From the NCBI GenBank assembly GCA_963971285.1, contig OZ020262.1, forward strand, positions 7,801,745 to 7,865,744: a stretch of 64,000 bases of DNA, in the 5' to 3' direction. The notes beneath the pieces were generated by a model. The model did no database searches. It saw only the letters and a program-made list of their open reading frames with translations, and was not told the origin of the DNA. The stretch comes from Astropecten irregularis (Eukaryota > Echinodermata > Asteroidea > Paxillosida > Astropectinidae). Position 1 is the first letter of the stretch. The number at the start of each line of letters is the position of its first letter. The position numbers and the translations under genes are program-made. This document shows positions 1-64,000 of this stretch, one piece after another.

Positions 1-1134
1 TCCGTCACTCCGTGCCTGCATTCACAACGGCCTAGGCCTATATGATACAATTACAATAGGCTCTAACTTACAAGTTACTTACCTTAGTATTGTGAAAATA
101 GCTCAACCGGACGGTACACAGCAAGCACAATGTATGGAATAATGGCGGCAGTATGATCAGGCGGGCGAGATCAACGAGTCCAGACAATTCGCGTCGCGAC
201 GCGATCACCTGACACAAACTGACCAATCAAAAAGCAGTATTACTACAGCCACTAGCTCAGTGCTGATTAGTACTGCCATTTCAGCACACAAGGTGCTATA
301 TTGTACACCTAAGGTGCAGTTCAGGAAGCTTTACCGTTGAGCACTCATTTTCTGCACGCGATTTGAAGCACTTCTACACACTTCGCGAAAATTTAACACC
401 ACTGGTGTTAACATTAACACGTCAAGTGCTCCCACGTGCTCAGCACCGGATCTTTAGCACTTTTGTTTTTAGAGTGTACGTGATTATTCAACACAATTTA
501 AATCCTATAGTCTGCGGGGGATCTTTTCCTTTGCTTCAAGACTGACTTTTCGTAGATACACGGGCACACGTGCACATCCGCAGCGGCACATGCAGGCCTA
601 CCAGTAGCTGCAGACCAGCGAGCTCGTTGGTTATATCTCCCTCTGTCGATGTTTTCGGAGCGGGACAAACGATCAATTCCGTTTTCACTCATGACTATCT
701 GTATATCGTAATGATTGTCATGGAAAGTCGGACAATTAATCCAAATGGTATTCTCTACATAAGGTTACCTTTATGCCTATTTTCGGATGCAAAGATTCTC
801 AGACAATCAACTGATCATTCAATCAATTATGGTGAGGGTCTCATTTCACATGGGAAAGTGATTCAAAGTCAAAATTTGAGGAGGACCGGGGAGGTTGGCT
901 CGTTTTTTTTCGTGGAAAGTCTTTTCTGCCTCTTGTAGGTCTATCCATATTTAGATTATTATTAATTTTTGTTGGTGATAAATAAAAGCGTAGTCCATTT
1001 AATTCAATTTAGCTGTCCTTGAGAATATCATTTCACATTTTAAAAGGGAATGAGACACAATTACGATAGCCAGTGTGTGGTCAGAGATTGCTGGGATGGG
1101 ACGGGCAGTCCACGCGTTAGGTGACGTCTATATA
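1..1134. other. Gene-free stretch, no recognised content
   Basis: I see no exon-like coding, RNA gene or clear element here. Short ORFs lack any recognisable motif. Around 310-480 there are several GCAC/GTGC-rich short repeats (GTGCTGAGCAC-like) of unknown origin. Confidence 0.4.
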
Positions 1135-1295
1135 GGTGTGTTCATTTACAAGCAAATATCGGGGTTAATGATCGCGATTCAAATCGAGACGCAAATAATC
1201 GCGCTTTGATATTAATTTTTGTGAGTGGACACAAATAATGGCGATTTGAAACGCGATTCAAATCGCGATTCGGACACGGGCAATGCAAGATGCGG
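1135..1295. repeat. Palindrome-rich repeat (GCGATTCAAATCGC-type)
   Basis: Multiple short inverted repeats are built from AAATCGCGATT and its variants. The same vocabulary recurs at 38840-39030 and 40080-40310 inside a transposon, so this is probably a decayed member of that family. Confidence 0.45.
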
Positions 1296-1764
1296 TGGTC
1301 GCCATGACACATGACACGTGGGGCGCGCATTACATTACTCACAGTGTAAAATTAAATGCATGTCATGTGCAAGGCAGCAAAGAATGGTGGCGCAGGAGGG
1401 TCATCGAACATCAGAAATATCTTCGCACATGTGATACAACGTACATTACACATTCACAATGTGGGAGTTCTGTTATGCTATGTTTGCACATGCATTATAA
1501 TGACATAACGATACATCGTACATCACAAATCTGCGCACAGTTTTTCTTCACGTGTTTTTATAGTGGCATAATTTTTTTTCTGAATAATATTTGATGCTTT
1601 AGTTTACGATAATTAGAAATAAGGTAAAATGTACACACAAAATATCAGAACAGCGGTCAACTGCGGCGAAAAGCGCAATAACGGTATGCAGTTATTGGGT
1701 TTTGATTCGCCCATAATGTCATGCGTCATGGCGGCCACATAAGGACACTATATCAGTGCTAATC
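1296..1764. other. Gene-free stretch
   Basis: The sequence is AT-leaning with no recognised gene, RNA or element boundary. Confidence 0.35.
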
Positions 1765-1955
1765 TAAAAACTGAATAAAATGTTACTGGAGCACATTAGC
1801 GTCTTCTACACATAGACAACACTCACTTTAATTCACTGTTGGATTGGGTGAAAATACAAAGTGGTGGATCTTTACAAAACAAAACGGATGATATGTGCGA
1901 TATTCCATTCCGCGGCAATAACTATGGCTAGTTTGTAGAACTAGACGTTACAAGA
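1765..1955 (-). repeat. Duplicated 3' flank of the GPCR gene
   Basis: The stretch is collinear with 7062-7230 (shared strings such as TTCTACACATAGACA and TTTAATTCACTGTTGG). It is a paralogous copy of the GPCR 3' flank and adjoins the GPCR C-terminal fragment. Confidence 0.7.
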
Positions 1956-1957
1956 AT

Positions 1958-2090
1958 GGGAGACTTTTGGAGAGTCGGTCTTGAGTCAACAGCGCACGCG
2001 CAAACCATGCTTGCGCAATTGTGAGCATGCGCGCGTTGTATTGCACGTGCGTGCGCTGTTGACTCAAGACCGACTCTCCAAAAGTCTCCC
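1958..2090. mobile_element. Palindromic MITE, GGGAGACTTTT family (copy 1)
   Basis: A 133-bp near-perfect inverted repeat begins GGGAGACTTTTGGAGAGTCG and ends with its complement. It is flanked by AT on both sides (1956-1957, 2091-2092), consistent with a 2-bp target duplication. The termini match the longer copies at 36020-36595 and 42137-42676. It splits the GPCR fragment from its 3' flank. Confidence 0.8.
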
Positions 2091-2092
2091 AT

Positions 2093-2228
2093 TAGCGAAC
2101 GTGGTTGTGCACTCAACGGTCCTAGAGATTTTCCGGCAAATTTAACAAGTGACGGAACGAGTCCGCGGTGATATTGCTTGTTCTTAACCGCATCGATGAA
2201 CGGGATGACGCAGGTGAACTGACGACTG
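2093..2228 (-). pseudogene. Fragment of a GPCR gene (C-terminal end)
   Basis: On the minus strand this stretch matches the end of the intact GPCR at about 7238-7370, covering the TM7 NPF region, helix 8 and the C-terminal tail. The match has many differences and small length changes. Similarity continues downstream of the stop region (1765-1955), which matches the GPCR 3' flank at 7062-7230. The rest of the receptor is absent. A 133-bp inverted-repeat element (1958-2090) sits at the junction of tail and 3' flank. This is a duplicated, truncated and transposon-interrupted gene copy. Confidence 0.75.
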
Positions 2229-2439
2229 GGTTATACTGTATTCAATCTGCTTTGATGAAGAATGAGCATTTTGTCGAGCGTGTAAACACCGTCTGATTGA
2301 TTAGAGACAAGATCGAAGATTGTAGGCCTTTTTTATTGCAAATGGGATTTCCAACTTGCATTATCACAAGCAGCCTATACATCACACAAAATATGAAATC
2401 ATCAAATAACCATAAGGGAAACTGACTGAATTTAAAGTA

Positions 2440-2515
2440 ATTGAAAAGTGAACAATGAAAAGTGGGATTCGAACCGGCGACCTCCTGGATATCGTACAAG
2501 GAAATAGTACATGGG
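2440..2515 (-). repeat. tRNA-derived SINE fragment
   Basis: On the minus strand there is a B-box-like GGTTCGAATCCCAC preceded by CAGGAGGTCGCC, the same string as the SINE at 2693-2768. No complete cloverleaf is present. Confidence 0.5.
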
Positions 2516-2692
2516 GTCAATTAAAGGGGAGACGGCTTTTTTAGTAATACAATCATGAAATAACCGTAAGGGAAACTGACTAAATTTCGAGTAATTGAAA
2601 AGTGAACAAAGACAATTGACTGGGGCGGGATTTGAATCGGCTTCTGACTGCCAAACGAACAAAGATAATTGACTGCTAGGGGCACCACTAAC

Positions 2693-2770
2693 TAGGGCTG
2701 GATAGCCCACTTGGTAGAGCGCCTGCACGGTAGTCAGGAGGTCGCCGGTTCGAATCCCGCTCCATCCAAT
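2693..2770 (+). repeat. tRNA-derived SINE head
   Basis: An A-box-like TAGCCCACTTGGTAG and a B-box GGTTCGAATCC sit at tRNA spacing. A seven-base acceptor-like pairing (GGCTGGA with TCCATCC) has one mismatch. The anticodon loop lacks U33 and the stem is imperfect, and fragments of the same sequence recur at 2440-2515, 21283-21365 and 23320-23385. A SINE or tRNA pseudogene fits better than a functional tRNA. Confidence 0.6.
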
Positions 2771-3532
2771 TTTTCTATGATCACTTTTGAATGAAAATAT
2801 GAAATCTTTAAAGGTACACACTGAGAAGAATCATTAAGATATTTATGAAACAAAATTATGATCAAATACTGCAACCGTTGTCAAAATGTTTGACCGGAAT
2901 GTGGTTTGTGATATTCTGTAATGCTGACTATTGTTGTATAATGACATACATGTACTAAGTGTATGGGGGAAACACATTCCAGGTTATGCATGGTCTATAA
3001 ATTACGACCGAAAAAGATTGGTATATTTCTGTGTCAAGGCATATTGTTTAGGAGTGGTATACATAATTGGTCACATTTTATCCAATCCTATCAGTTTGTC
3101 CCTTTGAAGTGATGTAATGGATGAAACCACACAAATAAAGTTAATAGGCATTATAGAGGTAATGCCATGTACAATACAGAACAATTGCTATGAATAAGTC
3201 AAAGTCTTGATAAGCCAACCCTGCATTCTACCGAAATTAATATCATAGATGAAGAGATAGAAATTGGATATAAAATGAATGGTGCTCATTTGTCCAATAA
3301 TAAAAAAAAAAAAATTCCATACGTGGTAAAGTGCCGTCCCATCCATAGTTAAATGTATTAAATTAATCAGTAAGCTACGGAGTATTGATTGGCTGTCTTT
3401 TGATTCAGGTTGTATGAAAATAAACAGCATGTGCAAGTTGTTTATAGTCTTGCATTAGTTGGTCAAGTTATATATCAGGATTTCGTTGCCAAAAGCAAAA
3501 CATACTGATTTCCAAAACATAATTATCATTAT
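2771..3532. other. Gene-free stretch
   Basis: AT-rich sequence with no exon-like coding. It includes a short poly-A run near 3301-3314. Confidence 0.4.
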
Positions 3533-3874
3533 TTAAAGGTAGTTTCATACTGATTCATGGGCAAACATGTCAAGGAAGATACAGTCACAGTCATATGTGG
3601 AAATTTCAGTCCCATATGGTGCCCACGTTTTGAATAAATCGTGAAAAACTGCCACAGTATTTCTTAAGTCTTTTCTCTTTTACTTTTGATCTTTTAAAAG
3701 ATCAAACAGATATTCGGTCGTTGTTTGACTAATTTCTGGATAAATACACCATTTCAAACGGAAAAATTGTAACGGTATGTTTCTACTAGCACCATCTTCA
3801 TACCCTGTAAGTAATACGTAAATCTGTGAACATTTCTGTTTTGGTTTCTTACCAAAGTATGATACTACCTTTAA
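3533..3874. mobile_element. TTAA-flanked MITE, family T1
   Basis: TTAA is followed by AGGTAGTTTCATAC. The far end is CCAAAGTATGATACTACCT followed by TTAA. The inner landmark GATCTTTTAAAAGATC is shared by all T1 copies. TTAA target sites are characteristic of the piggyBac superfamily; no transposase is encoded. Confidence 0.8.
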
Positions 3875-4067
3875 CAATCGAATCCGTTTAGAAACTATAC
3901 TGCTGCAATTAACTAAATTAAGCTACATGGGAGATAAATGTCTACAACCAAACTGTCTCTTATAGCAAATAAATCACCACACAACCTACGGCAGTAATGA
4001 TTTCACATTTTGCTGACAAGCTCCACAATTTGTGAACAATGTCATCACCTGAGATATCAGTACTACA

Positions 4068-4413
4068 TTAAAGGTATAAAAACCAAAACAACAGTGTTCA
4101 CAGATTTACTTATAACTTACGAGGTATGAAGATGATGGTGGTAGAAACATACTGTTACAATTTTTTCCACCTGAAATGGTGTATTCATCCAGAAATTAGT
4201 AAATCAACGACCAAAAATCTTTTTGATCTTTAAAAAGATTAAAATTAAAAGAGAAAATACTTCAGAAATACTGTTGCCGTTTTCACTGTTTTCCCCCAAA
4301 AGTGAGCAACGTATGGGACTGAAATTTTCACAGATTACTTTTACTGTATCTTCCTTGATATTTTTGCCTACGAATCTGTATTTCTTTGATAAAAACCAAA
4401 GTATTACCTTTAA
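4068..4413. mobile_element. TTAA-flanked MITE, family T1 (opposite orientation)
   Basis: It has the same body as the 3533-3874 copy in reverse orientation, bounded by TTAA at both ends. The left terminus is worn (AAGGTATAAAAACC). Confidence 0.75.
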
Positions 4414-4889
4414 TGCTAGTCGACCTACCAACGCCCCTATACACAGAACATTCAACTGTCAGTGCTAATTATATGTCAGTATATTCTTTGTATGAAGGCA
4501 ATAAAATAACCTGACTGAAAAAAGCACTGCATGAACCCTTTAAATGACAGACTGGGGTATGATGAAGTACCGGCACAAACATTGAATGACTCTGGGTTTG
4601 ACTGACCGGGTTATGTATGAAACTACAACTGTAATTCATTTAGTGCAACAGAAAGTCAATGGTTTCCAAGACTAAAAGGTATTATATGTGGCGAAGGTAC
4701 TTGCAAAGAACGAAATGCACGATTTAATTCGAGTACAACTCAATTGAATCCTGCTTTCTGCTAAAAATGAATACATTTTAATTTGCAAATAGTCAATTAT
4801 TGCACGGTGTGTGCTGTCTGCTATTATGCAGGACCGTGCAAGCTCAAGTGGCACTATGAATGAATCGCTCGCATGATCAATCTGAACAG

Positions 4890-4938
4890 CAAGGAGTGGT
4901 GATGATGACTAGAGCAGGCAAGTCGAAACGTTGAGACC
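4890..4938 (+). other. Hammerhead-like motif at a retroelement-like end
   Basis: TGATGA is followed by a four-base stem (GACT 4907-4910 with AGTC 4921-4924) and then GAAA. This is the order of the hammerhead core (CUGANGA, stem II, GAAA). The first C of the core is not preserved. A related string lies on the minus strand at 51556-51612. Confidence 0.35.
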
Positions 4939-5302
4939 TTAAAGGTAATATCATACTTTGGTTTTTGTCAAAGAAATACTTTTTCGTGGGCGAAAATATC
5001 AAGAAAGACACAGTAACAGTCATCTGCGAAAATTCCAGTTCTATACTGTGTCCTCTTTTTGAGAAAAGTGTGAAAAACGGCCACATTATAAGTTTTTTCT
5101 CTTTTACTTTTGATCTTTAAAAGATCAAAATTGTGTTTGGTCACTTGTTTTAATTTTTTTCTGGAAAAATACAGCATTTCAGGCAGACGAAATTTAGCAG
5201 TATGTTTCTACCATCACCATCTTTATAACCAGTACGTTTTAGGTAAATCGATCTGTGAAGATTTTGGTTTCGGTACGCTACCAAAGTATGATACTACATT
5301 AA
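4939..5302. mobile_element. TTAA-flanked MITE, family T1
   Basis: It begins TTAAAGGTAATATCATAC and ends CCAAAGTATGATACTACATTAA, with the internal GATCTTTAAAAGATC palindrome. It lies directly after a hammerhead-like motif (4899-4930). Confidence 0.8.
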
Positions 5303-5425
5303 GTGCGAACGAAATAAAAGTGCGAAAGTACGAACAATTCCACATACCAATTGTCACCATGCAAAGCCGCAAATCTTTGTAGCCACTTTTTTGTTCAGAA
5401 ATTATTATTTTTCCCAAACCTGTGT
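5303..5425. repeat. Dispersed repeat, unknown family
   Basis: AAGTGCGAAAGTACGAAC followed by ATTGTCACCATGCAAAGCC also occurs at 23130-23255, with matching order and spacing. Neither copy has visible ends or coding. Confidence 0.5.
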
Positions 5426-5639
5426 GTATCATGCTCTATTCCGAACCTTTTGTCTGTATTAAGTCTCCATACAGTGTGTGTATCTATCATTTACTGATAC
5501 CCTGTCATTGATCACATTTCATTCCAGCTTTTTATTTTGCACTAATACAGTCACAGAGGTGCTACAAATCCACATATATTATGATCTATACATCATACAA
5601 TTATTAGGCCACTCACTCAGCCAATTATCAGTTACAGTA

Positions 5640-5910
5640 CTACAACAAAGGGGATTCAAGAACTGGATGGAGAGAGAAGCAGCTGAACAAAAGATCATCC
5701 AAAGACTAGACTGTATCAAAAGAGGATTAAACAGGGACTCTGGTTTCTTGTCACACTACATCAGTGACTCATCATTACCTTTTGTCTAGACCACAGACTT
5801 GGCCCCCATATATATACCTTGCCTGATGATGCCACTTCATTGCATCTGATGAAGTAGTTGTTGCTACGAAAGCTTATAAATGCAAATGTTTATTCTAGTA
5901 AGTCAATAAA
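5640..5910 (+). mobile_element. Penelope-like retroelement 3' remnant
   Basis: The short frame near 5650-5790 contains an EREAAEQKIIQRLDCIKRGL segment. This resembles the end of the GIY-YIG endonuclease region of Penelope-like elements, where a basic helix leads to GLN. It is followed by CTGATGAAG and CTACGAAAGC, a signature common at the ends of such elements. Everything upstream is missing. The family call is inference from motif shape. Confidence 0.45.
5840..5885 (+). other. Hammerhead-ribozyme-like motif
   Basis: CTGATGA (5846-5852) is followed by a four-base stem (GTAG 5854-5857, CTAC 5864-5867) and GAAA (5868-5871). Flanking TTGCAT (5840-5845) pairs with ATGCAA (5880-5885) as a possible stem I. 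The short stem III and the base expected at position 16.1 are not canonical, so activity is doubtful. Minimal hammerheads are known in Penelope-like elements. Confidence 0.35.
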
Positions 5911-6308
5911 GTGGTACCTGTATTTTTCTATTTTAGATAACAACATTATACAAATTCACATTAATACTGCCAATGCAGTTTCTCGTGAACTCTCTTTCAA
6001 AGGTGATTAAAGATGCCAAATTGAAAGACCATAACAGTGTGAAAAATATGTTTCAGAAATGTTCAATAAAACCAAATTGTTCTTCACAACAGGCTAAACT
6101 GATACCAAAGTGTGTGTCACTGTTTCCAAAGTGTTCAATTATATTAAATATACCAGCGGTCAATTAACATTCAGCAATATCACAGTATGTATAGTAGGAT
6201 AATATAATACCAAATTGCCCATGACAATGTTTCTTTAACTTCTTAAAATAGAATAAAACCATTTTTAACAATGCCAAAACTATCCCGACGTATCGAATTT
6301 TCAACATG
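5911..6308. other. Gene-free stretch
   Basis: No recognised gene or element. It lies between the retroelement remnant and a TA-flanked MITE. Confidence 0.35.
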
Positions 6309-6813
6309 TACAGGGTGACTCAAAAAAATCTTTACAGGGGCGCAATGAAGTATGATCTTTCCACGAATATTAAACTTTCCCATAGAATCATACTTTTTTT
6401 CGAGAATTATTACCCCGGTATATGAAAATGAAACTATTTACCACTTCAAGATTCAAATAATTATGTGATACAGCTATGTCTTGCCTATCACCATGTGAGC
6501 AAAATTAGACTGAAATTGAGGGGGGGGGGGGGGGGAAATAAGACTGAAATACCCGACCTCAAAAGCCGATTTTCATCTTTCTTTCATACACTTTATGTAA
6601 GTATTGACCACTTATTCTGGAATACTGCAAATTTGAGTACGCTACCAATTTGTCATATTTTCGCCAATTTCAGCCCGATTTTGCGTCATTAATTCTACAT
6701 GGTGATAGCCAAGACATGGTTTCATCACTAGCTGAATCTTGAAATGATAAACAGTTTGATTTTAACAAAATGTTTCCCGACACAGTGCAGCGGTTTTTCC
6801 GGGACACCCTGTA
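6309..6813. mobile_element. TA-flanked MITE, CAGGGTG family
   Basis: The ends are TACAGGGTG and CACCCTGTA, giving a TA target duplication as in Tc1/mariner-like elements. Internal text (AATTCTACATGGTGATAGCC) is shared with 10718-11050 and 50924-51373. A poly-G run lies at about 6521-6534. No transposase is present. Confidence 0.7.
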
Positions 6814-6924
6814 CATACGGTCATCAATCATTTTTATTCACTGTGAGTCTGGGAGCAAGAAGTAATAAGTAAATCTAAAACAACACATGTCCCAAATGGC
6901 AATAACAGTGCTATTTTCATAACT

Positions 6925-7196
6925 AATCCATAACATGTTATTGGAGTAACCGCGTGTTCTACACATAGACATCAATCATGTTAATTCAAAGTTGGCTAGG
7001 GTGAAAACAGTAAGAGATGTACCTTAAATAACACGGATTAAACGTGGGAAATTGCTTGCCAATCCATAACATGTTATTGGAGTAACCGCGTGTTCTACAC
7101 ATAGACATCAATCATTTTAATTCACTGTTGGCTAGGGTGAAAACAGTAAGAGATGTACCTTAAATAACACGGATTATACGTGTGAGATTGCTTGCC
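6925..7196. repeat. 136-bp tandem duplication in the GPCR 3' flank
   Basis: Two consecutive copies (6925-7060 and 7061-7196) both start AATCCATAACATGTTATTGG and differ at only a few positions. The GPCR fragment locus near 1765 has a single equivalent copy, so this duplication followed the gene duplication or was lost there. Confidence 0.9.
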
Positions 7197-7234
7197 AATA
7201 ACTAGTGCTAGTTTCTAAAGCTAAACGCGGGTAG

Positions 7235-8182
7235 TTAAGCGGACGCGGTTGTGCTGAAGTCCTCATCATTTACCGGTAATTTGAACAACTGACGGAATCC
7301 GCGGCGAAACTGCCTGTATTTGAGCGCATAGATGAACGGATTGATGCATGAATTGACAGCAACCAAGGACACAGAGATGATGTACATTGCCCCGCTGAAA
7401 TCAAGTGGATAGCCAAAGTTGAACATGAAGAAGATGACTGAATTGAGAGTCCAACAAGCGACGAAGGTGATGAAAACTAGCAGGAGGGTTTTAACAGTGT
7501 TACGTTTGGCGCGGTGCAGGGTGACATCAGGCCTATTCATGTCGGATGTTTCCTGCGCGGAGGAGCCGGATGGCTGGGGCACAATGCGAGCAGCACTCTT
7601 CTTTAATGCGATGATAATGTGAATGTAGGCAAAGAGCATTGTACATACTGGTAATAAATACTGGATAAGAAATATCATGACCCCTATCGCCTGAGAACCG
7701 GGCACGCTGATAGAAGTACAAGTTCCATCCCTAACGGCATAGAAAGCAATGTCATAAAAACTACTTGCAGTCCCCAAAATCCAAACACCGGCAACCAGCA
7801 AACGGACAGGCCTGTCTCCGTATATTGTCACGTGTTTGAAAGGAAAGACAATTGCCACGTACCTTTCAAAAGTCAGTGAGACTAAGTTAAGAGTTGACGC
7901 CGTCACAAATGACCAGAGGAAGAAGTCTGAGAGCCAGAGACGGCAGAGGATACTACCGGAGAGGGTATCAGGGACCGGTACAGGTGCAGGGATGTTACTA
8001 CTCAGTAGCAGCATAGTAGAGCTTAGGAAATCGATCACAGCCTGATTGAAGATGAACGCATTGGTAATGGTGTGCATGGATCTGATCTTGTAAATGACAA
8101 GACAAACCAATGCATTGCCAAAAATGCCAAGTAATCCCACTATTGTCTTGATTATACGAAGAACTAAAATTACCTCAGCCAT
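7235..8182 (-). CDS. Rhodopsin-class (class A) G-protein-coupled receptor, single exon
   Basis: The 315-residue intronless reading frame has seven hydrophobic segments. Visible landmarks are GNALV in TM1 (Asn23), Asp51 in TM2, Cys80 at the top of TM3 and Cys155 in extracellular loop 2 (the usual disulfide pair), ERY at 106-108 (the DRY position), Trp134 in TM4, Pro178 in TM5, CWTL at 243-246 in TM6 and NPFIY at 281-285 in TM7, followed by a short basic helix-8 tail. The start is secure: an in-frame TGA lies two codons upstream and the ATG has A at -3 and G at +4. It should act in the plasma membrane and signal through G proteins; the ligand cannot be told. Intracellular loop 3 is moderately long (about 195-228). 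TM6 has Leu where CWxP normally has Pro, which is unusual. Large lineage-specific sets of such intronless receptors are known in sea urchins. A decayed relative lies at about 1765-2228. Confidence 0.93.
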   Translation of the reverse strand: MAEVILVLRIIKTIVGLLGIFGNALVCLVIYKIRSMHTITNAFIFNQAVIDFLSSTMLLLSSNIPAPVPVPDTLSGSILCRLWLSDFFLWSFVTASTLNLVSLTFERYVAIVFPFKHVTIYGDRPVRLLVAGVWILGTASSFYDIAFYAVRDGTCTSISVPGSQAIGVMIFLIQYLLPVCTMLFAYIHIIIALKKSAARIVPQPSGSSAQETSDMNRPDVTLHRAKRNTVKTLLLVFITFVACWTLNSVIFFMFNFGYPLDFSGAMYIISVSLVAVNSCINPFIYALKYRQFRRGFRQLFKLPVNDEDFSTTASA

Positions 8183-8989
8183 GTTTCAAAATAATCAGAT
8201 CCCGTTATAATTTTGAAATTCGATTGAGTTAATACAGATCAACGAATGGTTTGCAGTCATCAATACTAGGCTATGTGTTCAGTTACTGATCGCAAGATTC
8301 TGTGGACGCCTCAATCTATTAGATGTATATATACTGTATATAGGCCTACATACTTCTTATGCTAGAAACTTACGTCACAGTGTCACGTGTTTCTTGTGTA
8401 GAGCACGCGCTAACAACAAAAGGGAGTCCTTAAAAAAAAACGCTTATAGACCGAAGTCAGTGTCGATATCAAAGCGATTGAAGCAGAGAGTTTAAATGCA
8501 ACTACAGTCACTTCCTGATTATTTGTATCCTGCGGTTGAAACTCAAGTTTACGCAAGTAGGGGCTTTAGTCGTCTTCAATCTCCGTAAGATGGTCTTGGC
8601 ATAAAGATCTGAACATCGAGTAAAATCTGCGCAACTCCCGAAAGTACCAGTCTATTTTCATTTCTACATGTCAGTTTATAATAATTGACATGACTTTTTT
8701 CCTTAATGAAAAGGCTCTGTAATGTGACGTCACGAAATCACACAGATTTGCCTGCTGCCCCCATTGACGAAATTCAGACAGTTTAAATTTTGGGGTAGCT
8801 TGCGGGTTGAGCATGTTGAGAGAAAAATCATCAAAAAAAGACTCTCTTTCTGTATTCAATGTGAGATAAATATGTTTTGTTCCCATGTCAAGTAATTTAA
8901 TGATTGTAGTTGTAACAAATAAAGCGAGCTTTTTTGAGTTTTGAACATCCTTTTTAAGGTAACTTCTCAACAATTTATGTAGTTGAAAC
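8183..8989. other. Upstream region of the GPCR
   Basis: It holds the presumed promoter and 5' UTR of the minus-strand receptor. A TATATATACTGTATATAG stretch near 8326-8343 is AT-rich but cannot be assigned as a TATA box. No other gene is visible. Confidence 0.3.
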
Positions 8990-9202
8990 TCTTTTGGTTT
9001 TGGTTTTTGATCTTAACACTACGAGATCAAAACTGTTTTTGGTCTCTGTTTTACTAATTTTTGGATAAATACAACATTTCAGGCGGAACTCTTTTAACGA
9101 TATGTTTCTACCAGCACTGTCTTCATTCCCTAAAAGTTTTATGTATATCTCTGAACATTTCTGTTTGGGTATGTTACCAATCCTGTAACTGTTCCTTTAA
9201 GA
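8990..9202. mobile_element. Diverged TTAA-type MITE fragment (T1-related)
   Basis: It matches the T1 right half (TTTTACTAATTTTTGGATAA, CATTTCAGGCGGAA, ATGTTTCTACCAGCAC), ending near CCTTTAAG. The left end is not recognisable. Confidence 0.6.
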
Positions 9203-10717
9203 TGGCCAGAGAAAACTGGTCGAAACGTCAAGTTAAATCGCTCTGCTCTGACATTTTACAGCTTGTTTGTTTAATTGTAAATTGTTGAAGAGTTGAAATA
9301 TTAATATAATTGGTCATCATTCTGCTAGTTGTTTCGAATGCGATCTGTTGTCACAATATGAAATCGTTTGAATGAGGTCGTTTGACCTTAATGTTGATAT
9401 GTCCTAACTACCATTATTCCCTAGTCGTGTTTGTTTCAAGCAGGTAGGGATCCTAATTTTCATATCAAGGTTAAACCCTAGAGGTCGCTCTTTGTATGAG
9501 ACCTCGTCAATTTCTGGTGGAATATTCGCCTCGTAGAGCTAGCAATCCGGTAAATATTCTTTCTGTTCTTTTTTTATTGCAATAGGGATGTAATTTGTAT
9601 TTTATCGTGTTCTTGCATGGGCGAGCGAATTGCATGCAGTGATAAAATGGTGTCCGATTAACATTGTTTGAAGTTTTGTTGATGTAAAAATCCCGTTTCA
9701 TAAGTGCCTCATAATATTTGGTTTAGCCTAAGTGACACCTATAAATACATACCATAGTGCAAGTTTGAGTACAATATTGTACGCTTAGTCTTTAACATGA
9801 AGTTTCGGTGACCTCTGGATCGTAATCCGTGGTAACCAACGTCATGAGTGTATGTGTAAAAATAAATGTGCACGGAGTACACAGCTAGCTGCGTGGCAGG
9901 CGATGACATCATTTATTATACCACTAATATTTATTGTGCCCAAACAGCCTGGGATCAGTTCAGGCCACATACTTCGTATACATTTGCCCTTCTGGTCATA
10001 CACTGCGTGTACATTTACCGCCACCACAGGAGTGTTGGGTGAGTCAATTTTCACCATTCTATAAAATCTTTGCCTTTGACTAACACACTTATCGTGCCTT
10101 ATGTATTAGTGAGAAGTTTATCCATCAATACTGGCGATTCACAATAGTGCGTCTCCAGGAGTTTGCGGCCACGTAATCAGATAATATTCTCTTTATGAAT
10201 CGATGTTTGAAATAAAGAATTTACCCTGAAATGAACCCGATGAAAAATGTATACAATCACGAGTAATAAGATTTATTTTTTAATTCAATCTTTATACGAT
10301 ACATCATAACTTAATTCCAGATCCATTGCAAACTATTGTGGAAATAAAGACGACATGTTCATGAAAGACATTGGATTCACGGCCTGACTGCTATGCTGGG
10401 ACAAATAATACTTCTAAACCACATTATATGCCCTATATTTGTATAATTTCGGGCTGGGAATCAGTGCATCCGCTCACGTGGTTGTTAGGAGACCGTTGAG
10501 CATTTAACGAATATGGTTTCAATTCACAGACTAATCAGTTCAAATACAGCAGAATAGCAACGGTTACCAGGGTGCCACGAAACAGACTGTCGTACTGCAG
10601 AAGTATAAACACGGAGTGGGAAAAAGTGACTGTAGAGTCAAATACATTGTTATGTTTTGATGTGACTTTTATAAAATCCAAGCAAAGTTCTAAAACGCGT
10701 GTTGTGTCATGGGCCTA
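9203..10717. other. Gene-free stretch
   Basis: About 1.5 kb with no exon-like coding, RNA gene or recognisable element ends. Confidence 0.4.
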
Positions 10718-11052
10718 TACAGGGTGTCCCAGAAAAAAACGCAACACTGTGTCGGGTCCCATTATATTAAAATTCAACTGTTGTTCACTTCAAGATTCAG
10801 TCATATGATACAACAATGTCTTGGCTATCACAATGTAGAATTTAAGCATAATGGGGCTGATATTAGCGAAAATACGAGTACACCTTAAAACTAAATTTGC
10901 AAGGATAACACGCAGAGTGGTCAATACACACAAAATGTGTATGAAAGAAAGATGGAAATCAGGTTTTGAGGTTTAGTAATTCAGTCTTAGTTTTTTCACT
11001 CAATTGTAGTCTAATTTTGCTCAAATTCTACATGGCGATAGCCAAGACTGTA
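10718..11052. mobile_element. MITE, CAGGGTG family (truncated)
   Basis: It begins TACAGGGTGTCCCAG and contains the two facing copies of the TTGGCTATCAC / GATAGCCAAG block typical of this family. The right terminus is lost. Confidence 0.6.
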
Positions 11053-12224
11053 AAAAAAAAACCGATGAGGATGTACACAACCCCGTAATAACCATGTGTA
11101 TGTATTCCACTTTTAATCTGACTGTTTTCTTTCTGTCCCATTTTGTTTTTCACGTGTCGATAATCCTCCACAGCAGGCGTGAAGGTTTATAAAAACATGC
11201 ACAGTGCATACAGTGTTATCTCATCACGGTACTTGTTGAAAGAAGAGGGAAAACAGATCATCTTGGAGACGGTGTAGTCAATAAGCCTTTTTACACAATT
11301 ACATAAAAATGTGTTATCTGGTGTGAGGGCTCAGAATGTTCGACCCCTGTAGAAATTTGGAAGAGATAACATAAGTCGGACCCGTGTAAATGTCGGCATG
11401 TGTACTAGTCTTGGTTCACGGCGTTGTTACTCGAACGTACCAATCGAATGCACGTATGCCTTATCGTGTGATAATGCCTGTGATTTGCGTGTGCACCTCG
11501 TTATTGGTAGCGTGCTATGTAGTCTCCATGACACACTGTTGAATATGTACGATTACCTGCACTGGCCTGCATGCACGGACAAGTACGTGCGTGTATGTTG
11601 ATTGGCTGTACCTGACTGACGTGTGTTAGTCTCATGTTTCCCCTCATTTTCGGGGGGTGGGAGATTTTACAGGATTCCCAAGACGTTGTTACAGACAGGT
11701 CAGTACGTACGCGCGTGCGGATCTCATGTATGTATTTATTATGTTATGCTGGTCAGTGCTTGTAATAGGTTCGTACATTCCACACCAACAAGGTCACCAA
11801 GACTACACGTGTACGTGTAGTGTGCTCGCCTCTACAGCTGTCCAGAAGAGAGGAAAAACCGAAACCGAGAGAAATCAATGTTAAACCATATACTTAAATT
11901 TAAGTTTTGATAATAAATGACACATATTTGAAAAGCTTAGTTCCACAGCTTTCATGTAATACCCTTCTTTTCACGCATACTTCACGCATGAGTGAGTAAA
12001 GACAATATGAAGCAATGCAATCAAAAAATCGTTTGCACAGAGATAGTTGAATTTTCTGCCCTTTCAAATGACTGATGACAGACAGGAAAAATGAGCAAGG
12101 GCTGACTGAGATATCCTGCCAGATCGCAATGGCCTGTTTGGTTACAAGAAAAACTGGCTGTATTAACTGCATGGTCAAATAATGAATCGGGTTAATACAA
12201 CTTACCTTGCTTTCAAATAATTGT
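11053..12224. other. Gene-free stretch
   Basis: No recognised gene. Short ORFs around 11398-11884 show no known motif or codon signal. Confidence 0.4.
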
Positions 12225-13262
12225 TAGGTGTTCGGGTTCAAGCCGAACACCTATTGTTATTGTTAGAGTTTTTTTTTTTGTTTTTTTTCTCCTTCCACCC
12301 AAACTTGTCAGCAGGACTTCTTGGTGACAGGTACAAGATATTGAGTTGAAACTTGGTGGGAACTTTGGTCATGATGTCAAGTTGTATTTAGAAGATTGAC
12401 GTCACGATGACGTCATCGGGTATCAAATTACACGCGTTTTTAGGAAAAACTTTGGTGCTTTATAACTTAAGAACCACATGACCTACGATTTTGATATTGA
12501 CATATGTTACTCACCACATGAATTTGAACAATTAATATATTCAATGTTGTGTTCAAATGACCTTCACTTCCGGTGTTACCGGAAGTTGAACTTTGACTCA
12601 AAAAAACTCAAAATCGGAAAGGTTTTGGGCACATACAATTGCTTCGCAAAAAGATAGAGCAGGTCTTAGGCTTTCAGAAAATATAAACGATGACGTCATA
12701 CGGGCTGTATAGCGCCCTCTACGGTGGATTAAAGATATACAGTGATTACGTAATCCAAAAGTAAACAACGGATTTCCGCCAAATTTGGTGAGTGTGAAGC
12801 ACTATTGCACCTTGACATATGTATGAAGTTTGAAATCTGTGACGTCATTCAACCGGAAGTTATGCGTTTTTAAAGGAAACATTATGTTATTATTCAAATA
12901 CTGTTTATTCAGTAATTACATGACGTACATCAGTGCAAATTGCAAATTGTTTACATTGTACGCATTCGATGATTTCTGCAAATTTTCAGTTGTTTGTGAT
13001 TAACTTAACGGAAGTTATCGTCTGGGCAATTTACATTATTTAAAGGTGACACGATTTTCTATACGCTATCAGTCAGTGTACATGTACAAATACACTGTGC
13101 AATCAGCATGATCAGTACTTGCTCAGTCACACAGTTTAAGTGTATTTCAAAAATTACCGGTATGCCCATACACGCGTTCCGTCGAAAACATTCTCTTAAC
13201 AGTTCCAGTACGAAATGAGACCCCGAACACCTAGTGGTTGTTCCCACAACCACAATGTCTAG
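12225..13262 (+). mobile_element. Helitron-like (Helentron-type) non-autonomous element
   Basis: The left end starts TTAGGTGTTCGGGTTCAAGC, an immediate hairpin with CCGAACACC, followed by a long T-rich tract. The right end has CCGAACACCTAG (inverse of the left), then a hairpin GTGGTTGTTCCCACAACCAC and CTAG before T. Subterminal inverted repeats plus a terminal hairpin and CTAG fit Helentron-type ends. No Rep/helicase coding is present. Exact ends are uncertain by several bases. Confidence 0.55.
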
Positions 13263-13360
13263 TTAAGCATTGTTACGCATCGCCCCCATTTTGCAGAACA
13301 TCTGCCAATCTTTTGTCTTCTTTGTTTATTACTAAGACAGGCAAACAAATGGATTTATTG

Positions 13361-13835
13361 TCATGGGAAAGTACAGAAAAATCTTGTATCAATATAGCTG
13401 TGTCAGTTTTATTTCCTATTTTCCATCGAGATGTTATTCAAAAGAGGCTGTAATATTTTCCCGTCACATTTCCCTGTCAGGTTATTTTAATCTCTACATC
13501 CTTTCATGCGAAACCGCTCAGGTGTGCACGAAGCAAATGATGAAAAGAACATGGAAATTCAATCCATATTTCAAGGCAAACAGTCCAAATGCATTTATTC
13601 ATAGTCATGGGAAAGTACGGAAGATTTTGTGTCAACATAGCTTTGTCAGTGCTGTTTCTTTTTCTTCTTTTTTTCGATTGGATGTCATGCAAAAGAGCAG
13701 AAAATTAGTTTTGGCGGTAAGATTTTCCAGTCACATTTTTATGTCAAGTTATTTAAATCTCTGCATCCTATTCTTGCGAAACCTGTCAGGTGTGAACGAA
13801 GCAAATGATTAAAAAACATGGAAATTAAATCAATT
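13361..13835. repeat. Imperfect tandem duplication of about 245 bp
   Basis: The copies are at about 13361-13580 and 13606-13835, both running from CATGGGAAAGTAC to GGAAATTNAATCNA and AAGGCA. A reading frame of about 150 codons crosses both but shows no motif, and the inter-copy changes look neutral. Confidence 0.7.
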
Positions 13836-13998
13836 TTTAAAGGCAGATATCTCTGTTTCCCTTGCTCATTTTCCCTGACTGATGCATCATTTCAAAGAGC
13901 AGAAAAAAACACTTTCTACAAATATGAATATTTCTGTGAATTCAATTATCGTTGATGTGCAAACGACTGTCTGATAGCATTGTTACAAATTGTCTTTA

Positions 13999-14324
13999 TT
14001 AAAGGTAGTATCATACTTTGTTATTAAGAGACCAAAACAGAAATGTTCACAGATTTAACTTTCAGGATATGAAGATGATGCTGGTAGAAACCTACCGTTA
14101 ACATTTTTCCGCCTGAAATTGTGTATTTATCCAGAAATTAGTAAAACAACGACCGAAAATCTTTTTGATCTTTTCAAAGATCAAAAATAAAAGAGAAAGG
14201 ACTTAAACAAATACTGTGGCCGTTTTAGAACTTTCACAGATTACTATTACTGAATCTTCCTTGATATTTTTGCCCATGAATCTGTATTTCTTTGATAAAA
14301 ACCAAAGTATGATACTACCTTTAA
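13999..14324. mobile_element. TTAA-flanked MITE, family T1
   Basis: TTAAAGGTAGTATCATACTT leads in and CCAAAGTATGATACTACC with TTAA closes it. The body is in reverse orientation relative to the 3533 copy. Confidence 0.8.
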
Positions 14325-14647
14325 TTCATGCATGCATGAAGTATAATTTATTAATTGTATCAAATTATCATTATCAATTGTATGAAAGCATAGTTATTAA
14401 GTTTTCGTACATGTGTCATTTTTATTCTAACGTGATATTACAATTATGATTAAACATTAATAAATCTCGCGGTTTCGGGTTTTTTTTCTGGGACAACCTG
14501 TAATTTTATTAGGCGAGCGCTGTTCTGTTATCTGGGACACGAGCAAAGGCATTTTCGAAGGCATATGAACCATTTTTAAACCAAGTTATTTTTAAACGAG
14601 CTAAATATAGTCACAGCTTTCCATAGAAATATCGCAACATCCTTAGG

Positions 14648-15010
14648 CCATAAAAAAAAATGGTTGTATTGGCGTAACGGAGGTTTGGAAAATAGGGTAC
14701 GGCGGGCGGATTTTTTTATTTTTTTTTTCTGGGGTATTAAATGCTTTTCCCCCTGTATATCACAGTATTTGACGTGTCAAATAAAGACAAGAAATGACAT
14801 AACAACTTTAACCAGTCTGGTTTCCATCTTTTGCTCCTTTTAAGATTTTAATCTGCATACAAATTTGCGATTTTTTTAATTTTATTATTTTTTCCCCCGA
14901 TTTTTATTTATTTATTTATTTTTTTAAATTTTTTTTTGGTTTAAAATGTTTACGATCGGGGCATATTTTTGGGTCGGGCGGGTTACGCCAATACAACCAT
15001 TTTTTTATGG
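14648..15010. mobile_element. MITE with long terminal inverted repeats
   Basis: About 30-bp inverted ends (ATGGTTGTATTGGCGTAAC and GTTACGCCAATACAACCAT) flank a T-rich centre with GGGTCGGGCGGG-type strings. No coding. Confidence 0.75.
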
Positions 15011-17151
15011 GACTAGCTAAGGTTAGATGGTGATACATTTTTCAAACGGCCTTGGAGTCCGACCGCCGTACACATCATCAGTGTAGATGACCGGAGGGTA
15101 TTTACACATCGATTCGTTTACCTGCTTTCAGTAGCTCAGCAGAACTAACTTGTCCAAATAAAACTGTTTATAAAAGGGATTAATATTGCCCTTGGTCGGT
15201 ATACGTCCGTTTCCTTTGACTCTCCTATGGTGTGTAAGTTATGCGAGCGACCCTATTTTTTGCCTGGACCTATATAAAATCGGGACAAATGAGAGAAAAG
15301 GTTTTATTATTACAATTAAGCCTTGACTACATGCAAATACCGCCATTATGATTGTTGAACACAAACGAAATTGAAAAAATCCCTATATACCTACCCTATT
15401 TTGACATGCCGTTTCATTCGGAAGCAAAACTTTTGGGGGTCTAAGGTAGGTAATTAGGGGCGGTTCTAGCTGGCAGGAAAAAGGTGGTTTGCAAATTAAG
15501 TGGTGCAATTTCGATGAAATCAAGTCCTAGGCCGAGTCGCAATCACGCAGAAGGTGGGCCTGAAAATCCTATCGAGGCCACGTGTAATTGCTAGTGCTTA
15601 TTCTTGTATCATCACATTAAAGATATGATACATGATTGGTAAAGGTCACAAAACAGCACCCATACTATGTATAGTCCAATATACATAATAACCAACCTGT
15701 GAACATTTAAGCCCAATCGGACATCTGAGTCACGAGAAAAATAGCAAAACCCCAACTTGTTTTTCGTATAAAACATAAATAATAGTTTCGATCCTACCTC
15801 GAGAAAACTATTATCAGCATTTGTTTCGGCCTGTTTTCTCAATAGACGCACCATTTCATGCGGAAATGTTTTACAGTATGTTTCTACCAGCACCCTGTAC
15901 ATACAGGGAAAGCTATACGCAAATCTGGGAGCATTTCTGGAAAAAAAAACAATTAAATCGCGCTACAGCAAAACTTCCAAACAGATGAAAAAGTTAGAAA
16001 AGCTTAACAGGCTCCATAAAACCCCATGTCTTCCTGCATTGGATTTGGTATTATATTTGTGTCACGGTCAATACAGGATACACCTTTATAGATCGTTGAA
16101 AATTTCCTCACTTGATGTTAAGTTGGACATTTTTTTTTCTGGTTTCTGGTCACATTTTGATGTTCTATTTCTTTTAAAGGAAGTTTTGTAGATAACCTTG
16201 AGATTTTGTTTCATGAGAGTCATTTCATTGCACGCAAAAAAAAAGAAACACGGGCGTTGTTAGGGTGTATTTTAAAGTGGTTTCGTTAAAACACTCAGAA
16301 AAATCCCTGGATAAAGGTCCATATCCAATAGCTTGAAGTACCGGAGAAAATGTTTATTTATGGAAACTTTAAACCCTAGACAACTTGATTAGCATAATGT
16401 AGTCACCCTCGTACCTTTGTCGACGATTACAGATTTACAGTGAATACACAACTCCGCCATTGAACGTGTGAAGTTAACCCCCCCCCCCCCCCCCCCTTCC
16501 CCTCAAACAAGGGCACTCGACATCTGGTATTGTTTGTACAACTCAAATATTACACGGCGACAATCTAAAAATGGCATACCGACAAGGGGGTCTTTATAAA
16601 ATATCAGATTTGGCCCAAACGTGGTTTCAAGTGCATTGACAGATTTACCTTTGTGTGGTTACGTTTGCCCTGGGGCCGACAAAGCACAGTTCGGCTGATC
16701 GTACATGTTGTAGCTTGGAAATTGGGCTCAAAGGGAGCAGCTCGGAGCAGTTATTTACAGTGATATGTGCACACAACAACATCATACTGGTAAGTTGTCA
16801 TCAGTAGTATTATTATACGGCAAACCAGCCATAATCTGAGAGAAAAGTGTGAAATAAAAGACTTAATATCAACATTGCTGGTTATCATTTGATTGTGTAC
16901 TAACGAACTTCGGTCCATGTTGAACTACAACTAGGCCTGTGGGCGCCTACGCACGTCACGCTGTGCCCTCGTACAACAGGGAAAGGTCGAGTATGGTCCT
17001 TTATCGGATAAATCCTAATACTGAACGTTTACATCGCTTATCCATCTGTCGGATTTGTTTGTACATTTCAATTAGTATGTGTACATACAAGTTCGTGTCA
17101 ATATTTGTATCGCTTATTTTTTGCCAACAAGCTTGGATTGTCATGGGTTTA
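15011..17151. other. Gene-free stretch with decayed repeats
   Basis: A diverged TTAA-type repeat (15614-15945, beginning ATTAAAGATATGATACATGA) resembles the one at 52655-52935. A poly-C tract lies at about 16480-16497. No gene is recognised. Confidence 0.4.
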
Positions 17152-17479
17152 TTAATACCATACTTTGGTAACACACCAAACAAGAACTACATGTATTCAC
17201 AGATTCACCTATAACTTGCAGACTATAAATGGTGATAGGGGGAAATGTGGCTGAAATGCTATCTCGAAAAGACTCAAATCTAAGACTAATCTCAGAAAGA
17301 TCAAATCTGTGAACAGATTCGAAAACACCATATAGGCCCTTTTCATTGATTTCTCAAAAAGTGGGCACCGCATGGAATTTTCACTATTGACTGTTACAGT
17401 ATCTTTCCGTGATACTTTTCCCCATGAATCTGTATTTCTTTGACAGAAATATAAAGTATGATACAGGTATTACCTTTAT
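17152..17479. mobile_element. Diverged T1 MITE
   Basis: It runs from TTAATACCATACTTTGG to GTATGATACAGGTATTACC, with the T1 landmark GAATCTGTATTTCTTTGA. Confidence 0.6.
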
Positions 17480-17800
17480 CCATGGAGGTAGCCTCCTCCA
17501 TGAGTTAACTCAAGTCTTTCAGGCGAACATTCCATGATATGAAAATACACAAAAAAGTACATGACAAATTGACTTGCACCAGACTTAAACGAGGTACAGA
17601 CTCCACTTACGTGTCAACTATAGGGATACTTTACGGCCTGATTTCAACCAAACGGCTCACATTTGTAAGTACAAAAACTTGGGACCTGGTTCCGTCCATT
17701 TTTCTGTAAGACATACTACCTATAAAGGGCCCACCAAATGCTTAAAAAACCTACAGTGGCGAAACAAAGCCTCGGATATAATTGACAAATTGACTTTGTA

Positions 17801-17896
17801 TTAAAGGTAATATCATACTTTGGTTTTTGTCAAAGAAATGCAGATTCCTTGGTAGAAATATCAAGAAAGATACAGTAATAGTCATGTGAAATTTTT
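17801..17896. mobile_element. T1 MITE, left-end fragment
   Basis: It begins TTAAAGGTAATATCATACTT and breaks off within the conserved GTCATGTGAAATTTT block. Confidence 0.65.
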
Positions 17897-18450
17897 TCGA
17901 CCTGTTACGGTATGACAGGACTGGGCAAGCAGTATGCATTGATTATTAGCCAGATCAATCCGTTACCATCAATGCATCTGAAAATGGCCAGACCTTGGCC
18001 GGAATCGACCTACATTCCAGAACCTATCAAGCTCGGCATTTCCTCCATTCAGTCGAGCGGTGTTAATCATGATTTTGACAGCCTACGAATCTCTCTCAAT
18101 CCTATTTCTAAAGTTGAAGGACACGGTCTGAAATAGAAATTGTTCAATGCATTAGTTTCCTAATGGTGGAAGACCTTTACACCGTTGCGTGCACGCGCGT
18201 GGTTACCAACAATGAATTTATATTGCGGTCAAATATTTGAACTTCGCCTAAAGAGCTACCTGGGGCAAATAAAAAAAAACCCACTTATTTACGCGTATTA
18301 GTAATTCTCTTGCTTACGGTAGCACGAAAATTCGCTTAAGCGAAAGCGTATTTCACCACCGACGTTTGACGGCTGCTACGCTTAACACATAAAATACGTG
18401 CGTCAGATCGTCTGCATTGTTTCCAGAAATACTGTGACTGTATTGTTGTT

Positions 18451-18502
18451 TAGTAAAACAACGACCGAAAGTCTTTTTGATCTTTTAAAAGATCAAAAAT
18501 AA
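18451..18502. mobile_element. T1 MITE fragment
   Basis: It contains AACAACGACCGAAAGTC and the GATCTTTTAAAAGATC palindrome. It is joined directly to a hAT-like MITE. Confidence 0.6.
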
Positions 18503-18705
18503 ATGGGTAGGTCGCGCTGCTCTGCAGGTGAAGCATCCTTGCGGCCATTTTGGGATATTCAATACATTGGCAGGCCAGGCAGCCGGCATATAATGTGCAG
18601 TCATGCAGTACAATGAGTATTGTGCTGAATATCCTATGGCCACTGGTGACTTCACGGCTCTAATCACTGCACCGGCGACCTATCCAGTTTGTATAGATCA
18701 GTGGT
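18503..18705 (-). mobile_element. hAT-like MITE (CACTGATC family), truncated
   Basis: It is a reverse-orientation copy of the element at 58941-59189. The end CAGTTTGTATAGATCAGTGG is kept, and the opposite terminus is lost at the junction with the T1 fragment. Confidence 0.7.
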
Positions 18706-19500
18706 CCAGTGTAGCCACGCAAAGTCGGTGAGCACAGCGAGTGCGTCTATCACATAGACTAGCCAAACATGGGTTTCCCTGTACGTTTTTCTCTGCCCCG
18801 AAAGACCCTCAGCTGACGTTCAACTGGATAATTTTGGCGACGTCTGAACCTTCGCACAACCATTCTTATTTTTGTTTGCTTGACGATCTTTAGAAATGGC
18901 GGTTAGTTGGCACAAAAACGGCTAGTTAGCATACCATTTAGCATGCTAAGCGCTTCAAGCAGGAAACGTGTGCTTACAGTGTTTATGAAATGAGAAATCA
19001 CAAAACAAGCGCTTGCTTAATTAAAGGTCTTAATTCAAATAAACAGACGGTCAAAATGTATGGACCATCAAATCAACAATGTTTGTAGTAATTTTAGAAT
19101 TTTGCTGAACAAACGAATTTAGTCATGCTTTGTATGTCTTTTATGTTTATGTTTGTTGATAATAGGGTCTTTACGAGATCAGCCTATTTAGTTGCATGCT
19201 TAGGACTTATTCGATCCGCTACCACCATTTGAGGCCCCCAAAAAGAAATGAAGAGATTGGGCCACATGACGAAACCGAAGATATGTATCTCAAGCCCTTC
19301 GTTTCATTTCGGACACAAAATGGCGGTAGTAAAATAAATTCCACGCCCAGCCTCATATCGATAAGGTCAACAGATACTGAGAGGAAAAAATAGCATGCCC
19401 TGCCCACAAACTCACCTTTTGATGAGCTCTGACGTCATCAGGTGATTGGAATTGGCAACAAATCAATTACGGTTTAAAGTGGAGGGCGTTCCAGCAGCAG

Positions 19501-19641
19501 CCGATTTCACGAAACTTCAAATGTTGCGTACGCAACATTTTGTTAACATTTTCCTGCCTTGGTTGCCAAGTGATGGCCATTTCACAAAACTTACGCAACA
19601 TTTGTACGTTGCGTAAGTTACGCAACATTTCGTGAAATCGG
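19501..19641. mobile_element. Palindromic MITE upstream of laccase A
   Basis: The ends CCGATTTCACGAAA and TTTCGTGAAATCGG are inverted, with internal repeats of TTACGCAACATTT. The equivalent place in duplication unit B (near 31860) lacks it, so it inserted after the duplication or was lost from B. Confidence 0.75.
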
Positions 19642-19873
19642 TTGCAGTGTAGATGAGGAGCGATGCGAGGTCAACCCAAACAGATTTTGGTGTCAAACAG
19701 GGTAACATTATACACTGAAGTGTTGGCCACAAGCACGAGATCATAGTAATGAGTCGGCATTTCACAACCATTTGGCTTGTTTCGCCGTTTCAAAACGTTA
19801 TTGCATGGTAACTGCTGTAACTACGAGTTAAATTGTCCGCGTAATGCCTGAGCTCATATATTTTATTTTACAG

Positions 19874-19914
19874 TTTACACTTCCAGCTATTAATAGAGTA
19901 ATCACGCAAGGAGG
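19874..19914 (+). promoter_or_regulatory. Probable 5' UTR part of laccase A exon 1
   Basis: TTTATTTTACAG at 19862-19873 resembles a splice acceptor, and copy B keeps one at the same place (TTTTTTCAG, to 32308). A non-coding upstream exon is therefore likely. The ATG context is strong (A at -3, G at +4). Confidence 0.4.
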
Positions 19915-19999
19915 ATGGAGACTAATCGTCGACATGCAACAGCCGTCGGTACTGTGTTTGTCTTGTTAGCATTGCTGGGACAAGTCCAAGTTTCGACAG
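19915..19999 (+). CDS. Laccase A exon 1: signal peptide
   Basis: It encodes METNRRHA followed by a hydrophobic core (VFVLLALLG) and ends in phase 1 at ACAG before the donor GTACAT. Confidence 0.8.
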
Positions 20000-22900
20000 G
20001 TACATTCACAATGAGATTGTGTCAACTCTTCACTTATACCAGTTTAATTATTTCTTTTTTGTATCATCTAAAATGTTGAAGTTTCCACAAATCAATCAGG
20101 ACGGTTAAATGTATTATCATACTTTTGTAGCATACTGAAACAAAAAATCTTCACAGATTTACCTATTACTTACAGGGTATAAAGATGGCGATGGTCGAAA
20201 TATATCGTTTAAGTTTTGATCATCTTAAAAAGATTTAAAAAAAAATAATAGTGAAAAGATTGGAAATTCTAATTAGCATACAAACCAAACACCTATTGTT
20301 AACCCTGAAACAGTGTGAGGAAGTGGATAAAATCAGAGGCCCCATAAAACAGTTGCTTTATGGAACATGTTCAAGCCCTAATATTCCTATTGCAGAGACC
20401 ATTTAACCATATGTGTATTCCGTGTACTCACACCATTAGGTCTGAGCACAGCTGACTTGGATCACGACTGTTTACGGAGTTGCGAGTGGCCTCCACGCCC
20501 AAGAATCTGTCGCTATGAGTTCACGGTGGAGTGGTCGTACAGCATGTCCAAGGCCTGCTTTGATTGTCCCCTGAATCTGACTGATTGTTACCGGCCTCAC
20601 TGCTTTGCCATCGACGGTGCCTCCAGGGCTATAGCCGTAGTCAACAAACAGTTCCCGGGTCCACTCATCCAGGTGCATAAACGCAAAAATGGAGTGAAAT
20701 TTAATGATTATTCCCAAAGTTGGTGATTTTCAATAAATTCACCATTTTTGGCCGAGCATTACATATAGGTCTTACAGTGAGCACAATCAGCACACATACA
20801 CGGACTGACCGTCCAGTCTTCAGTGTGGTATGAAAAAAATAATAATTACTGAGTTTATTAGCGCCCTCTATACTTTACTGCAGCTGTACAACATCTGTTG
20901 AGCAAGGTGTCGTTCAGTATATATCGCCATTCAAACATGGAACTTTTGAGTATTCTTATGTTTTTTGGTGGGGATTGCTTCAATCTTTCAAAACAATAAA
21001 TAACTTTCAATGGAGGATCCGGCTAGGTCCCACTAGGTCTGGCTAGGTCCAGCTAGGTCCAGCTAGGTTCGGCTAGGTCCGGCTAGGTCCGACAGGATCC
21101 GACTTTTACCAAACTCACTATAGAAGTTCAATGTGGATGAGATCTACCAGCGTTCAAGGTCTTGAGTTTTAATTGATGTTAAATGGTAAACAAGCTGAAA
21201 TATTGCAGGAAGCTAAACAAAAAAAAAGCAAGATACTGACATAAAACATCTGAACAGAGACTATTTTGGACACCACCAACGTAGGCCTGTTAAACTCAGT
21301 TGGTAGAGCGCCTGTACGGTGTTCAGGTCGCTAGCTCGAGTTGCTAGCTCGAATCCCCCTCCACTCACATTTTTGAGTTGTTTATGCACAAAGTTACACA
21401 GTATATTATATTGTTTTTCTGTTTAAAGGTATGCGAGCATGATACTGTCATAGTAAAGGTCAACAACCTGATGATCAATGCCGAGGCGTTAAGTATCCAT
21501 TGGCATGGCTTGCACCAACGAGGGACTCCTTATATGGACGGCACGTCTCTAGTCACACAGTGCCCTATCCCTTACGGTTCCAGCTTCACCTATGAGTTCG
21601 ACGCACAAACTCCAGGCACCCATTGGTGGCACTCCCATTCTGGCATGCAACGATCAGACGGAATCTTCGGCCCGTTTATTGTCAAGCAGGCCTCCCCAGA
21701 CGATCTTCACAGTGGCCGGTATGACCACGACCTACCTGAACATGTGATTATTGTCCAGGACTGGATAGACGAACTTACCCTGAATCGCTACACCGGTCAC
21801 CACCTTGCATCCTCACCAGGTACACCCGATTCGGTCCTCATCAACGGCAGGGGCAGGAAGGTCGAATTCGTCAATCCAGGAACCAATAATCAGACTGTGA
21901 AGACACCATGGGCCAGCTTCAACGTGCAGAAGGGCAAACGATACCGCTTCCGCACCATCAGCAACGCTATTCTCGACTGTGCCATCGAGATATCTGTTGA
22001 CAACCATAATCTGACAGTTATCGCCAGTGATGGATCTCCCTTTGAACCTGTCGTCGTGAGTCGCTACGTCATCTACGGTGGGGAGAGGTTTGACTTTGTG
22101 CTGGACGCCAACCAACCAATAGGAACGTACTGGATGAGAGTAAAAGCTGTGGGCTATTGTACGAGTGCTAGGGTCCAAGCACTGGCCACTTTGGTGTATT
22201 ATGGTGCTGATGGCGATCCTTCAGCACCAGAAGACGCCGCACCTAACCAGGGAGGAACTATTCTCAACCCTGTCAACCAACTTCCATCTGACACAGTCAT
22301 AAACATCAACCAGCTAGTTGCTCTTGGTAGGTCCAAGCTCTTTACATAGACCGATGTTCATGACTGATAATTGTGTGTCCCCGACAAAAACAATGCCATA
22401 CATATTGCAAGGCATCAACTCTTTCAGATATTAAAATGCATATCATTTTGGAGAAAACATATCGAAAGCGACATTTTTGTATAATTATACTACGCGGAGA
22501 TGACTACTTTAATCCAATATGCTCTGAAATGATGCCGGCATTTGGTATAATTAACCGCATTTTACTTTATCTTTCTTATTTTTACGAGCAGAAGCAGAGG
22601 AGCCATTAACCGAAGTACACAAGACCGTCTACCTCGGAATGGACTTCGAAAACGTCACAAATCCTTTGTACAATCATCCTGAGTATTACCCCAGTCATAG
22701 GAGAATCTGGACATCGCAGATAAACCACGTGTCTTTCAAACATACAGCTGTGCCTCCTCTTACCCAATACAGTGATATTTCAGAGTTTGAGATGTGTAGT
22801 GTAGAATCTACGGAAGCCATGAGAGACCACTGCAAGCAGGAATATTGCGAATGCACGCACGTCATTGAAATTGAATTTGGGAAAGTAATTGCAAAATGAA

Positions 22901-25473
22901 TGTCCGTTATGTGATCTCATACATTTTATTAGAAAGTTGAAAGGCTGTGCTAAATAGATTCAAGCCTCCACACTAAGAAAACTTGACAAATGTTTAAGAG
23001 GACCGAAGCACTGGAAGGCATGGTAAAATGAATATCAAATTGGTAATAGGAATTGAAGCAAAACTGAATTAAGTGCCCTCTCGTGTCGATTAAAGTAGTC
23101 CCAACAACGTTGAGACCTAATTGCGAGAAGTGCCAACGATATAGAAGTGCGAAAGTACGAACGATTATTACATGGTGTTTCCAAACCGATCCACATACTA
23201 ATTGTCACCATGCAAAGCCTTGAATCTTTCTAGTCCCAACATGTTTGGTTTCTAAATTCGCAGATTAGCTAATATCGTATATAGGCCTATACACAATTCA
23301 TTTGGATGATTTATGCAAAATTGCTGACAAGTTACGGTATTCAGGAGGTCACTGGTTCGAATCCCGCTCCAGTCAATTTTTCTTTCTTTTTTGTTGTTCA
23401 CTTTACAATGAAGTCAAGTTTGTCTTTGTTTATTTATATCTTTTTTATGTGGTTTCAGACGCTTGAGATGGTATTGGTAGATGAGGGTAAAACTTTTGAG
23501 GGCACGCACCCAATGCATCTCCACGGTTACCACTTTCAAGTAGTAGCCATGGGTAAATTGGGGCTAGCTACTACAGTGGAAGAAGTCAAGGAACTAGACA
23601 AAGCCGGTCAGTACTAGCCAATTAAAAACCTTCGTCAATTCAAATTAATTTTACAGAAATCAGAAGTCTACCTCTTGTTTTTGGACTTTAAAGGACACGG
23701 GGTTTCTTTATTTTCGTTATCCCTTATACTCTCTGTTTCGTACATTCGATACGATAAAGACTCTTTGTCTTAATCTTTTAAAGGCTGATTTTGATAGATT
23801 GAGGAGGGTTCAAGCCAGTATTTTCCAAGAAGAATGGGAATGCAAGTATTTGTTTGAATTTTTTCCATCCAATGAATGGTCGGGAATTCTTGCTTGTAAT
23901 GTTAACGTTGGAAATGTACAAGTTGTAAGACAAATTATCATTTTAATTCATGTTTGTCCTTATTGATTAACCCATATCCGCATACAACAACCCTAAGTAT
24001 TCTCCGGGCATTATTACCCAGCCTATAAAATTGTGACTCATTTTTATTAGCCCCAATGGGCTTCACATAGTCCGACAAGTTGTGACCACAGTTTGTTCAA
24101 AATGGTGAACAGATTCTTCAACATGGTAAATTTCCCGTTAAGTCCTCAAGAGAATTAAAAAAATAGAAAGGGATATTGCAAAGCAGTGCATCTTGAAAAA
24201 AAAATTCCACATGAAATAGCAGCATGGTTGGTTAGCGAGAAAATGTTTTATTATTCCCACTTTTTTAGATTCCCACAATTTTAGACCCCTACTTTATGTT
24301 GTATTTTGTTACTTTTTATTGACATCCGCACTAGTGAGCAGGAGGTCGTTGGTTTGAATCCTGCCTGAGCCCTCGCATTATTTTTCATGTGCACTCAACA
24401 AGCAGTCTTCATTCACGTCGGTGATGGGCGGGCCTAATTTGAATATTGTTATTGTTTTATCAGGAGGAATTGTGCGGAATTTAGAGAAGGCACCACGTAA
24501 AGACACCGTCATCGTACCGGATGGTGGCTACACTGTGGTGCGCTTCAAAGCAGATAATCCCGGCTGGTGGCTATTCCACTGCCATTTGCAGTTCCACAGC
24601 ATGGTAGGTCTATAGGCACTTTATTTTCAAGGATGGCTTTTTGTTGTGAATGGATTTGAATGAAAAAAATCCCAAAGTAAAGACCTTTATACAGGGATGT
24701 CACAAAAAGGTAACTAAAGGAACTGTTCTACAGTTAGACAGTTGATCGCTATATACAGTATACAAACTACATTATATCTCACGGGGTCGTTTGAGTGGTC
24801 GTTATGGACATGTGGCCGTTATACACAGGTGGTCGCCATTTACGTTGGTCATTCATGGTTCACCTTTACCGTCAAGAACGACATGTAACAATCCTCAGAT
24901 TTCAAATATTGAAACAAAATTAAACAGATTTAACTGATGCAATTCTGAATCCATCATGACTGCTTAAAAGCAAAACCTGACAGTGAATCCATGTTCCTGA
25001 ACTACTGGTAACTTTAGCCTTTGGGTTAAAATACTTAAATAGATTTATCATCTGTTTTCGTTTTAAAGGCATTTTAGCTGAGTTTTCTTTTTCAAACGAA
25101 GAACTCCTATGAAAAGAGCCACCTCTTTAAAGATGAAATACGCATATAGTGTACTGAAGCAACATGGACGCAATTACATTATTATGTCCAAATTTGTTGC
25201 CATTATGAGCTTATCTTGAAAAGATTCCTTTTCAGATTGTGTTACTTTTGTTTTATACAGATTGGGATGACTATATTGATACACGTTGGCACTGAACAAG
25301 ACCTGCCGCCCAAACCAAAAGACTTCCCTCGCTGCGGTAACTGGTACCCGCACGGAGTTGAAAGCACTTCGCCTACCCCTGCGCCCTCAAGAGCTGAAGG
25401 ACCTTTACGTCTTGCACCATCTGTAGTGATTTTGGGTTATTTGATCAGTCAGGCTTTGACATATTTCATGTAA
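19915..25473 (+). CDS. Laccase-like multicopper oxidase, copy A (7 exons)
   Basis: Coding exons are 19915-19999, 20440-20672, 21429-22326, 22592-22884, 23459-23606, 24464-24603 and 25261-25473. All have GT/AG borders and consistent phases, giving 669 residues. The order is: signal peptide (about 1-28), a cysteine-rich animal-laccase N-domain (about 39-86), then three cupredoxin domains. All four copper motifs are present: HWHG 130-133, HSH 174-176, HPMHLH 520-525 and HCHLQFH 591-597 with axial Met602. The C-terminus is hydrophobic (about 650-669), suggesting a GPI signal or membrane tail. Laccases oxidise phenols and catechols while reducing oxygen to water; this one should act outside the cell. 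Its substrate is unknown. A tandem paralogue follows at 32352-43481. No broken splice site or stop is seen. Confidence 0.9.
20104..20240. mobile_element. T1 MITE fragment in laccase A intron 1
   Basis: GTATTATCATACTTTTGTAG and TTACAGGGTATAAAGATGG match one half of T1. The other half is gone. Confidence 0.55.
20440..20672 (+). CDS. Laccase A exon 2: Cys-rich N-domain
   Basis: It carries eight closely spaced cysteines (CLRSC, RIC, KACFDC, TDC, HC), the pattern that precedes the first cupredoxin domain in animal laccases. The acceptor is CCATTAG and the donor follows ATCCAG. It is almost identical to copy B exon 2 over the same 233 nt. Confidence 0.88.
21005..21112. repeat. 10-bp minisatellite in laccase A intron 2
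   Basis: About nine degenerate copies of GGCTAGGTCC. Copy B has no equivalent in its intron 2. Confidence 0.8.
21283..21370 (+). repeat. tRNA-derived SINE piece in laccase A intron 2
   Basis: AACTCAGTTGGTAGAGCGCC (A-box-like) and CTCGAATCCCCCTCCA (B-box-like) frame a locally duplicated GCTAGCTCGA. It is not a plausible tRNA. Confidence 0.5.
21429..22326 (+). CDS. Laccase A exon 3: cupredoxin domains 1-2
   Basis: It holds the first two copper motifs ([20 protein letters not shown]) and the whole second cupredoxin domain. It is 898 nt and ends in phase 1, like copy B. The first 130 nt differ markedly from B; the rest is nearly identical. Confidence 0.92.
22592..22884 (+). CDS. Laccase A exon 4: start of cupredoxin domain 3
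   Basis: It contains the laccase-typical [16 protein letters not shown] segment that opens domain 3. It is one codon shorter than copy B (293 against 296 nt). The donor GTAATT follows GGGAAA, phase 0. Confidence 0.88.
23130..23255. repeat. Dispersed repeat (same family as 5303-5425)
   Basis: It shares AGAAGTGCGAAAGTACGAAC and TAATTGTCACCATGCAAAGC with the earlier copy. Confidence 0.5.
23320..23385 (+). repeat. tRNA-derived SINE fragment in laccase A intron 4
   Basis: TCAGGAGGTCACTGGTTCGA and ATCCCGCTCCAGTC match the 3' half of the tRNA-like head at 2693-2768. Confidence 0.5.
23459..23606 (+). CDS. Laccase A exon 5: HxxHxH copper motif
   Basis: It encodes [25 protein letters not shown] and a loop ending KELDKAG. 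Acceptor TTTCAG, donor GTCAGT, phase 1. An internal ATGG/GTAAAT site could act as an alternative phase-1 donor. In copy B this exon is interrupted by a transposon. Confidence 0.88.
24325..24440 (+). repeat. SINE fragment in laccase A intron 5
   Basis: GCACTAGTGAGCAGGAGGTC, a B-box-like GGTTTGAATCC and a tail with GTGCACTCAACAAGCAGTC parallel the copy at 25790-25950. Confidence 0.5.
24464..24603 (+). CDS. Laccase A exon 6: HCH copper motif
   Basis: It encodes [15 protein letters not shown] and [13 protein letters not shown]. The type 1/type 3 copper motif is split from its axial Met by the last intron. Phase 0 at the end. Confidence 0.9.
25261..25473 (+). CDS. Laccase A exon 7: axial Met and C-terminal tail
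   Basis: It starts [10 protein letters not shown] (the Met is the axial ligand position). A Pro/Ser-rich linker follows, then a terminal hydrophobic stretch with the stop at 25471-25473. An AATAAA lies near 26005. Confidence 0.9.
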   Translation: MGMTILIHVGTEQDLPPKPKDFPRCGNWYPHGVESTSPTPAPSRAEGPLRLAPSVVILGYLISQALTYFM

Positions 25474-25789
25474 TAGAAAAGAGTTTTCAGCAATTTGAGT
25501 CATTTCATTTGATTTGACATAAATGCTTGGATAATCACTAATGTGAAAGATGGCGCGTTGCAGATTATAATATCATGGTTAGTTTGGTGTTTGTTGGTAC
25601 ATGTATAATGGTATTTACTGATTACGACATTACGGTATAGTTAAATGAAGTTACTTATTTTTACATAAAAGGAACCTATATAACATGTACTATTTTAAAC
25701 CTTTTGCATAATGCGTGCGTGTAACATGGTTTCACTTGGGTTTGTTATTATTCTGCTGTGAAATATTTTATGGATTCGATTCACCCAGC

Positions 25790-25950
25790 TAAACCCGGTT
25801 AGCTCGATGGCCAAGCGATATGGCATCTGCACTAGTAAGCAAGGGGTAGTGGGTTCGAGTCCGTCCTTAACCAGCGCGTGATTGTTGTGTGCACTCTGCA
25901 ATCACTGGGTTGTCATTGTTCATCTTCTTCGGTGAATGGAAAGCCTAAAT
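25790..25950 (+). repeat. tRNA-derived SINE downstream of laccase A
   Basis: GGTTAGCTCGATGGCCAAGC (A box) and GGGTTCGAGTCC (B box) are followed by the same tail as at 24325-24440. Only five acceptor-like pairs form, so it is a SINE and not a tRNA gene. Confidence 0.55.
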
Positions 25951-26120
25951 AACATATAAATATATTATACTTGCTAAAATTATGCTTTCTCTTTATCAAA
26001 ATTAATAAAACAGATTGTGTTACCCAGGTCCTTCTTGGAGGTTGAGGCCATGGGGTTGAATATTCCGCAGAATGTTATGCCCTTCAATATCATAATGTGG
26101 ATTTCAACTCGGGTTTTGTG

Positions 26121-26440
26121 TCAACCTTTGACCATAGAATCGATTATTAAGGGTGTTCTTGGTCTCCCCACATTCTGAATGTTGAATACCTTGCCAGAAA
26201 TGAGGTAATTGACATTAGATTCACTACATGTAATGTTTCCTTTGGTCTTATTGGTGCATCCGTTTCCTGTGAAAGAATCAGACTCATGGGTGTGGTCCCG
26301 GCAGACCACACATCTCCAACCGCACTGAAAAGTGCCATGCTGTATAGGGAAAGAGACATTCATAATGGGTCAGCTTTGACAATCAAGATGGCATTTTCTG
26401 GGATGGCCACGAGCAGACGGTCCGAGGTGTTGAAAAAGTG
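26121..26440 (-). mobile_element. Penelope-like/GIY-YIG retroelement fragment
   Basis: On the minus strand the frame has CGWRCVVC, then TCSESNVNYLI and FNIQNVG. This is the cysteine linker and start of the GIY-YIG domain found near the C-terminus of Penelope-like elements (C-x-S-x-NVIYLI-x-C-x-QYVG). Only this small part is present. Confidence 0.5.
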
Positions 26441-27066
26441 ATGGTTATCATCGGTCATGTTTTACATGATTTCATCTAAGAAATGGTTTGATGTTTGTTA
26501 TGATTTTACTTATTGCATAAAAAGTACATAAAACTACTTAATGTTTATAATTATATCCATTATGCAAGGTATCATACGTGGTATTTATTAGTTTGTCATA
26601 TATATTTGTTAAATTTATATGCTTCACAAGATTTAATTTCATGATTTGTTTGGTGTTGGCTACAATTAACTAACTATATACGTATTCATTTAAGTTTAAG
26701 TTGTATTATACATTAGTTTTTCTTCGTTAAAATTACATTTACTCGTATATTTTAAAATATATTTTTACTTTTTCAACTGGCTCGGCAATTTTGGTTTAAA
26801 TAGGGAATCGTTTTAACCGAACATCTCTATAAAATGTATATACTTAGAGTGATGACTGATGAAAATTCAATACCACGGGGGACCCGCATGTGAGACATTG
26901 ATCATTTAGTCTAGTAGGTTTATATAGACAGCAGTTGAGTTTTTATGTTGGATTGGCAAATTATGTTTCCCATAATAATCCTGGAAAATACGTTGTTACA
27001 TTGAAACAGAAGTGTACCGTACATGTTTAATACAAGATCGTCCCATGCGCTGTATGCACTACTATG
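26441..27066. other. End of duplication unit A and AT-rich spacer
   Basis: Similarity to the 3' flank of copy B (44440-44790) continues to about 26870. No gene is present. Confidence 0.4.
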
Positions 27067-27452
27067 CTAAGGTGACCAGACGTCCCCGATTTCCGGGGAC
27101 AGTCCCCGATTTGACAGTACCGTCCCGATGAAAAATTGTCCCCGAAAATGTCCCCGATTCGACGAAATGCCCCCGGAAATTCGAATTGTCCTGAATAAAA
27201 AACACAAATGCTGTGCTGAAGAAGATCCATTCTTCAGGGAAGTAGGCCTATCACTGCCTATGCGAAGACAACCGCCAATAAGACATGTAAGTATGTAACC
27301 CACTCATGTCAACTGGACAAGATGCCCATAATATGCAACCATTTTGCATGTAGGCATCATCTGGATTATTTTTTTTTTCTTCAAAATTGTACCCCTCCCC
27401 AGGACACGGATCACTGTCCCCGGATCATCTCAACAAAATATGGTCACCTTAT
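27067..27452. mobile_element. TA-flanked MITE (TAAGGTGACCA ends)
   Basis: The ends TAAGGTGACCA and TGGTCACCTTA are inverted, with TA at both borders. GTCCCCGATTT-type strings repeat inside. No transposase. Confidence 0.75.
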
Positions 27453-29123
27453 ACTATGCAGTATGTACAAACAGAATCGACTGTACTCGTGTCGTCAACA
27501 TGTGTTGGTGTTGTTGTTACTTGTTAAAGTTTGGTTCTTCGGGAAAATCGGTTGTTGCGCAACCTGGAAGCGAGAGTTGTTTCTTTGGTTTGGTTTGCTT
27601 TGTTGATGAAATGCTTATTGTAAATACAAACTTTTGTGTACGTACAAATGGTTGACAAAGGGGAGACAATGTTCAAATAGGCCCTACCCTGTTTTGTAGA
27701 AGAGGTCACGTTTCATGGGACAAAAGGCATTATGCACCTCTCAGAAGACAAATCTCTCTCGGGATTCAACTCGGGTTACACAAATTCCGTCAACCAACAA
27801 GATGAAGGACGTTAAATACCTTCCGTTCACCGTTCGTCGAAAAAAAAATACATAAATTGGTGGAAATGGCTTTCAGCTTCAAGCATTTAGATCCTGCAAG
27901 TTGAAATTGTATAACGCTGGAAAATTGACAAATTGACTTAACATTAAGCAAAATACATTTGAACTGGAGACTGTCGTAATTATTTGATTTCTCTTGAAAA
28001 ACAGTTGAACATTTTTGGTAGTATGTTGAATATAAGGACAAGCAGTATGTAATGGTTTTGTTGTCTGAGCAATTTAGATACATCGAAAGTGAGTTCATTT
28101 GCAAAAACAGAACTCCATTTATGAAAAATTAACTTAATCATGGAAACAGAATACAGTTCGAAATTTTATTGCAAATTTAATAAAGTACAGAAAATGAATA
28201 AAATGTATTGGTGTATCCTTCAATAAAAAAAAATAGAAGCATCCACGATGATTATGTAAATTTTCAACAAAGGAGTTATCTGTTTTTGCAAATGAATTCT
28301 TCATAATTATACTGACTGAATCATGCATCTGCCAGAATGACTTCTGCTGTGCTGAACCATTTGCAGATAGAATAAAAGTATTCTGTGTACAGGAGTAGTG
28401 CAGGAGGAGTATGACTGAATATATGGCTGATTTACCCACGTTCAAATGATGGGAGTCCCCTATTCTAATACCCGGTTTGCCTAGGAGTGGTACCCCGGTC
28501 TAGTACCCTTGCTTAATCCATTCAGACATATAGAGAATATTTATCAAGAACCAGCCTATTCCCTTTGGCCTGACACTCACTGTCCGACCGCCAAATAGTG
28601 GTCAGTACGCAGTTAGGCAGCGTAGACACAACATCACAAACCTTTCTCTCCGGACAACTGCCTTTGCATTGGTGTCATAATCCTGGTGAGTTTTTCCTTC
28701 ATGATAATTCAAACTATTATATTTTATAAAAACATAAACAATTGTACCAATAGTTGTATTGTGTATTCTTGGAAGATCATTGTCTTTTTCACAAGTTTAG
28801 GCTCTTTTTAATTTAATTTAGCTCTGATTTGTTTTAGATGATCCAAGTTACATGTGTTTTTTGGCAGTACTGTTTCACATCCCACTAACGATACGCTATA
28901 CTTGATGAAACCATGTTTATTGATAAATACATATAATTGGGAACTTTCAGTAGGATGTGGAAACCATTAGTGCATTTTTTTGGTGGGTTTTAAATATAAG
29001 GGGACTTTAATGTGTTTTGATGTACAATATAATACCTTAATCAACTACCGCATAAACCTTTCTTTTGTGGATTGGTATAGGATTTTCTTTCTTATCAACT
29101 TTTGATTTTTTTTTCTTGTTTAC
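27453..29123. other. Gene-free spacer
   Basis: No gene is recognised. An inverted pair (CATTTGCAAAAACAGAACTCC at 28096-28116 and its near-complement at 28270-28293) marks a decayed palindromic element. Confidence 0.4.
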
Positions 29124-29420
29124 GGCGCCTCTTCTTATTACTGTGGTTCTCATTTCTTTGTCACCTTGAGGGAGGGTCGGTCGGTCGAAAAGAAAAGTTT
29201 GGTGAAAAAAAAAATCTGGCTGAATAATGATGAAAATGGTGAGAAATCATTGTACTCACTGTAATCTCTTTTGAATATTTTGTTTTAGTGAATTTATATC
29301 GGGGGACTATGTTATTTTGGACAGGGTCGGCGGCTAAAAAAATGTGGGGTTTTTCTTCGGTCGGAGTCCAAAATATGGGTCGGTCGGAAATGAGAACCAC
29401 AGTAATAAAAAGGGGCGCCC
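29124..29420. mobile_element. MITE with long inverted ends (GGCGCC)
   Basis: About 30-bp inverted termini run GGCGCCTCTTCTTATTACTG and its complement near 29395-29418. Internal GGTCGGTCGG strings are in opposite orientations. Confidence 0.75.
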
Positions 29421-30252
29421 TTAATGTATTTTCGATTATTGAGGTGATTTTCTTCGTAGATTCTAAAAATAGAAACTTTGAACTGTATTGATTTAATCTG
29501 TGTCCATCATTGTTGAAAATGAGGATCGGAGGTGGAAGTGGACACAACGGAATGTGTTTGCACATAACCGTTATCAACGTTTTACATTTGATATAATTAT
29601 TAAAATAGCTTAAAAGATGTTGATATACAAAATAATTCCTTAATAATGATTCTGTTTTTTTTTATATTATGTTAACATGCAAAACTGGTCAAAGATACTC
29701 GTCAGTTCATGAAATTGGTGAAAGTTCACTCCCTACGGATAACATTGCAGTGGCGATGTTTAGTACAAACCATTGAGTAAGGAACCGCACGAACACAGTA
29801 TACATTGTTAGACGCGCGACAGAGATTTAAAATCTTGTCCTGTACATTTTGAAATGGAAATAAGAATATGGAAAGAGTTATAATGCAATGCTCAAAACTT
29901 GGAACTTTAAGCCTGTTTTTTTTATGCACAGGATCATGGATTCTGCGGTCCGGATCCCATTTTAGCGTACCCGGCCGCATAGGAGGTGGATCTCTAAATC
30001 TCCGATCCTTTGCGTTAAACAAACAGGCCCTTTATGTCCGTACCATGACTTGTAAAATCTGTTGTATGACGTCGCAAGATTCTCGCAGAATAATGCGGAT
30101 TCCTCAACGTATCTGACTACTTATCACCGAAAAGATTTTCATTACCTGATAAATCCTACCTGACACGGATTCTGAATGGGACGCGCACCAGGCATACTAG
30201 CCGATTGGCCCTAACTGGCAGTCAGGTGTAATGAGGCGTGCCGGTCACCGTA
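29421..30252. other. Gene-free spacer
   Basis: No exon-like coding or element ends are recognised. Confidence 0.4.
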
Positions 30253-30586
30253 TTAAAGGTAATATCATACTTTGGTTTTAATCAACGAAATACAGATTCA
30301 CGGACAAACATATCAAGACAGATACAGTAACAGTCATCTGTGAAAATTTCAGTCCCATACGGTGCCCTCTTTTTGAAAAAAAAACCCAGCTTTTTATTTT
30401 TTATCTTTTAAAAGATCAAACAGATTTTCGATCGTTGTTTTACTAATTTCTGGATAAATACACCATTTCAGGCGGAAACATTTTAAGGGTATGTTTCTAT
30501 CACCAACATCTTCATACCCTAGGTTATACGTAAATCTGTGAACATTTCTGTTTTGGTTTCTAACCAAAGTATGATACTACCTTTAA
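30253..30586. mobile_element. TTAA-flanked MITE, family T1
   Basis: The element is complete, with TTAA at both ends, AGGTAATATCATACTTTGG on the left and CCAAAGTATGATACTACC on the right. Confidence 0.85.
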
Positions 30587-31357
30587 GAGACACAAGTTAC
30601 AAAATTAAACTCTCTTAAATCTGGGACAACAGCTACCAGATTTTCTTATAAAAGACATTTGTAGAAATCATGCCCATAGGGCGTATTGTCCAAGGTGCAA
30701 ATCCCAAGACCTTGGCCGGAATCGACCGACAGTCCAGAACCTTTCAAGCTTGGCCCTTTCCTCCATTTAGTCCGGAGCGCTGTAATTCACGGATTTTGAC
30801 AGCCTATGAATCTCTCTTAATCCTATTTCTAAGCTTGAGGGACACGGTCTGAAATTAGGAATTGTTCAGTACATTAGTTTCCCAATGGAGGAAGAATTAA
30901 GGATTTTAACTTTTTGACAGGAAAACAGAGCGCTGCGGGGTAACAAATAATGCTTTCAACGGTCAAAAATTGAATATTATTTTGAACTTCGGACCCAGGA
31001 GTTGACCGCTCCAGCCATTCATGGTGTGTTCATATGGTCACCCTCCCCCGACTGGTCAAGGAAACGGGTCTCAATTCACGTAAACAGACCGTCAAAATTA
31101 TGGACCATCAAACAAACAAAGGTGTTTCTGGTAATTTAACAATATTGCTTAACGCACGAATTCAGTTTTGTACGTTCCATCTTATTGGTAGGAAATATTG
31201 GGTCTTTACGAAACCAAGCTATAGGGCCTAGCTTAGGATTTGTTTCGGTACCGCCATTTGAGACCCAGAAACGAAACTGGGTTTGGGCTAGGTGGGGAAG
31301 CCGAAGAAAGTCTCCAGGGCTTAAACCATTCATTTCATTTATTACACAAAGTGAGGG

Positions 31358-31533
31358 TATATAGAGGTTATTCACCGACGTCATAAAATCACGTGATTAG
31401 CCGTCAAGCTTTTCTATGTTGTCCATGGTTACCCGTAGGACACTGTACTTTGCGTGTGCACTGAAGCGTATTGTTTCGCGCGTGCAATCATTGTGCTTGA
31501 CGGCCAATGACCTCACGTGAATAACCTCTATAT
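31358..31533. mobile_element. TA-flanked MITE (TAGAGGTTATTCAC ends)
   Basis: The ends TATAGAGGTTATTCA and TGAATAACCTCTATA are inverted. It abuts a second MITE at 31534 and is absent from unit A. Confidence 0.75.
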
Positions 31534-31689
31534 TAGCGCTCCGCACTTACGCTAAAAATAGCACCGGATCTCAGACAAACATTGCAACCATGCACGAGTG
31601 TGGGTGTGCGCGTCCATGTACACTACGCGTGTGAGACAATGTTTGTCTGACAGCCGGGGATTTTGTGATGTCATTAGTGCGGAGCGCTA
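31534..31689. mobile_element. MITE (TAGCGCTCCGCACT ends)
   Basis: TAGCGCTCCGCACT and AGTGCGGAGCGCTA are perfect inverted ends. An inner inverted pair is CAGACAAACATTG / CAATGTTTGTCTG. Absent from unit A. Confidence 0.8.
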
Positions 31690-31994
31690 TTCGGGCCAGC
31701 TTAGCCTCACTTCGCAAAGGCCCATAGGCACTGCAGTGAAAGACTGAAGCAGCTGTATGTCCCGCCACAAAGCCCCCTTTTGAACTCTGACGTCATCGGG
31801 TGACTGCAAAAAAATAGCAACAAATCAACTCAAACGGTTTAAAATGACGCAATTCCAGCGTCGCTATGAACCAAACAGATTAGGAGCCATGCAAGGGGGA
31901 CCCCAAACAGTTTTAGTATCAGACAGGCAACTGTTAAACTGGAGTGTTGCGCACAAACATGAGTTCATATAGCGAGTCGACTTTCCAAAACCCA

Positions 31995-32084
31995 TACACG
32001 GGTTTACACTTCGAAAAGTGCGCATGCGTGATAGTGCCATATTTTGAAGTCGCGATCAAAACCGCCGAAGTGTAAACCCGTGTA
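31995..32084. mobile_element. 90-bp palindromic MITE (CACGGGTTTACACTT), copy 1
   Basis: TACACGGGTTTACACTTCG and CGAAGTGTAAACCCGTGTA are inverted ends around GCGCATGCGTG. A second copy follows 16 bp later. Confidence 0.8.
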
Positions 32085-32100
32085 TTGTCTTCGACAATGG

Positions 32101-32187
32101 ACGGGTTTACACTTCGAAAAGTGCGCATGCGTGGAAGTGCCTCGTTTTGAAGTTGCGATCAAAATCGCCAAGGTGTAAACCCGTGTA
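32101..32187. mobile_element. 90-bp palindromic MITE, copy 2
   Basis: It has the same family and orientation as 31995-32084. The left terminus is shortened (ACGGGTTTACACTTCG). Confidence 0.75.
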
Positions 32188-32308
32188 TTAATTTCATTTT
32201 GCCATTTCCATAACAATCTTGGTGCATGGTAACTGCTGTTTCTACGAATATACAATTTGCTACGTATTGCCTGAACAAGTGCTTTTATATACGTTTTTGT
32301 TTTTTCAG

Positions 32309-32351
32309 TTTACAATTTCAGCAATTAATTGACGACTCTCACTCAAGGAAG
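32309..32351 (+). promoter_or_regulatory. Probable 5' UTR part of laccase B exon 1
   Basis: The pyrimidine tract and CAG ending at 32308 sit where copy A has its acceptor-like site. This suggests an upstream non-coding exon in both genes. Confidence 0.4.
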
Positions 32352-32445
32352 ATGGAAAAAAATCGTCCACGTGCAACAGCCGTCAGTAATGTATTTGTTT
32401 TGTTAGCATTGCTGGGACAAATGCATATGTCGACATGCAGGTACA
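32352..32445 (+). CDS. Laccase B exon 1: signal peptide, shifted donor
   Basis: It encodes MEKNRPRA and a hydrophobic core. The donor aligned with copy A (CAG/GTACAG) would put exon 2 out of frame because of a 4-bp insertion. The next GT (TACA/GTGAGA), five bases on, restores phase 1 and matches the donor consensus better. Confidence 0.75.
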
Positions 32446-35400
32446 GTGAGATTTAGCAAACTGTTCACATATGCATGTTTGATTCTTTTCTTTATGTTAT
32501 CAAAAACGTTGAAATTTCCAATAATCAATCACGACGTTTTTATTACCCATGTCTTTCTTCAAGCATGTCTTTCTCAATACCGTAATTCGTTCTTGAAGAA
32601 AGATTGAAAAGATTTTTTTCAAAGCTGGACTTATTTCATTACCATGTAATCCTAACTGCCAAAATGATGATATGCTATCAAACTGTGTCGATTATAGCAG
32701 ATTGCATGTATAGGTCTATTTGGTGGTTAATCTGTTTGTATTATAATTTACTTACACCATTAGGTCTAAGCAAAGCTGACTTGGATCACGACTGTTTACG
32801 GAGTTGCGAGTGGCCTCCACGCCCAAGAATCTGTCGCTATGAGTTCACGGTGGAGTGGTCGTACAGCATGTCCAAAGCCTGCTTTGATTGTCCCCTGAAT
32901 CTGACTGATTGTTACCGGCCTCACTGCTTTGCCATCGACGGTGCCTCCAGGGCTATAGCCGTAGTCAACAAACAGTTCCCGGGTCCACTCATCCAGGTCA
33001 GAAGAAAATGTATAAAGTAAAATTCTGTCGAAACGGTTGACAGTATCCTCAGCAGTCAGCATCGTTAAAGGTTTATTGTAATCAAATTTGGGATAGGGAT
33101 GAAAGTGCTTTAAAGTTACTGCTTAAAATATAATTAATGACAATATAAATTTATATTTGTATGTAAAGTGCTTAATTTTGACGAAAAAGTAACAAAATCC
33201 GTGCATTGTATGCCCCGCCCCTCAAAAAAGTCCCCCTTTGAACCGATTCACACAATAATTGCTTGTGACGTCACATACATAACTAGTATAGGCAGCACCA
33301 CTGTATACTCCGTGGCGTTCTGCATGTGACGTATGCAAGGTTTTTCGTCGCGAAATGTGGGGTTCGAATTCATGGGTCTTAAATACCTCCTTTTTCTCTA
33401 TACAATATCTTTTAGCACACACAATGATAGAAAGGTTGAGTTTTATAACAATACAGATGTATTTAACTTCAGATGTGTTTTGATTACAGTAAACCTTTAA
33501 CACGAGTAGCAACATTAAAGGAAAATGCTTGTGCTCCATTTACTGATTTTCAACAAATTCACACCGAAGTATAATCCACTGATATTTTAAGCCTTTGCCG
33601 TGCACACTGATGCTGTAAGTTACTAGCTATCAAGATGTTAATTGATAATAGCTATTGATAGGAAACAATCGCGCATTAATTATTGGAAGAGCACATAAAG
33701 AGCAAATACTGACAGAAAACATCTGACTTTTGCTTTGAGATTTAAATGGGCGTAGTTACATTGTATACTTTATTTCCTATTTCTGTTTTAAGGTATACAA
33801 GCATGATACTGTCGTTGTAAAGGTCAACAACATGTTGATAAACGCCGAAGAGTTAAGCATCCATTGGCACGGCTTGCACCAACGAGGAACACCTTACATG
33901 GACGGGACGTCTCTAGTAACTGAGTGCCCTATCCCTTACGGTTCCAGCTTCACCTATGAGTTCGACGCACAAACTCCAGGCACCCATTGGTGGCACTCCC
34001 ATTCTGGCATGCAACGATCAGACGGAATCTTCGGCCCGTTTATTGTCAAGCAAGCCTCCCCAGACGATCTCCACAGTGGCCGGTATGACCACGACCTACC
34101 CGAACATGTGATTATTGTCCAAGACTGGATAGACGAACTTACCCTGAATCGCTACACCGGTCACCACCTTGCATCCTCAGCAGATACACCCGATTCGGTC
34201 CTCATCAACGGCAGGGGCAGGAAGGTCGAATTCGTCCATCCAGGAACCAATAATCAGACTGTGAAGACACCATGGGCCATCTTCAACGTGCAGAAGGGCA
34301 AACGATATCGCTTCCGCACCATCAGCAACGCTATCCTCGACTGTGCCATCGAGATATCAGTTGACAACCATAATCTGACAGTTATCGCCAGTGATGGATC
34401 TCCCTTTGAACCTGTCGTCGTGAGTCGCTACGTCATCTACGGTGGGGAGAGGTTTGACTTTGTGCTGGATGCAAACCAACCAATAGGAACGTATTGGATG
34501 AGAGTAAAAGCTGTGGGTTATTGTACGAGTGCTAGGGTCCAAGCACTGGCCACTGTGGTGTATAATGGTGCTGATGGTGAGCCTTCAGCACCAGAAGACG
34601 CTCTACCTAACCAGGGAGGAACTATTCTCAACCCTGTCAACCAACTTCCATCTGACACAGTCATAAACGTCAACCAGCTTGTTGCCCTAAGTATGTAATC
34701 CGTTTTAAGCTCTGTTCATAGTCATGTTCATAATTGATATTTGTGTTATCCCTGACAAAAGCAACGTCATAATGCAAGGCATATACCAACTCTCACAGAT
34801 GAATGAACATAATTTTGGAAAAAAACTATATCGAAAGCGACAATTGTGTGTAAATATGCTTTGCGGAGGTGACTACTTTACTCCAACATTTGGACGAAGT
34901 TTGAAAAAAAAATGATCTGAGATAATGGTATCATTTGCTAGAATTAATCGCTTTTTACTTTATCTTCTTTATTTCTACGAGCAGAAGCAGAGGAGCCACT
35001 AACCGAAGTACACAAGACCGTCTACCTCGGAATGGACTTCGAAAACGTCACAAATCCTTTATACAACCACCCTGAGTTTTACCGCGATCAGACGAAGATC
35101 ATCATGACATCGCAGATAAACCACGTGTCTTTCAAACATACAGCCGTGCCTCCTCTTACCCAATACAGTGATATTTCGGAGTTTGAGATGTGTAGTGTAG
35201 AATCTACGGAAGCAATGCTAGACCACTGCAAGCAGGAATATTGCGAATGCACGCACGTCCTTGAAATCGAACTTGACAAGGTAATATCAAAATTCAAAAG
35301 TTTGTCCTGTGCTCTAATTAGAAAGTTGAAATACTGTACTTAATGGGTTCGAGCTTGCACACTAAGTAGATTTGATAAATGTTTGAGGACCGAAGCACTG

Positions 35401-38400
35401 GAAGGCATGGTAAAATTAAAGGTAGTTTCATACTATGGTTTTTATCAAAGAAATACAGATTTATGGGCAAAAATACCAAGACAGATACAGTAGCAGTCAT
35501 CTGTGAAAATTTCAGTCCCATGCATACGTTGCCAACTTTTTGAGAAAACAATGAAAACAGCCACAGTATTTCTTAAGTCTTTTCTCTTTTAGTTTTGATC
35601 TTTTAAAAGATCAAAAAGGTTTTCGGTCGTTGTTTGACTAATTTCTGGATAAATACACCATTTTAGGTTGACAAATTTTAACAGTATGTTTCTACCAGCA
35701 ACATCTTCATGCCCTGAAAGTTATAGGTAAATCTGTGAACATCTCTGTTTTTGGTTTCTTACCAAAGTATGATACTACCTTTAATGAATTGATAATAGGA
35801 ATTGAAGCAATGATTTAGTGCTCTCTCGTTTCCACCAATTAGTTCAAAAATGCTTGGTTATTCAATACCCTGATTTCCAAGTTTCGTCTCTGTTTATGTA
35901 TGTTTGTATTTGGTTTCAGACGCTTGAGATGGTATTGGTAGACGAGGGTAAGGATACTGAGGGCACACACCCAATGCATCTCCACGGTTACCACTTTCAA
36001 GTGGTAGCCATGGGTAAATGGGAGACTTTTGGAGAGGGCTGTCGATAGAGGGCAGCAAACTACCAGGTTCCTTAAAACTGTTTTTACACGCTGTAAGTAC
36101 GGCGGTTGTCCAAAAACTCTCCGAAAGACGCAGGAAAATACTGTGAACATTAAATTCAGGCCATTTACAATTAATTTGTATATTCACAACAGCCTCCCAC
36201 CAGGATTTCAATGCCCGAAAACACAAAGTTAGGTGAAATTCTGATGTTTTGCGAGGAATAATGTGAGAGGCTTCGTTTGCAAAGTAAAAACTCTGCGCAC
36301 AAAACTGAATGCTGTTTGCCGTGGGCCACCGTGATCATTTGAAATTCGCCCTTTTAGTGGCCAATCTCCACAAATTCTGCACTTGTTTGTTCTTGGGGAA
36401 CTTATGTCCTCCCCTGTCACCACACCCGCACACTGCATAGTATTTACCAGGCATTTTTATTGCGATTATTTACGCCTGTTGTGTTTACGATGAACATTCG
36501 TGCACAAAAGCAATGACAACAAAATCAAGACACTTTTCCCGAGCCTGGTGAAGCGCGCCCTCTTGTGATTAACGATTGTTAGTCAAAAGTCTCCCATTGG
36601 GGCTAGCTACTACAGTGGAAGAAGTCAAGGAACTAGACAAAGCCGGTCAGTACTAGCCATTTAAAGGTAATATCATACTTTGGTTTTTATCAAAGAAATA
36701 CAGATTCATGGGTAAGCTACCAAGACAGATACAGTAACACTCATCTGTGAAAATTGAGAAAACAGTGAAAAACAACCGCAGTATTTCTTAAGTCTTTTCT
36801 CTTTTATTTTTGAATTAAAAGATCAAAAAGAGTTTCGGTCGTTGTTTCACTAATTTCTGGATAAATACACCTTTTCAGGCGGAAACAATTTAACGGTATG
36901 TTTCTACCACCACCATCTTCATACTTTGTATTAAAGTTATACGTAAATCACGAACATTTCTGTTTTGGTTTCTTACCAAAGTAAGATACTACATTTAAAC
37001 ATCTTTGTCAAGTCAACATAATTTGTCAAAATTTGGTGCACCCATTGTCTTTTGGACTTCCAAGAAGATTGTGATCGCAAGGATTTCTTAAATGGGTTTT
37101 CCCTCCAACGATTGGTTGGCAAATTCTTGCTTTGAATTTCAATAATTAACATTATACCACCTGTGGGACAGAGTACTGCTGTTCACATCTCATCAAAGTT
37201 GAAGTTATTGTTTTGGGCCTATTGGCTGAATATTGCCCTGAATATTATCATGCTAATAAAATTAGTTAAATGTCAAATGTGACTCACTTTGTATTTTGAA
37301 TACCCCAGTAAGCTTCACATACCCTAGAAGTTTTTTTCTTCAAAATGGTGAATAGATTCCCTGAAAAGTTTTCATTTCCAAGACTGGTTCTTACATGCTA
37401 AAGCTCTTTCCTTCTTTGATCTCAATATAATACAAACTTGCCTAGACAAGGATATTTCAAAGCAGTGCATCTTGTGTAATAATGCAATAGCGCAATCATG
37501 TTTATATGACCAAAGTCGATCGACGGTTTGTTATTTGGAAAATGTATTGATGATTAAATAATCTTATTTTCTTAATAAACTTATCTTTATTTATTATTTT
37601 ATTGTTTAACAGGAGGAATTGTGCGTAATTTAGTGAAGGCGCCACGTAAAGACACAGTCATCGTACCGGATGGTGGCTACACTGTGGTGCGCTTCAAAGC
37701 AGATAATCCCGGCTGGTGGCTATTCCACTGCCATTTGCAGTTTCATACCACGGTAGGTCTAGGCACATTAATTTCATATTGATTGGCATATGGATGATTA
37801 TTAATTTGAATGAAAACTTAGCCCGAAATGTCAAAATTATAGACGTAATTAAACAGATAGTGAAAACATATCCGAGTTTTCCAATGTGATATTGGTGTAT
37901 AAGTTAAAGATAGTATCATACTTTGGTAAAAACCAAAACAGAAATGTTCACAGATTTACGTATAACTTACAGGGTATGAAGATGGCGGTGGTAGAAACAT
38001 ACCGTTAAAATGTTTCCGTCTGAAATGGTGTATTTATCCAGACATTGGTGAAGCCACGACCGAAAATCTTGTTGATCTTGTTTTCTGTTTTCACTGTTTT
38101 GTATTTTTGAATTAAAAATTCAAAAATACAAAACAGTGAAACAGAAAACAGTGAAAAACGGCCACAGTATATCTTGAGTCTTTTCTCTTTTATTTTTGAT
38201 CTTTTAAAAGATCAAAAAGATGTTCGGTCGTTGTTTGACTTATTTCTGGATAAATACACCATTTCAGGCGGAAAAATGTTAACGGTAGGTTTCTATTAGC
38301 ATTATCTTCATACCCTGTAAGTTATACGTATATCTGTGAACATTTCTGTTTTGGATTCTTACCAAAGTATGATACTACCCTTAAGGGATAAGAAATCCTG

Positions 38401-41400
38401 TAATATTTGGGGGTCTTATTAATATGTAAGTATACGAAAACTATTCAAATAGTCATTCACGACGAAGAATCGATATTTCTCTATCCGTTTTACTACGTCC
38501 TTATTAGACCTTTCCACGTGGATATCGGAAAAGGAAATATGACACATTTTCTCATGAAGATTTACATTGGTCTTTCGTGGTTCTCCATAGGCGATAGGAA
38601 CGATATATGTACGATATGTCGGAATAACCAAGCTAGAAGATACCCCCTCTCCGACCTTCCTCCCCCACCCCCGCGAAATATGGGACCTGTCTACGCCTCT
38701 GATATGGATTGGTGGGGCGGTTTTTCGGTATAACCGAATATAATAATGGAACTTTAAAACAACAAGCCGAAACCGAATCGAAGCTTTTTTTTTAATACCG
38801 TACCGATAAAGTCGGTTTAGAAAAAGAAAACCCCAGTAATAGGCACGTTCTCACACACCACAAAAGCGCGACTATTTGGGTCGTGATTTGCAGCGCGACC
38901 CAAATAGTCGCGATTATTTGTGTGGGGACACAAATAAGCCCGACTATTAGTGCGAATTGGAGCGCACTCCAAATCGCACTAATAGTGCGTCTTATATCAA
39001 ATAGTCGCGATTATTTGCTGTGTGAACGGTGCACCAACAAAAACCGGGTTTTTATATCCCCTCATGCGAGTCGGGCCCGCGAGTTTAGCACAGGAGGTGC
39101 ATTCCCACTAGAAAAAAATCGAAAAGTGGATCTCGATTCAAAAACCGATTTTTTTTTTCCGCGCGTCCAAAACTACGCATGCGTAAGTTGCGACCCTGCA
39201 TGACTGCAACCGGAACCAAATCATAATACGAGCCTGAAATTACGGTCGGACATAGTACATTTTCCGAGCACTTTATAAATGTGTGTACGTGAAATCGCCC
39301 CATAGTTCTTTGCGCACGGTAAAACTTCGGTCATTCAGCTCCGATCAAAGTCGATGCAAATCATGAGAAGTGGCTGTAGCTAGCTGCTACCACCATAGAC
39401 TTGTTTGTAATATCAAGCCGCAGCCAAGTATTTTAGACGCGGCCTTACAACTGTAAACAACTGCAGTATCAAGAATAAGACGTAGGGAGAATTTGATCAC
39501 GAAAGCACCCGCACACGCGGTACGCTACATATGCAATGGGATTTTTACGAAATTCTCAATACATGTGACAGAAAGCCACGTGGTCTGTATTTCTGCAGGT
39601 CCATTGAGTTCACGTGCGTGAAGTTTTCACTCTGTTTACACGTTCGGCGTGGGAGTTTATGCCTACATACACGAACGAAGTTTGTTGAAATTGTGTGCTT
39701 TTGGGGGAAACTTGTAGCAAGGTTGTTCTTCTAGTAATATCAATAACCATGAGTCGAGAAATCGCTTCATCCCATGTTATGAACATCGGGAGCAAAGCGA
39801 AGGAAAGTGTAGACCTAAACAGTGATCGACGGACACTGTGCAAAAGAATTCTTAGATTAATTTATTGATGCATCATAGATCCATACACTTACGGTAAGTA
39901 CCGTAAGTAACTTATGTAATTTTACACTGAACGTAACGTCAAATTTCAGGCTGTAATTCTTGTGTTATGCTTGTACAAAACACCGAACTTTCGCGCCGAA
40001 CCATGCACGATCGAGTCACTCATCAGGGAGGCCGGAAGTTTATCTGCGCACACTGCATTGTGGGATGTAACTTATTACCGATTTTCTCTTTTCGGTTGCG
40101 TCCACACACACAGCGCCCGTCAAATAATCGCGCTGTTTCCAAAAAATCGCAAGCAGAACTGGTATTTGGATCGCGATTCGAATCGCGGTTTTTAGTGAGC
40201 TTTTTGCGTCCACACACGCAATAAAAAGGATTTTTGAATCGCGATTCAAAAATCGAAAAGTGAATCGCGCTGCTTTGTTCAAGTGGGAACGCACCTAGGA
40301 TGCATGCCTACTTCACGCTTCACTGCGCACGGGCAGTTTGATGGAAATCGTACCGGTACAATTTGGGTCGCGCTTTTGGATGGCGACCTAAATAGTCGCG
40401 CTTTTTGGTGTTTTAAAACATGCCTATTGTATAAAGATTTTAAGAGCCCCACTTGTTATTTGGGGGGGGGGGGGGAACGGCCAGAGTGTAAACTAAAGTG
40501 GGGGATAGGATTTTAGAGATCCCTTTGTGTTTGAGTGATTTGCCGAAGAAATCTGAACACAGCTTAACAAAAGACCTGTCAATTACGTGTAGACACAGCT
40601 GGAGACATTTCATAAGTTGGAGACATAATACTTAATAGGGTGTGCGGGGTTAGATCGTGAATGAGAAAAAAGGTTGGTGACCCTTTCATAAAGCTTCGTC
40701 CAATAATAATGCTCGGCTGGCTCTCACGATCAATGTCACTGATGGTCACTGCATTTTGTGACAGCTGAACTTGCCGCTGGGAAGTTTGCACGTGGTCAAG
40801 CAAATCGCTGGTCCCATGTAATGGGTTGCCAATCTGTGTGGTATATTGTCGGGCACCAACCATGCAAGGAAGGCAACGTTAACATTATTTCGAGGTTGAT
40901 GAATATGTGCACTTTGTGCAGACTAGACGTAGATTTGGCAGACACTTGACTTCATCTTGGAGTCTTATTTCAATGGAGTATACCTGGCTCGAGAAGTAAA
41001 TAAATGCAAACGGAAGGTAGGAAAATTGTCCTCACGGCTCCGAAACTGTTTCTGAACGTTGATTATGATACAAGAAGAATAAACACCATCATCTGGGTAC
41101 GGCGTCGGGCGATAAATTAAAGCTATTCATGGATGAACGATGTTGTTTCAAAGCTATTGAATTAAATTTTTGCCAATGAAACAAAATCTTTTGTAAGATT
41201 CCTTAATCTTAAGATTGCCAAGGAAACTAGCGGCTAAACCACTCACCATGTATGACACACTATTAACATTCCTTTGGGTGTCCGATCAAAAGATAAGATG
41301 ACGTAATTTGTGCCTTTAGAAGTTGTCGGTAATACCCATAGAGATACATACTAATAAACTAGAGGGCGGACGCACAATACTCCCCTGTACTGTGGCGCTG

Positions 41401-43481
41401 TGATCGCATGGGCATGTGCCGCCATTACTATTAAAGGCACGAATTACGTATACGCATGCGTACCAGGGAATGATATGCTGACGGAGCACTTGCATAAATT
41501 AAAGTACAAAGGCCTACGCCGTACGTACACATCAAGGATAGTAAAGCGCCGGCACAGTGCCTTTTTCAGTAATGGTGGATCGATCCCCATGTTGTCACAG
41601 AAATTTCGCCGAGCCCGCCCTCTAGTTTATTAGTATGTATCTCTATAGTAATACCAAATACCGCGGCTTTTTCGTTTTTTTTGCCGGTATGGGGCCGTCC
41701 ATAAAGTACGTACGCACGAAATGCCGACTTGTTTGACCCCCATCCCCCCTCTGTACGCATGGCGTACGCAGTGGTCCCAACCCCCCTCCCCCCTGTACGC
41801 ATACGCATACCACATTAGGATTTTCACTTCTCGTGGTCCCTTGCTTTAGCATTATTAAAATGTCACCGTAATCCGGGCCGGTACCGTTATTGGGACGTCA
41901 CTTTCAAATTCTGAAAATTGGAAACCGCCCAACCCACGGTCTTTAGCTTAAAACAGATTTAAGTGATACAACTAGACTGCTTAAAAACAATCTTAACAAA
42001 TCTTAAAAACGATATGAATGGCCTGCATATGTGTATAAACATTGTTACCATTATCGTTTGTTTTCGTTATGATGTCGTGTCAACTTATTTTGTTTTTCAA
42101 ACTTTATTACTTCTTAAAAGTTGAAACATGGACAATGGGAGACTTTTGACTAACCATTGTTAATCTGAAGAGGGCGCGCTTTATCAGTCCCGGGAAAGTG
42201 TATTGATTTTGTTGTCATTGCTTGTGTGCACTAATATTCGTCATAAACACAACCGGCTTAAAATAAGTTCATACAAATGCCTGGTACATACTGTGCAGTG
42301 CTCGGTTGCGGGCCAGGGGAGGACATGGGTTCACCAAGAACAAACAAATGCAGAATCTTTTGAGATTGGCCATCAAAAGGGCGAGTTACAAACGATCATG
42401 GTGGCCCACGGCAAATAGCGTATTGCTTTGTGCACAAAGTTTTAACTTTGGCAAGCGAGACCTAGCACATTATTCCTCGCCAAACATAAGAATTTCACCT
42501 CACTTTGTATTTTCAGGAATTATAATTGGGGTGGGCAATGTGAAGGTAAAGGTTAATTGTAAATGTCATGAATTTAATGTTCACAGCATTTTTCTGCGTC
42601 TTTTGGAGAGTACAACAGTTTTCAGGAGACTGATTGTTTGCTGCCCTCTATCGACAGCCCGCTCCAAAAGTCTGTCATTTGGGGGTGCAGACCAGTAAAT
42701 AGGCCCAAATCGGTCCGCGGAGCTCATTAATTGTCTGTATACCCTCAAAATCTTTTCTCTTAAACCTGGTCTACGTGGGAAGGCTTGTAGACAAAATGGA
42801 TGGAACCCGATCACCAGAGTTTGGACTTTCACCTTTGAGCCGTTTGGATAAAATCAGGCCCGAAATTCGCTCTATTTTTGCCCTGTAGTGGAGGGGTACT
42901 ATTTGGTCTGGCACCGGTCAATTCGGCCGTTTTAGGGGTATTTTTCTTTGAAGGTACTTTTCGGCAAAAAGTCATTGGTTTACCTATAAAGAGAAAATGA
43001 AAATGGCAGTTTTCACCAGTTTATTTTGCCGTATTTGTCGATTGCCTCAAAAACTTCTGAGTATTTAAAAAAAAAAAAAAATTATTGGCCATTTTGCGTG
43101 GGAGCCTATGGGAATCAATTTACTGGTCTGCACCCTTGGTGACATTATCTATATTACCTGGTCAGAAGTCTCATGTTTTAAATATTATTAGCTAATTTGG
43201 AAAAAAGTCTTGTAATAATTCTTTCTTTTTTTCAAATTGTGTCCCATGTGCTATTGTGTTTTATACAGATTGGGATGTCCATATTGATACACGTTGGCAC
43301 TGAACAAGACCTGCCGCCCAAACCAAAAGACTTCCCTCGCTGCGGTAACTGGTACCCGCACGGAGTTGTCAGCACTACGCCTACCCCTGCGCCCTCAAGA
43401 GCCGAGGGACCTTTACGTCTCGCACCACCTGTAATGATTTTGGGCTATTTGATCAGTTATGCTTTGACATATTTCATGTAA
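32352..43481 (+). CDS. Laccase-like multicopper oxidase, copy B (7 exons; exon 5 interrupted)
   Basis: Exons are 32352-32445, 32764-32996, 33793-34690, 34985-35280, 35920-36645 (with a 576-bp transposon at 36020-36595), 37613-37752 and 43269-43481. Without the transposon they give 673 residues collinear with copy A: signal peptide, Cys-rich domain, three cupredoxin domains and hydrophobic C-terminus. All copper ligands are kept, including HCHLQFH and the axial Met. Reading straight into the transposon meets a stop 27 bases inside it. A phase-1 donor (ATGG/GTAAAT at 36010-36019) just upstream could splice to exon 6 and drop 16 loop residues while keeping frame. The coding exons otherwise look intact. 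Intron 6 is 5.5 kb of nested transposons. It is therefore either a young pseudogene or a gene with a shortened exon 5. Confidence 0.82.
32764..32996 (+). CDS. Laccase B exon 2: Cys-rich N-domain
   Basis: It has the same length and cysteine pattern as copy A exon 2. Only a few bases differ, while the flanking introns are clearly diverged. Confidence 0.88.
33065..33500. mobile_element. TTAA-flanked MITE, family T2, in laccase B intron 2
   Basis: TTAAAGGTTTATTGTAATCA and TGATTACAGTAAACCTTTAA form inverted ends on TTAA sites. The body differs from T1. Copy A lacks it. Confidence 0.75.
33793..34690 (+). CDS. Laccase B exon 3: cupredoxin domains 1-2
   Basis: It encodes [27 protein letters not shown] and the second domain. 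898 nt, phase 1, as in copy A. Confidence 0.92.
34985..35280 (+). CDS. Laccase B exon 4: start of cupredoxin domain 3
   Basis: It contains [16 protein letters not shown]. One codon is gained relative to A at [11 protein letters not shown]. The donor GTAATA follows GACAAG. Confidence 0.88.
35416..35784. mobile_element. TTAA-flanked MITE, family T1, in laccase B intron 4
   Basis: Complete T1 copy, TTAAAGGTAGTTTCATACTA to CCAAAGTATGATACTACC with TTAA. It is not in the matching intron of copy A. Confidence 0.85.
35920..36019 (+). CDS. Laccase B exon 5, left part
   Basis: It encodes LEMVLVDEG and [17 protein letters not shown], then runs into the transposon. The copper ligands of the HxxHxH motif lie before the break. 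ATGG/GTAAAT at its end is a plausible phase-1 donor. Confidence 0.8.
36020..36595. mobile_element. DNA transposon (GGGAGACTTTT family) inside laccase B exon 5
   Basis: The 576-bp element starts GGGAGACTTTTGGAGAG and ends AAAAGTCTCCC. Copy A supplies the empty site (GGGTAAATTGGGGC), showing that exactly AT was duplicated (36018-36019, 36596-36597). AT target duplications are typical of the ISL2EU (IS4EU) superfamily; the family call is inference. No transposase is encoded. A reverse-oriented relative is at 42137-42676. Confidence 0.88.
36596..36645 (+). CDS. Laccase B exon 5, right part
   Basis: The remainder of the exon after the element ([17 protein letters not shown]) is identical to copy A, followed by the same GTCAGTACTAG donor. 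Confidence 0.75.
36661..36998. mobile_element. TTAA-flanked MITE, family T1, in laccase B intron 5
   Basis: Inserted 15 bp after the exon 5 donor. Copy A has the unoccupied AATTAA at this place. Confidence 0.85.
37613..37752 (+). CDS. Laccase B exon 6: HCH copper motif
   Basis: It encodes [15 protein letters not shown] and [13 protein letters not shown], 140 nt, with the same phases as A. Confidence 0.9.
37904..38384. mobile_element. Composite T1 MITE in laccase B intron 6
   Basis: TTAA-bounded, but longer (481 bp). It is made of two T1 halves facing each other around a 47-bp palindrome (38092-38138: CACTGTTTTGTATTTTTG and its complement). Confidence 0.8.
38840..40426. mobile_element. Transposon F nested in E
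   Basis: The inverted ends read TAGGCACGTTCT and CACAAAAGCGCGACTATTT on the left, with matching complements near 40385-40426. The E copy at 43745 shows the joined site (CCCCAGTATTGTATAAAG), supporting a TA target duplication. Confidence 0.65.
39095..40296. mobile_element. Inner inverted-repeat element of F
   Basis: Inverted ends AGGTGCATTCCCACT and AGTGGGAACGCACCT lie around repeated TCGCGATTCAAAAATCG strings. A 39-codon frame at 39749-39868 ([12 protein letters not shown]...) resembles coding but matches no known family. It may be part of F rather than a separate element. Confidence 0.5.
41337..41647. mobile_element. hAT-like MITE nested in E
   Basis: The inverted ends CATAGAGATACATACTAATA and its complement extend through AACTAGAGGGCGG. 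An 8-bp duplication GTAATACC (41329-41336, 41648-41655) is proved by the single GTAATACC in the minus-strand E copy near 58452. Eight-bp duplications are typical of hAT elements. Confidence 0.85.
42137..42676. mobile_element. GGGAGACTTTT-family element in laccase B intron 6
   Basis: 540 bp, in reverse orientation to 36020-36595 and similar along its length. Flanked by AT (42135-42136, 42677-42678). Confidence 0.8.
42683..43135. mobile_element. MITE with GGGTGCAGACCAGTAAAT ends
   Basis: 18-bp inverted ends (GGGTGCAGACCAGTAAAT and its complement near 43117-43135). It adjoins the preceding element and lies just before laccase B exon 7. Confidence 0.75.
43269..43481 (+). CDS. Laccase B exon 7: axial Met and C-terminal tail
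   Basis: It starts [10 protein letters not shown] and ends with a hydrophobic stretch before TAA at 43479-43481. 213 nt, as in A. Confidence 0.9.
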   Translation: MGMSILIHVGTEQDLPPKPKDFPRCGNWYPHGVVSTTPTPAPSRAEGPLRLAPPVMILGYLISYALTYFM

Positions 43482-43589
43482 TGGAAAAGAGTTTTCAACA
43501 ATTTTAGTCATTTCGTTTCTTTGGACATTAATGCATATATAGATGCTCACTAATGTGAACGATGTCTCGTTGCAGATTGCAATATCATG

Positions 43590-44150
43590 ATTAGCTTGAT
43601 GTTTGCTTAGATTAATATACTGATTATATACATTGCGGTTGTTAAATGAGACTATTTTAATACATAAAAGTAACATATACACGAATCCGAAGCTTTTTTT
43701 GAAATACCGACATACCAGTAAAGTCGGTTTAGAAAACAAAACCCCAGTATTGTATAAAGATTTGAAGAGCCCCACTTGTTATTCTGTTCACAGCCAGAGT
43801 GTAAACCAAATGGATATAAGATCTTAGAGATCCCTTTGTGTTTGCCGACAAAAGAAAGTTTGTGGTTTCTGGTTTCTTGACCCAGAAATCTGAACGCAGC
43901 TTAACAAAAGACCTGTCAATTATCTATAGAAGATGTGTAGACACAGCTGGAGACAGTTCATAAGTTGGAGATATAATAGGGTGTGTTGGGAAGATCGTGA
44001 ATTTATTTCTTAGAAAAAAGGTTGGTGACCCTTTCATGAAGCCTTGGGCTGATTAGTTTGGTGTTTGCTTACATTAATTTACTGATTACATACATTGCGG
44101 TAGTTAGATTATTTTATTACATAAAAGTAATATATACACGAATCCGACAG
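43590..44150. repeat. Direct repeat around a partial E copy in the laccase B 3' flank
   Basis: About 100 bp of host 3' flank occurs twice (43590-43688 and 44048-44150, both with ACATTGCGGT and CACGAATCCGA), separated by a partial copy of transposon E (about 43680-44048). Unit A has this sequence once. Confidence 0.6.
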
Positions 44151-45597
44151 CCGATTCATGTATGGCCCTGCGGTGTATCTCCCACAGTAAAAGTGCGGCT
44201 GAGGTGTGCGATATGACACCAGTAATAGCGGATTGTATGCCGTGCCGTCGGATCGGTGTATATAACGCGAAATGTTTTAAACTATTTTTGTAATGCGTGT
44301 GTGTGACAAGGTTTGATTTTGCTGTGATATTTTTACCCTTTAGGCCTACTCTTTTTTTATATTTTGCATGATTTCCTTTTAGAATTATAGTTTGGTATTT
44401 GTTACTATTTTACTTATTACGCACGTTTACATGAACGTTACCTAAAACTACTTATTGATATGATATGCATAAATGTATGGTGTGGTATTCTTTGGCTTCT
44501 CATTAATTTTTATAGTATATATATTTGCTAAATTTTCTATACTTCCGATTTCGTTTCGTGGTTAATAGGTTGGTGTTTTACTATTCATTATTCACGTACA
44601 TGTACATTTAATTAAAAATTACATAATATCAGACATATGTTTTCTTCGTTTTATTATATTTTACTTATGTATTTCATGTGTATGCCTATTAACTGGTACG
44701 AAATGTTTGAAATTCGGTTTTAATTCTGTAGTCCGAACATTTCGTTCATATAAAGGACTACACTAGGGTGACGGCAATGCTTTGGGTGGTGTAGTTTGAC
44801 ATAACAATTAAGGGACCCAAATGTGTGTGAGGACTGCTGTGAGCGATGAATTAATATAGACCTTTATCAGTAGTAGATCTCTTAAGCCTATACAGTGTGT
44901 ATAAAAAAAACCGCAACAGGATTTAAATTCAAATTTGTGCAGATTGTGTTAGCTTAACAGCAAAGTGAGTAGTATCACGTTAAAGCCACATTTCACCTCT
45001 TTCCAATGATATGTTTTTTATTCATACACGGTCATGGGTGGCTGAGTAATCATTCTTTTTCTGCAATGGGTCAGAATGGACTTGGGACCAAGTTTTTACA
45101 CACGGCTTAGAGCATCAAACACATCAATGATTTTTTGTCGGAGAGTTGCAATATCAGGAGGAGGGATAAAAAAAACACTTTGCCAAAGAAAACAGTTACA
45201 AGTCAGATCCGGAAATAAAAATGTTAAATGAAAATGTGATTGGGATTCCTGAATTAATGGAAAACTTTCCTATGCAACAAAGGGGTGTGTTCAGACGCCT
45301 ATGGAGGGCACAGGATGGCGCACTCCCATCGACCAGTTGCAGTAAGAAACAGATTGGCTTAGTTATTAGACACCGACAGCGCGGCATACTCATGCAGTCG
45401 AGACAAAGAGGCGTGCCGAGGCTCATTTTGCCGAACCAAATTCACGCTAAACGCCATGCTTTTGCCGTGCCAAACATGAACATGTATATTATTTGAGTTC
45501 GACACGGCAGTAGATTCAACACGCATATGCAGTGAGCTGCACGGATTGAGGTTCTATTCCACGATAACTGGGTCCGACACGTATACATAGATAGACT
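44151..45597. other. Intergenic spacer between laccase B and the P450 repeats
   Basis: The rest of unit B runs to about 44790. After that there is no recognised gene. TACAGTGTGTATAAAAAAAA near 44891 resembles a worn CAGGGTG-family end. Confidence 0.35.
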
Positions 45598-46811
45598 TGG
45601 GGCAAGTCTTTCTAAGTCGCGGTTGTCTCTTTTTTTTTCACGCAACTCTCGCGAAACCGCGCGAGACTCATGGCTACGGCGAGAGTTCAGCTCTCGGCGC
45701 GGGACCAATAGGGAGCTTGCACAGCCGCCGGGGTCACTGGCCTGTTGCTACGCAACGCCTTCTGGAGGACAAGCAGTTCTGGAAGTTAGCTGGTCCCACA
45801 CTACACATACGTCCGCTCTGCGCGCTTTATAGAAACGCATACCAATTCACCCATATGTGTACTGGCTGTATATCGCACTGTGTGTTTACGTTCGCTATGG
45901 CTCCAGTCAAGCTCCAATGAGTTCGGACAAATGGCCTTCTCTGCTTGTCCTCCAGAACACACAAACTTTGACCTTTTGAACTCTTGTGCAAGCTCCCTAT
46001 TAAAAAGAAAGACTTGGGAAACCCGTTTTAGACACATATTCATTTATTCACGTATGGGCGTGTTTTGCATTACGGTTGCCGTAGAGACGGCCGTTAAGAC
46101 GAGTCAATCTTATTTAAGGGTGTATACCATTTCAAATAAAGCAGCAGTACGGTACTCTGTTTTATAGCTCCATGATTGGACAGCATTTTCAAATTTTGTT
46201 TTTTGTTCAATTATGCCATACATTGATTGATTTGATAAATAATTCTGTATAAGCTGGAACAAAAGTATAATCTATCAGTTTAACATTGCGTGCATTACTT
46301 CATAAAAATGAATAATACCAAAGCAAGGGGATAAGTTAACATTGTAGGTATACACTATAACTACAGTTAGTGAGACGGACTTATAACTTATTCCTACATA
46401 TATGCACGAAGGAGATAAAAACAAACCACATATTTAATTTCACGACCCACTTGTGTTAAAAGTATCATTATCAAGGTCATACTACGGCTATATCCCTAGA
46501 TACGTGCGACGGCTGTGGTTGTGTATTCAACGTGAATCTTCCCTGTGTACACGTGGAGGATGTAGCGGAGGCTTACATATTGAATATTCATATCTTTAAT
46601 AAAGATTGACCAATCAGACGCGTCCGTACGATTTCGGCTAAGGAGCCCATATAGGCCGTGTACAAACTGAAAACAGGTTTCCCAAGCCTTTCTTTTTGAG
46701 TGGTCCCGCGCCAAGAGCTGAACTCTCGCCGTAGCCATGAGTCTCGAGCGGTTTCGCGAGTATTGCGTGAAAAATAGACAATTAACCGCGGCTTAGAAAG
46801 ACTTGGCCCCA
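45598..46811. mobile_element. Inverted-repeat DNA transposon upstream of the P450
   Basis: About 135-bp inverted ends start TGGGGCAAGTCTTTCTAAG and end with the complement at 46811. The left arm is split by a second element (45707-46001) and resumes at 46002 with AAAAAGAAAGACTTGGGAAA. No transposase is seen. Confidence 0.8.
45707..46001. mobile_element. MITE nested in the left arm of the 45598-46811 element
   Basis: Inverted ends AATAGGGAGCTTGCACA and TGTGCAAGCTCCCTATT, with CTTCTGGAGGACAAGCAG and its complement further in. The undisturbed right arm of the host element shows the empty sequence. Confidence 0.8.
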
Positions 46812-46954
46812 GGTATAATACATAGATGAAGAGACGTCTGCCCCGTCACACATTCCCCTCGGGGAAAACCCTGGCGGGGTCCGAAGGTGATGTAGCCACT
46901 TATGAATATTCATGATCCCTCCAACAACCTCCAGGTACGCAATACAATGAACAT

Positions 46955-47275
46955 TCTTTACTGACCAGTGCGATACCAGTTTGCTGTATCTGGCCGTAAT
47001 AATCTTTACTGACCAGTGCGATACCAGTTTGCTGTATCTGGCCGTAATAATCTTTACTGACCAGTGCGATACCAGTTTGCTGTATCTGGCCGTAATAATC
47101 TTTACTGACCAGTGCGATACCAGTTTGCTGTATCTGGCCGTAATAATCTTTACTGACCAGTGCGATACCAGTTTGCTGTATCTGGCCGTAATAATCTTTA
47201 CTGACCAGTGCGGTACCAGTTTGCTGTATCTGGCCGTAATAATCTTTATTGACCTGTGCGATACCAGTTTCCAGT
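46955..47275. repeat. 48-bp minisatellite ending at the P450 start codon
   Basis: Six complete copies (46955, 47003, 47051, 47099, 47147 and 47195) and one partial copy from 47243 start TCTTTACTGACCAGTGCGAT. The copies are nearly identical. The period is divisible by three, so both strands stay open by chance. The partial copy ends about 10 bp before the P450 ATG at 47276. Confidence 0.95.
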
Positions 47276-47556
47276 ATGGCACTCACCAGTAAAGTCGTGG
47301 CTTTCCTGACGGAGGTAGACTCCATTCTATCCTTTGTTCTGGTTGCATTTGTAGCTTTCCTCATAACGGCACTGATTTACCGACAGCACGCCTACTGGAG
47401 GAAATACTCATGGCCTCCTGGTCCCAAGGGTTGGCCAGTTATTGGCAACAGTCTGCTTGTCGGGGCTTTAAATGGGCCTGGAGAAGTTGCCAAAATCACC
47501 CGTATAGGAAGGCAGTGCCACCCCGATGTTTTCACGCTAACGCTGCATTTTGGAAA
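47276..47556 (+). CDS. P450 exon 1: membrane anchor and proline hinge
   Basis: It encodes MALTSKVVAFL, a hydrophobic anchor, YWRKYSWPPGPKG and LTLHFGK. It ends in phase 2 at the donor GTAAGT. Confidence 0.88.
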
Positions 47557-50500
47557 GTAAGTGTAATATAAGGGCCGGGTTTTAATGCTGCATTCACTAC
47601 ACTGAGGAAAGATCGAGACATCGAGTTTATACTTATTAGGCCTAACCCGTACGTCGTGCAATTCCCGATTTTATGTACACTTACATCATCTAGTTGTGGT
47701 AATATCATTCGACTAAAAAAAACCCGCGTGAACATCCGGAAGTGCTAGGATTTGTGCAGTTATTTAAATCAAGATCAATGGACGTATACCACGTACGTGT
47801 AACATAATGTGCCACTTAAAACAATACCTTGAATTCGGAACTACCACGGGAAAAGATTCTGATAGCATACAACTTAGGCTCCGTTTCGTAACATGACGAC
47901 GGCTCCAATTGGTAGAAAACTATTTTAATCGGAAAAATTACAATAATTACGGTGCAAATATGTCTTTAAAAGGTAGCTGATACCTTTAGGGAGATATCGA
48001 AAGGTCCCGATGTCTCCCAATGTCCACTTTTAGATGAACGTGTCGCCCTAATACCAAATTTGTAATTATGGCCTAAAGTGTGATGGATGCAAAGGAAATT
48101 TCCTCATTTTTAGGCTATGCCAACCAAAAACAAAACCCACAGAACAAATGATATTTACTCAAAATAAGCAATCTACTAAAACGTTTTCAAATACCGACTT
48201 CCCATTTTCTTCCACAGACGCGTGATAGTCCTGAACAGCTTTAAAGCTATGAAGGAGGCATTCGTTCAACAGTCATCAGTCATCTCAAATCGTCCTCCTT
48301 ATTGGGCTTTTAGATATGCCAACAAGAGCAAGACGAATGTTGGTGAGTAAACATATATAAATATATTACGTTCCATTTGACTCGTTACGTAACATGAGGG
48401 TTATAGATACCAGACATCGTTATCACGTACTGACCAAATATAAATCCATGAAAATAGGACACCTATTTAGGACATTAGTTGACATTTTGGGGTATCTATT
48501 TGTTAGGAAGGCTCATGAACAGATTAATGTCATCCTCTTTTAGGTTGTTTTCGTCCTACGTGGGAATTCGCACCTGTTTCTCTGTAAAGTGCTCTTGCAA
48601 GCAATAGAACAGTTTGACATTTTGGTAATTTTTGGAAGCTTTATCGGCGCAGGGCTTCTTTCAGTCACAAAACATCTTTTGAAGCTTCAAATGCCATGTT
48701 ATTATTTTGGGTAAAAGCAGGTTCAGTAATGTTCGACGTTTTCGTTTATTCTGCTGAATGGGAGTTTTCCATGTTTTCTTCTTCAGTGTTTTTTCATAGG
48801 TCAAACTAAATCTACCTTCCCCATGTTTGCATGTTACATTTACAGGCTTATTCTTTGAGTCCTTCACCAATTCTTGGAAGAGGGAGAAGAAATACATGAT
48901 GCGGACTGTACGGCATTTTGGCTACGGGACCCAGGCATCCCAACCTCTCATTCTTCGTGAAGCAAATCACTTGGCAGACCTGATCCAGAAGAGAGGGGGT
49001 GAACCTTTCGACCTCTCCCGACCCCTTAGCCTTTGTATGATGAATGTTACCTTCTCAATGATTTTCAGTACCACCTATGAGGAAGATGACAAACAATTCG
49101 CCAGTCTCTTAATAGGCATCATGAATTGGTTTATGAGTTTCGTCAAGAACTATGACTACGAACCATTCCTACCAGTCGTTGATAAGCTTGGCCTCAGTCC
49201 TCGTCTTAGAAATGGTCAGAGAATAACTAAAGAGTTATTGGGATTTATCAGAAAGCATATAGATGAACACATGGCCACCCTGGATCCCAGTAATCCACGA
49301 GATATGACGGATGAGTGCCTGATTGAGATGGCTACAAAGGATCCCCAGAGCGACCTCAGACCTGGGGAATTCGATGATGAGAATCTGCAGTGGATGCTGC
49401 TCTTCTTCATTGTTGATCAGGGAGACACATCCGTCGGGGTCTTCCTCTTTCTGATGCTTGTTTCCGCTTCGCATCCTGAGGTTCAGGAGCGTGTCTTTCA
49501 CGAGATCCAGGAGGTCATCGGAGACCGGCCACCTTCACTGGACGATAAGGCCAGGATGCCATTCACAGAGGCCGTCATTCTGGAGACACTTCGAATGGAC
49601 ACGCCCTTCTGGTTTTGGATACCACACTTCACCGCAGTGGACGTGGATTTGCTTGGTTACAAGATCCCAAAAGGAACATCAGTCGTGCCCAACCTTGCTG
49701 CAGTTCACTTTGATCCAGATTTATGGGGAGATCCGGAAAACTTCAGACCTGGGAGGTTCATAGACGAACACGGTGTCGTGAATAAACCTGACTATCTCAT
49801 CCCGTTCTCAATCGGTTTGTAAAAAGCTTTAACTATTATTTTGTTTGTTTGGGGGTTTGTTGTCTTGCTTGTTTTGTGTTGTTATTGTCGTTGTTTTTTT
49901 TTTTTTTGGGGGGGGGGGGGAGGGGGTGGGGGTTGATAGGGTTGATTAAAGGTAGTATCATACTTCGGTAAGAAACCGAAACAGAAATGTTCACAGATAT
50001 TACGAGTAACTTTCAGGGTATGAAGATGGTGGTGGTAGAAACCTACCGTTAAAATTGTTCCGCCTGAAATGGTGTATTTATCCAGAAATTAGTAAAACAA
50101 CGACCGAAAATGTTTTTGATCTTTTAAAAGATCAGAAATAAAAGAGAAAAGACTTCAGAAATGCTATGGCTGTTTTTCACTGTTTTCTCAAAAAGTAGGC
50201 ACCTTATTGGACTGAATTTTTCACAGATGACTGTGATGGTATCTTCCTTGATATTTTGGCCCATGAATCTGTATTTCTTTGATAAAAACCAAAGTATGAT
50301 ACTACCATTAAAGGGAGTATATAGGATTTGCAAGGCCTAAAAACATTTTTTGAGTTTGAGACAGAAAATGGACTCAACAGTTCGTAAACAGTGCAAACAG
50401 TCACCATGGGAAATCTTGGTTCATCAGATGCTGGGTTTTTCAAGGAAATCGAGATTTAGTGTCTTTTCCAAAGATCGTTCGTCTGAACGATTTTTGGAAC

Positions 50501-50892
50501 AAACATAATCGAGTCAGGTTTTCGCTATTTTCTCGTGACTCAGATGTCCGATTGAGTGGCTCAAATTTTCACAGGTTTATTATTTCATGTACATGTTTGC
50601 TCATGTATGAGTGCAGTCATGTGGACCGTCCAACTTAGTGCATCTTTTTTAAGGAAATTATTTTATATATTCTGTATTTTTTTTTCTTCTTACAGGCCGA
50701 AGGCGATGTATTGGGGAACATCTGGCAATGAAGGAGTTCTTCCTAATGTACGTCACGCTTATCCAGAAGTTCAAGTTCAAGATCCCAGATGGTGACACAC
50801 CGCCGAAGTTGCGATCCAAATGGCTGGAAATTTATCCGGAGGAATATAGGCTGCAAGCAGAGCCAAGATGTTCTAGCGATGGAAGACGTTAA
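47276..50892 (+). CDS. Cytochrome P450, CYP2 clan (4 exons)
   Basis: Exons 47276-47556, 48218-48342, 48846-49814 and 50696-50892 have GT/AG borders and matching phases, giving 523 residues. The order is: N-terminal membrane anchor (about 12-36), proline hinge WPPGPKGWPVIGN, C-helix WKREKK, I-helix IVDQGDTS, K-helix ETLR, FRPGRF, and the haem loop FSIGRRRCIGE (split by intron 3) carrying the Cys ligand. It should be an ER-bound haem monooxygenase using P450 reductase; the substrate is unknown. The length suits the family. The start ATG has A at -3 and G at +4. The I-helix has DQ where most P450s have AG before x-(D/E)-T. The upstream region is repeats only, and a MITE begins 32 bp after the stop. 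Confidence 0.92.
48218..48342 (+). CDS. P450 exon 2: B-helix region
   Basis: It encodes RVIVLNSFKAMKEAFVQ and ISNRPPYW, typical of CYP2-clan proteins. Acceptor CCACAG, donor GTGAGT, phase 1. Confidence 0.88.
48846..49814 (+). CDS. P450 exon 3: helices C to K
   Basis: It encodes WKREKK, the I-helix VDQGDTS, ETLR, PENFRPGRF and PFSIG at the end, splitting the haem loop at phase 1. Confidence 0.92.
49946..50311. mobile_element. TTAA-flanked MITE, family T1, in P450 intron 3
   Basis: Complete copy: TTAAAGGTAGTATCATACTT to CCAAAGTATGATACTACC, with TTAA at both ends. A T/G homopolymer tract (49889-49930) precedes it. A T3-like sequence (TTAAAGGGAGTATATAGG) begins at its right TTAA. Confidence 0.85.
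50696..50892 (+). CDS. P450 exon 4: haem ligand and C-terminus
   Basis: It encodes RRRCIGEHLAMKEFFLMYV with the cysteine ligand, ending EPRCSSDGRR and TAA. Confidence 0.92.
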
Positions 50893-50923
50893 TGTACAGA
50901 GAGCGCATGTATACAGCAAGATA

Positions 50924-51373
50924 TACATGGGTGTCCCCAAAAACAAAACCCGCAACACTTGTGTCGAGAACTATTATATAAAAAATGTTTATCGCTTCAA
51001 GATTCAGATATGTGATACAACTATGTTTTGGCTATCACCATGTAGAATTTGAGCAAAATTGGACTACAATTGAGTGAAAAAACTAAGACTGAATTACTCA
51101 ACCTCAAAACCCAATTTTCATCTTTCTTTCATACACATTATGTGTGTATTGGCCACCTTATGCGTGTTATCCTTGTAAATTTGTTTTTAAGGAGTACGGC
51201 TCTTTCAATTGGTCATATTTTCGCCAATTTCAGCCCCAATATGCTTAAATTCTACATGGTGATAGCCAAGACATAGCTGTATCACATAATTATCTGAATC
51301 CTGAAGTGATAAACAATTTAATTTTAACATAGTGGGTCCCGACACGGTGTTGCGTTTTTTTCTTGGACACCTG
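50924..51373. mobile_element. TA-flanked MITE, CAGGGTG family, in the P450 3' region
   Basis: It begins TACATGGGTGTCCCC and ends TTGCGTTTTTTTCTTGGACA, with the facing TTGGCTATCACCATGTAG blocks of the family. It starts 32 bp after the P450 stop, so it is probably transcribed as 3' UTR. Confidence 0.7.
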
Positions 51374-51555
51374 AGCTATATGAGATCTGTTGACCTCACT
51401 TTTGTTCTGTAAATCTAATCCGTATGATGTATTTTCTGTTTTGTATGTTTACCTCTCCTTTGACCATTCCTGCAATTATTTTATTTGAAGTACGTTTTAG
51501 TTATGTGAATCGGTTTGTGGTAATAATATTATAAGCTTATATCGTACTTATTTTG

Positions 51556-51612
51556 TCGCACTTCCCGTTAGGTCTCAACGTTTTGACTAGCCTGCTCTAT
51601 AGTCCTCATCGG
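51556..51612 (-). other. Hammerhead-like retroelement-end motif (minus strand)
   Basis: On the minus strand, GATGAG is followed by GACTA, a loop, TAGTC and AAAA, then CGTTGAGACCTAACG. It shares GTTGAGACC and the stem with 4890-4938, but the GAAA is altered. Confidence 0.3.
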
Positions 51613-51628
51613 GACACGATATCTTAAT

Positions 51629-51983
51629 GAAAGGTAATCATTATTATACTTTGGTTTTTGTCAAAGAAATACAGATTCATGGGCAAAAATATCAAGATAA
51701 ATACAGTAACAGTCATCTGTGAAAATTTCTGTCCCGTACGGTGCCCACTTTTTGTGAAAAAAAAAAACAGTGAAAAACAGCCAAATTTATTTTTATTTTT
51801 ATTTTTGATCTTTAAAAAGATCAAAAAGATTTTCGGTCGTTGTTTTACTAATTTCTGGATAAATACACCATTTCAGGCGGAAACATTTTAACGGTATGTT
51901 TCTACCATCACCATCTTCATACCCTGTAAGTTATACCGGTACGTAAATGTGTGAACATTTCTGTTTTTGTTTCTTACCAAAGT
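51629..51983. mobile_element. T1 MITE, worn ends
   Basis: It runs from AAAGGTAATCATTATTATAC to ACCAAAGTAAGAAC. The interior is well preserved (GATCTTTAAAAAGATC). Confidence 0.7.
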
Positions 51984-52950
51984 AAGAACAAAATTGCCTT
52001 TTGGGTCATTGGTTTTACTCTTTTCTGGACTATTTCATGCACAAATATGTTAACGGTATGTTTCGACCATAAGCATTTGTATACCCGATTTCATTTTCGG
52101 TATCAGGCTACCAATATAACCTTTAAATAATGTTCATGCGGGTATACCAAATGTCACAATTCTTCAATGTATAGCTTTTAATCGGCTATAGGTTGTAGAA
52201 GTATAATGGTTTCATTATTTGATACTTTGCACTGTTACGTAAGAAAAGTTTCATTATCAAACAAATTAAATATTGATTTGTAAATGCATATCAATTGCAA
52301 TTGTTCAGCACATCCTGTTGTCACAACGTTGGCACTATAGCAGGTTTAGCGGTTACTCTTTGGTACTCTTTGGAAGGGATATTTAACCTTAATATAAAGT
52401 TTATAGTTATCATATAAAGATGGGGAAATCGTTATAAAACATTCAATAGACCGTTGCCTTGAGCAATTTGTACATGCCATGATCACGCGACGCACAGTGG
52501 GTATATAATTATGCTCCCCATCCCAGGGAGTTGATATTTGGGAATGTGCAACAATGGTTCCCGAGGTCCATATGGTGCAAACTTAGAGCGAAAGGGGCCG
52601 TGATAAATCGGTGTGGAGTTTCTTTTCTTGGTTTTCATTTTTTGAACGTATAATAAATTATTGGTAAAGGTCACAGAACATCACACTTTGTCTGATGCAG
52701 CATGTACATGAAATAATGAACATGTGAATATTTGAGCTCAATCGGATATCTGAGTCATAATGTAGCTAAAACCCGTCTCAATTTTCTTATAAAACGTAGA
52801 GAATGGTTCTATGGTTCATCTTTTCCCCGAGATCAAAACTGTTTTCTGTCTTTGTTTTACTAATGTCTGGATATCAAATTTACAGTATTTTACGCGGAAA
52901 TATTTTAACCGTATGTTTCTACCAGTCCTGCAGTCATGATCGTCAATCGT
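51984..52950. other. Gene-free stretch with T3-like fragment
   Basis: 52655-52935 resembles 15614-15945 (TTGGTAAAGGTCACA, TCGGATATCTGAGTCA, TGTTTCTACCAG). No gene is recognised. Confidence 0.4.
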
Positions 52951-53620
52951 TTTCAAAAGGGACGAATTATTGGCCTCATTCGACGAGTTTGCTCTTCTAC
53001 AGAAGAAACCTGGGCTAAGAAAATTGTTGCGGGTAAAGCATGGGTCCATTTTCACAAAAAAAACATCGATTTCAAGCCCGTGCCCGGTAATTGCAGCTCA
53101 TCGATTTCACCCCGCTCAGCAGCTCCCCGCGCAACTGGCGCGACCGCGAGTGATGAATTGGGCCTCCCCACCACCGCAGCTCCCCGGCCCGGTCACCACG
53201 GCGAGCGTGGCCGCCCAGCCGGCTGCTTGCGACGCGGTGCATGCCACCACCGGCTGCTGTACTGTCAATGTGCAGATATGGGTTTTCCCGGTCATTTTCG
53301 GCAAATGAGCAGACAATATTTAAACGCTGCGTCATTCCATTTCGCGTGAAACTGCAAGGCACCTCAAAGTAGTCATTCGATTTCACTTCATGAGCATTGT
53401 GCAAGCAAATGTAAACAAGCGTCAGGCGAACAAAACGAATCGCCTTTCGATTTAAAATTCCATTCGAACAGCATTCGCAGCGGCTCTTGGCAGCATGCTA
53501 AATTGAATGCCGATTTTGCATGGCTAAACTGAATGACTGATGAATTCAACGGGCGCACACGCTCACTATTACGTGCGCATGCGCGCTTTTGACATGAAGA
53601 CCGATTCTCAAAAGTCTCCC
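52951..53620. other. GC-rich stretch ending in a GGGAGACTTTT-family terminus
   Basis: 53090-53290 is markedly GC-rich compared with its surroundings. Frames across it lack motifs. The right edge (GCGCATGCGCGC through AAAAGTCTCCC, to 53620, then AT) matches the terminus of the elements at 1958 and 36020. The opposite end is not found. Confidence 0.4.
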
Positions 53621-53817
53621 ATTGAATGCAAAGCTATATAAATACGGATGCATTTTAAGTGAAGGAGGCCGGCAAAATCACGTAAACACACCAATGCGTG
53701 AAAATTGGATTGCCTGCTCATTATTTTGCCGAAAATTACCGGAAAAACCTATGCAGGGTTTACGAAATAATTATGTGGACATTTTTTGATTGGTCAAATT
53801 GTAACTATGCAGGAATT

Positions 53818-53993
53818 CAACAAATTATACAGAGATTTTAGTTCTACGCACACGGATACAAACACAACGATCCCCGTGTATGTATTATACGTGTGTGTAT
53901 CACATCAACAAATTATACAGAGATTTTAGTTCTACGCACACGGATACAAACACAACGATCCCCGTGTATGTATTATACGTGTGTGTATCACAT
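53818..53993. repeat. Exact 88-bp tandem duplication
   Basis: 53818-53905 and 53906-53993 appear identical, each starting CAACAAATTATACAGAG. Identity implies a very recent event or an assembly artefact. Confidence 0.9.
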
Positions 53994-54225
53994 CACATTG
54001 TGTTTGGCATCTCTTTTTGACGTCACATCCCGAAGGTAAACACTGAAGTTGACACCGGGCATTTCGCGAATTGCCAAGATTGGGAGTTGCAAGCAAATCC
54101 CTGTAGTCCCTCCTCAAGTGTCAGCTTCAGCCAGTAAATCATGTTTATTTGCGTTTTTAGTTATTTCATTTATCTAAAAAAAAACCTAAATCTCTAAATC
54201 CAAATGCTTAATTTGGACTAGCCCT

Positions 54226-54597
54226 TTAAAGGGATGGTACAGAATTGGTAAGACAAAAAACACTTCATGATAACAGATTCACATAAAACTTACACAGTAT
54301 AATGGTGATAGGAGAAAACATCCCATGAAATGTTTTTGTCTGAAATGCCATTTTCGTTGAGAAATAAATAAAACTATTTTCCGATTGGAATAAATCGCTT
54401 CGAAACGTTTTATTCATTCGTTGAAATGTGTACAGTTTTCTATACACGTGTTTTCACTATTTTTTCGTGACCCAGATGGCTGATTGACCTCAAACTTCTA
54501 CATGTTTGTCAGTTAAGGTATAAGATGGATTAAATAATGTGCTTTAACTTTTAGCAACGGTTTTGTCGCAAAATCCAGTTCTGTACCATCCCTTTAA
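54226..54597. mobile_element. TTAA-flanked MITE, family T3
   Basis: TTAAAGGGATGGTACAGAA and TTCTGTACCATCCCTTTAA form inverted ends on TTAA sites. The interior is distinct from T1. Confidence 0.8.
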
Positions 54598-57500
54598 GAT
54601 AAATAAGTGTTGTTCATCTACACCTTGGTTCTGTGTTTGCCGGTCAGCTTCGTTAAAGATTACAAACATGCTCTTTCTTATTCAGCGAGAACCAAGAAAA
54701 TCGGTTGATGGCGTCCTGAGTTGTACGTATAAAACCACGCTGGGATGTTGCATTATTTCTGCCCCAAAATCGAATTTGCACGGTAGCAATGTGGAACCGA
54801 ACATTAACAGTTCAAAACTGACGGTTACATCGTTGAAGTCACAAAAATCCATATATGTGTCATTTGGAGCATGGGGAAATAAAACAAATGTTTGGAAGGA
54901 CGCTCAAATGACTCAACTAACTTTAATATGGACATGCATGTTAATGCCCTTTTCAATTCCCTTTTTGATGCGGCGACATAGATCTAATCACAGAGCAAAC
55001 AAGGAATGGTCCACAGGACACGTCTTTATTTCTCGATGGGTCATTTTAATGCATGTATCTGTAAACCTTGGGCAATGACGCGTAAAAATGAAGAAAAAAC
55101 GGGACATCATGGAGATAGGATGTGTCGGCCTCCATTATGGGGACATATACACCCGCATAATGATAAAACTTTCCATCCCAGATCAAAATCCCCGATAAAA
55201 TTCAGCGCCCAGTGTTAGCTGGACCTCTCTTCCTTCCTCCATGGGTGGACGTGTATGGTGCAGTCAAAATAATTCATGGGCTTAGCTATATAGCTATTAC
55301 ATTATACATGAAAACAGCACACAGTGTGACAGCAAGCGTATGTTCCAACACAAAGGTGTATTTTCCCCAACTTCCCATCTTCTCCCTAGATACAGTGAAT
55401 AACCACTGACCAATCAAAATAACTCCCAAGTTTATGACTGGCTACTTGCGTAACAATAAACAATCCGGCACTGCGCATTGTACGTACGGTGTTTTGAATT
55501 GCATAAAATAATCCCCTTTTCAATGCGTCGTCGTCAGCCTGAGAGAGGCCTATGCCATGCATGAGCGCGGCGACGTAGATCTAATCACAGAGCAAGCAAG
55601 GACTGGTCCACATGACGCGTCTTTATTTCTCGATGGGTCAACTGACTATAGAAAAACCAGGAAAAACCAGCAATCGCAGCATTGCCAGGTCTTGCCTATA
55701 GTACAGAAGAATGACCTTGTGTGTGCAGCGCTCAGTGTATTGGGAGCTGAAGAATTTCGCCGTGTACAACCGGGCAGGCCTGACTTGATGAACCATCGAA
55801 CTATGGATGAATAAATCTGTTCCTTGCTCCACCAAAACCGCAACAAGATACAAACCAAAGATTATAGACTATACAGATGTTATAATGGAGGCACTTAAAG
55901 CCCTCTTGGAATACAATTAAGATTAAAGTACCAGAAGTGGACAACTTAAACCACACAATAGCCTGCTCTACAAGTTACAACCTGACGAAGTTGGAGAAGC
56001 ATGGAGAAATAAGACACAGCGGGGAGCTACACAATAGAGGCTCGTGGACTGCGGCTGGAGCCTGAGCAAAGAGAATCATTTCCCGCGGGCGATTGGCATG
56101 GCCCCCCGCAATCTACAACAAGTGTGAGCCTTGCGAATCGGGACATTTTCAAGAAACATGGTAAATTATGCATTCTTCCATGGCAAGAGATTAGAGGTAA
56201 GTCCTTTGACAAGGACATGTTTGTTTCACCATTTTGATCTGCCGTCGATGTCTAACGAGTTACATGTGAATACAAGTAATAAACCGTTGCAAACTGCTCG
56301 TCAGCCAAAATTACCTTAAACTATATACCAAAATGCTTGGAGTTGGGAGGGCCTGACGCGTTTCGATCCTAGCAAGATCTTTATCGAAGGTTAAATGACA
56401 TTGGAGTTGCCGAGTTGGACGTACATGAACATGCAAGTATATAAAAGATGCACATGAATGGATAAAAACAGGGGCCCAGGTACGTGTTGAGGGTGGGGTA
56501 GGTACCATATGGAGGTACCTCCATTAATATACTAGGTAAGAGGGGTCAGATATGCAAGATCAAAGTTACACCACGTCTTATTCCGTGTCGAGCCACTTGA
56601 CAAACGTCCCATGGTAAACCATTGGCTAGTGTCTCTGTGTAATAATAATTTCTTGTCACAATGTGACTCACATTCAGTTGAAGCATGGAGGAAAGAACAC
56701 AATTGAAGGTTATAGATGAATTATTTTATTTTTAGTCAATCCGACCTAAGATGGATTGGAAAGTACTTAGTATGCTTTCTAAGAATCTGTACGTGATCCT
56801 GCTACGGTTATGATCTTGTGACTTGCCCATTAAAAGAGATTCATAGACCCGAAATCTGCAATTTATACACTTGTACTTAGGAAAAGGTCATCCAACTCCA
56901 CCCCGTGTCCATCTAAATTTATCTTGCGCGCCGCTTTTAAGTTTTATTGAAATCGGTAATTCCCACCATTATTAATAAAACTTCAGTAATGCGGTATACA
57001 CTGCATAAGTAATAATAATCAAAACAACCATGGATGTAGAAATCGGAAACTAACTACAAACCATACGATTCTTCTGCAACATCCGTACATAATGCATTAT
57101 AGATGTTATGAACAGTGTAAGGGATCAAAACTTCAGGAACCTCCATGTCCTAACTGAACATTTTATATTATTTACATGTATACACTGTACATGTCTTCCA
57201 GACCATTATTTTGGTTGAGAAGCAGTTTGCAACAGTTTCTTACAAGTACTTGTCTCACGAAAAGAAATACATGAACATTCCAGTATGTATAGGGTTAGCC
57301 GTGCCGTGGAATATCCATGCTGTACACTTGACAGTCTTGTGTGATAAGCTTCATAGCTCCATAATAATAAGCTAGCTCCCCACAATATCTGTACTGAGCT
57401 GAAAACAAATCTGGGGTCCACTGACCGTGTGCCCTGTCACACTGGTCTTGTGTTTGTTAAGGCTCTTTGTGGTGACCACATATAAACGCACTTCGTAGCA

Positions 57501-57625
57501 AGGTAAACTTGAGTGGTGATCCTTATCAGCCGGGCAAGGTTGCTACACCACGCGTTGTAATAGAAACCCCAGGCCTGTCAGTTCGGAAGAACGCTTCGCG
57601 ATTTTACATGCCGATGATGCCACCA

Positions 57626-58373
57626 TTGGGTTAGGTTTAGGGTTACGGTTAAAAACATTAAATATGGATGCAACACGATTTTACGTGTCATTCTTGGGTT
57701 AGGGTTACGTTTAGGGTTATGGTTAATTAAAAAATATGGATGCATCACGATTTTGCGAGTCATCATTGGGTTAGGATTAGGATTAGGTTTAGGGTTAGAG
57801 TTGATTAAAACATATGGAACGCTTCAAGATTTTGCGCGTCATCTTGGGTAAGGATTAGGGTTAGGGTTAATTACAAAAAATACTGTATGGAACGCTTCAC
57901 GATTTTGCGTGTCATCCTTTGGTTAGGATTAGGATTAGGGTTAGGATTATGGTTAGAGTTGATTAAAACATATGGAACGCTTAAAGATTGTGCGTGTCAT
58001 CTTTGGGTTAGGATTGAAGTTAGGGTTAGGGTTAATTTAAAAATATGGAACGCATCACGATTTGGCGTGTCATCCTTGGGTTAGGGTTAGGGTTAAACGC
58101 ATCACGATTTTGCGTGTCATCCTTGGGTTAGGATCAGTGTTAGGGTTAGGGTTGATTAAAAAATATGGAACGCATCACAATTTTGCGTGCCATCCTTTGG
58201 TTAGGGTTAGGGTTAAACGCATCACGATTTTGCGTGTCATCCTTGGGTTAGGATTAGGGTTGGGGTTCATTAAAAAATATGGAACACATCACAATTTTGC
58301 GTGCCATCCTTGGGTTAGGATTAATAGGGTTATGATAAGGGTTAGGGTTAGAGTTAGAGTTAATTAAAAATAT
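57626..58373 (+). repeat. Telomere-like compound minisatellite, array 1
   Basis: Runs of GGGTTAGGGTTAGGGTTA alternate with a roughly 45-bp spacer containing ATCACGATTTTGCGTGTCAT and TTAATTAAAAAATATGGAACG, with about ten units of varying length. TTAGGG is the echinoderm and vertebrate telomere unit, but here it is interspersed and degenerate. The array is cut at 58374 by transposon E and resumes at 59783. Confidence 0.9.
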
Positions 58374-58940
58374 GGGTTGGGCGGTTTCCAATTTTGCCTA
58401 TATACCGGTATACCGGCTCCAAGAAAAAAACCCGCGGTATTCGGTATTACCGACAACTTCTAAAAGCACAAATTACGTCATCTTATATCGTGATCGGACA
58501 CCCACAGGAATGTTAATAGTGTGTCATACATCGTGAGTGGTTCAGCCGCTAGTTTTCTTGGCAATCTCAAGATTTAAAAATTTTACAAAATGTTTTTATT
58601 GGCAAGAATTTAATTTAATAGCTTTGAAACAACATCGTTCAACCACGAATAACTTTTTTTTTATCGCCCGACGTCGCACCCAGGGGATCGTGTTTATTCT
58701 TTTTATTATAATCGAAATTTAGGAACAGTTTCGGAGCCGCGGTGACAATTTTCCTACCTTCCGTTTGCATTTATTTACTTCTCGAGCCAGGTATATTCCA
58801 TGGAAATAAGACTCCAAATCTAAGAGGAAGTCAAGTGTCTGCATTTTTATCGGCAAAAATGGGCTGGGTCGCAGATTCGTTGACATAAAGTTAAGCCAAA
58901 TATACTTCCAGTCTGCACAAAATGCACACATGCATCAACC

Positions 58941-59189
58941 CACTGATCTATACAAACTTGATAGGTCGCGGGTGCAGTGATTAGACGGCGAGCTGTGAAG
59001 TCACCAGCGGCCATGTTAGGATATTCAGCACAATACTCATTACACTGCATGACTGCACAGCATGCAGTGCAGCAATTCACTGTATAGGCCGGCTGCCGGG
59101 CCTGCCAATGTATTGAATATCCCAAAATGGCCGCACGGATGCTTCACCTGCAGAGCAGCTTCACCTATCCAGTTTGTATAGATCAGTGG
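58941..59189. mobile_element. hAT-like MITE nested in E
   Basis: Inverted ends CACTGATCTATACAAACT and its complement, flanked by an 8-bp duplication CATCAACC (58933-58940, 59190-59197). The same family occurs at 18503-18705. Confidence 0.88.
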
Positions 59190-59207
59190 CATCAACCACG
59201 AAAGATA

Positions 59208-59297
59208 TACACGGGTTTACACTTCGGCAGTTTTGATCGCGACTTCAAAACGAGGCACTATCACGCATGCGCTTTTTTGGAAGTGTAAACCCGTGTA
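59208..59297. mobile_element. Palindromic MITE (CACGGGTTTACACTT), copy 3
   Basis: TACACGGGTTTACACTTC and GAAGTGTAAACCCGTGTA are inverted. It is directly joined to another copy. Confidence 0.8.
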
Positions 59298-59365
59298 TAC
59301 ACGGGTTTACACTTCTCAATCTAAGATCAAAATCTAAGATGGCCGCCATGGTGTAAACCCGTGTA
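59298..59365. mobile_element. Palindromic MITE (CACGGGTTTACACTT), copy 4, short
   Basis: It has the same ends as its neighbour with a different, shorter centre (AAGATGGCCGCCATGG). Confidence 0.75.
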
Positions 59366-59782
59366 TTTACTTTGCTTTCCTTGGTTGGTGCCCGACAATA
59401 TACCACATAGATTGGCAACCCATTACATGGGACCAGCTATTTGCCTGACAACGTGCAAACTTCCCAGCGGCAAGTTCAGCTGTCACAAAATGCAGTGACC
59501 ACCAATAACAGCGATCGTGAGAGCCAACCGAGCATTATTACTTGGACCATGCTTGGACGAAGCTTTTATAATTATGAAAGGGTCACCAACCTTTTTCCCA
59601 GGAATAAATTCACGCACACCCTATTAAGTATTATGTCTGCAACTCATGGACTGTCTCAAGCTGTGTCTACACATCGTCTACACATAATTGACATGTCTTT
59701 TGTTAAGCTGGGTTCAGATTTTTGGGTCAAGAAACCCGAAACCACAAACTTTTTGTTGTCGGCAAACACAAAGGGATCTCTC

Positions 59783-60178
59783 AGGGTTAGGGTTAATTAA
59801 AAAAATATCATACGCTTCACAATTGTGCATGTCATCCTTGGGTTAGGTGATTAGTGTTATGTTTAGGGTAAGGGCTAGGGTTAGAGTTAGGGTTAGGGTT
59901 AATTAAAACAAATATGAAACGCTTCACGATTTTGCGTGTCATCCTTGTTTTAGGATTAGGGTAAGGGTAATTAAAAAAATATGGAACACAATACGATTTT
60001 GCGTGCCATCCTTAGCTTAGGATTAGGGTTAGGGTTAGGGCGAATTAAAAAATAATATCGAACGTATCACGATTTTGCGTGTCATTATTAGAACCTATAG
60101 GGTTAGGGTTAACCCAAGTTAACGCTTCACGAATTTGCGTTTCATCATTGGGTTAGGATTAGGGTTACGGTTAATTAA
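59783..60178 (+). repeat. Telomere-like compound minisatellite, array 2
   Basis: Continues array 1 beyond transposon E with the same TTAGGG runs and ATCACGATTTTGCGTG spacer. Confidence 0.9.
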
Positions 60179-60512
60179 ACACTGAGAATCGGACTTTGAG
60201 AATCGGTCTTCGTTTCAGCAGCGCGTGCGCATGCGCGCTGTTGACATACGGATGCATTTAAGTGAAGGAGGCGGCAAAATCACGTGAACACGATTGCGTG
60301 AACATTAAATTAGCTGCTCATTTGCCGTAAATTACCGGGAAAACCTATGCAGGGATTACGAAATACTGTATGTGGACAAAACTTTCCATCCCAGATCAAA
60401 ATCCCCGATAAAATTCAGCGCCGAATGTTAGCTGAATGTGTAGGTGCAGTCAAAATAATTCATGCATGGGCTTTGCTTTAATCTTTTCCGTCCTCCATGC
60501 TATTACATTATA

Positions 60513-60997
60513 AAGGGTGCATAAAAAATAACTTCCGTTGATGTTGACGCCTAATCGGTGTGGGGTGATATGAGTAGTCAGGGTGTTTAGGGCACATCTT
60601 AAGCTGCATTTTGATGCCCTACTTGATGCCAAGGACTCAACACAGTTCAATCACACAGCATTATTTGTCAAAAGGTACACAACCAAAAGTTGCACTTATA
60701 GGTATAGAGGTTGAAATAACCATGCGCTGTATTGCATAGGGCGATATTGTTTGGGTCTACAATGGGTTGTGCACAGCTACACACTGTATACCTAAAAAGT
60801 GCAACTTATGGTTTTGTACCTTTTGAAAAACAATGATGTGTGCATTGAACAGTGTTGAGTCATTGACATCAAGTAGGATATCAAAATGCAGCTTAAGATG
60901 TGCCCTAAACACCCAGACTACTCATATCACCCCAAACCGATTAGATTTAGAGGGGTCGGGCGTCAAAATCAACGGAAGTTACTTTTTGTGCACTCTT
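60513..60997. mobile_element. Long palindromic TA-flanked element
   Basis: The two arms, about 200 bp each (AAGGGTGCATAAAAAATAAC and complement), are inverted around a short centre. Unit R copy 1 near 55290-55315 gives the empty site (ATTATACATGAAAAC), showing a TA duplication as in Tc1/mariner-like elements. Confidence 0.85.
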
Positions 60998-61974
60998 TAC
61001 ATGAAAACAGCACACGGTACTGTGACTTCCCATCTTCTCCCTAGATACAGTGAGCAACCACTGACCCAATTATAAGAACTTTCAAGTTTATGACTGACCA
61101 CTTGCGTAACAATAAACAATCCGGCACTGCGCATTGTACGTACGGTGTATTGAATGGCATAAAATAATCCCCTTTTCAATACGTCAGCATGGTCAGCCTC
61201 AGATATGCCAGCGCAACGAAGATCTAATCACAGAGCAAGCAAGGACTGACTGGTCCACAAGACGCGTCTTTATTTCTCGATGGGTCAACCATGAGTCAAC
61301 AGACTGCCAGGTAAACTCTTCCAGGAAAAACCAGTAACCACAGCATATCGCCAGGTCTTGCCTATAGTACAGAAGAATGACCTTGTTGTGTGCAGCGCTT
61401 AGTGTATTGGGAGCTGAAGAATTCCGCCGTGTACAACCGGGCAGGCCTGACTTGATGAACCATAATCAAACTATGGAGGAAAAAATCTTTTCTTTGCTCC
61501 ACCAAAACCGCAGCAAGATACAGACCAAAGATTATAGCCTGCATATGTCATAATGGAGTCACTTAAAGCCCTCTTGAAAGTACCAGAAGTGGACAACTTA
61601 ACCCACCGAATAGCCTGCTCTACAAGTTACAACCTGACGAAGTTGGAGAAGCAGACACGATGGAGCTACACAATAGAGACTCCTGGACTGCAGCGGCTGG
61701 AGCCTGAGCAAAAAGAGTCATTTCCCGCGGGCGATTGGCCCAGCAAGCTACAGCTTGGAGTGAATAATGACTGAGCATTGCGAATCGGGACATTTTCAAG
61801 AGACATGATAAATTATGCCTTCTTCCATGGCAAGAGATTCGAGGTAAGTCCTTTGACAAGGACATGTTTGTTTCACCATTTTGATCTGCCGTCCATGTCT
61901 AACGAGTTACATGTGAACACAAGTAATAAACTGCTGCAAACTGCTCATCAGCCAAAATGCTTTGGGAAGGCCTG

Positions 61975-62035
61975 GTGCGTTTCGATCCTAGCACTAGTAC
62001 TACTAGTAGCAGGATCTTTATCGAAGGCTAATGAC
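61975..62035 (-). other. Hammerhead-like motif in unit R copy 2 (minus strand)
   Basis: On the minus strand CGATAAAGATCCTGCTA leads, after a short inserted loop, to CTAGGATCGAAACGC. The GATCC/GGATC stem followed by GAAA is kept; the CUGAUGA box is degenerate. Copy 1 has the compact version at about 56358-56392. Confidence 0.3.
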
Positions 62036-62856
62036 ACTGGACATGAACATGCAAGTAAAATTATGCCCATGAATGGATGGAAAACAGGGGCCCAGGTACG
62101 TGTGGAGGGTGGGGTAGGTATACCATGGAGGTACCTCCATGATATAGGCCTATTAGGTATTAAAGAGGGGTCAGATTATAGGCAATGAGATCAAAGTTAA
62201 TGTCTTTAATATTCCGTGTTGAGCCACCCCATATCAAACGTCCCATGGCAAACCATTGGCTAGTGTCTCTGTGTAATAATTTCTTGTCACAATGTGACTC
62301 GCATTCAGTAGAAGCATGGAGGAAAGAACCAATTCATTTTTATTTTTAGTCGGTCCGACCTGAGATGGATTGGAAAGTACTTAGTATGCTTTCTGAGAAT
62401 CCGTACGTAATCCTGTTACGGTCTTCCAGACCATTATTTTGGTTGAGGAGCAGTTTGTAACAGTTTATTACAAGTACTTGTGTGACGAAAAAAAATGCAT
62501 GACTTTCCAATAAAAGGGTTGGCCGCGTCGTGGAATATCCATGCTGTACACTTCAGTTATTATAAGCTAGCTCCCCACAATATTTGTACTGAGATGAAAA
62601 CAAATCTAGGGTCCACTGGCCATGCCTGCACTAAGATCTTAACAGTCCAGCCCTGTCACACTGGTCCTCCCTAGTGGTGTTTGTTTAGGCTCTTTGTGGC
62701 GACCACTTCACGCACTTTGTTGCAAGGTAAACTTGACTGATGATCCCTATCAGCCGGGCAAGTTGGCTATAGACAGACATCACGCGTTGTAATTAGAGCT
62801 TTTTGAGAAAAACCAGGCCTGGCAGTTCGGAAGAACGCTTCACGATTTTACATGCC

Positions 62857-63540
62857 ATCATTGGGTTAGGTTTAGGTTTAGGGTTAGGGTTTCAAAAATA
62901 TGAAAAACAAAAATAATGTGGATGCATCACGATTTTGCGTGTTATTCTTGGGTTAGGGTTAGTGTTAGGGTTATGGTTAATAAAAAAAATATGGAACGCT
63001 TCACGATTGTGTGTGCTATTCTTGGGTTAGGAACAGGATTAGGGTAAGGATTAGGGTTAGGGTTAGGGTTAGGGTTAATTAAAAAATGTGGAATGCTTCA
63101 CGATTGTGCATGTCCTCATTGGGTTAGGATTAGGTTTATGATTAGAGTTAGGGTTAATTAAAAAAAATGGAACGCATAACGATTTTGCGTGTCATCCTTG
63201 GGTTAGAACGTATTACGATTTTGCTTGTCATTATTAGGGCCTATAGGGTTAGAGTTAGGGTTAACCCAAACTAACACTTCACGATTTTGCGTGTCTTCCT
63301 TGGTTAGGGTTAGGGTTAGGGTTACTTAAAAATTTGAAAAATATTGAACACATCGCGATTTTGCCTGTCATTCTTGGGTTAGGATTAGGGTTGGGGTTAC
63401 ACTTCACGATTTTGCGTGTCATCCTTGGGTTAGAGTTACCGTTGGTTACTTTGAGGGTTAGGGTAACGGTTAACGCTATGGTTTGAGTTAGGGTTAGGGT
63501 TAGAGTTAGGGTAAGGGTTTGAGTTAGGGTTAGGGTTCGT
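62857..63540 (+). repeat. Telomere-like compound minisatellite, array 3
   Basis: It follows unit R copy 2 exactly as array 1 follows copy 1. TTAGGG runs plus TTCACGATTTTGCGTGTCAT spacers recur irregularly, ending in a more continuous GGGTTAGGGTTAG tract near 63485-63538. Confidence 0.9.
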
Positions 63541-63544
63541 CCTG

Positions 63545-64000
63545 TCCTCTCTCCCCTAAATTTGTGCTGTTTTTTGACATCGAAAATTCCCACCATTATG
63601 AACAAAACTCAACCAATACTGTATGCACTCAACCATTGGTGATTGAAAAAGAAAACTATCAACGAACTCCAAGTATTCTGCAACAATGCATGGGATAAGG
63701 ACTGATGAACAGTGCAAGGATCGAGCCTGTGCTAAATGAGCATTTTATATATAAACTGTACATGTATCCCAGGCAATTATTTTGGTTGAGGAGCAGTTTG
63801 CAACAGATTACGCGGGCTATAACGTATACTACGGTACTTGTGACGAAAAGTAATAGGGCCTACATCTACGTGTACATGTACATTCCATCAATGGGTTAGC
63901 TGTGCCGTGGAATATCCATGCTGTACATCATCATGTACACTTGATTGGCTCATTAGCTAGCATTGCTCAATGCATGTAGCTGAACTGAGCTGAAAGACAA
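63545..64000. repeat. Unit R, partial third copy running off the window
   Basis: From AATTCCCACCATTAT it matches copy 1 from about 56960 onward (CTGCAACA, ATTATTTTGGTTGAGGAGCA, GCTGTGCCGTGGAATATCCA). It starts mid-unit. Confidence 0.7.

Follow-up and report, generated by a model that had tools for sequence, protein, structure and literature searches.

Does a gene whose coding exon has been split by a transposon lose its function, or can splicing carry the transcript past the insertion? This question is raised by the second of two tandem laccase genes, here called A and B, in a 64,000-nucleotide stretch of DNA from the sea star Astropecten irregularis (the window), which is part of contig C27 in a searched genome of 475.7 Mb and 168 contigs. 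The gene models cover exons 2-7 and place A at 20440-25473 and B at 32764-43481. Both genes are three-domain multicopper oxidases of the laccase kind: copy A, taken over part of exons 3-7, matches the Pfam families Cu-oxidase_3 (111.7 bits), Cu-oxidase (107 bits) and Cu-oxidase_2 (120 bits), and A and B have multicopper oxidase domains and copper motifs in common with the PDB laccases 8r7i, 1hfu, 1a65 and 9gly. On the forward strand, B consists of exon 2 (32764..32996), which lies in a block 98.4% identical to copy A, exon 3 (33793..34690), exon 4 (34985..35280), the interrupted exon 5 (35920..36645), exon 6 with the HCHLQFH copper motif (37613..37752) and exon 7 with the stop codon (43269..43481). 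Exon 6 starts at 24464 in A and at 37613 in B, and needs phase 1 in both. A genome search with the laccase exons gave 16 matches among 18 candidates, all of which were scored; beyond A and B, they fall in four C27 genes near 12.11-12.14 Mb and two C10 genes near 25.7 Mb, and the B locus is a single one in this search. A literature search combining laccase and echinoderm returned no relevant title.

What has interrupted exon 5 of B? Compared with exon 5 of A (23459..23606 on the forward strand), it carries 578 extra bases, made up of a 576-bp element (36020..36595, no strand given) and a second AT, so that coding sequence is left at 35920-36019 and 36598-36645. The AT target duplication occupies 36018..36019 on the left and 36596..36597 on the right (forward strand), and A has the empty site; the comparison thus bears out the original prediction of a 576-bp insertion with an AT duplication. 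The element ends in 12-bp perfect terminal inverted repeats (TIRs), GGGAGACTTTTG, and is of the non-autonomous ISL2EU type. Han and colleagues place the ISL2EU group among the PHIS (PIF/Harbinger-ISL2EU-Spy) DNA transposons and characterise it by AT duplications within A|AT|T targets, by TIRs of 6-259 bp that mostly begin with GG, by a THAP domain in the transposase ORF and, in autonomous elements, by a DDE transposase plus a YqaJ ORF (PMC4482050). The element in B resembles the group so described in its AT duplication, its A|AT|T target and its GG-starting TIRs, but it is only 576 bp long and non-autonomous, with neither a transposase nor a YqaJ gene; a THAP-like remnant on its minus strand hints at the group too, but weakly. 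The preference for the target is seen throughout, since AAT precedes and ATT follows the element in 30 of 30 retrieved copies, that of B included (30 loci retrieved, of 40 scored among 725 first-look candidates). The minus-strand remnant, read with X at a stop, matches PF05485 with an E-value of 0.0086 and 17.3 bits, where the Pfam cut-off would require 23.9, and its first 39 residues alone match THAP with an E-value of 0.11.

The ends of the element belong to a large family, as genome-wide counts of the 11-bp end GGGAGACTTTT come to 3589 in forward and 3662 in reverse orientation, against 329 and 387 for a reversed control. YqaJ matches genome-wide (35 of 39 candidates scored) were counted irrespective of GGGAGACTTTTG ends. 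Several other repeats were noticed. Intron 6 of B contains, at 42137-42673, an older relative of the exon element that is 78% identical to it, lies in the opposite orientation and gave no THAP match in Pfam. At 1958-2090 the window holds a near-perfect palindrome of 133 bp that likewise has GGGAGACTTTT ends and an AT duplication, and short pairs like it recur several times in the first 100 genome positions listed (e.g., C1:73751-73888). The copy at locus L037 also splits an open frame, in this case one that carries a reverse transcriptase domain; when ten junction frames were scanned, one from each of 10 of the 30 loci with B included, Pfam recognised the laccase of B and one reverse transcriptase frame. 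A different repeat, of about 360 bp, is found in introns 4, 5 and 6 of B (35414-35785, 36661-36997 and 37903-38384) and has no match within introns 4-6 of A. It has 10728 first-look candidates genome-wide, of which 40 were scored, and it swamped a flank search for a second haplotype of B, which gave one full-length match among the 40 scored of those 10728 candidates.

When did the element arrive? The copy in B differs from its own subfamily (14 copies including itself) by seven substitutions, four of which are common only to one other copy among the 30 (L010) and three of which are private within the subfamily; one of the private changes (column 160) is also present in some copies of the other subfamily. 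With 99% identity to the nearest of the 40 scored copies and only three private substitutions in 576 bp, this copy is young. The synonymous distance between A and B is 0.142 (NG86) or 0.124 (YN00), so that, with so few private changes, the insertion is much younger than the gene duplication. The identity between A and B is uneven, reaching 98.4% around exon 2, and therefore gene conversion may blur this distance.

Was B a working gene when it was hit? Without the element its frame is open over 641 amino acids (exons 2-7), and HWHG, HSH, HPMHLH and HCHLQFH are all present. The nonsynonymous distance between A and B is 0.033-0.034 against the synonymous distance of 0.124-0.142, which argues that B was constrained before the insertion, and this low ratio together with the intact copper motifs means that B had been functional until recently. 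The comparison with the sister genes gives a slightly different shade. Among 41 differences between A and B, only A matches a C27 sister at 12 and only B at 6 (four sisters compared), an excess that is too small to show relaxed constraint in B. At four sites B departs from the residue common to A and the four C27 sisters, and no site is of the reverse type; constraint on B may thus have been weaker already before the hit, as far as such small numbers of residues can indicate. At 33793-33810 the Cys-Glu of the VCEHD motif, found in A and in the four C27 sisters alike, corresponds to Tyr-Lys in B, the cysteine being one of the four departures. The open frame of B was also considered as proof of function after the insertion, and was rejected: at a private divergence of about 0.5%, only about 0.25 neutral changes are expected in the 48 loop nucleotides behind the element, so the open frame has no power in this respect. 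Judged from these changes, the insertion is too young for its sequence to tell whether B still works.

What would become of the transcripts? Reading through the element adds nine element-coded residues and ends at a TAG codon (36046..36048, forward strand), the early stop that the original prediction had described. The stop is at residue 518, after 517 of the 641 amino acids encoded by exons 2-7, and the product is without the HCHLQFH motif. The insertion, its target duplication, the stop, the youth of the element and the open frame of B without it can be read from the DNA itself, and from them we infer what is said here of B transcripts. In the reading that we consider probable, a non-autonomous ISL2EU-group transposon has recently inserted itself at an AATT target within exon 5 of laccase B; most transcripts of B would stop before the HCH copper motif, leading to decay or to an inactive truncated protein, or be mis-spliced; and the allele, perhaps segregating, would mainly be one of loss of function, cushioned by copy A. 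As a minor possibility, some transcript may use a weak donor just upstream of the element and yield a laccase 18 residues shorter. The stop at residue 518 and the weakness of that donor support an allele mainly of loss of function, as do the youth of the element, the four departures found only in B and the finding of one B locus. Against it stand the low ratio of nonsynonymous to synonymous distance, the intact copper motifs and the shortened domain 3, which keeps the copper motifs and the Pfam score.

How good is the donor upstream of the element? The original prediction had drawn attention to ATGG|GTAAAT, six bases before the insertion and in phase 1 as exon 6 needs, and both this site (GTAAAT at 36014..36019 on the forward strand, last exon base 36013) and its counterpart in copy A (last exon base 23552) are where they were expected. 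Two of its details need correction. Splicing from 36013 to 37613 would drop 54 nt of exon, hence 18 residues and not 16, shortening the product from 641 to 623 amino acids over exons 2-7. Nor is the donor a good one: scored with approximate metazoan base frequencies rather than with a model trained on this genome, it reaches 0.88, whereas the ancestral donor of exon 5, GTCAGT, which is intact at 36646..36651 (forward strand), scores 2.39. Twenty-five laccase donors served as a reference, nine of them from A and B (whose exon 5 donor, being identical, counts as one) and 16 from four sister genes, leaving out the exon 3 donors of the sister genes and all C10 donors; their mean is 3.48, and 1/25 scores as low as 0.88. 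For the 16 sister-gene donors, the best-scoring GT no more than 7 nt from a match end was chosen (one lies 6 nt off), and they are therefore biased upward. Among the real donors of A and B the lowest scores are 0.69, 1.05 and 1.36, so that 0.88 is weak yet within the range of use. GTAAAT itself is the donor hexamer at four of the 16 sites from sister genes, two similar genes, P27a and P27b, accounting for all four, and thus the weakness of the donor after 36013 lies in its exon half (TGG).

Phase-1 donors of such strength lie no more than 12 nt upstream of 3.4% of the B coding positions and 2.0% of those of A, but the aligned 1920-nt coding sequence of B offers only four AATT targets, one of which is the insertion site, so that the nearness of the donor to the element is a modest coincidence. 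A conserved alternative splice site was considered and rejected, since GTAAAT is present at this place only in A and B and is absent from 6/8 laccase genes, P27b having a different in-phase GT. That GT, in exon 5 of P27b (L056), is a donor-like GTGGGA scoring 2.12, one codon upstream of the GTAAAT place.

The loop that the bypass would remove gives evidence in both directions. It is kept in 8/8 laccase genes, reading KLGxxT(T/S)VE in A, in B and in the C27 sisters and having the slightly shorter form ATVESVRELD in the two C10 genes, so that, by its gene sequences, the laccase family of this animal shows no sign of an optional loop. Behind the element, A and B agree in all 48 nucleotides of the loop, which has a probability of 0.07 at the average divergence of the coding sequence. 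On the other hand, the residues removed coincide with a 17-residue gap in the PDB laccases 9gly, 1hfu and 1a65, whereas 8r7i is aligned through the loop. Of the 54 PDB sequences common to both search listings, many of them near-duplicates, 45 score higher with the shortened domain than with the full one (1hfu, 59.0 vs 45.1 bits; 9gly, 56.4 vs 42.3 bits), the 54 being those of 58 full-form matches that occur among the best 60 of 113 short-form matches. The full form is preferred in the other nine, which include the closest, 8r7i (130.6 vs 119.7 bits), and 1gw0 (65.6 vs 54.1 bits). The Cu-oxidase_2 score in Pfam is 115 bits for the full domain and 116.8 bits for the shortened one, and a folded shortened product is plausible on these alignments.

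Taken with the rest, these observations make exon shortening from 36013 to 37613, with a loop-less laccase of 623 residues (exons 2-7) as its product, an unlikely outcome, though one with several points in its favour: the junction is in phase, the hexamer is a real donor in P27a and P27b, the removed residues fall in the gap of 9gly, 1hfu and 1a65, the acceptor of exon 6 (6.14) is far above the AGs at the 3′ end of the element, and an exon of 726 nt is unfavourable for exon definition. It is disfavoured by the absence of GTAAAT from 6/8 genes, the presence of the loop in all eight, the identity of the loop nucleotides in A and B and the preference of 8r7i and 1gw0 for the full form, as well as by the better donors around it, namely the normal donor, four GTs inside the element (36092, 36232, 36262 and 36547, scoring 1.46 to 3.19) and an upstream site that also shows the bypass donor not to be the sole in-phase cryptic one. 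The idea of a ready bypass thus holds insofar as an in-phase donor exists, and fails insofar as this donor is weak, is present in 2/8 genes and would remove a loop that all eight keep. The more specific proposal, in which a pre-existing weak donor 6 nt upstream has been recruited so that one splice change removes both the transposon and an 18-residue loop and leaves a short-loop laccase of the 1hfu type, seems to us quite doubtful on the same sequences. The upstream rival is AGG|GTAAGG (35948..35953, forward strand, last exon base 35947), 66 nt before the bypass donor, likewise in phase 1 and, at 4.94, the highest-scoring GT in exon 5 of B. If it took over, the product would be in frame without the HPMHLH copper ligands, and its Cu-oxidase_2 score would drop from 115 to 74 bits; however, it is a coding site that was presumably unused before the insertion, and score alone is no predictor of use, since another coding GT in B scores 5.07, so we hold this takeover to be very improbable. 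Its counterpart in A is GTAAAA (0.72).

Could the element be removed more precisely? Joined to an AG near its 3′ end, the donor after 36013 would turn the element into a new intron. Three of the four AGs tested are in frame (36589 is not): that at 36581..36582, which would give a 569-nt intron and add three residues, and those in the exon at 36605..36606 and 36614..36615, which would remove five and eight (all on the forward strand). The Cu-oxidase_2 score of the element-intron form is 111.6 bits, and a private change to T at 36576, in the tract before the AG at 36582, lifts the score of this acceptor from -7.3 to -5.3, which is suggestive only. Nevertheless, the acceptors, at -5.3, -2.7 and -3.3, are very poor beside the nine real ones scored, which range from 2.9 to 6.6; the two better AGs deeper in the element (1.63 and 1.44) are upstream of most of it; and the donor is the same weak one. 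Introners derived from DNA transposons are known and speak for such an intron (PMC9860276). They resemble the present case as non-autonomous TIR elements in exons with splice sites that may come partly from the host, but the element in B has no acceptor of normal strength at its 3′ end, and we rate its use as an intron as highly unlikely. Exon 5 skipping was considered as a rescue and discarded on exon lengths: it would join the phase-0 end of exon 4 to exon 6, which needs phase 1, and would cost the copper ligands. With a DNA transposon in a gene and cryptic sites nearby, laccase B resembles the case of Tc1 in Caenorhabditis elegans, which, as Rushforth and Anderson reportedly found in 1996, is removed from pre-mRNA by splicing at cryptic sites near the insertion; there removal was seen in RNA, whereas laccase B is known here from sequence. 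SOS splicing, a process reported from cells of nematodes and humans, removes elements under the guidance of RNA structure; a literature search for it found no matching paper. A similar excision, in which the inverted ends pair in RNA and the element leaves without normal splice sites, would agree with the end-to-end folding of the element RNA, which has a 13-bp terminal helix in both minimum-energy and centroid structures (z -2.9). Such pairing is, however, expected of any TIR element, and nothing in the present data points to such a pathway in echinoderms; this outcome is hardly to be expected.

We therefore return to a recent, perhaps segregating and mainly loss-of-function insertion as the probable state of laccase B, with bypass splicing as a minor possibility. 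The observation of the insertion itself is sound with the corrections given above, and the bypass is a possible mechanism. The pair of laccase A and B is a clean natural experiment, since it combines a gene pair, an exact empty site, a young insertion and mutually exclusive splice outcomes. If the bypass is used, a duplicate would have survived an exonic transposon and gained a loop-deleted enzyme; if not, this would be an ordinary loss-of-function insertion.

Elsewhere in the window, open frames at 47243-49822 resemble cytochrome P450 by eye and adjoin a tandemly repeated frame at about 46900-47290. COX1 on contig C168 reads TGA as a sense codon and has four AAA codons, three at places usually taken by Asn, in agreement with the echinoderm code, which flatworms have as well. 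Two further COX1 matches were seen in the genome: one within C25 (G000:C25:9951047-9952018) contains TGA codons and possibly represents mitochondrial DNA in the nucleus, and the other (G000:C131:32162-33484) is free of stops and possibly lies on a bacterial contig.
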